In this document: one piece after another, positions 1 through 64,000 of the stretch
How the letters are laid out: the number at the start of each line of letters is the position of its first letter
Position numbering within the stretch: the first letter of the stretch is position 1
NCBI GenBank assembly: GCA_949775045.1
Contig: OX459096.1
Coordinates: forward strand, 30,083,475-30,147,474
Direction: 5' to 3'
From: Metridium senile
Lineage: Eukaryota > Cnidaria > Anthozoa > Actiniaria > Metridiidae
Length of the DNA: 64,000 nt
Position numbers and translations under genes: made by a program
Notes under the pieces: model-generated
What the model was told of the DNA's origin: nothing
What the model saw: only the letters and a program-made list of their open reading frames with translations
Database searches by the model: none

Positions 1-61
1 AAGACGAAGGGTGAAGGGGCGTATCAGTGAAACATTTTGTTAAGTGTTAAAAAAGGTATCT

Positions 62-690
62 ATCAAATCAAATCAAATCAATTCAAAATCAAATCAAATT
101 TTATTGCTCACGAATTTAACATTAAATATAACATTTTACAGTAAAAAAATATATATAAATAGTTTTTTTTATAATTGTATATATATAGGTTGAGCCTGAG
201 GGCTAAATTAACCGATAGGTTTTCTAGTTAGCCCCCAGTCTTTATGTTGCTAATTTATTATATAAGCTAAGGAATTATACAAGAAAGTTAATTAAATAAG
301 AAAAAATACAAAAATATCAGGTAGTATTAATTTATGTTTTTTTTTTGGGAGTAAATAACTAGCATTTACTCAGAATGCTGTTTTTTAGGAGTAGAAACAT
401 TTTAAGCTGTTTTGGAAATGAGAACTTACTAAGCTGTAAGGGAAGATTTGACCAAAGGTCGATTGCAGTGAACGAGATTGCCTGTTTACCAATGTTGGTT
501 CTTACTTTTGTCTTATGAAGATTTTGCCTGCTTGCATACCTTGTATTATATTTGTGCACATTTCTCGCATGTTTAAACATGTCATTGCAAGCTAGCTCAT
601 CGTTCGTCTTGCTTCGATGCAATATGGCAAAACAATCTACTATTGGCCTATTGATCGAATGACTCGCATATTGAAGAAGCATGCTATTGA
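62..690 (-). mobile_element. 3' end of a CR1/L2-like LINE (dead fragment)
   Basis: The minus-strand frame 682-359 has the look of the extreme C-terminus of a non-LTR retrotransposon ORF2: an N-T-R-Y motif, then R-T-N-I-G-K-Q, then a W-S-N-L-P-L-Q-L motif, then an F-x-x-x-L-K tail ending at a stop. Downstream on the minus strand lies an AT-rich 3'UTR that ends in a degenerate TTTGA microsatellite (about 62-100), as is typical of CR1/L2-type LINE tails. The copy is 5'-truncated near 690, before the reverse transcriptase core, so it cannot be active. The assignment rests on remembered motifs only; the subfamily is not determined. Confidence 0.72.
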
Positions 691-789
691 TCGACGATTA
701 GATTTCCGGTTGATTAAAAAAATGACTTAAAAGTGATCGATTGTCAGTGTTTAATCGTATTGATTTCTCCTCAGATCTACACAATTAAC

Positions 790-1752
790 ATGAGTGCAAA
801 CGTTACAAACAACACTGCTAATACCAGGCAATGGGACAACGAATACGAGAAAACCAAGATATGGGTACGGGCAGTCACAGCCTTTGTAGTTCTTCTCGGC
901 AATTCTATCTGCATAGTAGTTTTCCTAGGATCAAAAGTTCTTCGTAAACGCCCACATTACCTACTAGTTCATCTATGCCTGGCTGATTTCCTGGTTGGGG
1001 TTGGTGTTCTACTAAGACTAATAGTTGATGTTTATTATTGGCTGTATGGTACCGCAGGGATCGTCCTTAGGTCCTTTACCTTTACCTTAGACTATTTCTC
1101 TAACATAGCGTCTATCTACGTGCTTACATCCATATCAATAGAACGGTTCTTGGCGATAGTATTTCCATTGTTTCATCGACTGAACGGTAAAAGCCTGTAT
1201 GTGATCCTGATGGGGGTACCCTGGGGTCTGTCTTGCATCATTTCACTCATTTATATCTTCTCAAACTTAGTCTTTTACATCGACATCGACACATTTGAGC
1301 TGATTTATCTGGTCATGATTACTGCACCGGTTGTATTAATTGTGGTTGCATATTCCGTTATTCTTGTAAATGTTCGAAAAAATCATGTACAAAAGAACAA
1401 TCGAACCTTAGCGTTGCGTGACCGAAAGCTAGCTGTCACGTTGTTAATTGTCACGCTAGCATCGGTGTTGACGTGGGGTCCATACAATGTGTATTTTATA
1501 CTAGCATACTACTGCAGTAACTGTGGAATCAAGTTCTCGCGCAAGGTGTTTTTTGCTTTTATTGTTCTTCAGTACTGGAATTCAGCGGTGAATTTTGTGG
1601 TGTATTTCTGCAGAATGCCACAGTTTAGACAAGTTGTAAAAAACTGTTGCAGACAACATAGAGTGAGCCCCAACCAATCACGGAGCAGCAGCAAGCGGGG
1701 TACTACAAACCATGGACACATTAAACATGAACAGAGCACTACAAGACTTTGA
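790..1752 (+). CDS. Rhodopsin-family (class A) G-protein-coupled receptor, intronless
   Basis: A 320-aa seven-helix receptor. An upstream GTG extends the frame to 733, but 790 is the first ATG. The N-terminus carries NVT and NNT sequons. Visible class A landmarks: GN in TM1, LAD in TM2, an ERF triplet replacing DRY at the end of TM3, Trp in TM4, a Pro in TM5, WGPY in TM6, and N-F-V-V-Y in TM7 standing in for NPxxY. A short basic tail ends at 1752. No Cys is seen at the top of TM3 or in extracellular loop 2, so the usual class A disulfide seems absent. Single-exon receptors with this degenerate NPxxY are common in cnidarian expansions. The ligand cannot be inferred. It would signal at the plasma membrane. 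Confidence 0.85.
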   Translation: MSANVTNNTANTRQWDNEYEKTKIWVRAVTAFVVLLGNSICIVVFLGSKVLRKRPHYLLVHLCLADFLVGVGVLLRLIVDVYYWLYGTAGIVLRSFTFTLDYFSNIASIYVLTSISIERFLAIVFPLFHRLNGKSLYVILMGVPWGLSCIISLIYIFSNLVFYIDIDTFELIYLVMITAPVVLIVVAYSVILVNVRKNHVQKNNRTLALRDRKLAVTLLIVTLASVLTWGPYNVYFILAYYCSNCGIKFSRKVFFAFIVLQYWNSAVNFVVYFCRMPQFRQVVKNCCRQHRVSPNQSRSSSKRGTTNHGHIKHEQSTTRL

Positions 1753-2108
1753 TGGATTCAAATGCACTTTAAAAAATACACAGAGCATTGTACATAAGAG
1801 TACATTCAGTCATCCAGCACCAGTCGAAAGCTGTATTTTGGTTGGCCTAGCTCCTACTACAGTACCGCTATTGTTTGGTTAGGTTTAGAGCAATTTGGAA
1901 AGACTATATTGTTTTTTAAACAAATACAAATGTTTCGATTTGGTGCTGGATTGCTCAAATATTTCGTGCACACCATATATCCGTGAAAACTGTATATAAT
2001 TGATGTATTAATCTTCTTATTAAACGTTTTTGTGCAAACGTGTGGATATCACTAGAGGAGAACAGTACGACTATTGTATCCTATCTGAACTGTACCAATG
2101 AAATAAAC
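1753..2108. other. GPCR 3' flank
   Basis: AT-rich sequence immediately after the receptor stop, presumably its 3'UTR. I see no further coding signal. Confidence 0.5.
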
Positions 2109-2419
2109 CACAGGGAGCCCAAGCTCATGATTAGTGATCTATACTTCCAGAAAATGTATGTAGCGTTATATCATCCTTTCCTACGGAACGAATTTCTAAT
2201 AAATGTGTCTAATTTTAGCATAAGTACCTTCCGTTTGAAGCTGTTGAGTGTCTTGCCGAGTTTCAGTGGAATTATTTTTGTATAAACTTAGGGTTATTTC
2301 AGTCTTTGAAATACTCTAATTGCTCTGAAACTGAAACAAGACACCAAACAGCTGCAAAATGAAGGTATTTTATTTAAAATGCTCAAATTAGACATTTATT
2401 AGAAATTCGGCTCCCTGTG
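2109..2419. mobile_element. Short TIR element, CACAGG(G/T)AGCCC family
   Basis: It begins CACAGGGAGCCCAAGCTCA and ends GGCTCCCTGTG, so the ends are inverted. The left end resembles the termini of the elements at 39134-39984 and 59920-60987 (CACAGGTAGCCCAAGCTCA). The 81-codon open frame inside it looks incidental. Probably a MITE; no target-site duplication was established. Confidence 0.5.
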
Positions 2420-2532
2420 TTAAAATAAGATGATCTTATTGCAGAGGAAACGTTTTGTTGTAGGGACATAGACTTCACTGTACTCACTGGATGGTGGGAA
2501 ATTTAAAGTAGCCTGTGCTGACAGGGAAGTAT

Positions 2533-2701
2533 TCACATATATCAATGGGGGCGTAAGGAGAGTTTGGAAAAAAACCGCACAAAAAATACAAACATTTGCT
2601 AAAAACCGCAAGATTTGTAAAAAGGCAAAACCACAGATATGAATGAAAACAACTGTACCAAAAATAACGCGCAACCGCATCCCCTTACGCCCCTCTATAT
2701 T
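2533..2701. mobile_element. MITE with GGGGCGTAAGG inverted ends
   Basis: The left end reads ATGGGGGCGTAAGG and the right end CCCCTTACGCCCC, with A-rich sequence and repeated AAAACCGCA motifs between. This has the size and form of a small non-autonomous DNA element. The minus-strand open frame across it is not a gene. Confidence 0.55.
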
Positions 2702-3332
2702 CATTTTGAATCAAATAGTTATTTGGTGAACATTTTATGATTTAATGAACAATAAAAATATGTACAAGTTATTTTACATAGGGCCACAACCACGAAATAG
2801 GACTATAACCATTATTACTAAATAGTTTTTATTTAGTGACTTCTAGTCACTAGCACTCAACAAGAAACATCAAAATACAAAGGAAATTACACATGTTCTT
2901 GTCTTTGCTAGTGACTTATAGCCACTGAACATGAACTATTACAAGGTAACAATGTTATTTTATTTCATGGATATAGTGTGAACTGTTATTGTTGGGAGTT
3001 CTGAGTTTTCCATTTCATTCAACAACAACAGTTGCACAAACACAAGCTACATTGTTCAGACCTGGCCAGACAAGGGTAGTAAGATACCCGAATAACTGAT
3101 ATTTGTCTCCTAAGATAACACAATACCTAAAATTTCAGAAATGCACAAACACTCAATACATGAAATTAATCCTCCAAAAACGGATGCCAAATACCTGTAA
3201 CAATCTATTCACAGATACCAAAATATACACAATAAGAAGTATTCAGAGACCAAAAATCCCTGGCCAGACCTGATGACTGCAGCCACGAGGAGCTATTGTA
3301 CTGTGTTTTCATATTTCAAATAAAAACGCTGT
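2702..3332. other. Intergenic, no gene seen
   Basis: AT-rich sequence, including the 3' flank of the minus-strand EPSTI1-like gene. An AATAAA lies at about 2750-2756 on the plus strand. On the minus strand no clear polyadenylation signal was singled out. Confidence 0.4.
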
Positions 3333-6300
3333 TTATCCTAACAGTTCTCTAACTCCTTCAATGGAGCCTTGTGCTTGGAGTACTTCACTTAGAGTTGAAG
3401 GATCACATTGTGGATATATTCTACACAATTCTCTTAAATCAGCATCCCCATCTTCACTTTCATCATCACTTTGTTCATCTGTAAAGAGATAATGAACATC
3501 CTGTATTTGATTCATGTACATAACAAGTGTACATTTTACAATCATAACTCACAAGGGTAAATGCATTACAAGGTGGACTTAACATGATTGGGGGGCTTTC
3601 ATATTTTAGTGTATGGGGGGGGGGCAATATTGAGGAGGGTTCACATTATTTTCGGAAGCTATATGAGTGGGTTGTTACAAATTGTATGGGGGGCTGGGTA
3701 ATATTTGGAAAGGACAACAGGTGATTTTGCCAATCCCGCCCCCCCCCCCCCCCCCCCCCCATACTCTAACATACCCTAACTTGGGGCTCTTTCATGAGGC
3801 GCACTCTGCACACACTACAACTACACTCTGTATTTACAACCATCACTCTTTCTGGGCTCTTCCATGAAATTCTCTCTTAGCACACACTACTACTAACAAT
3901 AACAATTAAATAAAATGTAATGTTGGCAATGTAAAAATGGTAGTTGTGTATTTTAATGTACAATGTTCTTCCCTATATTATCATAAATTGATCTTTATCA
4001 ACATGCCTTGGTAATGGTTCCAAGATTCTTGAGGTTCTTCAAAAACATGGTGCTGGTGCTGCTGATGTTGAAACCTGTCCTCCCAATGGCTTGAAAAAAA
4101 AATGTTGCAAACATTATTAATATTATTATATTACCGTAATTATTATACATAATAAAATTTTCCAATGTTAGTATTATCACATAAAGAGATGAAGAGATGA
4201 CCTGCTAGGAAAAGGATTGCACACAAACTATAGATTATAATCCTTTATTAATCATTATTATCATCATGATGGTTGTAATTACACAGGTAATCTTAGAAAA
4301 TCATATACACTGATTGGTTCCAGAATTGTTTCATGCATGTTTGGAAATAAAAAAGAAGGTATTTTTCTTCAATTTTTTTTTTATACTGTATACTCAATCA
4401 CTCTTCAAAGGCTAAATGGATATCGGTTTATAATAACCTCAACTTTGTGTCAATTATCCTATTTCACTATGACGTCACATCAAACCATTATATTGTCTTA
4501 ACGCTAAGGATCATGGACGCCAGTGGGGGACAGATTCATAACAACAATATGAGAATACACGATAAAATTGCATTTACAAGACGGAGAGGAAAGAAATGAC
4601 AATAAAATGCCATAAATATGAAAGTATAAACAACAGGTTCCCATTTAAATCTGTACTTATGCAAATTGTGTTGATGTGTGTGTGCTAAACACACAGATCA
4701 ACCAATCAGAGTATATTATTTCTGAAGTGAACTTCTCTGATTGGTTGATCTGTGTGTTTAGCACACATCAACAAAATTTGCATATTAAAGTACAGATTTA
4801 AATGGGAAAGTACAGATTTAAATCGGAACCTGTTAAACATAGACACATAACATACATAAAAAAAACTAGATAATATGAAGCTCAATTTTCAAAGAGAAGT
4901 AAGATTTAGTTGAAATTGCCATTGTTTTTGGTGATTCTATCCCCCACTGTAAACACATTGTGACGTCATAGTGAAATAGGGCAATTATATCATTTGTCAT
5001 ATATTTACCTCGCAATTGGCAAATAATTGTTAACCATATTACTTTTTATATATTAAAGAAACAGTAGACAAAATAAAATAATTAATTCAAATAATGATGA
5101 ATTAATTATTGTTGGAAAAAATCTTACCTTCGTACTGTTTCTTTCTGTAAAGAACTTTTCTTCTCATTTTTCTCAGCCTACAAATAAGAGTAATATAATG
5201 ATCAACATAAATGATCAAAATGTATAGCCTCCTCCGCAGGCAACCCTTCCTTTGCGTTTTTCCTTACTTTTCCTTTGCATTGGGTTTCCTGTGTTATGAC
5301 AAAATAGAATCGGAGGGGGAGGGGCAGAGAAAGACAGAGAGAAAAGAGAAGAAGAAAAAACGCCTTTCTTCCTCTCGCCCAGTCTACCTCTTCTGGCAGC
5401 ACAGTGATCACAAAACAAGGAAAAGCAAAAATAAATAAATAATAACACAGGAAACCCAATGCAAAGGAAAAGTAAGTAAAAACACAAAGGAAGAGCTGCC
5501 TGCGGAGGAGGCTACAAAATGTAGTGATTTGTACAATTGAGCTGCTTTTGATTAATCTATGTTGCACAAACACTTCAATACTGAAAAGATGGAAAATGCT
5601 GATACATAATATTAAGATGAAATAGCACTTTTCTTACTTGTTTTCTTGCTGCAGCTTTTTTCTCTTTAATTTCTTGCTCTTCTTTTTCTCGTTTTGCTTG
5701 CTTCCATTGTTCTCGTTTTTGCTGAAAAAAATTAATTAAAAACCTATTTACACACAATTTCTTTATCGTGTGCTTAAAGTACTTATGAAGTCAAAAACGG
5801 GACATATTTTCCTCAATTCTAGACATCGTAGTTAATCGCTTCCCGTTGTCAGAATTCAATTTGAAGCAATTGGGAATATTTTATCGATCTTTAAACATTG
5901 TTATGACCACGCCCTGGACGGGATTTTTCATTCTGGGTCGAGTTACCGGAAATGACGACACAAGTTACTGCATTGAAGTGTGAACTGAGGATTCATTTTG
6001 ACAACTTTACTTCAAAAGAAGTTGTAAAAGTAAATCTAGTCGCGTTTGTTGTCAACATTTCACGCAAGATTCATTCGACAAGAATTATAACGTGGAAGGA
6101 ACAGACTATGTAAGGAAGGAGAAAGCTCGAAACGACCGGTATTCGACAATAAACTCGCCATGATAAAATGTTCGATATTAAAGCGCTTTCGTAACTTGGC
6201 AATAAACTTAGCAAAAACTTACATTTTTCAAACTTATTATAACACTAATACATTAGTTAAAGGTTTATTATTATTATTGGAGTGTTAAGATTTAATCATA

Positions 6301-9300
6301 CACAGAATAACATGTGTTTTATTACATGATTTGAATCGAAGTGTTGTGTTTGACTTTGTGTTTCGGCCTGGCGGGGTTATTAAAGCATGTTCAAAACTGA
6401 TCGCTTGTCGGCAATAAACTCGGCAAAAACTCGCATTTTTCAAACTTATTATCACACTAATACATTAGTTAATGCTTTATTACCATTATTGGAGTGTGTT
6501 TGATTTAAGTAAACACCGTAATACCGTAATAAATCAATTTATTTCGTATATTTTTGTGTATAAGTGACACTCGTTGAATGCTACACTAAGACAATTTTTT
6601 TTCCTTGAGATATCAATAATTATACTTTACAATGTGTTTGTATAATTATGTATATTATATTATATCCTTATGTATATTTTATACATTTAAATCGTATCTA
6701 TATTTATAAAGCTCGAACTGACTGTAAGCTAGCTCAAAACGACTTATAATAAAGAGCTCGAAAAGGAGAAAGCTCGAAACGGCCGGTTACCGATGAAGTC
6801 AACCTACTTCTTTCTTCTTTCTCTCGCCTCCGGCCTTTCGTCTTTTTTGAATGGAATTCTCAACAAACTTATCCCAGAAGAACGCGAAAATGTATTTTTC
6901 AGTGCTCAACAGCACACCGAAAGACCATCGTAAAAATAACTTGAAATTTGTCGATTTTAAAAACTTTGATTTGGATTTGTAAACAACACAAAAGTTTGTC
7001 GATTTCACATGTTAGAGACTAGAAATGGCGGGAATCCATCGAGCTGGTCACGTGAGAGTAACTTGTGACGTCACAGATTACTGTCGACCTAGTCTCCCAA
7101 CTCACGTGCAACCTGGCACAGGAAGCCCAAAACGTGACTTTCATGCGTGAATAACTCCCCCTGGATTTGCCCGATCAGGCTTATACATATATCATTTTAA
7201 ATCTCACGATGTCTAGAATTGAACAAAATATGTCCCATTGTTGACTTCATAAGCACTTTAAAAATAAGGAATAACAAAAACTGTACAAATGCAACATAAA
7301 TTATATACATTGTACACATAGTAAATTTTATAGTCAAATTGTGCATTGTAATTTAAATTATTCAAATTTATAGCACTAAATAAACTGATTGTATTGTATT
7401 GTATTGTATTATCAAGGAAAATGAAGTTGTTGTTGTTGTTTTGGTTTTGGTTTTTTTAAATTACACTTTTTGCACTCAGCCTTCTAGTAGTAGTACTAGT
7501 AGTAGTACTAGTAGTACTAGTAGTACCTAGTACTAGGTTTAGGGTTAGGTTTAGGGTTAGGTTTAGGTTTAGGGTTAGGGTTAGGTTTAGGAATAGGTTT
7601 AATTTATGCCATTATTGGGAGTTTATGAATGAAACAAAAGTCTAATGCAGAATTTTCAACTGAAGTCATCGTGGTATAGTGGTGTAGTCTCTGGACTTAG
7701 AAGCAAGAGATCCTGGTTCTATTCCCAGCCGTGGTAAGAAAAAATAAAAAGCACAGGTAACCCAATTACATTAATTCAATAGTTAGTATTATGTGTTAGG
7801 CAAATTAGCAAGTCAAGTGGGAATGTTAGGTAAGTGAGAGAGTTAGGGGGGAGGTGTAAGTGAGATCAAAAGGAGGGTGTGGTAAGTAGGTTAGATCCCC
7901 TGTTTTATTTTAGTCCCATAAATAAAATCCCTTAGATTTAGAATGTCAGATTGTACCAGTTCAAGACTATTTGTACCAGTACAATAACTATTGTACTGGT
8001 TCAAAATAAATTGAACTGGTTTAAAATCATATTGAACCTGAACTACAACATTTATTTGAGAGTCAACTGGTGTATGTATTCAATTACCCGCCATTCAAGT
8101 GATTTCTGAGTCTTTGACTTGTCTGTTTGCTGCTGTTGTTGCATTCTAACTACATGAGGTGACACACCGTGACCTCCAACTTGGCTGGGTTTCATCTTAA
8201 TGGGTGTTTTCCCTTTACTTTCTTTTCTTTGTCTTGCGATTTCTTCCTCACGTTGTTGTGCTATTGAAATAAATTAAATAGAAGGTATTAAAAAAAAGAA
8301 AATTTTATAAAATAAATAGAAAACTCGACAGTGCCACTACGTGTCGGGCTTCTCCTATGGCTTCTCTCGTCTTCTTAAAATTCCTGCGTGCTCTTTAACT
8401 CGATAGCTGCCTCGTTTTCTATTTCTTCAATGTCATTTTGGTAGCTAACGTTTTTACATAATATACAGACATGCTACTTTTAATAATAGAGCAGAAACAC
8501 TACATATACAAAATATAATTAAATTGTGACTCACTGTGTATATTTCCCTATCGACTGCATGCTTGTGTGCTCTAATTTCAATTAAACTGTTCTACACTTT
8601 TTTCAAAACATTTAAATAAATTGCATCAGGCGCAAGCTCACAAACATGATGACTGATATAACATGCACTCCAATTGGCTGAAAACCTATGCATGGTTCAT
8701 CTTTTCTCATATACTAGGCTCTATTATCAGGGTTCGTGCTGATGTCAGTAAACAAAATCTAAGGAGTTTTCAAGGAGTTTTCAAGGACCAAAAAGTAATT
8801 TTTAAGCACTTTTTGTGACAACTTTGATATACGAAAATTTACGAATTTACAAAAATGATGTACAATACTATGATTTTTACTTAACTTTAATTTGCAATAC
8901 TGGAATTTTTAACCTACTCTAGCTAGAATTAAGGAGTTTTTGAGGAGTTTTTGCTGATTTTCTAAAATTCAAGGGCTTTTCAAGTGCCCTTAAAAACGTA
9001 AATCAAATCTAAGGAGTTTTCAAGGAGTTTAAAGAGTATCACGAATCAATTAGAAAAGTCGCTCCTCCAGTTATTAAGTGCAAAAAATGGCGTGATCACA
9101 CCGTGATCACGCACGTGATCACGCCCTGTGATCACACTGTGATCACGCGTAAAAACTTTTGACGCGTGATCACGCCTTATCACGGTGTGATCACGCTTGT
9201 GATCACACAAATCATGCTTGTGATCACACCCCGTGATCACACAAGCCTAATCTGGGTGTGATCACACACAATTACTGTGATCACACCAGATCGATCACTG

Positions 9301-12300
9301 CTTTTGTCAACCGTGATCACGGTGTAACTGTGATTGCATGAAAATGCGACTGTCATCATAGAATTTTGTAAATGAAGATAAAAACAGCAGCCAGACACTG
9401 CACAGTAGTAAAATAGTAAAACAGAAGTTTAATAAAATCTTAACTATAAGTAACCTGAATAATGGTTATAATAATAATAATAATGGTTACTCTCACTCAT
9501 TAAAATTACATAGAACAAACATACATATAATTAATGGATATAATGTGGTGTCGGTTATAGTTTTTAAACTGAGGATAATATATTTATAAATCTACCGTGA
9601 TGTGACATCGTTCAATTAGTGTTTTAAATTGATAATTCATTTTCAGCGATTAGGTTTTAGTGTTTCAAGGTACTTATCGTCCTTTTGTTTTTAGTTTTCG
9701 GAACCAGCCCAAGTTTTGCATCTGTTGTTGCGGACCATTCTGCACTTTGAATCAATAATTTTTTTCATGGCTTCCCATGAAAGTGTGTTATCGGACTTGA
9801 AGCGGTGAAGATGATGCTCAAAAACTGCAGTTAGTCGGTTGGCATCCAGTTTCAGAAGTTTTTCAGCCTTGCCTTCCACACTGCTCACGGAAGCCTCGCG
9901 ACGGCTGAACACTAGTTCAAACAGTTTAAGGACATAGTTGGTCGGCAATTTCGTGGTGATTTTTTCCAGCAGCTCTGCAGAGACATAAACCCCTCTTGAA
10001 GCTGACCCAACAAGTTTTTGCACATCAGCGGATGCATCTTGTTGGTCGTTGTTTGTAGTTGGTGCAGTGGCAGAGATGACAGTGATGGGTGAGTTAGGGA
10101 TGGCAGTAGTAATGGGTGAACTGGACAAGTTAGAGGTCTTTGCTGCAGGTGGAATGGGCAACTTGGTTTGCTCAACATTGAGCATTATGGCCCCGCCATT
10201 AGATTTATACTGCACTTTCATGCAGTTTCTACATTTTAGAAATGAAGAGATAATAGTCTTCATCTCTAAAACATTTTTACTCAGGGTCTGAACTTGACAT
10301 TTAAGTTCATCCACTTTTTCTTCGAGGCTGGAGCTTCTTGTTTCGACTGAAAGTAAAAAAAATAAAAAAAATTACACTGTTAGCTAAAATTAGTTACCAA
10401 ATAAAATATACCGGTAAGTAAAATTATTGAAAAGAAAATTGAAAAAATAGCAAAGTACATTTCAAACACGCATGCAAATTCATTCAAGATAAATTTTAAT
10501 TTTAAAAACTACCTGCAAAATAAATGTTTGATATAAGTTTACTAGTCATTTCCTTTTAACTGCGACCATTGGATGATTTTGTACGCAAAACATATTACCC
10601 CCATTCAAAACTGACATAATTGAAAATGCTAAAAGGTGTTGTTGTAGATAAATTTATTCTTGGATCACTTATATAAGTTGCAGAATACGTTCATATTTAC
10701 TGACAACTGACATTAAAGGATTTTAAAGAAAGTTTGTCAGTCTAACGGCAAATCCTATATATACTGGTGCTGTCAGTTTCTTTTTTCTTCTTTCCATCTT
10801 TATGGCCTCTCTTGCATGCTTTTCCTTTCTAGCTAGAGTGTTGTTATTATTGTTAAATAAACTAAGTTCAATTTAATTTCGTGAGTTTGTAATTTCGCAT
10901 TCGTACTTCTCTGTATGCTATACCACTCTAATGTTACTAAAGAAAATAGATTTAGATTAAAGGTTATCTTTATTTCTGTGGTTTTTATTTTCTCGTACTT
11001 GATTATACAAACGTGCGTGACTCAATAACATTCTATGAATAGCTTGTCAGTTATAATTGGATAAACTGACAACCGGATTACAATCTTATCAATCATTTTA
11101 ACTTGGGAGCACAAAATAGCACGAATAAGAACTATTATAAACTTAGAAACTGTCTAAAGACGTCAAAAAAAGGAAAGAAAAGGATTCAGTGCACTTGAAA
11201 AGGGTATGTAATGTACTGTTATGGTTATGTTTACAAATTGGTATCTTTAATGGTACGATGTAGTCATGCTCCATATTACTATTACTAACTGTTTAGAGTC
11301 TTACCGGGTTCTTGGATATAAATGTCTTCCTGACACTCGCTCATCTTTTCAGAATTAGCTTCTTCTGTTGAAAATGAAATTCAGAGTATCAGATGGCCAT
11401 AAGTAACATTGTCATTAGAAAATTCACTGGGAACGGAATGTTTGTTTAGAATATAGGTAATATAATAAAATTTGTAACACCGTAAAAAAATGTTGACTTG
11501 ACTTTACTGACGTTTCGAGCTTTAGCCCTTCGTTGGAGTAAATTATCATTTATATCAAACACCGACGCAGCCTATTAATATCTTATTAACCGAGCGCAAG
11601 GGCCGTACGGGAAGTTATGGACCAAGTTTTTTTCAACTGTCTTATGGTAGAGGCCGTAGCGCGAGGGCCATAAAAAGTGGGGGGAAACGAGGTTCCATAA
11701 CTTCCAGTACGGCCCGAGCAAGCAAGCTTAATAAGATATTTATTATTTAGCTATTTTAGGGAAAAAAATTATAATAAAAAATAAATAGGAAACATAATAT
11801 TACGTTCTCCGTGTTTTCATGCGAACGTAGTTTTCTCATTATCATAAAAAAATAATCCGTCAAATAAGAAAATAAAAAGGCAAAAATAATTCGAAAAAAC
11901 TAGTAAAAAATAAACACACAAAAAACTACTCTCGCTTTTCCGGTCCGTACGGAAAAAGTACGGCCCGCTTATTGACCAATGAGATTGTGCCTTTGCTATA
12001 AAATAAACTAGTTTCAGTTACTTACTAGTTTCCATTTAGAATATATAAATGCTCCAAGAAATAAAGCAAACGAAAGATTTTGTTTAGAGCCAGTAACTGA
12101 TCGACTAACCGGGACGACGTTTGTTTAAAAAATTGCGCAAAAAGTAGCAAAACTAGGACAAAGACTACATGTCAAGAAGTTTTTTATAACCTTTGGGATC
12201 TCACATAGGCGATAAGTTTCCGTAGTTGACTGTTTTTTATTCCGGCAAATTTCCGTATGGCTGTTGAAGCATTTCAATCGGCTATTTTAAAAACTGTTAA

Positions 12301-15300
12301 ACTAAAAGCATAATTAACAAAGAACATAAATTCTAACCTTCGTGATAAATCGTTGCCATTTCTTTGCTTTGATGACCATTTTCACTTTCCCTTGGAAAAA
12401 TGGCAACAATATCTTCTGCACTCCAGAATTCTGAAATTTTCGTATTTTCTTGATAATTGACCAAGGGTTCTCCTCGAACAACCAGGGACAATGTTTTTGA
12501 GGAAATACCGGTTAGCGATGAGAGTTTTTTCTTCAGATCTCGAAGTTCTAAGTCTTTCTCGACTAATATTTCTAGCTCAGTTTCCTCTCCATCTCCGTGT
12601 TTTATAATTTTCATTTTTTTTCTTAAATTCGACTCTAGCTCTGACGACTGAGCACACATAGTTTCCTTGCGGAGTTTGGTTGTGTCTAACCTTCTAACTG
12701 GTTTCTCTCCAGCTTTTTTGTTTTTGCCCGCCTTTGGCAGCTTCTTTGCTCTCGCAGGAATCTCGTAACTCTCAGACTCGTCCGAGCATCCAGGTTCTGA
12801 AATCCAAAGAAATATGCTAATAGTTACATGTATGCGCATTAATTGTATTAAGGTAAAATAATAACAATAAGCACTGAAAAATAACTATTCATGTCACAAT
12901 TATGTTACCATTTATTTTTTCCACGTCACTTTCATCTTTACCATGTCTTAATGAACTGCTGGAACTGGATTTCTTTTGTTTCTTTCTTGGCGGGCCACTG
13001 AGATTCCAACTGTCATTGAGGGCAAAGAGATCATCGGTGTCATCCTGGTCCATAAGTTTTGCGCTTTTTTTTCGTGCTCTACCTTCTTTGTTAGTTACTT
13101 CAGCTATTTCGCGATTTCGCCTAATCTTGTCCATAAAATCGGCACATGCTTTTCTGGTTCCCTTGTGCAGACTAATTGCAGTAAAGTACGCTTCACTTAC
13201 TTCACCCTCTGAGTTCAGAACGTTCCACTTTACTTCTACTACGTTCCCCGCGGCATTATCATCTAACCGTACTCGGTGTTCCTGTACAATATGCGGCCCC
13301 CTTGACTTTGGATCTGCTTCGTTAGGAAACTCAACAACGTAAAAATCAGCCATTTTTGACAGTCAATGTAGAATTAAGGAAGAATAAGGTCGTTAGTTCG
13401 CTTCAAGAAATAGGTTCACTAGAATGAATCTCCCGCTCAATTTTGTTAGCTATCTTGTTACCGTATGAAATCGATTTGTGATTGGCTCAGTATGATTTGG
13501 AAAGAATTGAAAAAATGAACCAATATCCCTTTCATCGGTATGAACATATATCTTGTTACTCTTTGATGATTTTTGGCGAATTTGATACACTAGTAAAATA
13601 ATTGAAACAGCCTCACATGAGTTTATACTTGATTTATCCTTTTAGCTATTGAATGTGCTTCACATCTGAATATGGAATATGACAAGGAACTAATGCAAAG
13701 TTGCGCCCAAGATGAAAGTAGTTCCGACTCAGACTCCAGCCTACAACCTTTAACTAAAGACAACGCCACCGATTCTTCATCTTCAGCTAGTGGCACTTGT
13801 CGGAAATCAAGACAGTCACTTTATTATCAACGTAAAACACAAAGCAGAGAGAAAAGAAGCTATAAACCTTATAACGAACAACATTATCCATCACGGCAGT
13901 TAAGACATTATCATAGAAATAGATTAAGCACACAGAAGGAAAATAACTCGGAAACTACCGGCTGTCGTTATGAAAGCGATATTGATAGCGAACTTCTTAG
14001 TGCAGAAGAAAAGTCGTTATTGAGTGATGATACTGATATTAGTGATTCAGAGACTACTGAGACTTCAGAAAGTTCAAGTGAGGATTCATTTGACGACGAA
14101 ATGGTTGACAGCAATGGACATGTGGAAAACGAAAGTAATGCTAATGAGGATGTTGTACTCCATATGCCTTGTAAACAAGTTCCTCTGTATGACGGTAGCA
14201 TGATTTCACGACTTTTTGCATGTGTACTGGTTGTCTCATTTGTACTGCAACACAACTTGAGTAAAGCCGCATGGGCAGACTTGATTCGACTTTTGTCTGT
14301 ATTAATTGGAAAACAATTTGAAGAGGTCTTTCGGTCAGTGTACAAAATGAAACTCTACCTCAAAGATTGCTTTGGAACAAAGGACCCCGTTAAAGTCTTG
14401 TATTGTTCAAACTGTTTTATTCAAGTATTTGATAAGCATTGCTCAAAACTAGAATGTCAAGGACAGCCTCTCAGTGGATTTTTAGACCTGAATTTGGAGG
14501 AACGTCTCAAAGAGCTTTTTCGAGATGCAGAATTCTGCAAGCTTCTTAAAAAAGGAAAAGAGAACATTAAGCGGACAGTGAATAGAACAATTCACGACAT
14601 TTACCACGGGTTGGACTATAAGAATTTTCTTTATCCAGGTGGATTTTTAACAAAAGATTTTAATGTTTCTCTCACAATCAATACAGATGGCGTCAATAAG
14701 TATTCTTCTTCTAGTGCTGGCCACTTATGGCCAGTTTATGTGATGATCAACGAACTTCCAAAAGAATACAGATTTAACAAAAAATATATAATTCCAGCGT
14801 ACATATACTGTGATAAGAAGGAGCCAAACATGATGACCTTTCTCAACCCTTTGGTCGAAAAACTGAATACTCTTCATACCAAAGGCTTTAGAGTTGAAGA
14901 TAGTGCGGCAGGTGATATCAATGTAAAGTGTTTGCTTTTTATAGTATCTGCTGATCTACCTGCGCGTGCAGATTTAATGAATATGAAAAGATTTAATGGA
15001 AAATGTGGCTGTCACTTGTGCAAGCAAGAAGGGGATCCTTATGGTTATAACAACCTCCATAGATCTTGGCCATACAAAGAAGGGATTGCGTTACGATCTC
15101 ACGACGATCAGAAGGATTTTGCCTCAAATGCCACCCAAGAGAATGCCGTAATGGGAGTTAAAGGTCATTCAGTCTTTGCTAAACTTAACTGTAGATTCGA
15201 CTTGGTTAGATCATTTGCTGTGGACTGGATGCATTGCGTGCCTTTGGGAGTTGTCAAGTACTTAATGAACTTAATGACATGTAATAAGTGGAAAGGAAGT

Positions 15301-18300
15301 CACTTTTATATTGGTACACAGTTGTCATCCATGTCAACACGTCTAGTATCAATAAGACCGCCTGAAAATATCGGACGACTGCCACGAACTTTAGGAGAAA
15401 TAAAACACTGGAAAGCAACTGAATTAAAAAATTGGTTGCTACATTTCTCTGTTCCTATATTACAAAATACACTTAACCCGTTATGTCATCTCCATTGGTG
15501 TCTTCTTTCAGGTGCAGTAGGAATTCTATGCTCAGATTCCATTCCATCCCATTCTATTCCTGTGGCAGAAGAAATGTTACGTGACTTTGTCATAATGATG
15601 GAAATATTATATGGTGAAACTAAATGTACAATGAATGTTCATTTACTTACTCATATGGGATATTATGTGTTACGTCGTGGTCCATTGTGGGCGTATAGCT
15701 GTTTTGCATTTGAAAGTATTAATGCATTTATGAAAATATTTGTACACGGGACACATCACGCTATGGAACAGATAGCATGTGCACTTGGTCTAACATATGG
15801 AATACCTGAGTTTATTCAGCAAGCTTGTAAAGATAGCGGAACACCAAAAGATGCATTATCCCTTTTAAGAAAACTGAATGGTCAGAACAAAAGCTCAAGA
15901 AAAGCAATCAAAGTAGAAGGCGGAAACTTCCTAGGAACAGACATTCTTAAGTCAGAAGGTATCACAATTGACAACAACTTTAAAACAAAGATAAGAGTCT
16001 TCATGGCGCTAAATGAAGGTCTTAAAGACTACATATTGCAAGCATTTGCAAGATTTGTAGACATGAACGGTCAGAAAATTGACTCAATGGCTTGGAATAA
16101 AACGAAAAAAACTGACTCTACGGTTATCGAATTTGTGGACAGAAATGGGGAAATATATTTTGGAAGAATAAAGTTTTTTCTGAAAGCAGGAAATAAAGGA
16201 ATTTGTGTATGCCATCTACTTGACATTGTTGACTCTGAGTCAAATCCATTTTTAATCAGTTCCGACAAATGTATGCAGTCAATACAGGCACAAAATATCC
16301 AAATGAATGAAAATCATAGCACGCTTATTGGTAAAATCATTCAAAAATATAATGGTAAAAATGTTGTAAAGCATCAAACTTGTGTTCTGCCACGTCTCGG
16401 TAAAGTAATTTTAATTAACATTCATCAAATTATTCGGAAGTGTGTGTTCATTGACATTTCATCAGAATACTGGATAGTTTCTAGGTTTCCAAATATTATT
16501 GAACATAATTAATGTGCTAAAGAGCATTAAAACATAACCATCTTACAATTTACATATGTAAATAATATTTCTACTTCTAGTATTTTTTTTTTTGTATTAA
16601 ATCACATTTTAACTCAATTTACAGTGCAAATTTGTAAAAGAATAAAGCTATTTTTTTACAAGTGTAAATCAGGAGACTAACTAATGATCACGGGAGTGAT
16701 CACACCAGAACTCATGATCACGGGAGTGATCACATTTCAAGGCGTGATCACAGCATTGATCACAGGCGTGATAACGGGGTCACGCTTTTAGGGGTGATGA
16801 GAGGCGTGATCACGGGCGTGAAGTGTGATCACAGTGTGATCACAAAATATTTGTACTGGGGTTAAGACACACAAGAGGACATATAAAGGACAATTAATAT
16901 GTGTTAGAGTGAAACAAGGCCTGACTGTACCAATAAAATACAAAGAGTAAAATAAGTTACTACTGGACAGAGTCATTCTGGATGTATTCAAATATCTGAC
17001 ACTAAAAACGTCTGTGCAGGAGACTAGATGAATATACCTTTCTTTTTTTCCTACCTGTCCTACCAGGCATTCAAACGGATTAGTTTGCTTCATTTATTAT
17101 GTTTTGTCAACTTGTTATTTGTCATAAGCTTTATTGTATCACTGACAGTAATTCCAAACAGACTGAAAAAAGGTATTTTGCATTAGCCTCTAAACTTGTA
17201 CAGGATACTGAGTTTTAAATGAAGTATAACAAACTGAAAGTTCGAAAAAATATCATCCATTCCTAGTATTGATGTTAACGTAATTAATTTACAGTCTGGT
17301 AAATGTATTCCATAATTGTTTAAAATGATTTCTAGCACCTTCCTAAATATTACTTGTGATTGTAACGTCCAGGTCTAAGTTACAGTAACAGCTACAATCA
17401 CGGACAATATTGTTTGGGACAACATTAACAATTCGAATAAAAACGTTACCCTTCATCATTTTTAGCCCTCCCCTCCCCCCTCCATTCAATGTTGACCGTT
17501 CATGAGTTACATGGGTCATTGGTAGGCATTCCTTGGTCAAATCAACATTGAGATAGGGGGGGAGGGGGAGGATATGATGAAAAATGAACAATTATATGTG
17601 AAAAACCACTAATAACCTGCTGTGTCCCAATATTTATGTCCATGATTGTCTTAAAATCGATTGTATGAAAATCGTCATGAAAACCGCAGTAAATCGTACC
17701 AAAAATGCCACGAATGTTAAATAAACTGTATGTCGTCATGATTTACATAACTAATTAATAAAAATTTATAATAATATGTGGCTATTTTTTTATTTTTGAA
17801 TTGATTGATAACACAGGAAGCCCAAAATAAATTATGGCTTTACAAAGTATTTGCATAATTAAAGTGTAATTTGACGCCAAATTCTTACAATTTTATGTAA
17901 TCAGACCTGAAGTAAGTATTACAATGGCTTCTTCAAACACTCGGCATCAGTCACTTGTCTATTTGATTACGTATAGTCGTGCAGACTTAGATAAAGTGTC
18001 GTCAAGGGAAACTTTTGCGATGATTATTGCAAATGCATTCCAACAAGTGGCGCAAGTTGAAGTGAATCATTGGGTTGTTTGTAAAGAAAGCCATGCTGAA
18101 ACCTCCGAGTCAGAGAACTCAACACATTACCACATGGCATTGAAGCTGAACAAGAGATCAAGGTGGTCAAGGGTTAGGCAGTATATACAGAATCATCACG
18201 ACATTAGAGTCAATTTCAGTTGTAATCACAACACATACTACAGCGCCCACCAGTATGTCATTAAGGAGGATAAAGAATTTGCCAAGTCAGCAGATCATCC

Positions 18301-21300
18301 CATCTTAACAGATCCACCCTCAACAGAGCAAGCTATAACAGCCAACAGAAAAAGATCTACGAAAAATAAAGGCGATAAGAAAAAGGCAAAACGCTATTCG
18401 ACATTTGACGTTGTTCAAATCATACAAGAACAAAACATCAAAACACGTTTAGAACTCGTTAATTTAGCTGTAGTTCAAAAGAATGAAGGAAAAACACAAC
18501 TAGCCCAATTCATTGCCAATAGAGGTGCCAAAGTGGTGAATGAGGCCTTAGAGTTGGCCAAGGAATTCGTAGAAGCCCCAATGCAGATGCAACGCCTTAA
18601 GATGAGTCGCATCGACATTCTCAATGAAGCATATGGGGCAAGCTGTGTAACTGATTGTAATGGCCAGTGGCTTGAAATGGCACTTACACTCATGTCACAG
18701 AACGAGTTGTCTGTGTCAGCATTTTGTAGTGGTATTTTCAAGGCGCTTAAGGACGGACGCGGGAAATATAGGAACATTTATGTATACGGTCCGGCTAACA
18801 CGGGGAAAACCTTTATCATATCTCCTTTAAAGAACATCTACAAAACCTTCACCAACCCCGCTACCGGTACATTTGCATGGCTTGGTGTTGAAGATGCTGA
18901 AGTGGTAGTGTTGAACGACTTCCGCTGGCATCCCTCTGTGATTGCTTGGGGAGATTTACTTCAGTTGTTAGAGGGCGATACTGTCCATTTACCTGTGCCC
19001 AAAAACTTTGGTGTCAAGGATGTGGAATTCAACAAAAATACGCCATTCTTTGCTACCGCCGATGCCCCTATGGTCCTAGTTAAAGGAGGGTCATTAGATT
19101 CTGCAAATACCCAGATGATGCAGGTTAGGTGGCGTACATTTAATTTTTGGAAACAAATACCGCAGGATAAACAGAAATCCCTTTCACCTTGTCAACATTG
19201 CTTTGCAAAATTCGTACTTGATTATAAAGATATCGATAACTTATTCTAAACACCGTATTTACTCGAATAAGCACTGCTTTGGAATGAGCGCCACTCTCGT
19301 ATAATGACCGCATTTTAACGCAATAATGTTACTCTATAACAGCATTAAAAGGAAACTTTTATCAAAAGCGTTATTTTTCAGTTGAAAATAATTATATTTC
19401 ACCGCTCGTCCATTAAATTATCTCCACCGGATATTCGTAGTTCTGATTAAGAAGGGGACTGTGTAAACGATAATAGTTTAATAAGCGCCGCGGCGCTTAT
19501 TCGAGGAAATAAGCTATACATTACTCCACTCAATACTCCATCATGTTAACTGATAATTATAACACAATAGGATTGTTCATTTTAATATATGGATCTTAAT
19601 TAGCTTTATATAAGACTATGAAGTCGTCTTCTACGGTTTAGTCCCCTTATCAACAGAAAATGTTGACATATTGTATTTAAACGCACATTACTCCATATGA
19701 ATGTTAAGTAAATCTATTAGACTATCAACTTTTATATAGATCACAGTGGAGTAATGATGATTATCATATTATACGTAACATGCCATGAACATTATTAGAC
19801 GTACATGCTCTAGAAAGTGTACATGACTGATTTGTCGTAGAAGACAAGTATAATTTATCAAAATTATACTGATTTATATTGTTGTTTAACACATAAGGTC
19901 GTGTGGAGTAGTATGGAGTATTGTAACTTAATATGCTGATCGGCCTATTGTTCATGATACTTGATATAATAATTATCCTTGATTGTTTGTAATTATAAAA
20001 CATGGTTTATATTATAATATATTGTACTAGTGATCATTATCATTAAATAAATACCTGAATCTTGTAGAATATTACTGTTTATTTAGAGATAGTAATAAAC
20101 ATTCTATTGACAAATAAATGATAGATTATGGTTACATTTGAATGTGTTCAATAAGTATAGGCACCCGGTATAGTATTTTGTTCGTCCTCCAGATAAAATT
20201 AATGATCAATAATTAAGTATAGGTATTCAGTATTTTGTTCGTCCTCCACAGAGACTGATAATGTTTTCTACGCGCTTTGGTAAGCTCGCAATTGTTTTAT
20301 CAATTAAATCACTGTCAATACTTTGAAAGCATTTCAATACCCGTTCTTTAAAGTTGTCAAATGTTTCCATCGTCAAATTCAAAGTTATAGCTTCTTGTTC
20401 GAGTCTCTTTTTAACTATATGGAAAACATTTTCTGGAGGATTTAGGTCCTGTGTGCGGCTGGGGATGCGATGCAATGTCGCCTCAATGTCACTTAATGCA
20501 CTCATTGCTTTACAGCTTGTTTGACTTGGGTCGTTGTCCATTACAAATAGTCTTTGTCCCATTACTTTCGGGCCTGCCTTTCCAAACGTTAAATTAAAAT
20601 GCGTCCGAATAAAGTTGGCGAAGAACTCACCGTTCAACTTCTCATATGGTTGGCATAATACAACGCCTTTGCCATATGCAACGGCCACCATAATGTGAAG
20701 CCTTCGTCCACCAGCCAGCTCTTTTGTTCCTCTTGCCGTTATTGATAACCCCTCACCCTTTTTCCTCCAAACTCGAGATTTCGGTCTACAGGCTTCATTC
20801 TTGGGGTTGTACTTATGTATAAAGGATACTCCATCCAAGTAGAAAGCTATGTGATGAGTGTAAAACGTAGGATTGTCCTTCAATAAACTCCGCATCTTCT
20901 TTGCATACTTTAAGCGCAATTCCTTGTCCTTGTCACTTAACAGTCCCTTTTTTCGAGATTGAAGGAAGTGAAACCCCCATTTGTTAAGGTATCTTGTAAA
21001 TGTCCTTCGATGCACCAATGTCGGATCTATTCCCGCCTCTCTAACTAACGACATGACGGTTAGATTAACATCTTTCTTTCTCATTCTTGTGAGTGTTCTC
21101 AGCATTTCTCTCTTGTCTCTTTCATTGATTCGAGGTTTCCGTCCCTTATTTCTATGCACAATTGCCTTTTCTTTACATTCACTTCGAAGGTAGTTTTGAC
21201 GATACTTCCATATTCGATGTGCCGACGATTTGGAAATGTTACACTTTTTTGCGATAATACGGAATGAATAACGTTCTTTCTCGCGTAACAGAATAGCATA

Positions 21301-22257
21301 CGCTACTTTTGTTGGCTTAAGTTTTGCCACCATGTCTGATTGTGCAAGAAAAATGAAATTTTGCAGTCTATGACATAATAATTACGTTTACACAGGAATC
21401 CCGTCAGTCCGCGAGCATATGAAAAACACAAAATTAACCCAATCAACCACAAAAAATGTACAAAATAACATGTATACTGAAATGATTCATTATCTTGCAT
21501 TGTCCGTAATTTATAATAATATATACATTGACGAAACCTGATATTATCACACTTTCTAATGAATTACTTGTACAAGACAATCACGGACAATATTGTTTGG
21601 GACAACATTAACAATTCGAATAAAAACGTTACCCTTCATCATTTTTAGCCCTCCCCTCCCCCCTCCATTCAATGTTGACCGTTCATGAGTTACATGGGTC
21701 ATTGGTAGGCATTCCTTGGTCAAATCAACATTGAGATAGGGGGGGAGGGGGAGGATATGATGAAAAATGAACAATTATATGTGAAAAACCACTAATAACC
21801 TGCTGTGTCCCAATATTTATGTCCATGATTGTAGTTCTGAGAGAGCTCTAGCTACAACAAGATTAACATACTTTGTAATAGCTTGTTTCTTTTGTCTTGG
21901 TCAGGCGCAATCATTGTGTATGCCTCTCTTCTAGAATTATTTGGAAAATGAAAATTAGCTGGCTTCAGGCATCAAAGCACTGTAAACTTTATAATCATGA
22001 TAAAAATTCAGCTGAATAATTTTCTTGATTGTGATAACAATCATAAATACATTCAATTCAGAATAAAGCTATTTGGTGTACCTTTGATACTTCTCAGTTT
22101 CAGGTTCTTGAGAAGAAGGTTCCGTTGTCTCTTCTCTTTCCAATCGTCCATCTTGGTTTATGTTTGCTTGACTACTAGGGTTTGAGTTCATATCTCTCCG
22201 TCTAGACCCGCTTGCTTGGCTCGTAAACGAGCTTTTTGTAGTGTACGAACGACTCAT
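3333..22257 (-). CDS. EPSTI1: EPSTI1-like coiled-coil protein with C-terminal CUE-like segment, 7 coding exons
   Basis: Minus-strand exons: 22257-22082, 21930-21872, 8260-8088, 5721-5638, 5177-5128, 4089-4007 and 3478-3333. They join in one frame to 771 nt (256 aa plus stop), every junction phase agreeing. All introns are GT-AG except intron 6, which has a GC donor (AAG|GCATGT). Exon 2 encodes AYTMIAP, as in vertebrate EPSTI1 (AYTLIAP). Exon 3 has a K-P-x-x-V-G-G segment followed by a Q-rich run, matching the RRLGG/QKQQ region. Exons 4-5 are a charged Lys/Glu coiled coil, exon 6 is His/Gln-rich, and exon 7 starts acidic and ends in a CUE/UBA-like helix set (LRELCRIYP ... VRELL). The molecular function of the family is poorly defined; human EPSTI1 is interferon-responsive. 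Intron 2 spans 13.6 kb because of two large transposons. The C-terminal CUE-like part is my reading, not something I know for the family. Confidence 0.8.
3600..3770. repeat. G-rich / poly-C low-complexity tract
   Basis: G-run sequence (3614-3625, 3689-3693) followed by a run of about 22 C at 3738-3760. It lies in intron 6 of the EPSTI1-like gene and is low-complexity only; the 66-codon frame through it is not a gene. Confidence 0.7.
4451..4986. mobile_element. MITE with CRE-like TIR, hosting a second MITE
   Basis: The left end reads CAATTATCCTATTTCACTAT then GACGTCACA; the right end is its near-perfect reverse complement (TGACGTCATAGTGAAATAGG then GCAATT). A further inverted match (CAGTGGGGGA / TCCCCCACTG) lies just inside. 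It sits in intron 5 of the EPSTI1-like gene. A separate foldback element interrupts it at 4632-4834. Confidence 0.75.
4632..4834. mobile_element. Foldback MITE nested in the 4451-4986 element
   Basis: Long inverted arms begin AACAGGTTCC and include ATTTAAATCTGTACTT, ATGCAAATT, GTTGATGTGTG, GTGTGCTAAACACACAG and ATCAACCAATCAGAG. They meet around 4721-4733. The right arm carries a short internal duplication of GGGAAAGTACAGATTTAAAT. The arms would form a very long hairpin. Confidence 0.75.
5224..5515. mobile_element. MITE with TAGCCTCCTCCGCAGGC inverted ends
   Basis: About 70 bp at the left (TAGCCTCCTCCGCAGGCA, then CTTCCTTTG, then GGGTTTCCTGTGTTAT) recurs inverted at the right end. It lies in intron 4 of the EPSTI1-like gene. 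The three overlapping open frames here are by-products of the inverted repeat. Confidence 0.78.
5778..7257. mobile_element. 1.48-kb non-autonomous element flanked by TTAA
   Basis: The left terminus AGTACTTATGAAGTCAA and right terminus TTGACTTCATAAGCACT are inverted, and similarity extends about 55 bp (GGGACATATTTT, CAATTCTAGACATCGT). TTAA lies immediately outside each end (5774-5777 and 7258-7261), the target-site duplication expected of piggyBac-superfamily insertion. The inside is AT-rich, includes two similar stretches near 6190-6290 and 6410-6500 (GCAATAAACT ... AAAACTTACATTTTTCAAAC), and has no transposase frame. Confidence 0.78.
7388..7600. repeat. Simple repeats with interstitial telomere-like TTAGGG/TTTAGG block
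   Basis: A TGTAT microsatellite (about 7388-7410) is followed by a TGT tract, an AGT/ACT tract with many TAGTACTAG palindromes (about 7483-7535), then about 65 bp of mixed GGGTTA and GGTTTA units (7536-7600). TTAGGG is the usual metazoan telomere unit. The block is short and degenerate. Confidence 0.75.
7665..7760 (+). repeat. tRNA-like SINE head
   Basis: An A-box-like TGGTATAGTGG and, about 40 bp on, a B-box-like GGTTCTATTCC. The would-be acceptor stems do not pair well and the B box deviates from GGTTCGANTCC, so I read it as a tRNA-derived SINE or tRNA pseudogene rather than a working tRNA. Confidence 0.5.
8720..9040. repeat. AAGGAGTTTT-repeat degenerate element
   Basis: AAGGAGTTTT(C/T)AAGGAGTTT recurs near 8761, 8932 and 9009, with a CAGGGTTCGTGC motif at about 8730 that could be a hAT-type terminus. 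No matching right end was found. It abuts the left end of the CMC element. Confidence 0.35.
9091..9325. repeat. Left subterminal GTGATCAC cluster (13 copies)
   Basis: Thirteen exact GTGATCAC palindromes, usually flanked by C or T on the left and G or A on the right (CGTGATCACG core), in about 235 bp. The 64-codon frame across it is an artefact of the repeat. Confidence 0.9.
9691..13353 (-). CDS. Transposon-borne BEN-domain protein with ubiquitin-like segment, 4 exons
   Basis: Minus-strand exons 13353-12909, 12796-12338, 11364-11305 and 10346-9691 splice at GT-AG sites with matching phases into 1620 nt (539 aa plus stop). Exon 1 starts MADFYVVEF and ends in a Lys/Ser-rich stretch (K-K-Q-K-K) that could be a nuclear signal. 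Exon 2 holds a basic region, then about 75 residues (from KKMKIIKHG to AIFPRE) whose alternating pattern and VVRGEPL segment suggest a ubiquitin-like beta-grasp fold; this is inference. Exon 4 starts with a short coiled coil, has CxxC in FLKCRNCMK, a Ser/Thr/Pro linker, and a C-terminal BEN domain (GVYVSAELLEKI, LKLFELVFSRRE, LDANRLTAVFEHHL, IDSKCRMVRNNR). BEN domains bind DNA, some at palindromes, so the GTGATCAC clusters are a natural candidate target. It is divergent from the transposase across 318 bp. Confidence 0.8.
11454..11545 (+). repeat. GACGTTTCGAGCTTTAGCCC repeat, single arm
   Basis: TAGGTAATATAATAAAATTT ... ACGTTTCGAGCTTTAGCCCT matches one arm of the palindromes at 28957-29124 and 33100-33267. 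The following AACACCGACGCAGCCTATTA also matches sequence just outside those palindromes in reverse complement. It lies in intron 2 of the BEN-domain gene. Confidence 0.7.
11577..11745. mobile_element. Small MITE in the BEN-gene intron
   Basis: The left end ATATCTTATTAACCGAGCGC and the right end CGAGCAAGC ... TTAATAAGATAT are imperfectly inverted. GGAAGTTATGGACC / GGTTCCATAACTTCC and GCCGTAC / GTACGGC pair further in. It is a secondary insertion into the CMC element. Confidence 0.55.
13354..13671. promoter_or_regulatory. Divergent promoter interval of the CMC element
   Basis: A 318-bp gap between the ATG of the BEN-domain gene (minus) and the ATG of the transposase (plus). No exact GTGATCAC is seen here. 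TTTTAG just before CTATTGAATG at about 13641-13653 could be a splice acceptor, so an untranslated transposase exon upstream is possible. Confidence 0.45.
13672..16512 (+). CDS. CMC/EnSpm (tnp2-like) DDE transposase
   Basis: A 946-aa uninterrupted frame, long enough to be intact. The first ~165 residues are Ser/Asp/Glu-rich and look disordered. The core has the tnp2 (Transposase_21) signature: TDG at Asp339 followed by S-S-S-A-G-H-L-W-P-V and NELPKEYR; a zinc-binding CGCHLC near residue 445; VDWMHCVPLG with Asp518; HLLTHMGYYVLRRGPLWAYS; and FESINAFMK with Glu681. Asp339, Asp518 and Glu681 are my candidate catalytic triad. The C-terminal ~200 residues are unassigned. It would cut at the TIRs of its own element. 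The right GTGATCAC cluster begins about 170 bp after the stop. Activity is plausible but unproven. Confidence 0.85.
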   Translation: MEYDKELMQSCAQDESSSDSDSSLQPLTKDNATDSSSSASGTCRKSRQSLYYQRKTQSREKRSYKPYNEQHYPSRQLRHYHRNRLSTQKENNSETTGCRYESDIDSELLSAEEKSLLSDDTDISDSETTETSESSSEDSFDDEMVDSNGHVENESNANEDVVLHMPCKQVPLYDGSMISRLFACVLVVSFVLQHNLSKAAWADLIRLLSVLIGKQFEEVFRSVYKMKLYLKDCFGTKDPVKVLYCSNCFIQVFDKHCSKLECQGQPLSGFLDLNLEERLKELFRDAEFCKLLKKGKENIKRTVNRTIHDIYHGLDYKNFLYPGGFLTKDFNVSLTINTDGVNKYSSSSAGHLWPVYVMINELPKEYRFNKKYIIPAYIYCDKKEPNMMTFLNPLVEKLNTLHTKGFRVEDSAAGDINVKCLLFIVSADLPARADLMNMKRFNGKCGCHLCKQEGDPYGYNNLHRSWPYKEGIALRSHDDQKDFASNATQENAVMGVKGHSVFAKLNCRFDLVRSFAVDWMHCVPLGVVKYLMNLMTCNKWKGSHFYIGTQLSSMSTRLVSIRPPENIGRLPRTLGEIKHWKATELKNWLLHFSVPILQNTLNPLCHLHWCLLSGAVGILCSDSIPSHSIPVAEEMLRDFVIMMEILYGETKCTMNVHLLTHMGYYVLRRGPLWAYSCFAFESINAFMKIFVHGTHHAMEQIACALGLTYGIPEFIQQACKDSGTPKDALSLLRKLNGQNKSSRKAIKVEGGNFLGTDILKSEGITIDNNFKTKIRVFMALNEGLKDYILQAFARFVDMNGQKIDSMAWNKTKKTDSTVIEFVDRNGEIYFGRIKFFLKAGNKGICVCHLLDIVDSESNPFLISSDKCMQSIQAQNIQMNENHSTLIGKIIQKYNGKNVVKHQTCVLPRLGKVILINIHQIIRKCVFIDISSEYWIVSRFPNIIEHN
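16684..16845. repeat. Right subterminal GTGATCAC cluster
   Basis: Six exact GTGATCAC and three TGATCAC variants in about 160 bp, several inside GCGTGATCACGG or GGAGTGATCACA. It is less dense than the left cluster. Confidence 0.88.
16860..17392. other. Host intron sequence between the two large elements
   Basis: Roughly 530 bp of AT-rich intron of the EPSTI1-like gene. No element or gene is recognised. Confidence 0.45.
17395..17648 (+). repeat. Left 254-bp terminal repeat (MITE-like, with TIRs)
   Basis: It starts CAATCACGGACAATATTG and ends TTTATGTCCATGATTG; the first ~27 bp are inverted at the end. It contains the C-rich/G-rich pair CCCTCCCCTCCCCCCTCCAT and GGGGGGGAGGGGGAGGATAT. No difference from the right copy was seen by eye. 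Confidence 0.88.
17924..19249 (+). CDS. HUH-endonuclease Rep with superfamily 3 helicase
   Basis: A 441-aa intact frame starting ATGGCTTCT. The N-terminal domain has LITYSRAD (motif I-like), THYHMAL with the metal-binding pair His68/His70 (HUH motif), and YVIK with Tyr111 and Lys114 (YxxK nicking motif). After a basic linker comes an SF3 helicase: Walker A GPANTGKTF (Lys295), Walker B-type VVVLNDFRW (Asp332) and motif C near NTPFFATAD. This two-domain order is that of CRESS-DNA virus and parvovirus-type Rep proteins, which nick and unwind DNA in rolling-circle or rolling-hairpin replication. No capsid-like gene is present. I recall similar multi-copy genes in anthozoan genomes, unverified. 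It could be an endogenised viral gene or a transposon gene. Confidence 0.85.
   Translation: MASSNTRHQSLVYLITYSRADLDKVSSRETFAMIIANAFQQVAQVEVNHWVVCKESHAETSESENSTHYHMALKLNKRSRWSRVRQYIQNHHDIRVNFSCNHNTYYSAHQYVIKEDKEFAKSADHPILTDPPSTEQAITANRKRSTKNKGDKKKAKRYSTFDVVQIIQEQNIKTRLELVNLAVVQKNEGKTQLAQFIANRGAKVVNEALELAKEFVEAPMQMQRLKMSRIDILNEAYGASCVTDCNGQWLEMALTLMSQNELSVSAFCSGIFKALKDGRGKYRNIYVYGPANTGKTFIISPLKNIYKTFTNPATGTFAWLGVEDAEVVVLNDFRWHPSVIAWGDLLQLLEGDTVHLPVPKNFGVKDVEFNKNTPFFATADAPMVLVKGGSLDSANTQMMQVRWRTFNFWKQIPQDKQKSLSPCQHCFAKFVLDYKDIDNLF
19252..19516. mobile_element. MITE with TATTTACTCGAATAAGC inverted ends
   Basis: The left end ACCGTATTTACTCGAATAAGC and right end GCTTATTCGAGGAAATAAGCT are inverted over about 20 bp, and a GCGCC / GGCGC pair lies inside. 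About 265 bp, starting right after the Rep stop codon; it is probably a later insertion into the composite. Confidence 0.65.
19522..19920. repeat. Mirror-arranged TACTCCA / TGGAGTA array between Rep and transposase
   Basis: TACTCCA occurs at 19522, 19534 and 19689, and its reverse complement TGGAGTA ends at 19753, 19910 and 19920. All three pairs centre on about 19721. Flanking bases are partly shared (CATTACTCCA, CAATACTCCA). The pair GTCTTCTACG (19626) / CGTAGAAGAC (19836) is also inverted, centred slightly off. The arms are otherwise weakly similar. It could be the decayed palindrome of another element or a set of Rep-binding iterons. Confidence 0.5.
20150..20260. repeat. Short tandem duplication at the 3' end of the Tc1-like gene
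   Basis: AAGTATAGG followed by AGTATTTTGTTCGTCCTCCA occurs near 20154 and again near 20215, the second covering the transposase stop codon. A local duplication of the gene's 3' edge. Confidence 0.6.
20227..21333 (-). CDS. Tc1/mariner-type DD34E transposase
   Basis: A 368-aa intact frame. The N-terminus is a helix-turn-helix (FRIIAKKCNISKSSAHRIW), followed by a GRKPR AT-hook-like motif and a second DNA-binding unit. The catalytic core shows YLDG (Asp167), FVMDND (Asp266) and NPPENVF (Glu301); 34 residues separate the last two, the DD34E spacing. IPSRTQDLNPPEN is the classic Tc1-family block. It should catalyse cut-and-paste insertion at TA, consistent with the TA outside the composite. The gene is convergent with Rep; its start is 244 bp from the right 254-bp repeat. 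That it acts on those repeats is inference. Confidence 0.9.
   Translation of the reverse strand: MVAKLKPTKVAYAILLREKERYSFRIIAKKCNISKSSAHRIWKYRQNYLRSECKEKAIVHRNKGRKPRINERDKREMLRTLTRMRKKDVNLTVMSLVREAGIDPTLVHRRTFTRYLNKWGFHFLQSRKKGLLSDKDKELRLKYAKKMRSLLKDNPTFYTHHIAFYLDGVSFIHKYNPKNEACRPKSRVWRKKGEGLSITARGTKELAGGRRLHIMVAVAYGKGVVLCQPYEKLNGEFFANFIRTHFNLTFGKAGPKVMGQRLFVMDNDPSQTSCKAMSALSDIEATLHRIPSRTQDLNPPENVFHIVKKRLEQEAITLNLTMETFDNFKERVLKCFQSIDSDLIDKTIASLPKRVENIISLCGGRTKY
21578..21831 (+). repeat. Right 254-bp terminal repeat
   Basis: The same length, orientation and, by eye, the same sequence as 17395-17648. It is followed directly by TA. Its inner flank AAGA is the complement of the left copy's inner flank TCTT. 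Confidence 0.88.
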
Positions 22258-22470
22258 CCTACAAATATAAATACTTCTGACCTTCGTAGGTTTCCATCTA
22301 GCTCGAAATCGGGGAAATCCCCTGCATATCTTTCCTAGAAACCGAAAATGAAAGTGAAAACAAGTTTATTTTTAGCGCCATACAAGGAGAGAGACTAGGT
22401 CTAGCCGAGCGAGCCAGCATGAACATCTGCACAGCGGATTAATAGAAGTGTATGCGCGCAATTTTCCAAG
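22258..22470. promoter_or_regulatory. Shared promoter interval, EPSTI1-like gene / NCBP2
   Basis: 213 bp separate the two divergent start codons. GGGGAAATCCCC (22310-22321) is a perfect palindrome resembling a Rel/NF-kB site (GGGRNNYYCC-like). GAAACCGAAAATGAAAGTGAAAAC at 22338-22361 contains tandem GAAA elements resembling an ISRE/IRF site. No TATA box stands out. Confidence 0.6.
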
Positions 22471-24631
22471 ATGGCGGAACTCAGTGCTTATAGAGACCAA
22501 CATTTCAGGGTAAAAAATATGGTAGAAAATGTTGTTTGTGTGCTCTAAAACTGTGTCTATAAGTAGTATAATATGTAGGCAACTGATATACAAATTTTGG
22601 ATCGAATACACTATTTCTATCATGGTTTAAAACTCGAAAACTATATCACTAACTTCTAACATTGGTGTCCTTTATTGTGTCACAGGGAACAAGAATGCAA
22701 CTAGAAAGACTTTTAGAGGTCAGTACGACCCTATATGTTGGAAATTTATCCTTTTATACATCAGAGGAACAGATTTACGAGGTGTTCTCTCGTGGTGGTG
22801 ATGTTAGAAGAGTTGTAATGGGTTTAGATAAAGTTAAAAAGACGCCATGTGGATTTTGCTTTGTTGAGTATCCTTTTAAAAAGAGTTAGTAATTCATCTA
22901 ATTCATTGTGACGCTAGGGTGTTGCCTGGTGCCACTTGGGACACCCTCTAGATCTGCCCCTGTTTAATACTATTAATTAATTACTTCTTAAAATTTTATA
23001 CTACTATTATCATTATTATTGTCCATTAATAAATGGCAATTTTTTTGGAATTATCGATTGGTCATGCTTTGCTCAATACTAATCTATATCAATTAAGTAC
23101 ATTTATCATTTGATATTGATATCTTGTTTTAATTTCGGATGATTATTATTGATTGGATATCCAGGGAATAATGCTGATGCATTCATTTCTATATGTGGCC
23201 TGGTATTCTAAAGTTAAGTTCTAGCCTGCGTAGCTGGCCCTGGGGGAGAGGGGGAAAAGGGGATGGAGGGGAGGGGGATGGGGAGAGGAAGGGAAGAAGG
23301 GAGGGCCTGCAGCGAAGACCCTTGATTTTCCATTACGCCCTCTTCCTAGCACTGTGTGTTGTCTGGTTTAGCTGTCATAATTGTCACCTATATTACTAGT
23401 GTTTCCTAACATAAAAACTTTGTATTTCAAAATATATTACTATTATATGTGTGTCCCAAATTTTCACAATCAAAATTATCATTATAAACTTGTCTAATAA
23501 AGTTCCAAAGTTCAAAACTCAAAACAAATGAGCGTTCTTTTCCAGCCTTCTTTATGTTTACTGCACTACTCAATTCATAAGTCTGTTGTCATGTACAATT
23601 TCAAGTAAAAGGGTCAATCTCATTTCTTATGCTTTCTTAATTACAATCAGATATTACAATCATGAGGCTGCAGATAATGCTGTAAGATATGTAAATGGAA
23701 CACGTCTAGATAATCGTATCATCAGAACAGACTTCGATCAAGGTTTTTCAGAAGGACGTCAGTTTGGTAGAGGGAAGTCTGGAGGGCAGGTAATTCAAGT
23801 AGAATTGTAATCAAAATATATTCATAAATCAGTTTATTTGAAATATGTTGAAATAAATTTGTTGGTGTTTTTTTAAGTTGAGATTAGACAAGCTTTTTCA
23901 TAACTAAGGCCTTTATTATAACTGGAAAGATTGGCAAAGATGGTTACAAAAATAGACAAACACACTTGTGCCGGTTGTGTTTGCACTTGGGGTTGATTGC
24001 AGAAAGTCTTACAAATGTCTGGAATTTACACACAGACTGCCATTTCCTGCATTTTTATCATCCACAGTAATCATTTTGTTTCTATTGAATGTTGGGTAGA
24101 TACATTTCATGAATATTACTGATTTAAACTAAAGTTTTTTAGCTGTTTTGACCACTTACTGCAATCTTCATCAGTAGAATGATAGGCTATATCAGTGAGA
24201 ACCCTACAACACAATATTCACCATGCCTGACTACAAAGTCTTTAATATTATGAATATTATAGTCACTTAGTTATTTGACCATAATTACATGAATAGCACA
24301 ACATTGGATTATTAATAAAGATCACTGAAGATGGAGAGAGTATTCACCTAAACATGTACAAACTCAAGTCTGTTGTGCTTTTTATAAAACTCAATTGCTG
24401 TTTCACCGACCAATTACATGAATATATTTTATGAAAGAAGAAACAAATTTCTATTTTCAAGAAAACAATGTAGTTTGTTTGATGTGCATACAAACTTCCA
24501 ATAATATTGTTCTAATGTAATACATGTAGGTACGTGATGAATATCGGGATGACTATGATCCTGGACGTGGAGGTTTTGGAAAACACTCACCTGCTGTCAC
24601 CAGCCCACCTGTTTCCTACACTAAAAGATGA
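22471..24631 (+). CDS. NCBP2: Nuclear cap-binding protein subunit 2 (CBP20)
   Basis: Exons 22471-22509, 22686-22867, 23651-23789 and 24530-24631 splice at GT-AG sites with matching phases into 462 nt (153 aa; human 156). The product is the RNA-recognition-motif subunit of the nuclear cap-binding complex, which holds the m7G cap together with NCBP1. It starts [12 protein letters not shown], whose Tyr7 aligns with the human cap-stacking Tyr20. RNP2 is LYVGNL (with the second cap-stacking Tyr), RNP1 is CGFCFVEY, and [11 protein letters not shown] ... [13 protein letters not shown] is the cap-contacting region. The tail ends in KRstop; [18 protein letters not shown] matches the family C-terminus. 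No lesions. Confidence 0.95.
22868..23650. other. NCBP2 intron 2
   Basis: A 783-bp intron with a G-rich purine tract (23235-23310). It holds AGCCTGCGTAGCTGG and GGCCTGCAG pieces that may be a degraded MITE. No gene is seen. Confidence 0.5.
23790..24529. other. NCBP2 intron 3
   Basis: 740 bp, AT-rich, with no recognised element. The 3' splice site is ATACATGTAG|GTACG. Confidence 0.5.
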
Positions 24632-24935
24632 TCATCTTGGTACATTATGAATACTACAACTATGCTAAATGATGATTGATTGGATTGGGCTCCCTGTATC
24701 ATGAATGTACATTTTATGATCATCTTGGTACATGTACATTATAAGAACAATATCAACAACTATGCTAAATGATGATTGATTGGATTGGGCTCCCTGTATC
24801 ATAAATGTACATTTTATGATCATCTTAGTACATGTACATTATAAGAACAATATCAACAACTATGCTAAATGATGATTGATTGGATTGGGCTCCCTGTATC
24901 ATAAATGTACATTTTATGATCATCTTAGTACATGT
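24631..24935. repeat. 100-bp tandem repeat, about 3 copies, in the NCBP2 3' flank
   Basis: TATGCTAAATGATGATTGAT starts at 24661, 24761 and 24861, a strict 100-bp period. Each unit includes TTGGGCTCCCTGTATCAT and TTTTATGATCATCTT. It begins at the NCBP2 stop codon, so the 3'UTR probably includes it. Confidence 0.85.
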
Positions 24936-24959
24936 AGTTCTAAAGGAGAATACTTGTTT

Positions 24960-25367
24960 TAGTTTAAATACACATGTGATTATTTGATCCAGGCTTCGTA
25001 TAACCCCGGGGGGGGGGGGGGGGGGGTACTTGACCCAGTTTCTGACAGGGGCGTTCCGCTGGTACCTCTAAACCCTGACCCTATTTAAGAAAGCAGAATC
25101 CTTAAAATATGTACCCTATTTCAAGACAAATTGGTAAAAAGTAGACCCTATCCAAGACTCAAGGGGGAAATCGTATACCCTTTGTAAGACAATTTAAGAC
25201 AAATTAGGCTAAATTGTATACCCTATTTGGCTGAACGTCCCCGTATAGTAAATATAAGGGAGTACCCCCTCCCCCGGGGTATAACCGGCCTTAGATGGTT
25301 ATCGAAAATAGTCCAAAATTCTCTAACCAATAAGCACAAGAACTATAATCATGTGTGTATTTAAACT
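24960..25367. mobile_element. Foldback MITE with a G-rich MITE nested inside
   Basis: The outer arms TAGTTTAAATACACATGTGA and its inverted match ATCATGTGTGTATTTAAACT bracket a second element (about 25001-25281). That inner element runs from CCCCGGGGG(n)TACTTGACCC to AGTACCCCCTCCCCCGGGG and resembles 29449-29800 in inverted orientation (TATACGGGGA). The outer arms match the element at 28290-28475. Confidence 0.65.
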
Positions 25368-25925
25368 TATTAATATTGATCACTTTTTAATGCTTTTATA
25401 ATGACTACTAAAATAATGTACAATGTTCTAAGAAATGATTGTTTTGTTATTGTATACTTTTGGTTTATTTATTTTTATAAATATCGTATAGTTAGCTAAT
25501 TTGTAATAGCAGGATTTGTAGATAATAAACAGATATCTTGCACTACCATTGAACCATTTTGTAGAGGATTTGAAACAAATGCAATTATGGCACAGGATAA
25601 GAGATCTGATATCACCAGTGTTGAGGATGTGCAGAGCAACACTATTAGTCAGTTTTCATACTTCCTATTGGTTTGACCCCAGAGATTTTAGTTTTTTGAA
25701 TTTACTGCATTTAATGACTTTTAAACTGTTGTAGTACATTAGTGTTTTATTAAAACTTATCTAAACAAAGAAGCAATATTTGAAATTAAAAAAAAAACGT
25801 CTCCGATTTTTGATAGTTTTTCTCGTTTTAAAAATATTCTAATTTCAATGCCTAAAACATCTGGTCTAAGGCGAGTTGGTGAATATCGATGATTAATAAC
25901 CAAGACGGAGTCAAGGTTGTTATTC

Positions 25926-28261
<2,336 letters not shown>

Positions 28262-28289
28262 TTCACTGAGCCTGAGGTAGATAATTGTT

Positions 28290-28475
28290 TTAGTATAAAT
28301 ACAAAAGTGATTATTTCAAAAAGTAAAAATAACCAGCCTATTTTGAAGAAAAACTGTTCATTTCTTATTTCTAAAAGTGCGCTGTAGGTGATTATCGAAA
28401 AATAGTGTGAATTTCTTCACCAATCACAGCGCGCAATTTTCTATGATCACCTGTGTATTATTTTAGTCTTTATAA
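28290..28475. mobile_element. MITE containing the duplication breakpoint
   Basis: The left arm TTTTAGTATAAATACAAAAG and the right arm CTGTGTATTATTTTAGTC are inverted; GTGATTATCGAAAAATAG and CAATCACAGCGCGCAATTTT lie inside. It is related to the outer element at 24960-25367. The 4.14-kb duplication starts inside its left arm at 28308. Confidence 0.6.
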
Positions 28476-28956
28476 CAGCATGTCTAGTTTTGCAATGAAA
28501 TTAAATATATGTGAACGAACATTTTTCAAAATATCAACCCAAAGTATTGAAAACTATATAAAATTGAGGTACAAATAGTAATACTTGATAAATGATGAAA
28601 ACTAAATGTATTACTTAATTTAATACTTTTGTATATATTAGGAAAATAGTTAGATCGCTAAGTACGTTTTAGTGAGCATCTGTTGCCAAGGTTAAGTTGC
28701 ACTAGAAGTGCGAAAACTCAACATTTTAATGATTTTAGTTAGCCTCCTCAAACATGTCAAACAACAGATATAAAATAAATTAAAAATTACCACATTTGAA
28801 AAGTACAATTATTAAAGCTTTGAGAAAATGTATACTTATATATATATTAGATAAATAGCTACCGAGCTAATCATTTTTAGCATAGTTAATATTGGCTGTT
28901 ATATAAATGGAAACTAGTGAGTAAACTAGTAATAGGCTGCGTCGGTGTTTGATATA

Positions 28957-29124
28957 AATGATAGGTAATATAATGAAAATTTGTAACACCGTAAAAAATG
29001 TTGACTTAACTTCACTGACGTTTCGAGCTTTAGCCCTTCGTCGAAGGGCTAAAGCTCGAAACGTCAGTGAAGTTAAGTCAACTTTTTTTACGGTGTTACA
29101 AATTTCATTATATTACCTATCATT
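28957..29124. repeat. 84-bp-arm palindrome (GACGTTTCGAGC family), copy A
   Basis: The left arm AATGATAGGTAATATAATGA ... CTTTAGCCCTTCG and its inverted right arm meet at about 29040, with almost no loop. A third, single arm follows at 29155-29220 (GAAGGGCTAAAGCTCGAAAC). The same sequence is single-armed at 11454-11545, and a fragment lies near 37712-37745. Confidence 0.85.
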
Positions 29125-29297
29125 GGCTGTTATGCTTTTTACTCCGACCTAAACGAAGGGCTAAAGCTCGAAACGTCAGTAAAGTTTTTTACGGTATTAC
29201 AAATTTCATTCTATTACCAATATTCTCAGTAATAACTCAGTATTTAAGATCGCGCTATTTGTGAAATTCGTATAAATCTTTTTATGGTTCCGTTATT

Positions 29298-29406
29298 AAC
29301 CACGAATAACAGTTCCAAGTCGAGTTAGGAGTTGCCACATATAGCAAAACTATAATTTATCATGCGCAGCAACTTCAACCTCGACTTGGAACTATCATTC
29401 GTGGTC
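29298..29406. mobile_element. Foldback MITE, copy A
   Basis: AACCACGAAT ... CAGTTCCAAGTCGAG at the left and CTCGACTTGGAACTATCATTCGTGGTC at the right, inverted. About 110 bp, repeated at 33441-33549. Confidence 0.6.
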
Positions 29407-29448
29407 ACTGAACGGAACTGAAAGCAGATTTCGAATGACTATGGAAAG

Positions 29449-29800
29449 CTTACGCCCGGGGGGTACTCTCATATATTTACTATACGGGGATGATCCGCTG
29501 AAGAGGGTATGGTTTTTCGAGCTTTCTGTCATAAACAGGGTATGGTTTTTTGAGTTTTCTGTCATGAACAGGGTATCCTTTTTACCCAATTTCCCAATTT
29601 CCTTAGTCTTTTTGTCAAATTCATGGTATGGTTTTTCGCATCAACGATAAGCAAGCTGATATATTGATTAGGTAATATGAAGAGCAGCGCGGTCTTTCGG
29701 GAAATTCAGCACGTTTTCGCGGCATTTTATCGTGTGAGCGCCCTATCATAAACAGGGTTCCATTTTTATCCCTTGTCATAAACAGAGTTTAAGAATTGTT
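29449..29800. mobile_element. CCCGGGGGGTACTC element, copy A
   Basis: It starts GCCCGGGGGGTACTCTCATA then TTTACTATACGGGGA, the inverted equivalent of the end of the element at 25001-25281. Several CATAAACAGGGTA(T) units follow (29529, 29562, 29750). The right end is unclear. Repeated in copy B. Confidence 0.5.
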
Positions 29801-29828
29801 TTTTTTCCTGTTTTTTTTTTTTTTCTTT

Positions 29829-29958
29829 ACCCTGGATGCCAGAGGAATTATTTTCCGGGTCGACTACGGCGAGCGCGAGTGTCGTAAATTATTTTGCGAC
29901 TCGCGCTTCACGCTCGCTATAGTACCACGGAAGATAATTCCTCTGGCACCCAGGGTAT
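29829..29958. mobile_element. CCCTGG(A/G)TGCCAGAGG MITE, copy A
   Basis: ACCCTGGATGCCAGAGGAAT then TATTTTCCG at the left, and CGGAAGATA then ATTCCTCTGGCACCCAGGGT at the right, inverted. Its centre has a second palindrome of CGAGCGCGAGTGTCG / CGCGCTTCACGCTCG type. Repeated in copy B. Confidence 0.7.
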
Positions 29959-30822
29959 AGCAGCTTTATTTCACGTATACGATGCGATATATCTGAGAAA
30001 CACCCTTTTAGTTTCCATGAAAGAAAAGATCGATAAGCGTCGAAAGAAGCTTCGTTTATTTATTGCACGATTCAATTACAGGCGTAAGTGAATTCACCAA
30101 GTCCGCCTCTTATGAGATCAAATAAGATGATTGTTTGCCGAAATGACAGTTTTACGAGGTATTCTTGGCATCACTTACAATTGTTTGTCTTCGTCTTCGA
30201 AGGCCCATTTGCAACTCGGAAATTGGAATCACTCAAGAATTTCCAAGACATTATATGTTAAAACCACTTTTTTCAGGTTTTTTCTGTACTTTTAAAACAG
30301 TTTCCAAGTTATTCGATTATATATTATTACATACACCTGATTGCAAGAACGTAGTCCTGACTTTTGTAATTTAGTGGGAAAGGAATTAATTAAAAGACAA
30401 AAGAAGATCACTCAAGCTGAACACTTTCTTTTGTCATTCCTCAGTTCTTACTAAATTAATACCAACGTTCTTTTTCATATGGCAACATTCTTGCAAGTAT
30501 ACACATATAAAATAATATTATTATTTTTTTTTTTTTAATAGTTTTCAAAACAACCTACTGTTTGTTTCGAGACTAGTATGTATAAATGTTAACTTTGCCA
30601 AGTATTTCTCGTTTAAAAGAAAGAGCTAGAATAATATCCACTTAGTAAGTCACACTTCTTAATAGGAAACTGCATGACGATATGAATTAGATATGGGATA
30701 CAACGAGAATTCATTTACATAAAAATATTTTCCTCCATTGGCAGTTAACATTTTAATTTGTAAATTAAAGTTTCTGAAATACGATTATTAAGGTTGCTTA
30801 AATATTATAATATTTGTAATAT

Positions 30823-30917
30823 ATACAATATGAGCGGCCGATCTGTATCCGATATACAACGGCGAGTCGAAGACGAGCCGTTGTATATCGGATACAGATC
30901 GGACGCGAATATTGTAT
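30823..30917. repeat. Perfect 26-bp-arm hairpin with outer arms, copy A
   Basis: Perfectly inverted 26-bp arms (30838-30863 and 30877-30902; CCGATCTGTATCCGATATAC at the left start) flank a 13-nt GAGTCGAAGACGA loop. Outside them ATACAATAT / ATATTGTAT also pair. Repeated at about 34964-35058. Confidence 0.85.
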
Positions 30918-31981
30918 AGAACTTATGAAAGTCCAACGTTAGTTCTTTCATATTTTACTAAAATTGTCAAAATAAATGTTAATCTGGCCGAGAAAATTCA
31001 AGTTGAAACTTATGCAAATCAGGACGAAATCTGTATGAGATTTACAACCTCCGTCACGGACGTGAATTCTTTTGTCAATTGCTCATTAATTATTCATGAA
31101 TTTTATAAATATATCAGTGTCGAGGTCTTGCGGAGTTCATTATAATTTTTTTGGCGCAACTGAGGGATAAGCAATACTTGCGCCAAATCTTGCTTTCTTG
31201 CTTAGAGTATTCGTTATACATTTGTCCATTTTAAATTAAGAGAAGCACTCATTGGACTGACAAGGGTAATCTACTGACATTACTAAAGATCCGTCAAATT
31301 AATGTATTGACCTCAATATATTCTATCAGATTAAAGAACGGAAAAAACACATCCATGAATAATAGCAATTATGATTGGAACAAAATTATACACTTAATTC
31401 GTTTCAACAATGATTGCATCAAAAGTAATCTTATACTAAATTGTTTTCAACTGATAAAAAGCGAATAAAATAAATGCATATAAATATAAACATTTTAGAT
31501 GAAATAAAACGATCATGTTTGGATAAAAATAACTTCATATTATCTTGAATATTCTATGACGTGTGTTAACAGGTTGCTATATATATAAAAATGATTAATG
31601 CGACAGGACGGCAGGTGCATATGTTGACATTTTGCCCGGTATATATATACTATATATACATCAATTGCACATTATGGTCATAGCACTCTTTCATATGTGG
31701 GATAGAATATTTGTGATGTTTCATTCGTGGAAATCAAAAAACTACAAATAAGATGAAATAGAAAGGATTAACGGCTGGGGCAATCGATTATTGCCATTGA
31801 ATAACAAAAGCTCACCAATTAAGAGGGATTGTTTGCGTCGTCTTTAGACAACGGTAAAGTCACGATCCGGGAGATCCCAAAAAAACTCAAAAACAAAAAA
31901 CAGTTTCGGTAAGTTGACGATTGTGAATGCTTTCCGTTGATCAGTATCAGTTAATATACAGTAATTTGAACAAGGGTGATA
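30918..31981. other. Upstream region of the truncated PRRT-like copy
   Basis: AT-rich 5' flank; the 77-codon frame in it has no recognisable features. Repeated at 35059-36122. Confidence 0.4.
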
Positions 31982-32530
31982 ATGGCAGAGCCCGAAGCTG
32001 AACCTGAACGAGCTAACTCGTCAACGTCTACCGGCCCGTCTGCTGAACCCTCTCAAGTAGAACCTTTACCTGAATGGGACCAAGCTATGTCTGTGTGGGG
32101 TGCATAGTGGCCCGTGCACATTTACGGTCTAGGGGCACTCTTTTTACTTGTTGCAATCTATTCATCTTTCTCGATTGCTCAACTAGTTTATAAAACTGAT
32201 ATTCGACGTAAGAAAGTCCATATTGTCAACTGGGTGCTATTGTCAATATTTGGACTATCGAGGGGTTTGTTTCTCATCATCGATGCCTACCATTCAAGCA
32301 ATGTACTTCCAGTTGTAGCAGTAAAGCTTCTATGGGGAATCGGCCAGCCTTGTATTATTACTGCCTATGTTCTAGTCTTTATCGTCCTTAAGAACGCCTT
32401 GGTGATGAAGCAGCGATTCCGTAGCTGGTACACGACCAAGAATATCGCCATGATTATTTCAAAAAGTAAAAATAACCAGCCTATTTTGAAGAAAAACTGT
32501 TCATTTCTTATTTCTAAAAGTGCGCTGTAG
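31982..32530 (+). pseudogene. PRRT3/4-like 7TM gene, truncated copy A
   Basis: It starts at ATG 31982 (MAEPEAEPERANSS), a Glu/Pro/Ser-rich leader, and reaches an in-frame TAG at 32105-32107. The frame then resumes with WPVHIYGLGALF and TM1-TM3 and runs through the duplication junction at 32451 into unrelated MITE sequence, stopping at 32530. It lacks TM4-TM7. Both the early stop and the truncation argue that it is dead. Confidence 0.85.
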
Positions 32531-35500
32531 GTGATTATCGAAAAATAGTGTGAATTTCTTCACCAATCACAGCGCGCAATTTTCTATGATCACCTGTGTA
32601 TTATTTTAGTCTTTATAACAGCATGTCTAGTTTTGCAATGAAATTAAATATATGTGAACGAACATTTTTCAAAATATCAACCCAAAGTATTGAAAACTAT
32701 ATAAAATTGAGGTACAAATAGTAATACTTGATAAATGATGAAAACTAAATGTATTACTTAATTTAATACTTTTGTATATATTAGGAAAATAGTTAGATCG
32801 CTAAGTACGTTTTAGTGAGCATCTGTTGCCAAGGTTAAGTTGCACTAGAAGTGCGAAAACTCAACATTTTAATGATTTTAGTTAGCCTCCTCAAACATGT
32901 CAAACAACAGATATAAAATAAATTAAAAATTACCACATTTGAAAAGTACAATTATTAAAGCTTTGAGAAAATGTATACTTATATATATATTAGATAAATA
33001 GCTACCGAGCTAATCATTTTTAGCATAGTTAATATTGGCTGTTATATAAATGGAAACTAGTGAGTAAACTAGTAATAGGCTGCGTCGGTGTTTGATATAA
33101 ATGATAGGTAATATAATGAAAATTTGTAACACCGTAAAAAATGTTGACTTAACTTCACTGACGTTTCGAGCTTTAGCCCTTCGTCGAAGGGCTAAAGCTC
33201 GAAACGTCAGTGAAGTTAAGTCAACTTTTTTTACGGTGTTACAAATTTCATTATATTACCTATCATTGGCTGTTATGCTTTTTACTCCGACCTAAACGAA
33301 GGGCTAAAGCTCGAAACGTCAGTAAAGTTTTTTACGGTATTACAAATTTCATTCTATTACCAATATTCTCAGTAATAACTCAGTATTTAAGATCGCGCTA
33401 TTTGTGAAATTCGTATAAATCTTTTTATGGTTCCGTTATTAACCACGAATAACAGTTCCAAGTCGAGTTAGGAGTTGCCACATATAGCAAAACTATAATT
33501 TATCATGCGCAGCAACTTCAACCTCGACTTGGAACTATCATTCGTGGTCACTGAACGGAACTGAAAGCAGATTTCGAATGACTATGGAAAGCTTACGCCC
33601 GGGGGGTACTCTCATATATTTACTATACGGGGATGATCCGCTGAAGAGGGTATGGTTTTTCGAGCTTTCTGTCATAAACAGGGTATGGTTTTTTGAGTTT
33701 TCTGTCATGAACAGGGTATCCTTTTTACCCAATTTCCCAATTTCCTTAGTCTTTTTGTCAAATTCATGGTATGGTTTTTCGCATCAACGATAAGCAAGCT
33801 GATATATTGATTAGGTAATATGAAGAGCAGCGCGGTCTTTCGGGAAATTCAGCACGTTTTCGCGGCATTTTATCGTGTGAGCGCCCTATCATAAACAGGG
33901 TTCCATTTTTATCCCTTGTCATAAACAGAGTTTAAGAATTGTTTTTTTTCCTGTTTTTTTTTTTTCTTTACCCTGGATGCCAGAGGAATTATTTTCCGGG
34001 TCGACTACGGCGAGCGCGAGTGTCGTAAATTATTTTGCGACTCGCGCTTCACGCTCGCTATAGTACCACGGAAGATAATTCCTCTGGCACCCAGGGTATA
34101 GCAGCTTTATTTCACGTATACGATGCGATATATCTGAGAAACACCCTTTTAGTTTCCATGAAAGAAAAGATCGATAAGCGTCGAAAGAAGCTTCGTTTAT
34201 TTATTGCACGATTCAATTACAGGCGTAAGTGAATTCACCAAGTCCGCCTCTTATGAGATCAAATAAGATGATTGTTTGCCGAAATGACAGTTTTACGAGG
34301 TATTCTTGGCATCACTTACAATTGTTTGTCTTCGTCTTCGAAGGCCCATTTGCAACTCGGAAATTGGAATCACTCAAGAATTTCCAAGACATTATATGTT
34401 AAAACCACTTTTTTCAGGTTTTTTCTGTACTTTTAAAACAGTTTCCAAGTTATTCGATTATATATTATTACATACACCTGATTGCAAGAACGTAGTCCTG
34501 ACTTTTGTAATTTAGTGGGAAAGGAATTAATTAAAAGACAAAAGAAGATCACTCAAGCTGAACACTTTCTTTTGTCATTCCTCAGTTCTTACTAAATTAA
34601 TACCAACGTTCTTTTTCATATGGCAACATTCTTGCAAGTATACACATATAAAATAATATTATTATTTTTTTTTTTTTAATAGTTTTCAAAACAACCTACT
34701 GTTTGTTTCGAGACTAGTATGTATAAATGTTAACTTTGCCAAGTATTTCTCGTTTAAAAGAAAGAGCTAGAATAATATCCACTTAGTAAGTCACACTTCT
34801 TAATAGGAAACTGCATGACGATATGAATTAGATATGGGATACAACGAGAATTCATTTACATAAAAATATTTTCCTCCATTGGCAGTTAACATTTTAATTT
34901 GTAAATTAAAGTTTCTGAAATACGATTATTAAGGTTGCTTAAATATTATAATATTTGTAATATATACAATATGAGCGGCCGATCTGTATCCGATATACAA
35001 CGGCGAGTCGAAGACGAGCCGTTGTATATCGGATACAGATCGGACGCGAATATTGTATAGAACTTATGAAAGTCCAACGTTAGTTCTTTCATATTTTACT
35101 AAAATTGTCAAAATAAATGTTAATCTGGCCGAGAAAATTCAAGTTGAAACTTATGCAAATCAGGACGAAATCTGTATGAGATTTACAACCTCCGTCACGG
35201 ACGTGAATTCTTTTGTCAATTGCTCATTAATTATTCATGAATTTTATAAATATATCAGTGTCGAGGTCTTGCGGAGTTCATTATAATTTTTTTGGCGCAA
35301 CTGAGGGATAAGCAATACTTGCGCCAAATCTTGCTTTCTTGCTTAGAGTATTCGTTATACATTTGTCCATTTTAAATTAAGAGAAGCACTCATTGGACTG
35401 ACAAGGGTAATCTACTGACATTACTAAAGATCCGTCAAATTAATGTATTGACCTCAATATATTCTATCAGATTAAAGAACGGAAAAAACACATCCATGAA

Positions 35501-36591
35501 TAATAGCAATTATGATTGGAACAAAATTATACACTTAATTCGTTTCAACAATGATTGCATCAAAAGTAATCTTATACTAAATTGTTTTCAACTGATAAAA
35601 AGCGAATAAAATAAATGCATATAAATATAAACATTTTAGATGAAATAAAACGATCATGTTTGGATAAAAATAACTTCATATTATCTTGAATATTCTATGA
35701 CGTGTGTTAACAGGTTGCTATATATATAAAAATGATTAATGCGACAGGACGGCAGGTGCATATGTTGACATTTTGCCCGGTATATATATACTATATATAC
35801 ATCAATTGCACATTATGGTCATAGCACTCTTTCATATGTGGGATAGAATATTTGTGATGTTTCATTCGTGGAAATCAAAAAACTACAAATAAGATGAAAT
35901 AGAAAGGATTAACGGCTGGGGCAATCGATTATTGCCATTGAATAACAAAAGCTCACCAATTAAGAGGGATTGTTTGCGTCGTCTTTAGACAACGGTAAAG
36001 TCACGATCCGGGAGATCCCAAAAAAACTCAAAAACAAAAAACAGTTTCGGTAAGTTGACGATTGTGAATGCTTTCCGTTGATCAGTATCAGTTAATATAC
36101 AGTAATTTGAACAAGGGTGATAATGGCAGAGCCCGAAGCTGAACCTGAACGAGCTAACTCGTCAACGTCTACCGGCCCGTCTGCTGAACCCTCTCAAGTA
36201 GAACCTTTACCTGAATGGGACCAAGCTATGTCTGTGTGGGGTGCATAGTGGCCCGTGCACATTTACGGTCTAGGGGCACTCTTTTTACTTGTTGCAATCT
36301 ATTCATCTTTCTCGATTGCTCAACTAGTTTATAAAACTGATATTCGACGTAAGAAAGTCCATATTGTCAACTGGGTGCTATTGTCAATATTTGGACTATC
36401 GAGGGGTTTGTTTCTCATCATCGATGCCTACCATTCAAGCAATGTACTTCCAGTTGTAGCAGTAAAGCTTCTATGGGGAATCGGCCAGCCTTGTATTATT
36501 ACTGCCTATGTTCTAGTCTTTATCGTCCTTAAGAACGCCTTGGTGATGAAGCAGCGATTCCGTAGCTGGTACACGACCAAGAATATCGCCA
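32451..36591. repeat. 4.14-kb tandem duplication, copy B
   Basis: Second copy, offset +4143 until the T run near 33960 and +4141 afterwards. It contains the same MITEs and hairpins as copy A (palindrome 33100-33267, hairpin about 34964-35058). It ends at CGCCATGAT around 36591, from where the PRRT-like gene continues into unique sequence. Confidence 0.93.
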
Positions 36592-37184
36592 TGATAACGT
36601 TACCGTATTTTGTATTCGTCTTAACTGCTGAAATGACCGTTTCTTTTGTTAAATCACTGAACGGGCTTACTTTTGCTTGTCAGTTGTTATACGTCCTATT
36701 TACTGTTTTCTTACTTCTATTCTATTCGTCTGTTGCGTTGAAAATATGGAAAAAGAAGCGAGATGTCAGTTTGGGTGGCAGCGTTGGACAGCAACAGAGA
36801 TCAAGACTTAACTCTATTTTAGTGGTTTGTTTTTCGGCTATAATCGGTGGTGTTTTATTATGTGTTACACAAATCTACGCAATGGTCGGTGTGTATGGCG
36901 TGTTTTCCGAGGTACGAGAAGTTCCCCCATGGCCATGGTACGGCTTCAACACGATGCAACGAATTCTAGAATTATACATGTGTGCACTATTATGTAAGAT
37001 GTTAGTCTCCAAATCCAATGGCACCAATCAACATAGTGACCTCTCTCAGAATTCCTCATCAGTTATAACTACGCGTAATCGTGATGTCATGGTAACAAGG
37101 CAGAATATAATGGTTACCAATCATACCAATCAGGCCTGGAGTCCGAAGCCTGTGGCTACAGAACTAGCTGTTATTGAAAATTGA
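36123..37184 (+). pseudogene. PRRT3/4-like 7TM protein, copy B, with in-frame TAG
   Basis: ATG 36123 opens the same acidic leader as copy A (PLPEWDQAMSVWGA), stopped by TAG at 36246-36248. The same frame then runs 312 codons to 37184 with seven hydrophobic helices. The intact paralogue at 40945 aligns across the stop (PTPEWNTAIATWGYAW against PLPEWDQAMSVWGA-stop-W), so TAG replaces a sense codon. The long frame after the stop begins with GTG, not ATG, so simple reinitiation would lose much of the helix bundle. PRRT3/4 kinship rests on the spacing of W-x-x-A/M, VHxxGxGA, a DAY motif after TM2 and the LWGIxQPC motif. Possible readings: a recent pseudogene, stop readthrough, or a sequencing error copied by misassembly. 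Confidence 0.72.
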
Positions 37185-37835
37185 TCTTACAGATAAATTA
37201 TACAGACCAAACAGCATTGTTACTCAGTTGGGTTGACGATTTAATCTTCGAGTTACTGCGTCGGTGTTTTGTGGAAAACAATTAAAAAATTGCTTAACTT
37301 ACTGACTTTTTGACGGTTATCATGGAACTTAAAGTATAGTGTTAATGAGGTATACACCTATAACAAAAATCATTGTCGCAATCAAAGCTACAGTCTACAC
37401 TCTAAAACCCTGAAAAGGATGTCGGCATTTCTTCTGTTAATTGTTTTCGATATATTCATAGCATATTTTGGATGTACGTGTTTGTGATGTATGACCATAA
37501 CAAGTTGTAGCAGTGGTAGATAGTGAAACAAAGATGTTTTGGGTAAAAACGTGTAATAAATGAACAAATCATGTTCATATTACCGACATCCTTTGCACTA
37601 TATAATCAGATTGTACCTTCGGCTGCGAAAACGATTTTTGAAACATGTATATATTATGGATTCTCTCTGGTGGGTTGGGCTAGTGATTTTTCTATGAATC
37701 AATTAGAGTAAAAAAAAGTTAACTTTATTGACGTTTCGAGCGGTTTTTCTTGGTTAATCCATAATTGCTTCAATAAACAAGGACCTTATCAGACCTAATG
37801 GGAATATGGCGACGTCTTTTTGTTCTTGCCGCCGG
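37185..37835. other. 3' flank of PRRT-like copy B
   Basis: AT-rich and non-coding. At about 37712-37745 lies GTTAACTTTATTGACGTTTC then GAGC, a fragment of the GACGTTTCGAGC repeat family. Confidence 0.45.
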
Positions 37836-37907
37836 ACTGGCTAGCCTCGTGCTCACGTGGGAACACAAGTAGAGTTCTCACATATATGAGAAGCTAGCCA
37901 GTCAAGA
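37836..37907. repeat. Short hairpin GACTGGCTAGC
   Basis: GACTGGCTAGC at 37836-37846 and GCTAGCCAGTC at 37893-37903 are inverted, with GGGAACAC / AGTTCTC also partly pairing. Possibly a small foldback element. Confidence 0.5.
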
Positions 37908-37946
37908 ACAATAGATATTCAAGTTTGTCGCCATTTTCGATTCGGT

Positions 37947-38212
37947 GTAAACACCTATTTCAATTAACGTTGTCCATCTGGAATGGTTGATCTGAGACCG
38001 ATAGGAATTGTGGGAGCTCGTTAAACTGCAAATGCACTGTTGTAATCACGCTTGAATATTAATGTTTACTTCTGAAATACTGTTATCTGTAATTCAGCAC
38101 CATTCAAGTGTGATTAAAACAATGTATTTGGAGTTCAATGAACTCCCACAATTCCTATCGGTCTCAGATCAACCATTCCAGATGGACAACGTTAATTGAA
38201 ATAGGTGTATCC
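37947..38212. mobile_element. MITE with about 70-bp near-perfect TIRs
   Basis: CACCTATTTCAATTAACGTT then GTCCATCTGGAATGGTTGAT then CTGAGACCGATAGGAATTGT, ending GGGAG, is inverted at the right end. Also inverted, more weakly: AATCACGCTTGAAT / ATTCAAGTGTGATT. About 266 bp with no gene. Confidence 0.85.
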
Positions 38213-39133
38213 GAAACGTCAATATAAACATAAATTTTCAAAGGGTGTATATATCAGTTATCAGACTTTTGGCTTAAACTCTCTAGGTAATCAGTTAACT
38301 TTAGAGAGGAAACGTTTGTAAGTGCTTTTATCTATCTTCTTTACTATGTAAACTAATCCTTTTCGATAATGTCATTTGTGAGTGTTAATAAGAATCTGCT
38401 GTCATGGTCACCAAGTATTGTCGAAAAAATGTTTAATCATTAAAATTAAAACACTTAAAATGCACAGTGTGTATTTGCGTATTTTTAATCAATTTGCATA
38501 GCTGTTATATAAATATACAAATAATAAAGATGTGCCTCATCTGATCGACAACGTGTAAAACAAATTAAAGGGACAGCCGGAGCAACAAAGCTCATCTATA
38601 ACACCCTGTTATTATTGGATGTATGTTAGTATTAAAGGGGCACTAATTTCGGACGCTACCCTTTGGCCTATGTTTTTTTCAGCGGCGGTTTAGAGTTAAA
38701 AAATCGTTACCTAAAGCCGACGTAGATTTCTAATAAAACAAAATTTATGATTTAAACTAATTGATGTGACCACTTATATTTCATATTTCTGGCCAATGCA
38801 TAGCACAGGGTAATTAACAACATGGATTTTCCATTTTCTGGTGATAAAAAAAACAAAAACAATAAAAACTTTGGAATTAATTGAAGTGGTGCTAAACATT
38901 TGAACAATAAGTGTAGTGCACTGTATCGCTGTTTCTATGGAAACAGTGGAGAGGTTCCCATCATGCTGTGTTAATTCTAGCAGGAGCTCATTATTCTAGT
39001 ACAATCAGACTCGTGCTAATTCTCTTATTTTTAACAGCAACTCTCAGCGAATAAATTATATACAGAAGTGTGTTTTTGGGGGGCAACGAGAACCGCTATT
39101 TTCATACATAATATATAACGTACATTTTTTTAA
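38213..39133. other. Intergenic, no gene seen
   Basis: AT-rich spacer. No convincing coding sequence and no clear element boundary. Confidence 0.4.
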
Positions 39134-39984
39134 CACGTAGCCCAAGCTTACTATCAGTGTTGATTTATAAGCTAAGTAAATCTTTGGTAACCAAGCCTGA
39201 AAAGACTGCGAGCAGTCCCTACTTTTCCCTCAGAAATTCAGAAAATGTTAACTTTAAAAAAACGAGCGAGCGGGGATTGGGGGCGAGTTTGGGCAGGAGG
39301 GAGGATCATTTTTCTCTCGTTTCCTCGGAATCTGGAGGAAAAAGAAGAGACTAAGCCTGCACGGCAAACCACAAAACTTGTTTAGCATTGAGCCCGCATA
39401 TCTACAATGCGGTGAGGCGCAAAAAGTAAGCAAGCTGCAAGCGAATGCTCAATTTGGCGAAATAATTTTACCCTAAAAACAGAGTAATTTTTCCACAATC
39501 TTCACAAATGATAAACAAGGCAATAGTTTTAGAACTGACAGATTTAATAACAAATATAAATTTTAGCTGGAAATGTTTAACTTCTTTCGAACAAACGTTA
39601 TGAAAATTAAATATCATTCAAGAATCTTGCATTTGTTTTCACCCGTAATTCTAATTTAGAGGTCGGCATCGATACGTCATGTTTATCATTAGTTTTTTAA
39701 TAACGTCTATTCATAAATGAAGCACAAGCCCCGACTGGCCAGGACGTAAAACGAATAATGTCATAATATTGTCATGAAAACCTGACGTTCGCTTTAATTT
39801 CTTTTTAATTCAGTCATTGTTTAGCTGTCTGTAAAGTTTTGAAAACCACTATAGGATGGCTGTTAAGGACACTCACAATGTTTTATTGCATTTTATTGAT
39901 ATTGATGGGGTAAAAAGCGAACTTCAAAAGTCGCCCCATATCCTCTTATAAATCAACACAGAGAGTGAGTTTGGGTTACCTGTG
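39134..39984. mobile_element. CACAGGTA(G/A)CCCAA-type TIR element, 0.85 kb
   Basis: The left end CACGTAGCCCAAGCTTACTA then TCAGTGTTGATTTATAAG is inverted at the right end (CTTATAAATCAACACAGAGA then GTGAGTTTGGGTTACCTGTG). It is the same family as 59920-60987. The 65-codon frame at 39157 starts inside the TIR and is not supported as a gene. Confidence 0.68.
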
Positions 39985-40944
39985 GTTTTATTAGTTGTCA
40001 AATCTTAAGGTGGTACTCAAACTGAACATAAGTGTCAATTTTAGATTATTTCTTGGTTATCATAGGTTATTATTAATCAAAAAATAAAAGGGTTCCTTGC
40101 GTGACGTATCTATGACAACGTTATATATTGACGCTGGTAGAATGCGACTGCGTAATATCTTTCCTAGCAACAGCTACTAAACCATCACTTTCAATTTTCC
40201 TTGGTGTTAAAACATGCGAATATTGACGTAATGCGTTTACAACAGTTGGGGAAACAGAGGTGTTTTATTGATTCCAATTTTATCTATTTTAAATGATTAG
40301 TATGCCGATAAAGTACACTGTTTCTATTTCTCGAATCATTGACGAAAGACTTTATATAACTAATTAAGACGAAATATTAATTTCATTTTAGTTCCTTATT
40401 TACCTCTGAAAACCAATTAATTTTGTGAAGAACGCATTGACGGAATAACCTGGATAAAGGAAAAGGAAACAAAGAGAGGGAATTTGCCAATTCTGTGATT
40501 TAGCGTGTCTATAAATTATACAAGAGTTAAGATTTTAAGACTATTTCAGCATCTTTAACCTCGCTTGAAAAGTATAACACTACACTTATTATCTTAAAAA
40601 GTTGTCATCGTTACTCGCGTTGCAGTTATTTGCGTAACAAGCGTGTATTCAATAAAATCGATTTCAAAAACTTCACAAATTCAATTTCTTTTTGTCTCAA
40701 TGATTACTCCGGCCACACGTGTGCAATTTTCCTCACGGTAATTAGTTACATTAATGATTTAATTTAAAGTGAGATTATTACGTAGTATATATACAGCAAA
40801 TATCGACCAATAGCGCCGATTGTCATTAGCACTTCGTTTGGCTTTCTTTTAGTTGATTGACCGTACTCCCGCTTGGAACAACACGATTTGATAACTTCAT
40901 GCAATCAAACTAGTGAGTTAATATACGATCCATGAAATTTAAAA
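39985..40944. other. Upstream region of the intact PRRT-like gene
   Basis: AT-rich. TATATATACAG at about 40787-40797 could serve as a TATA element about 150 bp before the ATG, but nothing else marks a promoter. Confidence 0.35.
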
Positions 40945-41946
40945 ATGTCTTCCAATGTTGGTACTACATTTGAGGTAGTTCCCGAGACTATTCCCAGCGT
41001 TCCAGAGCCAGAACGACATGGTAATCTTTCTTCAAGCCATCGTCCAGAACCTGAAGGTGATGTAGAGCCAACTCCTGAATGGAATACAGCTATTGCTACC
41101 TGGGGATATGCTTGGGATGTTCATCGATTTGGTATAGGTGCTATCTTTGGTGTTATAGCCATATTATCACTGGCTACTTTAGTGAGACTCAGGATGGGAC
41201 AACAGAGTTCTAGCAAGAGGATGGTCTCAATTGTTTTGCATGGATTATTAGTTGTGTATGGTATTTCAAGGTGTTTGTTCTTGTGTATAGATGCCTATCG
41301 TCATAAAAACATCATGCCTATTGCATTGACAAATATCTTATGGGGAATTGCTCAACCTTGTTTAATTACTTCCTATAGTCTTCTATTTGTTGTTCTTCGT
41401 AATGCTATACTCCTAAGACAGCGATTTCAAACGTGGTTCACGACTAGAAACATTGCACTTATCGTAATTCCTCATTTTCTGTTTGTACTTGTCTCAGAAC
41501 TTGCAGTCTCTTTTTCTCCTAAGCTCAAAGTACTTACTTTCATCTGTCAGATCTTTTACGCATTGTTGAGTTTTCTCTTGTCGTTCTTTTACTTTTACGT
41601 GGCAACATTAATATGGAAAAGTGTGATAAATATCCAAGGATTGACAACTAGCAATTCAAACAGCCTAACTACCAATCCTATGTTTCGTATTCTACTGGCA
41701 TGTATAGCGGTTGCGTTAGTAGGATTGACCATCACGGGATTACAACTATGGATTATTGCAGGACCTTTAGGCATCTTTTCTAACACAGCAAACATATCAG
41801 CATGGTCATGGTATATTTCTACTACATCTATGAGAATTCTAGAAGTCATAATGGCAGCCATCTTGTTCGTTATTACTCGACATCAGTCAAAATCGACAGT
41901 TCGATCTTTACCGAAATCGCATAAGACGGCATGGACGGTGCAATAA
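40945..41946 (+). CDS. PRRT3/4-like seven-helix membrane protein, intact paralogue
   Basis: 333 aa, single exon. The first ~55 residues are Pro/Glu/Ser-rich (VPETIPSVPEPE). Then WGYAWDVHRFGIGAIFG leads into seven predicted helices: about 61-83, 95-120, 130-158, 171-192, 198-222, 246-275 and 290-312. CIDAYRHKNIMP after TM2 and LWGIAQPCLITSY in TM3 are shared with the duplicated copies at 31982 and 36123. I recognise a resemblance to the C-terminal membrane region of vertebrate proline-rich transmembrane proteins PRRT3/PRRT4, whose function is little known; a distant GPCR-like fold is possible. No ERY/DRY or NPxxY motif is seen. It forms a small tandem family with the preceding copies, all on the plus strand. 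Confidence 0.75.
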   Translation: MSSNVGTTFEVVPETIPSVPEPERHGNLSSSHRPEPEGDVEPTPEWNTAIATWGYAWDVHRFGIGAIFGVIAILSLATLVRLRMGQQSSSKRMVSIVLHGLLVVYGISRCLFLCIDAYRHKNIMPIALTNILWGIAQPCLITSYSLLFVVLRNAILLRQRFQTWFTTRNIALIVIPHFLFVLVSELAVSFSPKLKVLTFICQIFYALLSFLLSFFYFYVATLIWKSVINIQGLTTSNSNSLTTNPMFRILLACIAVALVGLTITGLQLWIIAGPLGIFSNTANISAWSWYISTTSMRILEVIMAAILFVITRHQSKSTVRSLPKSHKTAWTVQ

Positions 41947-42535
41947 ATGTCGAGACAATGCAACACAGTATAACGTTTCTTGAATAGAATTTGCTAATTT
42001 ACTCTTTGACGACACTTTCAAAAGCCAATCTGATCTTAGATGTTATCGTAGAAGGTGTTTTTTGTTGCAAAAATGGCTAACGCAAAAGATGACCATTCGG
42101 ACATTCTGAAATCTGAAAAGTGTTAACGTACATTCAATGTTTTCGGTTTAAGTTGCCGTTATCGGCATGCTATGGGAGTATATTATTTATCTATTTATTT
42201 ATTTGCCTGGTTTTCTTTTCCTTTTCTCTTTCTTTCTTTTTTGCTTTCGTGTTGTATATGAAATATCATATACACCTGAGTACACGGGCATTGTCATATC
42301 AAGCATCAAAATAGATGGCAATAAATTATAACTATGTAAGCTTCACAGGTCCAAATACTGAATTATTCACGCTTTCGAAGGCGTCTTGGAGTTTCACTTT
42401 AAATTACAGACAACACTGAGTCGCTTTTCTTATCGAACTCGGTGACATCAAACTCGTAATAACAATTACAAAAGGTGATTAAATGAGATAATAGTTTAGT
42501 AATAATGAGAATTTTCAGCACTAAATTTGTAATAT
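41947..42535. other. 3' flank of the intact PRRT-like gene
   Basis: AT-rich, with AATAAATTATA at about 42320 as a possible polyadenylation signal. No other gene is seen. Confidence 0.4.
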
Positions 42536-42539
42536 TTGT

Positions 42540-43090
42540 AATTGTCTTTTTCTCTAGTTTCCTGATGATGATTTTTTTTCATATAATTCAGTTTTATTTC
42601 ATATTGCCGGATCAAAAGGAAAAAAATAAACAAAAAACTTTAAATGTTAAAAAAACAAAATATTGTTCAGGAAGCACAAGTTCCTAAAATAACTTGGCCA
42701 ACTTCACAAAGTGACAAGACATCATACTATAGTGATTGTTCGGTCCATGTAACACCCGGCCCAACAAAATTGATTTTCAATATATTTACTTTAGTCAAAT
42801 TGAAAATGAAACTTTTTAATGATTTAGTAAATGAGATAGAATTTTCAGTAGTAACTGCTTGTAATGTTTATATTTGTCTCTTTTAATATAATTGTCTCTA
42901 GTTTTCTGATGATGATTTTTAATATAGTTCGGTTTTGGTTTTATCACATATTGCCGGATCAATACGAAAAAAGTAAACAAAAAACTTTAAATGTTAAAAA
43001 AATATGTATATTTGTCAGGAAGCACTTGTTCCTAAAATAACTTGGCCAGCTTCACAATGTGACAAGACTTCAATTGTTCGGTCCGTAAAA
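42540..43090. repeat. Diverged tandem duplication, unit about 350 bp
   Basis: Blocks at 42540-42755 and 42890-43090 share CCTGATGATGATTTTT, CATATTGCCGGATCAA, AAAAAACTTTAAATGTTAAA, GGAAGCAC(A/T)(A/T)GTTCCTAAAA and TGTTCGGTCC. They differ by many substitutions, so the event is old. The two open frames here are incidental. Confidence 0.75.
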
Positions 43091-46000
43091 CACTCCACAA
43101 AATGATATTGAATTAATTTATAAGCAAAATAATATTGAATTAATTTATATAAAGTCAAATTGAAAAATACAAATTTGGGTTGAGTTTTCAATTTTGTTAA
43201 ATGAAATTTGAAAATAAAAAACGAAACAAAATATCAAATTTTGTAATTGAAATAATAGGAAAATTTTGTTCAATGTTTGCTTTTAACTTCCTTTCCTTTA
43301 AAAACTCATTTTGTGGAGTCAGTTAAACGGACCTTGTTCGATCCTATTTCTCTTTTTATTACAAATTAAAATTAAAGAGTTTATAATGTAAATATTTTCC
43401 AGTACATGCATGGTTATAATATATACATATGTGTATAAAATAGTGTGTAACATTACTACTGAAACTTTAGTAAAAATAACACAAAAAATGTGTACTTGTT
43501 GGTCCTCAGTTATCGTAAACAACTCTTTAGTATTTTATCCCACGCTTCAATTTTGCTCTGTTTTGATTACAACACAAAGGAGGCATAGGAAGTTTTTTAT
43601 TGTTTTGAAATCCTACTGTTTGCTGTTTCTTGTTGTCACGAACATTTCATGACAAAATACTTCAAAAAGATAAACAAGAAAAGTTAAAAAGACGAAAGAA
43701 AAAAAGAAGATGAAAAGACCTGAGCATATTATCGTGATGACAACGAAACGCCATCTTGTATCTTTGTATTTTGTACTAAACTGTGTTTCCAAGGTCGTAT
43801 TTAATTATAATGGAAAGAAAATAGAAAAATAGGTTTTAGAGAAAAATTTAATTGAGAAGAAAAGAGAAACGAATGTTTGATTAAGTAGAAGAACGTAAAA
43901 AAGATTAAGATCACTGAGAAAGATTCAGTTTTAGAAGAGAAGAGAAGATATTGTCGGCCCATGATCGAGTACCAAACAGAAAGATAGTAAAGAGGGGAAA
44001 ATCTAATATGGAGATGTTATAAATAGAGTAAATGTTTTAATTGGTTTTCAAGTGAAGACTCTGTAATCACTAAAGTTTAATAAAGTATAACTAACTTTTG
44101 GTTAAGCAAAATGGAAAGTGGAAAAAAATGGAGCAAGAATAACAAATAACAAAAGTGGCGAGTTCTCGAAGTGTACAATAAATAGATCTGGTAAACAGCT
44201 TTGTCCACGCATGAGATGTAAACATGTTATGATGAAAAAAGTGGTAATGACAAAAACTATGCGATGGTATTATAATCATATTATTAGTTTAATTATCATA
44301 CTTTGTCATGTCCAGTCGAGGCATTTCATACAATTACATTCGCAACACGAGTTGCAGCGTATGATAGTTGAAGATGGAGTACCTCACCATAAGTTTACCG
44401 CCCCTTCCACCCCCACCATCATGATAAAGCTCGTTCTAGAAACAACAGAAGTGTGATCACAACAATCATGAAAAACTCTAGATACAAGCGTTTCTGCGGT
44501 TAAACTTGGCACAAACAATAAAAAAGTTTCAGATTAGAGGAGAATAGGATGAAAAACAATATATTCAACAGTTGAAGAAAATAAAGTACAAATTATATAA
44601 AATTTTTGGAGAAATTGAATGAGGTCTTCAGCATGCATCAGATAAACTGCAAATTGTTATGGTCGTTAGCATACAAATTACAAATTATAAGATTTAAAAA
44701 TAACTTGAAAGATATCACCTGGAGCATGTTATGATAAACAAATATTAGTAATGACAAGAACGATATAAGATTGTATTTTAATAACACTATTATTTTTATC
44801 ATTATTCCATGAATTTATAATCCACGCGGTAAATGAAGCAAATGATTTAAGGCAATTTCCTCAGAAAAGACCGAAAACAATTTCTGTACTGAACGAAACC
44901 ATGACATGTCAGTGTATATGTACTGGTGCAATGCTGTATACCAACTGAGCAGCGAAGCCAGATGTTGGTAGCACTTTGTGAGTTCTACTGTGCCACAGGG
45001 ATGAATCTCGATATATTGATTAGTACCGTGTTGATTGAATTAGAAGTTGATGTTGATCTATTGTTTAGTAAGGGACTGTTTGCACCCAGCTGTGGTCTTT
45101 CCAGTGCCATATTAAGAGTCGTTGTCTGAGAAAACCGGGCAGGTGCGAAAGATGGGGGTCGGCCGATTTCCTTCAAATTTATACCATTCAATAGGCATCT
45201 GATATAAATAAGAATGGCCAAATATGAGCATCAACGGACTTTTACTTTTCGAGTTTACCACCCCCCTCGATTTTGGCTCAAAAAAAGACCAAATAACCTA
45301 AATTTTAGCTCAACTTTGAGTGGTTCTAAAATCCTAAGTATGATGCTGATCGACTTCTTTTCATTTCTATCCCATTTTTGACGTCTAAATAGTACATCTA
45401 TGGTAATAACTACTTATTTCAAAAAATATTTTTTGTCAGGCGCTTTGTTATTTATCGTCTTCACGTCTCACTTTGAGTGACGACGCGATTTTAGCCAAAT
45501 TTAAAAAATGTTTTCTCAAAAGGCCGGCAGTTTTTTTTCCAATTTTTTTGCATCTTGTAATAAAAGAAGGGTAGGTTATATTTGCCCTACATGTATTGCT
45601 GGCTTTCACCTACATCACGCTTGCGTCAACATCAAATTCAAAATCGTAATTTTGCATTAAGATAAATTTTCAGTTTCATAATCTTGTAAAGTGTTCAAAA
45701 CTACATATACTGGACAAGTTTCGAGGTTGTAGTCCATTTCGATGTGGCGTTTAATAATGGGCGAGCAAACATGACGCATTTTTTGGTAAAAATATATGGA
45801 GCGGCCAATAAAGTTTGTGCCCCAGTGAAAAGCACAAACATGGCGACAAAAACTTCAAAGACTTAATATATAGAGGATATTATACGGTGGCGCGAAGATA
45901 TGAATTTTATTTTCAAGTGGTAAAAACGAGCGAGCGCAGCCTATGGATTGACGAGGGTTCGTACTCTTCTCCATTTTTTCTTGACAGCCAAGATGATAAG

Positions 46001-47211
46001 AATATTTTGAAGCTCAGAAACATTTATCGCTGCCAGATATTCCCTGAAGATCCGAAGATCATATTCAAATCGTCGTCTAAAAGCTCTACGAAAACCCGAG
46101 GAGACGCCATTTTCTTTTTGCAGGAACAAGCGACAAAACTGGCGGGAATGGTTTTTAGGAAGCGCGCGTACATACGGGACATTTGGTACATGCCTTTTTC
46201 ATATCTTCACTAGTGAAAATATGGAAAATACGAGAGTTTTAGTTTCCGTTAAAACACTATTAAATAAGACCTATATAATAAGATTTATTATCGAGAGCTT
46301 GCTTAAAGGGCGCATATAAGAATGATACACACGACAGTTTAGTTATTCCACATTTATTTATCATTGCTTGTCAGTTTTATTTAAATAGTTGGTTCCTAAT
46401 CTTCTTGATTATGCGAGTATGGAATAAGCCATATATGTCAGTTCTTTATATTGACGATATATTACTATACATAAATATCTCTCAAATAATATCGCACAAT
46501 GAGTATAAGTTTACCAACGAGTATAAGAATAGAAGTTAAATTTTATCACATGACTAAGGTCACATGGCTAAGGTCTTGGAGAAAGCATGCGATTTTGTGA
46601 GAAATTAAGCACTGACATAAGTTCTCGATGAGGTAAGTCTCGTGTTATCTTTTAATTATCGTTTTTGTGCGATAGGTTATAACAATTTGTAAGAATTTAA
46701 AATTTATGTAATATTTTAGATATGTTAGTATTTTTTTAAGTCATAATGTCACGTGGCTAAGTAATGTCCAATTTAGACGACTTGATACGCCTGGTAAATC
46801 CCAGTCGCCTATTTGGACCATCCTCACTTAGCTTTCCGTGCATCCATTTAAGAAGTTAAAAACTCATAATTGCTTAATATTACTTGTTATTAGAAGCTTG
46901 CTTGTAATTAACAGTAGTTTTATTGGGAAATGAGGCAATTAGTGCCAGTTGCTCAACTCGAGCTGCAAATTTAGTAGATTCATTGCAAGCACCAAACTGA
47001 AGCTGCGTGGTGGCAGTCAAAGCTACCCAAATGATTCATTGCAACGTGTTTTTATGGTTGTGGTGGATTAAATCAAGCTGATTGGCAGCAACACCTGAAT
47101 AATGCTTTATAGAGTTCGTGAACGGAGGTCCATTGGCTTCATAAATATCAGTCACTAGTTAAACCTGAATTATATACGTAATTCATTTATTTATAAATAT
47201 CTGTGATGTTT
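43091..47211. other. Intergenic, no supported gene
   Basis: Four kilobases of AT-rich sequence between the PRRT-like cluster and SRPRA. The frame 44118-44456 (112 codons) shows no domain. The 132-codon frame 45815-46213 sits in sequence with GGTGGCGCGAAGATATGAAT and ACGAGCGAGCGCAGCC, which I recall as repetitive in coral-like genomes. 45120-45480 also has the flavour of a dispersed repeat. None could be confirmed. Confidence 0.4.
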
Positions 47212-50200
47212 TTAAGCCTTCAAGAGAGCATGAACGACTGCTTTGACGTTAAGACTCTTTAAATCTCGGTATGTCTGACCAGTGCCAACAAACACTATGG
47301 GCTGTCCTGTTATGTAAGTCATCGAGATGGCAGCACCAACCTACAAAAAAAATATACTAAATCCTTTTAGGCAAACACTAAAAGAGTGTGATTTCTAACA
47401 CTATAAAACAATACAAATTGGACCAAGTACTATAATACTATTTTAATACATTTGATAACACTGTTCAAATAAGAAATTTACTCTTTTGATATACATAAAA
47501 TTTTTATAAAGTTAATGATATCAAACTTGATCAAACATTTATAGCAATTGTAATTGGCTTTTTAAAATAAGTCCAAACCATTTTTGAATTTCTGAATCAG
47601 TTTACCAAGTGCCTTCGACAACCATTTCTTGCAACAGGTATAAGTCTGAATCAGTCATAAATCCTGAGGCTGCATGGTTTTCCAAAGTGTGATCATGCAA
47701 CGCTAATCCAGGATTTCAAACAAGATATAACTGTCGATTCGAGAATTTTGATGACTGACACTAGGCGATTTTCTACCCTGGTTGGAGCGAATTTGGATTG
47801 TTGCCTGAAAAACGTCTAGTGTGCCTTCTTCTGCGACGGCGAATTTTTTGAGCGATCTTGATCGGTGCGGATAGCGATCGACATCGCCCATATCTGACAT
47901 TTCATGTCATGTCATGTCAGATACTTGCGATCAAATTCGCTGGCGATAGGCGACGGTAAAAATTCGCTTGACCAAGCGTAGAAATTCGCCTAGTGTCGCT
48001 TTAGAAAACACCTGTGTAGTCTACTACTAAACGTTTTCGTCATTCTTTTTCTTCTTAATATGGTATTGTTACCTTATCATCAATGGTGTCAAATTTGGTG
48101 AGTACAATACCATCAATCAGTCGTGGACTTTCTTGATTGGAATAGTCTGCTAAAGCCTGATTGAACTTAGATAGCTGATCAACAGCCTCATTACCAACAA
48201 GAGCCTCACCAACAAACAGCACTAGGTCAGGATTGTTAATCTTGATCAACTAGAACAATAATATGTGAAAGAATTAATGGATGAAGGAATGAACACCAAA
48301 CGAACGGCTGGATGAAAGAAATACAAGAAAGTTACCTTAGACAAGGCTCGCATCAATGGTTCATTATCCTGCATTCGCCCTGCTGTGTCGACTAGCACAA
48401 CATCAATACGCTGATCTCGAGCTGAAACAATTTCATCATTAGCCATTAATTTGTATCATTATTTAAAAATAGTCATCTAAATATTGAGCTATTGCATCGT
48501 TACTGTAAGTTGTATATATTTATTTCAAAAACAATAGTCACCAATGACAGATTAAATTACATTTGACAAGTAACGTTTTAATTCAATCGACAAGTTATTG
48601 AAATAAGTTGAAACGTGTAATATGTATACACTCATAATTATTGCTGATCTCAGTGCAATGGAATTTAGGTGACCTTGCTTTTTTGCAACAAGTATTATGT
48701 ACCTCAGGCCCGATTAATGAGTTTGGCTGCAATAGTCTGCAAGCTGAGTGGGCTATATTTGTGAGAAATTGTGTTTCAGGCACCAGTTTTTCTTTCAAAA
48801 TCGATGCTTCCCTCAACTATGGGCTATCACTAATTTAATAGGCCACAGTAGCATAGCCAATAAGATTGCAGAAATTATGATAGATCATAAGTTGGTAGGT
48901 ACTAAATACTGCAATATCTCACCAAAATTAATGGCATCCATTGCTATAGCTGCAGCATCCTTTCCATAACCTTTCTCATACAACACCACAGAAGGAGGGC
49001 CATTTTCCTTAGCTGGTGGGTGAAGGGCATTGAGATGGCGGACATGGGTACGGAGCTGTTCAACTGCACCAGCACGAAATGTATCACAAGCCGCAATCAT
49101 CACACGGAAGCCATTCTCAAGGAGCCAGAAACACACCTAAAATTTGAACAACAAATATTCAGCAGATGCTCTTAGTTTGTACTCATGATTTATTATAATA
49201 CTAATATAAGATTTTTTAACAATGTTTTTCAGGCCTGCAAAGTTTGAGAAAAATGCCAATGGCTTGGCCTGTAATAGTAGTATTAGTGAAGATGTGGTGC
49301 ACATGAGTATATGCACCTATATACATATATACATGTACATATACATATACATATACAGCCATATGCAGAAATTATGTCGCTTTTGTCAATATCACAAGTA
49401 TATCAAAAGTATATTAGAAATTATAGGATATCATTCCTGATATTTTTTTCGGAAAGCCCTTGTGGTAGGTAGCTCAAAAAAAATATCAGGGATGATATCC
49501 CATAATTGCTTGTATACTTTTGATATACTTGTAATATTGACAAAAGCGACAGAATTTCTGCATATGGCTGTATACATGTACATATACATATACATATATA
49601 TACATATAATCAATATACACTCATTTGAAAAAAATGTTGTCGCTGAAAACAAGTGGATTACAATACATAACCAGCACATCATTCATTTTGAGCTTGGCTG
49701 GTTGCTTGTTGCTTAAGCTGCAACAGCCTTTTTTTTAAATAAGTGTATAAGGAGCTAGTTAACTTTTGAAGAGTAACACATATTCAAGGTTTTGGAGGGA
49801 AACTATAGTTTTGTAAAGAAAAAAAAAATGATTTCAAATGAATTGAGAAAATTGGTTGTCAAGTAGCCAAGCTTTTGCAGTTTCAGCAAAGATCAAGTCG
49901 GTTGAGTTGTTTGGTTTGTTGTTCTCTCTTTTATCACAATATAACTTTTGTAATTTTGGAGCACTTTCATATCTTAAAACGTTTTTTCTTATTTCAATAT
50001 ACAAGAGTTATCTAGGGTTTGGAATGAAACCAAAATGCATATTGGTGATTAAACAGCTACAGTACACGTAGTTGTAAAAACGACTTGTACCTTTGCTAAG
50101 TTGGTAGATTTACCAACACCATTGACTCCACAGAATGTGACAACAAATGGTCTCCCAAGTTTCTTTGTTTCCATGGCATCACGTAGGATATCAACACGAC

Positions 50201-53200
50201 GTCTGGGTGATAGAATCTGGACTAAGGATTCTTCAAGGCTGGCTTTGACAGTAGATGCTATACCTGGAAATATCAAAATATCATACAACAGTTTTGAGTT
50301 TTGATACATCTTTGCCTGTCAAAATGTTTGTTGTGTGGTCATGTTGTTGTGTGAGGGTATTTTAAAAATGGACTGCAATATTCTGTTTTTATCAAATGTT
50401 GTCTTGATTCATTACGGTTTGAACGTGCTGTAGATCTGCCTTGGAGCAGGCAAACGTTTGGTGAAATTTCAAAACTGTCAAATGTCATAACATGTTTTTA
50501 CAAAGGAAGTTTGCTCAAAGGCAAGGGCAACTGGTTGTGCAAATGTTTTGTTATCAATTGTTTTGGATAATCTGTTTGTCATGGTATCTTACCACTGAAT
50601 GTCCCAATGACTTTGCCTTCTAGCTTGGTTGCTACTGATTGACACAGTTGATCAGAAATGTTGGCAGCAACATTTTTAGCTAAAAAAGAAGAAAGTATTT
50701 TATTAGCTTACCTAGTCATTGGTTAATTTGATAAAAGTTTTATTGGAGTAATTAAAGTAACTTATAGCCCATATATTTATGAATTAGACAACATAAAGTT
50801 GCAAGCCCCTGGCTTTAAAGACCACAGAAAATGTAACAAGCGTGGCATGAGGCATAGTGGAGTGTTACTCTAGCTTGTTAAGAGTTCTTTATATATTCTT
50901 GAGTGCATCTATAATGCAATGGGTGAGTGACTTTGTGCTGTCAATTGATTTTAATATAGCCTGGTATGAGAACAGATGAACTGTGCAGCCCATGGGAAAT
51001 TAGTTCATAGGTTTTTTAGTCAATTGGAGCGAGCATTATATCTGTCATCGTGTTTGTGCGCATGCATCTGACACCATTCATTTAAAGATTGGAAAAACAG
51101 TGCACAGTGGTTTGATAGCTCATGGGGAAATAGTTCATATGTGACCAATAAGAGGGTGCATAATAACTGTGCTTTATCATAAAAGACTTCGGACTTAGAT
51201 ACTAACCTATGAGATGATCTTTCATTTTATCAAGTACTGGAGCAACTTGTTCTTGTGTCAATGTCTTCTGGCCTGCCAGTCCTTTGAAGAATGAAAACAC
51301 TCCTCCAGTCAGGCCAGAGCCACCACCACTGGGAAGGAAAACAAAATACCAAATTGTGAAAAATTGTATACCGGTACAATAACTAAAGGTACAGTATGAA
51401 AAAAATAGTCACTAACTTGAAAATCTGTACAAACATATTTCACATATATTTTATTTATTAATCATTTATTCAACATATAATGATAACAATACATGGTACA
51501 TAGAAAGAAACCAGACATTCATGAATAAGCACATTGCAAGAGAGCAACAATTATTCATTGTTGGTCAGAGATAAAAACTGACCTTGTGTTTGTTGAAGCT
51601 GCAGCCGTAGCTTGTTCCTCTTCAACCTCTTCTTCTGCTTCTTCCTCCTCACTCTCTGACTCGTAATCCATTTCTTTGATCTCACCTTTCATTGATCCAA
51701 TCAGCTTTTCCTTCTATAACATTCAATGTAAAGCATTCGTTACTTCACTAATTATTGTTTATAGTTATATCTAGAACCCCCTTTTTTAGAAAACAAACTT
51801 TCTAATCCTGAGCAAACAGCATTGCTAGTTGTCAAAGTTTCAATGACATTGAATAAGGGCATTATTAAAGACAGCTATGATTTTGAATCAATAATATTAT
51901 TGATATCTATTAGGTATTCTTTTTAGGAAAACAAACAAATGAATGGACAAACAATTTTATGAATCAACAAAGAAACAAAAACAAAAAAGGCAAACAAAAA
52001 CTTTAACTCAACAAAGTAAGAACACATACTTGTTTTTCAAACTCCTCATCTTCCTCTTGTTGTTTCTGTTCTCGTTGTTCTTCACTTGAACCACTAAAGT
52101 CCAGTGTTTCAAATTCTTTTTGATTGCCACCATTATCCCATTGTCTGTTGACCTTCTTACGATCTTTACGCTGAACTGGAGATGGCTTACTACAGGGAAA
52201 AAATATATCTATTAAACAAATAATTCACTCAGCAATAATTAATGGGATTTTAAAAGAAGGAAGTTAAAAGTAGCTAAGAAGTATATGATAGAAGACATCT
52301 CAAGTTGTCAGAATGACAGACACCAACAGTTTTTATTAAAATAACTAATAATAACTTTTTTTAACGCCTCAATCTTCTAGCTGGACGCATTGTGCTCTAC
52401 TAATTGGGGAGACTCACTCACTTTCACTACCTATGTTCACTACCTATGTTTTGATATTTTGCACACAATTTGGCTCAAGATTACATATATCATAGTTAAA
52501 ACACCTTATTTTAGGAATTAATTTGCTGGTGAGATGCTTATGTTTTTGGCCTGTTTTTCTCTTAATTAGATTATCTTTATTTATTACTGTCAGTATTTGA
52601 ATATTTTAGACACTTATGGTGAGTGGGAATTGAGAATTACCTTACAGGTTTTTGTGGTTTACCAGCCAGTTTTTTCAGCATTTTCTCTTTGTTTTTCTCA
52701 ATCTCTTCAGCAGTCAAACCAACCCCACCATTGGTGGCAGGCGCTGTATCTTGGGCCTTGGGACTGTTTCCATTAACTGCTGGCTGGGCTGTTAAGCACA
52801 TGGTAAACATGTAATACTTCAGTTTTTAATGTTTTAGTTTGTTGGTTTATTTGTTCAGTTTCTGTCAGAGTACAAGGGTGTGATTTTATACTTTTTATCT
52901 AAAATTGCACCCAATATAAATTTTACTCTCTAAATATGCCAATTGAATTTAATTGATAGCTGACTGGAATTAATCAGTTATCAACATGAGTCAAATTCCT
53001 GTTTGGAAAACTCTAATGTTTTTGTTGGTACAGTATTTTTACTTGAGAAAATATACATATTTTATGCATTGATCTACCTTCTTTTGCTTGTTTCTGTTCA
53101 TTCTTTTTATCTTTTACATTCTTTTTAGTGTTTGTATCATTCCCTTTCACAATCATGGATGCCACAGTTTTCTGTGATTTCTTTGACTGCTCAAAGGTTT

Positions 53201-54345
53201 TCATCTTTTTGGGTATAGAAGCTTCAACTTTACTACTAGATTCTGCATCTCTGAGTAGACGGTTAAACTCCTCGGCAAAATCGTAGCTCCGTATGACCCC
53301 TTTATTCAAATCATCTTTGTATTTGTCACGGAATTCTAACTGTAAGTCATTTAACAGTTTGTCAACGTATGATAATTGTAGGATCTTTTGAAATGCAACC
53401 TGTGGGGGAAAGCAATTCTTGTGAGATCAATAAATTAAATATATTACATACCATTTAGAACATTTTGTGTTATACAGGAGAAAGCTAAATTATAAATGAC
53501 TACTTTGGGAAAATGTCTTCAGATAAAGGTACTATACATACATACATGTAAATGTTTTTATTTATTTGGTAAAGGTGAGGGCATATGAAACCAAGGCGGT
53601 GCTTAACAACTTTAACAATTTTAAACATCATGGTCATCATGACTGATTTAGAACTGGCTCTCCTTTTAATGAGTGATACTCAGTTAAGCTTTTCTCCAAT
53701 CTCCTCAGAATGTATAGAAAGTCGGAATGATTGTTACTATTTCTTCCATCTATGAATTTCTGTCATAAATGGGGAATTAATGGGCAATCCAGTGCTACAA
53801 AATACAGACTGAATAAAAGTTGTCTGCTTCACTTTGAAAACTAATCAACATCACACAAAATAGACAATGGTTTGATACGATAACATAGGTTCATCGTATA
53901 ATTTGAAAAATGGGACAGAAAAGGGAAATAATAATACATTAGTAAGTACACGAATCTTTGACATGTGAAGATAATCGAACTAAGATGTAAAATAATTTAT
54001 AACTTACTAGTTATCTTACTTACCACAAATACAAGTTCAAATTCATTATCTAGTTTGTACTTTAGAGTTAGAGACTCATGAGTGAAGGCATTTCCACCTC
54101 CACGTTCCTAGAAAAAAGACAAATCATTTTAACAAAATACCGAGCTCGAGCCGGTCTTGCGATGAAAACGATGAATCATCTGTAAATGAAACAACTATCG
54201 TTAACATTTTAGTCATTTTCTGACTTACTTGAAGGATAACGCTCCGAATAAGTTCGTTCACTGGAAGGCTAAAGGACTGATATGTTCCTTGGAAGCACCA
54301 AAGGACGATTCCTCCCTTGGAGAAGATAGTAAAAAGATCTAACAT
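47212..54345 (-). CDS. SRPRA: Signal recognition particle receptor subunit alpha
   Basis: Thirteen minus-strand exons: 54345-54229, 54107-54024, 53399-53078, 52788-52641, 52189-52030, 51713-51583, 51328-51207, 50679-50593, 50263-50091, 49136-48923, 48421-48336, 48249-48073 and 47340-47212. All junctions are GT-AG and in phase; they total 1950 nt, 649 aa (human 638). The product is the ER-membrane GTPase receptor that docks SRP-ribosome complexes. The N-terminal SRX/longin domain ([26 protein letters not shown]) binds SRPRB. A Lys/Glu-rich linker is followed by the NG domain: helices (DHLIAKNVA), G1 [21 protein letters not shown]3 [10 protein letters not shown]4 TKFDTIDDK and the closing GTGQTYRDL. 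No lesion is seen. Confidence 0.96.
47756..47999. mobile_element. MITE in SRPRA intron 12
   Basis: GACACTAGGCGATTTTCTAC at the left, inverted as GTAGAAATTCGCCTAGTGTC at the right. Inside, CGCCGTCGC- and GCGATCGACATCGCC-like pairs and a TGACATGACATGACATG run add further foldback. The 65-codon frame is not a gene. Confidence 0.7.
49318..49606. mobile_element. Long palindrome (foldback element) in SRPRA intron 9
   Basis: The arms (ACATGTACATATACATATAC, GCCATATGCAGAAATT, TTTTGTCAATAT, AAGTATATCAAAAGTATA, GATATCAT, CCTGATATTTTTTT) pair across a centre near 49462. Arm length is about 140 bp with few mismatches. The overlapping frames on both strands are by-products. Confidence 0.78.
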
Positions 54346-54839
54346 TTTGTCTTTTTTCTTGCTTCCTTTTCTTGAAATGATGATTGTTGATTACTACTGC
54401 ACATGCGTATCTCTTATCATGACGTCATGTTTAGGATAGAGAGCAGCATGGGAGGGAATAGTGGGGATCCTGAAAATCCTGAAAATGATGCATTTTATAG
54501 CTTTTCAGTTTAGTTAATAAAATATTTTAATATCTTTAATTGGCATTTATTATATTCTCTTGTTGTTCGACTATAACAACGTTTCATCAGTAAAACATCA
54601 GTGTTTATTATTAGAAATAGCTATAAAAGGTTTTTGTGATTTTATTTGCACGTCAAAAAATAATTTCTTTATTTTTTATTTTTTTTATTTTTAATATTGA
54701 AATCAAGTTATTAATCTAGAATTGTTTATTTCAGATATTTGCTACTTTTTTCACGATATTGGGTTGGTATCCCTGTGGACTATGTAAAAAATATCGATGA
54801 TGACAATGCATTCTGTTCCACAGCGTTAACCCATCCAAG
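54346..54839. promoter_or_regulatory. Shared 494-bp interval, SRPRA / SELENOT divergent promoters
   Basis: It separates the start codons of two ER genes transcribed away from each other. ATGACGTCAT (54419-54428) is a perfect CRE/UPRE-type palindrome, about 75 bp upstream of the SRPRA ATG. No TATA box is evident. Confidence 0.6.
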
Positions 54840-57800
54840 ATGGCTTCTCGTGGTATACTTGTCGTGGGAGCCTTGGCGGTATTTTCTCTCATGACTGTCA
54901 AAGAGATCGTTTTCCCAAAAGCTCAAGATCCTAATAGCGTGAACACAATGAAGAAAGCAGCTATGTTTTCAGGGCCGACTATAAAAGTATTGTATTGGTA
55001 AGTTGAGTAAAATTCTTGTCGGGGAAACGTGTCGTCGCGGCGTCATCTTTGAAATTACTTTTGAACGCTTCATTTCCACTTGAAAATACTCCTTTTTCAA
55101 CGAATTTGAACGAAAATCATTGTGTTTCAATTATCGAGTCCTGAATTTTTTTGATGTGTACAGGGAAGATGTGTTTGTTTGGCATTTGTTCATGTAGTAT
55201 GTGCGTCATGTACTCGTATCTCGTGACTGGCATGGATACAAAAGAAAGGTTGTTTCCGACTTTTGGTCGCACAGGAAGATATTTTAAAGGAAATATTCTC
55301 AATAGAATTTGTCTTTAAGTTCTTAATAAAACGAAAAGACAAGATTTGTGTATATTCATTAAAGTGAAGGATATTGTGATGCCATGTACAGACGTGCATA
55401 TTGTTCAGTGTTTCGACCGGTAACATTCTTGAATATTTGAAACAAAAGACTTATGGTTCTATGTATCATATCAAACTTCCAGGTTAGCAAAAATGTTATT
55501 TCTGTAGTCTATTTATTTATCAGGGAAATGTAAAATATCGACCATAACAAAATATTAAAGTCGCAAGTTGAATATTCCTAATATTTCTTTTTTTTAAATA
55601 AATTATAGTGATTGTGATGCTATAAAATGATAATAATAAAATATAGTGGTAATGATGCCAATAATACTGATGATCATGATGGTAATAATAATAATAAAAT
55701 AATGATGATGATATTATAATTCCTGGCATGATAAATGGATGAAATAGATGATCATGTCCCGTTGATGAATCAATATCGATTGATGTCCAAGCATTGACAC
55801 AGACTAGCTCTTCTGATTACTATCAAAAGTAAAGAATAGTATTTTTTAAGTTCGGAAATCCCCTCAGCCAAAGCTGATCTTCCAGAGAGCCGACGGTGTG
55901 CTCATTTTACTTCCCTCTCTCCATCAGTGATCCGTTTTATGGGTATTTAAAGCTATCGTAAAGCTACACAGAAAGAAGAGAAGTTAAAACAAGGATGTGT
56001 GGTCACTGGGAATCAAACTTGGGACCTCTCGCACAGAACGCTGCACACTAACCAACTGTGCCATCCTTGCTTCTTAAAATACTCAATAAAATGTATGACT
56101 AATTTATCAAATTCTTGTTTCTTGCAGCTACTCATGAGGTTACAAGAGGGTGTTTGAGGAATACTCTCAGTTCCTCAATCAAAATTTTCCCAAACTAAAT
56201 ATAGTTGGTGATAATTACCCTCCTCCTCGACCGAGACAGATGCTTGCATCGTTTATGAGCTTTGCAAAAATGTTGGTTATTGGAATGATCATATTTGGTG
56301 ATCGTTTACAAATATTTGAAAACTTAAATATCCAGCCACCTTCAATATACCAATGGGCAGTACAAAACAAGGTGATGTACCTATTTCATTTAGCTATTCA
56401 ATCACTCACTCTTTTATTTATTCATTCATCCATTTACTCATTCAATCTCTAATTTATTCATTCATAAATACACTCAGTCATTCATAATTTATTTATCTGT
56501 TCACTCACTCATTCTTTCTTTCATTCATTCATTCACTCATTCAATAATTAACTCACTCATTTATCTCTTCATTTATTTGTTCTTTTTTCATTTACTCATT
56601 CATTCAATACTTCAATCATAAATTTCTTCTTTCATCCAACCATTCACTCTTTCATTCACTTATTAATATGTTTATAAAATGCAAAAAGTTTTCATTTTTG
56701 TTTGCTTTTTTCTGTTATATAACTTGAGTAAAATCCCAAATTCATAATATACCTTTTCAATATTCTCATTGAACAACTTCAGCCTCTATAGCATGTAATA
56801 AATCCTTTTGGCTACAGCCTGTGTTTCAATTGTTTGATAATGTGCACATTCCTTAAATTACAATACATACATACATACATACATTTTATTGGTACTCCCC
56901 ATAGGGCTTTTCAGGCCAATTTACAAGTTATAATATGATTATATGTAATTTACAAAATTTACAATTTACAATCCTAGAATCCAATAATATGTACATGTAG
57001 TCAAATTGTAAATATATATTACCCCCTATTGAGGAGGTTGTGGACGAGAACCATGTTAAGGTATATTGAAATAAGATGTATCAGCACTAATATTCTTGTT
57101 TTTTTCTCTTTACAGATGTATTCTTGTATTTTGATATTTTTTATTTGCAACACAATAGAAGGGCAGCTGATATCTACAGGTGCATTTGAAGTCTCATTCA
57201 ATGGTAAGAACCTTTACATGCATTGAACTGAATTTGATTAATTATTATTTAATAAGGTTTTTGTGATACTTTGGAGAACCAGTAAAATGCAATCAGCTGA
57301 GGCAGGAGGACAAGGCTGATAACACTTACTGAGACATTGATTGTTCTGATAACACAAAAGCTGAATTCAATAACTGTTGTATTGATTATTGTTTTGGAGA
57401 ATATTTAAGAAACAAAAGCACTTTAAAATGACTACACAATAATTATTTTAACCAAGAATAAAAGAAATGCAAAGGAATCTGTACTGTTTGTGAATAATGC
57501 ACTGCTGGCCCAACCTACAGATTATTGAATAGGTTTAATATTGGCTTGTCAATTATCTTTTCCTTATCTCCAGCCTGTCTGATTGTGAAAATAAAATACA
57601 GTCTCTAAACCAATCAGATTTCTTAACCAATCAGATTTTAGATAGTGAGTTCAAAGACAGTATGATAAGTAAAATAATGAAACAAACAGAAAACTTTACT
57701 GTAAACTTTTTAACAAAATTAGTAATGTTGATTTATTGTTGTAGATATGCCAGTATGGTCAAAACTTCAAGCTGGTAGATTGCCGTCTCCTTCTGAACTT

Positions 57801-57848
57801 CATCAAATAGTTGAGAACCAGATGAAATTCTCAAGTCCAACTCAATAG
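54840..57848 (+). CDS. SELENOT: Selenoprotein T (UGA read as selenocysteine)
   Basis: Exons 54840-54997, 56128-56371, 57116-57203 and 57745-57848 splice in phase to 594 nt: 197 residues if the UGA at 56135-56137 is Sec56 (human 195). The product is an ER-membrane thioredoxin-like oxidoreductase. The redox motif is Cys53-Tyr-Ser-Sec56 followed by GYKRVFEEY, matching the family's CVSU-GYRRVFEEY. An N-terminal hydrophobic stretch (GILVVGALAVFSL) is a signal or anchor. SFAKMLVIGMIIFGD and MYSCILIFFICNTIEGQL form the hydrophobic insert, and STGAFEVSFN plus MPVWSKLQAGRLPS are conserved C-terminal blocks. A standard gene caller would cut the protein at the UGA. TAG at 57846 ends it, immediately before a 3'UTR intron donor. 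Confidence 0.95.
55860..56080 (-). mobile_element. tRNA-derived SINE in SELENOT intron 1
   Basis: Read on the minus strand, the head is GGATGGCACAGTTGGTTAGT (A-box-like) ... AAGTTTGATTCCCAG (B-box-like GTTTGATTCCC) and then CACACATCC, which pairs with the GGATG start. A non-tRNA body follows down to about 55860 (GATCAGCTTTGGCTGAGGGG). It is probably a SINE rather than a working tRNA, as the head continues straight into a body. Confidence 0.65.
56135..56137 (+). other. Selenocysteine UGA codon
   Basis: In-frame TGA between TCA (Ser) and GGT (Gly) in the second SELENOT exon, at the position of the family's Sec. The codon is 8 nt into the exon, just after the TGC (Cys53) split by intron 1. Confidence 0.93.
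56385..56665. repeat. Degenerate (CATT/CACT)n simple repeat
   Basis: ATTCATTCACTCATTCAATA-like low-complexity sequence in SELENOT intron 2, starting about 15 bp after the splice donor. Confidence 0.85.
56862..57075 (-). mobile_element. LINE 3' end fragment with (ATGT)n tail
   Basis: Read on the minus strand it ends GGCCTGAAAAGCCCTATGGGG then AGTACCAATAAAATGTATGTATG, the form of a CR1/L2-type LINE 3'UTR with a microsatellite tail (56862-56883). No coding part remains. Confidence 0.55.
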
Positions 57849-58265
57849 GTATAATTTAATAATACTCCTTACTGTCTTTTAGATTAATTTTATAATTCTA
57901 TAATTATTTGATGTCTGCATTCTATTAAGTTGACTGGCTACTTTTGGAAATCATTTTAACCTTTTCTTCAAACTACAATGTTAATGTGGAATTTAATGCT
58001 GATTCCAAATATGAAAAGAAAAATGAAATGTTCCAAGCTCTTTTTTGAGATAATCAACATTCAATGGGTGCCTATGTGCTAGATTTTAAAGCAAAACTTG
58101 CTCCAATGGAAGTGATATTGCAACCTTGATTGACGTTGGTAAATGCTTGAAAAGCAGGGCAATCCCATAAGACAGAGTTAAATATCACATGCAAAATTAA
58201 TGGTGTCCATAATAACACTTTTCATAGATTTCTATATTGATATTGATATTTGTCTATTTTTTCAG
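57849..58265 (+). other. 3'UTR intron of SELENOT
   Basis: The donor GTATAA follows the stop codon directly and the acceptor is TTTGTCTATTTTTTCAG at 58265. Splicing places the SECIS-like hairpin 31 nt after the stop in the mature mRNA. It is inferred from splice-site quality alone. Confidence 0.7.
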
Positions 58266-58985
58266 GTATTGCCATTCTGGACATTGCTAACAGCGTATGA
58301 AGGTCAAGATTCAAAGTGGTTAACCACAAATCTTGACTGGATGTGAAGATATCTTCTACTGAAAGCATTTGTACTTGAATTGTAATAATCACTATTGTGC
58401 AAGGATTTGAACAGTACCATTGCCCTGTAATATTGTGAACTATGGCTATAGATCTGTACATAGCATGAAATAGAACAGAAACATTTCTAGAATTACAGAT
58501 AAAACCCCAAAGAAATGTGGAAACAAGGGATTTTTGTCATACTTATTTAGACATTTTTAATAATTTCTAATTCATAACATACCTTACACTGCAACTGTGT
58601 AATGTAGTAAATTGAATACAATTACTTAATATCTTCCAAATGAACTGATGAGCACAGTGCTATACTGTTACTATACATACCTACTATTAAGACTTGTGTC
58701 ATTATGTCAATGATTAACTAATTTGTATTTATAAATTTGTCAATATCTCATAAAATTTGATAGAGTACGTGCAAATTATATACCCGTGAAATAGTTAGCT
58801 GACTATTTAGTGCAATTTTATGCTAATTCTATTGCTTAATTAGCACTATCTAGTACTTATTAGTACTACTTGTTTCACAGGTATATTATTTGCACTCTAT
58901 GCTTTTTTTTATCTCAAAAATAAACAATACTAATTAAAGTAGCTTGTTGAGTTTTACTTTGAAAACTAAAGATGGAAAAGATCGG
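58266..58985 (+). other. SELENOT terminal 3'UTR exon and flank
   Basis: Non-coding exon carrying the SECIS. A possible polyadenylation signal is AAATAAACA at 58918-58926. The minus-strand 79-codon frame here is a shadow. Confidence 0.55.
58285..58350 (+). promoter_or_regulatory. SECIS element (type 2) of SELENOT
   Basis: ATGA at 58297-58300 is followed by a 10-bp stem (GGTCAAGATT with AATCTTGACT, one G-U), an AA-containing apical loop start (58313-58315), and a small extra stem GTGG-TTAA-CCAC inside the loop. GGAT at 58339-58342 faces TGAA, giving the non-Watson-Crick U-U, G-A, A-G quartet. The spacing from ATGA to the AA is 12 nt, as expected. The mini-stem in the loop makes it a form 2 SECIS. 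The helix below the quartet is weak (CGT/GTG). It would recruit SECISBP2 and EEFSEC to recode the UGA. Confidence 0.88.
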
Positions 58986-59126
58986 GGGCCACTTGTACAA
59001 AGCCTGGATAAAGTTATCCGCTGGATAAGAGTTATCTAGTGTATAGAATTTGTATAGATTTTATCTGTTGGATCTGGATTTATCCGGTGGATAGCGCTAT
59101 TCAGGCTTTGTACAACCGGCTCCTGC
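58986..59126. mobile_element. MITE with TTGTACAAAGCCTG inverted ends
   Basis: GGCCACTTGTACAAAGCCTG at the left, and CAGGCTTTGTACAACCGGCTC at the right. Inside are repeated TTATC(C/T)(G/A)(C/G)TGGATA units. About 140 bp. Confidence 0.75.
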
Positions 59127-59919
59127 CTTTATCACTAGTTATCCAAGTTACAACATAGTAGATCATAATAAAATGTAGATAAAAATATACATGGGACGTG
59201 GCAGTGCAGTTCTTTTTTTCCAAATGGCTGAATATATTTATCTTATTTGATTCTTTATTTGTAATAAAGTGGGAAAAAATGACTGCTATTAATTTCCATT
59301 TATGTTGAAATTTTTGAACTAACGTTGACAGTTGACTCTCAGCGCGCACCTCCCCTCCCCCTTCTCCGCTCCCTGGGCCTGATACTTGGGTTAATTTCTG
59401 AATGACCACTCTCATAAGCAACAATCTCCCGTAAGTGAACACTATTTCAATTTCCAGTTTTGTTTTCCATACAAACTTTGTAATAAATCTCTTGTAAGCG
59501 TGTGTTAAGTTTCTCGTAAGCGAGTTTATGATGGGTTCCCTGTGTAATCCAATATGGCGTTCGCCAGGGGTCTTCTGCACGGTCGTGTAGCGCTAGTAAC
59601 CGGTAGGTAATCTTGTATTTAGAGATGTGATCGGTGCGTGGATATAGAGTTTATGTAGAGAATTTTAATAACGATAAGATAGTGCTCTCATTTAGCGCTT
59701 GATGTGCAGTAGCAATGCATTGTGGTAAAGTGGTATTTCTGCAACACCGAACACTTTTAGACATTAGAGCGATAACACTAGATCCATGAAATTATATCTA
59801 TACAGTGTAATAGTTCTTTTAAAGTGACTATTAGTCACTAACAAAGAAGAGTTAATTTGTATTTCATTGTTGTTGAGCAATGTGAATCTGATTTTACTGC
59901 ATGTGTGTGCAGGCCAATT
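59127..59919. other. Intergenic, no supported gene
   Basis: The minus-strand frame 59580-59101 (159 codons) has no recognised domain and overlaps the MITE, so I do not call it a gene. Confidence 0.4.
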
Positions 59920-60987
59920 CACAGGTAGCCCAAGCTCAAGTGTTATGTACGAGTCAAATCCAAAGGTGCCCATCCCCCCCCCGGGCAAACCCCCGGGCAT
60001 TTGACTTTTTGAAAAAAAATGGGTCAAATTCCCCACCATCTGGGCAAACTGAACAGTCAAATGCCCCACTATTGAAAACAACAGAATGGTCAAATGCCCG
60101 CCCCTCGAGCTCGAGTCAGTAATAAGCTCAAATTTTACTTAAAGTAGAAAAGAAAATACTTAAACTTCCTTCTACCACATGACGTCTCATGAACATGGCG
60201 GACAAAACTTGTAAATCTAATATGAAGGGAAATTTCAAAAAACGTTGAAGAAGAGAATGGTTATTGGCAATTTTTGATTGGTGATTGCACGACCGAAAGA
60301 TGGATCTCGATATAATTCACAAATCTATTTTAAGAACTTAAAGAACTTGGATTTTCTTTGCACTTTTCGACTCTAAAACACAAAGACAAGCATTTATACT
60401 TCGTCAATTTAATTTCACTTGTGAAAGAACAGTTCCCAGAGCTCCTTTGCAATCGCTGTTCTTCAATCGCCAATATCTTTCTGACGTTTTTTGAAATAGG
60501 TGTATAACAAGGAAAAACTATCTATCAATTCTTTGCTTTTCGTTCCCGTTCCCGTGTGACTTTTGCCTGATCATGGGCTACCTGTGGTTAGGACTCCAAT
60601 GCTTTCTGGGTATTTTTAAAGATGGCCGACAACTCGTCAAATGCCCGCCCGTTCAGGTAGCTAATCGGCGTCAAATTCCCCACTATACGAACTCAAGTCT
60701 TGTCAAATGCCCGGGGTTTGCCCGGGGGGGGGATGGGCACCTTTGGATTTGACTCGTACATTAGTGCATTGATTTACTATAAAGGATGTACAAGGCAGAG
60801 AGAAAGTAATTTATCCTGAACGAAATCGGCTTAAATTAACTCAGAGGATTATACAGATCAACAAGAAGACACTGTATTAAGAGTTTTGTTGAATTTTATT
60901 AAATTTGAAGGCAAAAAATCGAAGGTTCAAAAGTACCCATATATCCTTTAGTAAATCAACACTAACAGTGAGCTTGGGCTACCTGTG
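59920..60987. mobile_element. CACAGGTAGCCCAAGCTCA MITE split by a second element
   Basis: The left end CACAGGTAGCCCAAGCTCAA then GTGTTA resumes after the inserted element as GTGCATTGATTTACTATAAA then GGAT. It is inverted at the right end (ATCCTTTAGTAAATCAACAC, TAACAGTGAGCTTGGGCTAC, CTGTG). Without the insertion it would be about 250 bp. Related to 39134-39984 and possibly 2109-2419. Confidence 0.78.
59946..60760. mobile_element. 815-bp PIF/Harbinger-type MITE with TTA target duplication
   Basis: The ends TGTACGAGTCAAATCCAAAG then GTGCCCATCCCCC and, inverted, GGGGGATGGGCAC then CTTTGGATTTGACTCGTACA are near perfect over about 60 bp. TTA lies on each side (59943-59945 and 60761-60763), the 3-bp duplication typical of PIF/Harbinger. 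Several TCAAATGCCC units recur inside. No transposase. Confidence 0.85.
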
Positions 60988-61296
60988 GCCAAGTTTGGTC
61001 AAATCAGTTCTAGTTTTAACAAAAGAAATTGTATCCGGCAATAACAGATCTTCTCAACCAATTACATCACAGATCCTTCAATGCAGTAATGATCGATCGC
61101 TATTGAATTAAATTTATTAGTAAGTGCAGCAGTTGTAAAATGATAATAATATTAAGAATGAGGTTAAGCTTGTCATTATCATGTCAATCATTCCTTTGTT
61201 TCAACCAATAAGAACATCTGATGAAAAAAATTGACAATTTTGAGCCACCCCGACTTATCAAAGGTGTCAAATTTCTGACCAAGTGCAGTTGGTTAT
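60988..61296. other. Spacer before the satellite
   Basis: AT-rich and without recognised features, though AACCAATAAGAACATCTGAT near 61205 may be a degraded repeat edge. Confidence 0.4.
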
Positions 61297-64000
61297 TTTA
61301 TTATCTATTTTTTATTGGTAATCATTCTAGGATTAATCAGATAACATATAGACATGTATGAATCAGATAGGTTTAGAGATGTTTTGAAAAAAGTTAAAAA
61401 ATGGCCAAAATTGACATTATTTTCTTCTCCCGCGTACAGCAAAAATTCCAAATTTGGGACAAATTGAAATTGCTGAATTTTTGATCTACATTGATTGGTA
61501 ATCATTCTAGGATTGATCAGATAACATATCGACATCACTCAGATAGTTTTAGGCATGTTTTTAAAAAGGTTGAACAATGGCCAAAATTGAGAATTTTTCG
61601 CCTGCCCCCTAGGGTCGAAAATTTCAAATTTTTGACCAAAAGGAAATTGTTAATTTTTTCATCTATTCTGATTGGTAATCATTCTAGGATTGATCAGATA
61701 ACATATAGACATCAATCAGATAGTTTTAGGGATGTTTTGAAAAAAGTTGAAAAATGGCCAAAATTGAGAATTTTTCGCCTGCCCCCTAGGGTCGAAAATT
61801 TCAAATTTTTGACCAAAAGGAAATTGTTAATTTTTTCATCTATTTTGATTGGTAATAATTCTAGGATTGATCAGATAACATATCGACATCACTCAGATAG
61901 TTTTAGGCATGTTTTTAAAAAGGTTGAACAATGGCCAAAATTGAGAATTTTTCGCCTGCCCCCTAGGGTCGAAAATTTCAAATTTTTGACCAAAAGGAAA
62001 TTGTTAATTTTTTCATCTATTCTGATTGGTAATCATTCTAGGATTGATCAGATAACATATAGACATCAATCAGATAGTTTTAGGGATGTTTTGAAAAAAG
62101 TTGAAAAATGGCCAAAATTGAGAATTTTTCGCCTGCCCCCTAGGGTCGAAAATTTCAAATTTTTCACCAAAAGGAAATTGTTAATTTTTTCATCTATTTT
62201 GATTGGTAATAATTCTAGGATTGATCAGATAACATATCGACATCACTCAGATAGTTTTACGAATGTTTTGAAAAAAGTTGAAAAAAAGGCCAAAATTGCC
62301 ATTTTTTTCTTTTTCTTGGACAAATTGGAATTGCTGAATTTTTTATCTATTTTTATTGGTAATCATTGTAGGATTGATCAGATAACATATAGACATCACT
62401 GGGATAGTTTTAGGGGTGTTTTGAAAAAAGTTGAAAAATGGCAAAAATTGACATTTTTCTCTGACCCTCGCGTACAGCCAAAATGTTCAATTTTTGACTG
62501 AATTGAAATTGTTGAATTTCTGAGCTATTTTGATTGGTAATCATTGTAGGATTGATCAGATAACATGTAGACATCACTAGGATAGTTTTGGGGGAGTTTT
62601 GAAAAAAGTTGAAAATTGGCCAATATTGGCATTTTTCTCTGACCCCGCGTACAGCCAAAATGTTCAATTTTTGACTGAATTGAAATTGTTGAATTTCTGA
62701 GCTATTTTGATTGGTAATCATTGTAGGATTGATCAGATAACATGTAGACATCACTAGGATAGTTTTGGGGGAGTTTTGAAAAAAGTTGAAAATTGGCCAA
62801 AATTGGCATTTTTCTCTGACCCCGCGTACAGCCAAAATGTTCAATTTTTGACTGAATTGAAATTGTTGAATTTGTGAGCTATTTTGATTGGTAATCATTG
62901 TAGGATTGATCAGATAACATGTAGACATCACTAGGATAGTTTTGGGGGAGTTTTGAAAAAAGTTGAAAATTGGCCAAAATTGGCATTTTTCTCTGACCCC
63001 GCGTACAGCCAAAATGTTCAATTTTTGACTGAATTGAAATTGTTGAATTTGTGAGCTATTTTGATTGGTAATCATTGTAGGATTGATCAGATAACATGTA
63101 GACATCACTAGGATAGTTTTGGGGGAGTTTTGAAAAAAGTTGAAAATTGGCCAAAATTGGCATTTTTCTCTGACCCCGCGTACAGCCAAAATGTTCAATT
63201 TTTGACTGAATTGAAATTGTTGAATTTGTGAGCTATTTTGATTGGTAATCATTGTAGGATTGATCAGATAACATGTAGACATCACTAGGATAGTTTTGGG
63301 GGAGTTTTGAAAAAAGTTGAAAATTGGCCAAAATTGGCATTTTTCTCTGACCCCGCGTACAGCCAAAATGTTCAATTTTTGACTGAATTGAAATTGTTGA
63401 ATTTGTGAGCTATTTTGATTGGTAATCATTGTAGGATTGATCAGATAACATGTAGACATCACTAGGATAGTTTTGGGGGAGTTTTGAAAAAAGTTGAAAA
63501 TTGGCCAAAATTGGCATTTTTCTCTGACCCCGCGTACAGCCAAAATGTTCAATTTTTGACTGAATTGAAATTGTTGAATTTGTGAGCTATTTTGATTGGT
63601 AATCATTGTAGGATTGATCAGATAACATGTAGACATCACTAGGATAGTTTTGGGGGAGTTTTGAAAAAAGTTGAAAATTGGCCAAAATTGGCATTTTTCT
63701 CTGACCCCGCGTACAGCCAAAATGTTCAATTTTTGACTGAATTGAAATTGTTGAATTTCTGAGCTATTTTGATTGGTAATCATTGTAGGATTGATCAGAT
63801 AACATGTAGACATCACTAGGATAGTTTTGGGGGAGTTTTGAAAAAAGTTGAAAATTGGCCAATATTGGCATTTTTCTCTGACCCCGCGTACAGCCAAAAT
63901 GTTCAATTTTTGACTGAATTGAAATTGTTGAATTTCTGAGCTATTTTGATTGGTAATCATTGTAGGATTGATCAGATAACATGTAGACATCACTAGGATA
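61297..64000. repeat. 177-bp satellite array, continuing past the window end
   Basis: TTGGTAATCATT(C/G)TAGGATT recurs near 61317, 61497, 61674, 61851, 62028, 62205, 62358, 62536, 62713, 62890 and then every 177 bp to the end: about 15 units. The first six units form a CTAGGATT subfamily with a GCCTGCCCCCTAGGGTCGAA block. Units after 62340 form a GTAGGATT subfamily with CTCTGACCCCGCGTACAGCC. One unit is about 24 bp short (62205-62358). 177 is divisible by 3, which is why 336- and 527-codon frames stay open here; neither is a gene. Confidence 0.95.

Follow-up and report, generated by a model that had tools for sequence, protein, structure and literature searches.

The 64-kb window of the Metridium senile genome analyzed here, that is, the whole stretch of DNA under study, contains at positions 17394-21832 a unit U flanked by two direct copies of a repeat R. 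The R copies (17394-17649 and 21577-21832) are 256 nt each, are 100% identical, and recur with a period of 4183, while the 3,927 nt of U carry a gene for an HUH/SF3 Rep and one for a DD34E Tc1-type transposase, which are convergent and have open frames. TA is present at the outer ends of R-U-R only (17393-17394 and 21832-21833); the inner joints, at which TACAAG precedes R and CTTAAA follows it, are without TA. R is a near-palindrome, scoring 120 against its own reverse complement (300 shuffles: mean -1.6, SD 16.7, maximum 54), and folded as single-stranded DNA it gave a z of -4.32, with 0 of 200 shuffles equally good. Each R copy carries two inverted ends, and the termini of the element are direct repeats. 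The initial annotation had described identical 254-bp direct repeats with their own inverted ends, TA only outside the pair, and two intact convergent genes (HUH-Rep/SF3 and DD34E). This description was borne out, with catalytic motifs located in both proteins, except that a length of 254 bp omits the A and T of the TA sites. The features are as follows.

17393..17394, no strand: left TA target site, whose A is the first base of R
17394..17649, plus strand: left R, a 256-nt near-palindromic direct repeat with inverted ends, which is proposed to serve as transposon end and as origin of replication
17463-17495 and 17542-17574, no strand: inner inverted arms of the left R, C-rich and G-rich, respectively
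17650..21576, plus strand: unit U, 3,927 nt, starting with CTTAAA and ending with CTTGTACAAG, inner joints without TA
17924..19249, plus strand: Rep, HUH endonuclease plus SF3 helicase, 441 aa
19076..19079, no strand: CTAG within the rep gene of U, the site that holds an identical R in the copy on contig C8
19256-19277 and 19490-19511, no strand: 22-nt inverted repeat (86%) between the convergent genes
20227..21333, minus strand: Tc1-type DD34E transposase, 368 aa
21577..21832, plus strand: right R, same as left R
21832..21833, no strand: right TA target site, whose T is the last base of R

Short direct repeats were observed at the 3' end of the transposase gene (20152-20248; 20 nt at 20172 and 20229, and at 20152/20214). 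About 0.9 kb to the left of R-U-R lies an open 946-aa frame (13672-16512, plus strand) with a match to Transposase_21 (tnp2; E 8.9e-14) and weakly to DUF1258, which is probably another DNA transposon. No further matches to Rep or the transposase were found in the 64-kb window.

In the transposase, the catalytic residues are D167, D266, and E301, and 34 residues separate D266 from E301 (DD34E). It matched DDE_3 above the cut-off (E 2.9e-12), HTH_Tnp_Tc3_2 just below it (30.2 bits against 31.5), and Sleeping Beauty with an E of 4.5e-9. Like Tc1/mariner (IS630) elements such as Sleeping Beauty, the element combines Tc1-type DDE domains and DD34E spacing with TA duplication, seen in 24/24 tabulated insertions, and with short excision footprints (ACATT and ACATGT where R is missing). 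Unlike them, it lacks a single pair of terminal inverted repeats: its end is the whole 256-nt palindromic unit in direct orientation, and it carries a Rep gene, forms head-to-tail arrays, and enters CTAG-centered targets. Because its ends are direct repeats, we file it, by its transposase, as a composite variant of Tc1/mariner and not as a standard member.

Rep carries the motifs expected of an HUH/SF3 initiator, namely HYH at 68, a catalytic tyrosine (Y111-xx-K114), Walker A (GPANTGKT) at 289, VVVLND at 327, and ATAD at 377. Its match to Pfam Parvo_NS1 (E 1.6e-4) was just above the family cut-off, and the HUH part resembled SIRV1 ORF119 (E 1.4e-4, with a profile match of only 0.056). The best structural match was AAV2 Rep68, and the papillomavirus E1 fold was matched as well; these are domain-level similarities (TM 0.25-0.46 over the 50 rows shown, with a model pTM of 0.60). 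Rep shares with parvovirus NS1/Rep and other HUH-SF3 initiators the order of endonuclease followed by helicase, but it is only 12-18% identical to them in the structural alignments shown, and its element has a DDE transposase as partner and no capsid gene. R ends 274 nt before rep. No origin motif was found.

Copies were searched for in the assembly of 389 Mb (169 contigs). The full 4,441 bp occurred at about 100% identity in at least 10 full-length places (10 of 1,119 candidates were scored). The first 30 nt of R, used as a pattern, recovered 90 left ends, 84 of them exact (reversed-pattern control, 0), and the U-R joint occurred 53 times, 52 exactly; three two-mismatch R matches (C1:19493891, C2:45441942, and C2:48973835) were left unread. 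We identified 17 single units, each bounded by TA and set in flanks of its own, or 16 if L006 and L007, which have common flanks, are counted once. Left and right R were identical in most units read. Among 31 units compared, a set confined to stretches of less than 4,600 bases between R ends, eight of the 30 others were letter-identical to that of the window (nine of 31 with the window's own). The other 4,183-nt units differed by at most 5 substitutions, and the two L055 units by 10-11 substitutions plus gaps. Full-length frames were retained in 29/31 units for Rep and likewise in 29/31 for the transposase. The element family is young in this genome, and R-U-R has moved as a whole unit, in multiple copies and recently.

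The earlier proposal that the 4.4-kb unit moved as a whole, as a composite transposon partnered with a Rep module, is supported by the TA-bounded single units and letter-identical copies. It had suggested looking for additional copies that carry the two genes between TA sites, and these proved to be numerous in the same assembly. One correction is that this unit is not alone in moving, since a series of the form R(UR)n does. A chance arrangement or assembly join was rejected because ten full-length copies at about 100% identity were scored in the same assembly, beside arrays and 17 single units at different flanks. The same copies rule out two independent MITE insertions. R does occur alone, as that reading would have it, but the 17 single units share one structure at different flanks and their inner joints lack TA, so that two MITEs or an assembly artefact can be given practically no weight.

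Some copies depart from the common form. L006 and L007 (G000:C11:7828933 and 7813861) lie 15 kb apart with common flanks and the same two substitutions, and are likely a segmental duplication. L024 (G000:C4:6377021) is an older copy, identical at 90.7% over R and at 92.8% over the first 1.3 kb of U, which shows that the lineage is no recent arrival in this genome. L015 (G000:C2:31494055-31494592) consists of R, the last 64 nt of U, and R, with TA outside, and is an internally deleted, non-autonomous derivative.

The insertion target was ANC-TA-GNT across 24 tabulated insertions, with T and A at the center in 24/24, C in 21/24, G in 23/24, the outer A in 18/24, and the outer T in 19/24. The table leaves out L007 (same flanks as L006), L055, L070, L067, L048, L015, L024, and L025, the last because it has no TA on the left. 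R ends that depart from the pattern were those of L025 (no T before R), L035 and L044 (R followed by TG), and L065 (T for the first A).

The copies form a series R(UR)n that runs from solo R through single units to head-to-tail arrays with n = 2, 3, 3, 4, and 9. In the five clean arrays, the ends of R recur at exact period, T precedes the first R and A follows the last one, and the inner joints are without TA. They are:

n = 2: L055, contig C7, period 4,178, TA at both outer ends
n = 3, one inner R lost: L039+L071+L018, C3, TA at both outer ends
n = 3: L060+L061, C14, period 4,182, TA at both outer ends
n = 4: L063+L062, C152, TA at both outer ends
n = 9: L059+L056, C14, 38 kb, TA at both outer ends

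These arrays were read in one genome, and the number of units within the assembly may be wrong. Three multi-unit regions were complex (C6, with its left end unresolved; C7, 12.62-12.69 Mb; and C8, 1.15-1.16 Mb). The C7 region (G000:C7:12620390-12685642) comprises about 65 kb of R and U units with inverted parts, two successive 12,049-bp spacings, and missing inner R.

Solo repeats with TA on each side, another form anticipated in the initial annotation, were also present. One is young and free (L019, 99.6%, no U within 1.5 kb), and four are older (L031, L032, L069, and L070; 90.7-96% identical to present R); a further older solo, L025 (91%), is without TA on the left. The conserved ends of older R copies are partly ascertainment, because the search for copies used the first 30 nt. 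Among young R copies, one free and one nested solo stand against five clean and three complex arrays.

Tc1 excision classically leaves a short footprint of end nucleotides. Within arrays, five joints from which R is missing still carry 5-6 nucleotides of its ends or a variant of equal length: ACATT in L071, ACATGT in L073-L075 (which may go back to one duplicated event), and a third form in L076. With their flanks, GA-CAT-TC and GA-CATG-TC, they look like Tc1 footprints, which argues that R itself is a mobile unit. Because R ends without flanking TA were apparently cut here, the transposase could also act on R ends in circles or concatemers. The CTAG within one U on contig C8, in inverted orientation, is occupied by an identical R flanked by TA on either side. 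Together with the neighboring R, this arrangement is best explained by an insertion of R that would have been followed by an inversion between inverted R copies.

The series could have arisen in several ways. We consider it the most probable reading, though well short of certain, that this is a composite element of Tc1/mariner type carrying a replication module, in which R serves as the transposon end, Rep multiplies R plus U, and the transposase integrates the product. The 256-nt R would be the smallest mobile unit, both of its inverted ends being recognized by the Tc1-type transposase, and the stretch mobilized would start with the left end of one R and close with the right end either of that R or of a different one (R, R-U-R, R-U-R-U-R, and so on). 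Once excised, such a stretch would enter an ANC-TA-GNT site and thereby acquire TA at its outer ends only. Rep would nick at or near the palindromic R, 274 nt before its gene, and drive replication of R plus U into circles or head-to-tail concatemers, with the transposase serving as their integrase. Of these parts, the one that is well supported is that the transposase integrates the element at TA and uses R as the end. That Rep is the source of the extra copies, from an origin in R and by way of circles or concatemers, is suggested by its intact catalytic motifs and its fold matches to AAV2 Rep68 and papillomavirus E1, by the position of the palindromic R, which ends 274 nt ahead of the gene, and by the excess of arrays over young solos.

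The n = 9 array argues against a simple concatemer. Among the 4/9 units compared, it holds two unit types, one of which equals a single unit on another contig, and a concatemer from a single circle without later exchange would not give such a mixture. Arrays can also form and lengthen by unequal crossing-over. It is accordingly conceivable, if rather less probable than not, that the element is a composite Tc1 element whose arrays and solos all come from chromosomal unequal crossing-over between R or U copies, Rep being a passenger or serving another step such as opening the R ends. The varying array lengths and the heterogeneity of the n = 9 array fit this, as do the 12,049-bp higher-order spacing and inverted parts at C7 12.62-12.69 Mb, such as local recombination gives, and Kojima and Bao favor this route for KolobokP in the excerpts of their paper (PMC9587614). 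However, exchange between R copies yields one solo per new dimer, yet young solos are fewer than arrays, and it is hard to see why a passenger should have retained its motifs and diversified in parallel with the transposase, as Rep has.

An improbable variant would have R plus U circles, made by recombination or by Rep, re-enter resident R copies by homologous recombination, with new sites reached only by cut-and-paste of TA-flanked composites (a translocatable-unit route). The inner joints read in the clean arrays are indeed all the same U-R-U joint, and solo R copies are available as landing sites. Landing in older solos should give hybrid outer repeats, because these are only 90.7-96% identical to present R, but left and right R are identical in most units read.

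Relatives in protein searches numbered 372 for Rep and 283 for the transposase (120 of each listed), with Porites, Oculina, Exaiptasia, and Dendronephthya among the named hosts of listed relatives of both. Pairs of the two genes elsewhere were matched through the equal size of their contigs. Nine contig sizes recurred between the 120 matches listed for Rep and the 120 listed for the transposase (200 shifted controls: mean 1.55, maximum 5). For these nine pairs, the window's included, distance matrices were congruent (Mantel r 0.78, 0/20,000 permutations), and the trees agree in supported groups. Judged from these comparisons, Rep and the transposase have co-diversified, and their partnership appears old because distances among the nine pairs reach 0.52. 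The other 111/120 listed Rep matches had no equal-size partner, for which short contigs and the lists of 120 could be an explanation, though not a proven one.

Among the listed matches, a single database contig carries the window's exact Rep and transposase; its length is 4,213 bases, or 4,183 + 30. We read the 30-base excess as what a k = 31 assembly yields for a circle or a collapsed tandem repeat. The route through a circle by way of R that had been suggested from LTR-like ends thus gains some indirect support from the head-to-tail arrays and from this contig, which a collapsed tandem repeat would explain equally well.

No relatives of Rep were found in IMG/VR, prokaryote genome contigs, or plasmids, none of the transposase in IMG/VR or phages, and PHROGs gave nothing for either protein. 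The resemblance of the Rep fold to parvovirus and papillomavirus initiators, together with TA-bounded concatemers, might suggest an endogenised single-stranded DNA virus or plasmid that integrates through a captured transposase. We regard this as very improbable, since no relative of either protein was found in IMG/VR, the two genes diversified together, and U has no capsid-sized ORF, its ORFs of at least 80 aa being rep, the transposase, and one antisense ORF inside rep.

The nearest published architecture, as far as the excerpts go, is that of KolobokP (Kojima and Bao 2022, PMC9587614). There, an internal region lies between long terminal direct repeats (LTDR, about 450 or 660 bp) with short inverted ends, and solos, single units, and (LTDR-INT)n-LTDR multimers occur with target-site duplications, those around solos being 3-5 bp in the tabulated genomes. 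LTDRs are sometimes absent within arrays, autonomous oyster units measure about 4.0-4.7 kb, and in Tables 2 and 3 solos equal or exceed multimers. The seven phyla of KolobokP do not include Cnidaria. The element described here shares the LTDR-INT-LTDR layout with solos and multimers, the occasional loss of the repeat inside arrays, and the pairing of a transposase with a second DNA-cutting protein. In contrast, KolobokP, as excerpted, combines a Kolobok-superfamily transposase with a His-Me finger homing endonuclease, whereas a Tc1-type transposase and an HUH/SF3 Rep are found here, and its solos are at least as frequent as multimers, whereas young solos here are rarer than arrays. The same architecture built from a different transposase and nuclease suggests convergence on one design, in which a transposase and a further enzyme that cuts DNA go with a short mobile repeat at the ends. 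Teratorn (PMC10175614), a 180-kb fusion of piggyBac and a herpesvirus genome, likewise joins a DNA transposon to a viral replication system, but it has terminal inverted repeats, and direct-repeat ends go unmentioned in the excerpt. No Tc1/mariner element with a Rep was found in the open-licence literature, Repbase entries being outside this scope. The impression that no described element has this gene pair and end structure therefore stands, within the open-licence literature, for the gene pair but not for the end structure, for which KolobokP, as excerpted, is a precedent. On these sources, the element is Tc1-type by its transposase and resembles KolobokP in its architecture, and it carries a Rep module for which no counterpart was found in the open-licence literature.

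Returning to the composite element with its own replication module, its fullest form is one on which we are evenly divided: a two-engine animal element, in which an HUH/SF3 replicon and a Tc1-type transposase would share a palindromic 256-nt origin and end, in a partnership older than the divergence of its lineages to about half their residues. The replicon would make circles or concatemers, and the transposase would paste R(UR)n, up to tens of kilobases, as one block. Cut-and-paste transposons rely on the host for copy gain. If this reading is true, a Tc1-type transposase with its own replication initiator would couple replication directly with integration, the placement of one to nine units as a block at a single TA site would be a natural source of long tandem arrays, and the element would link viral-type replicons and Tc1 transposons.
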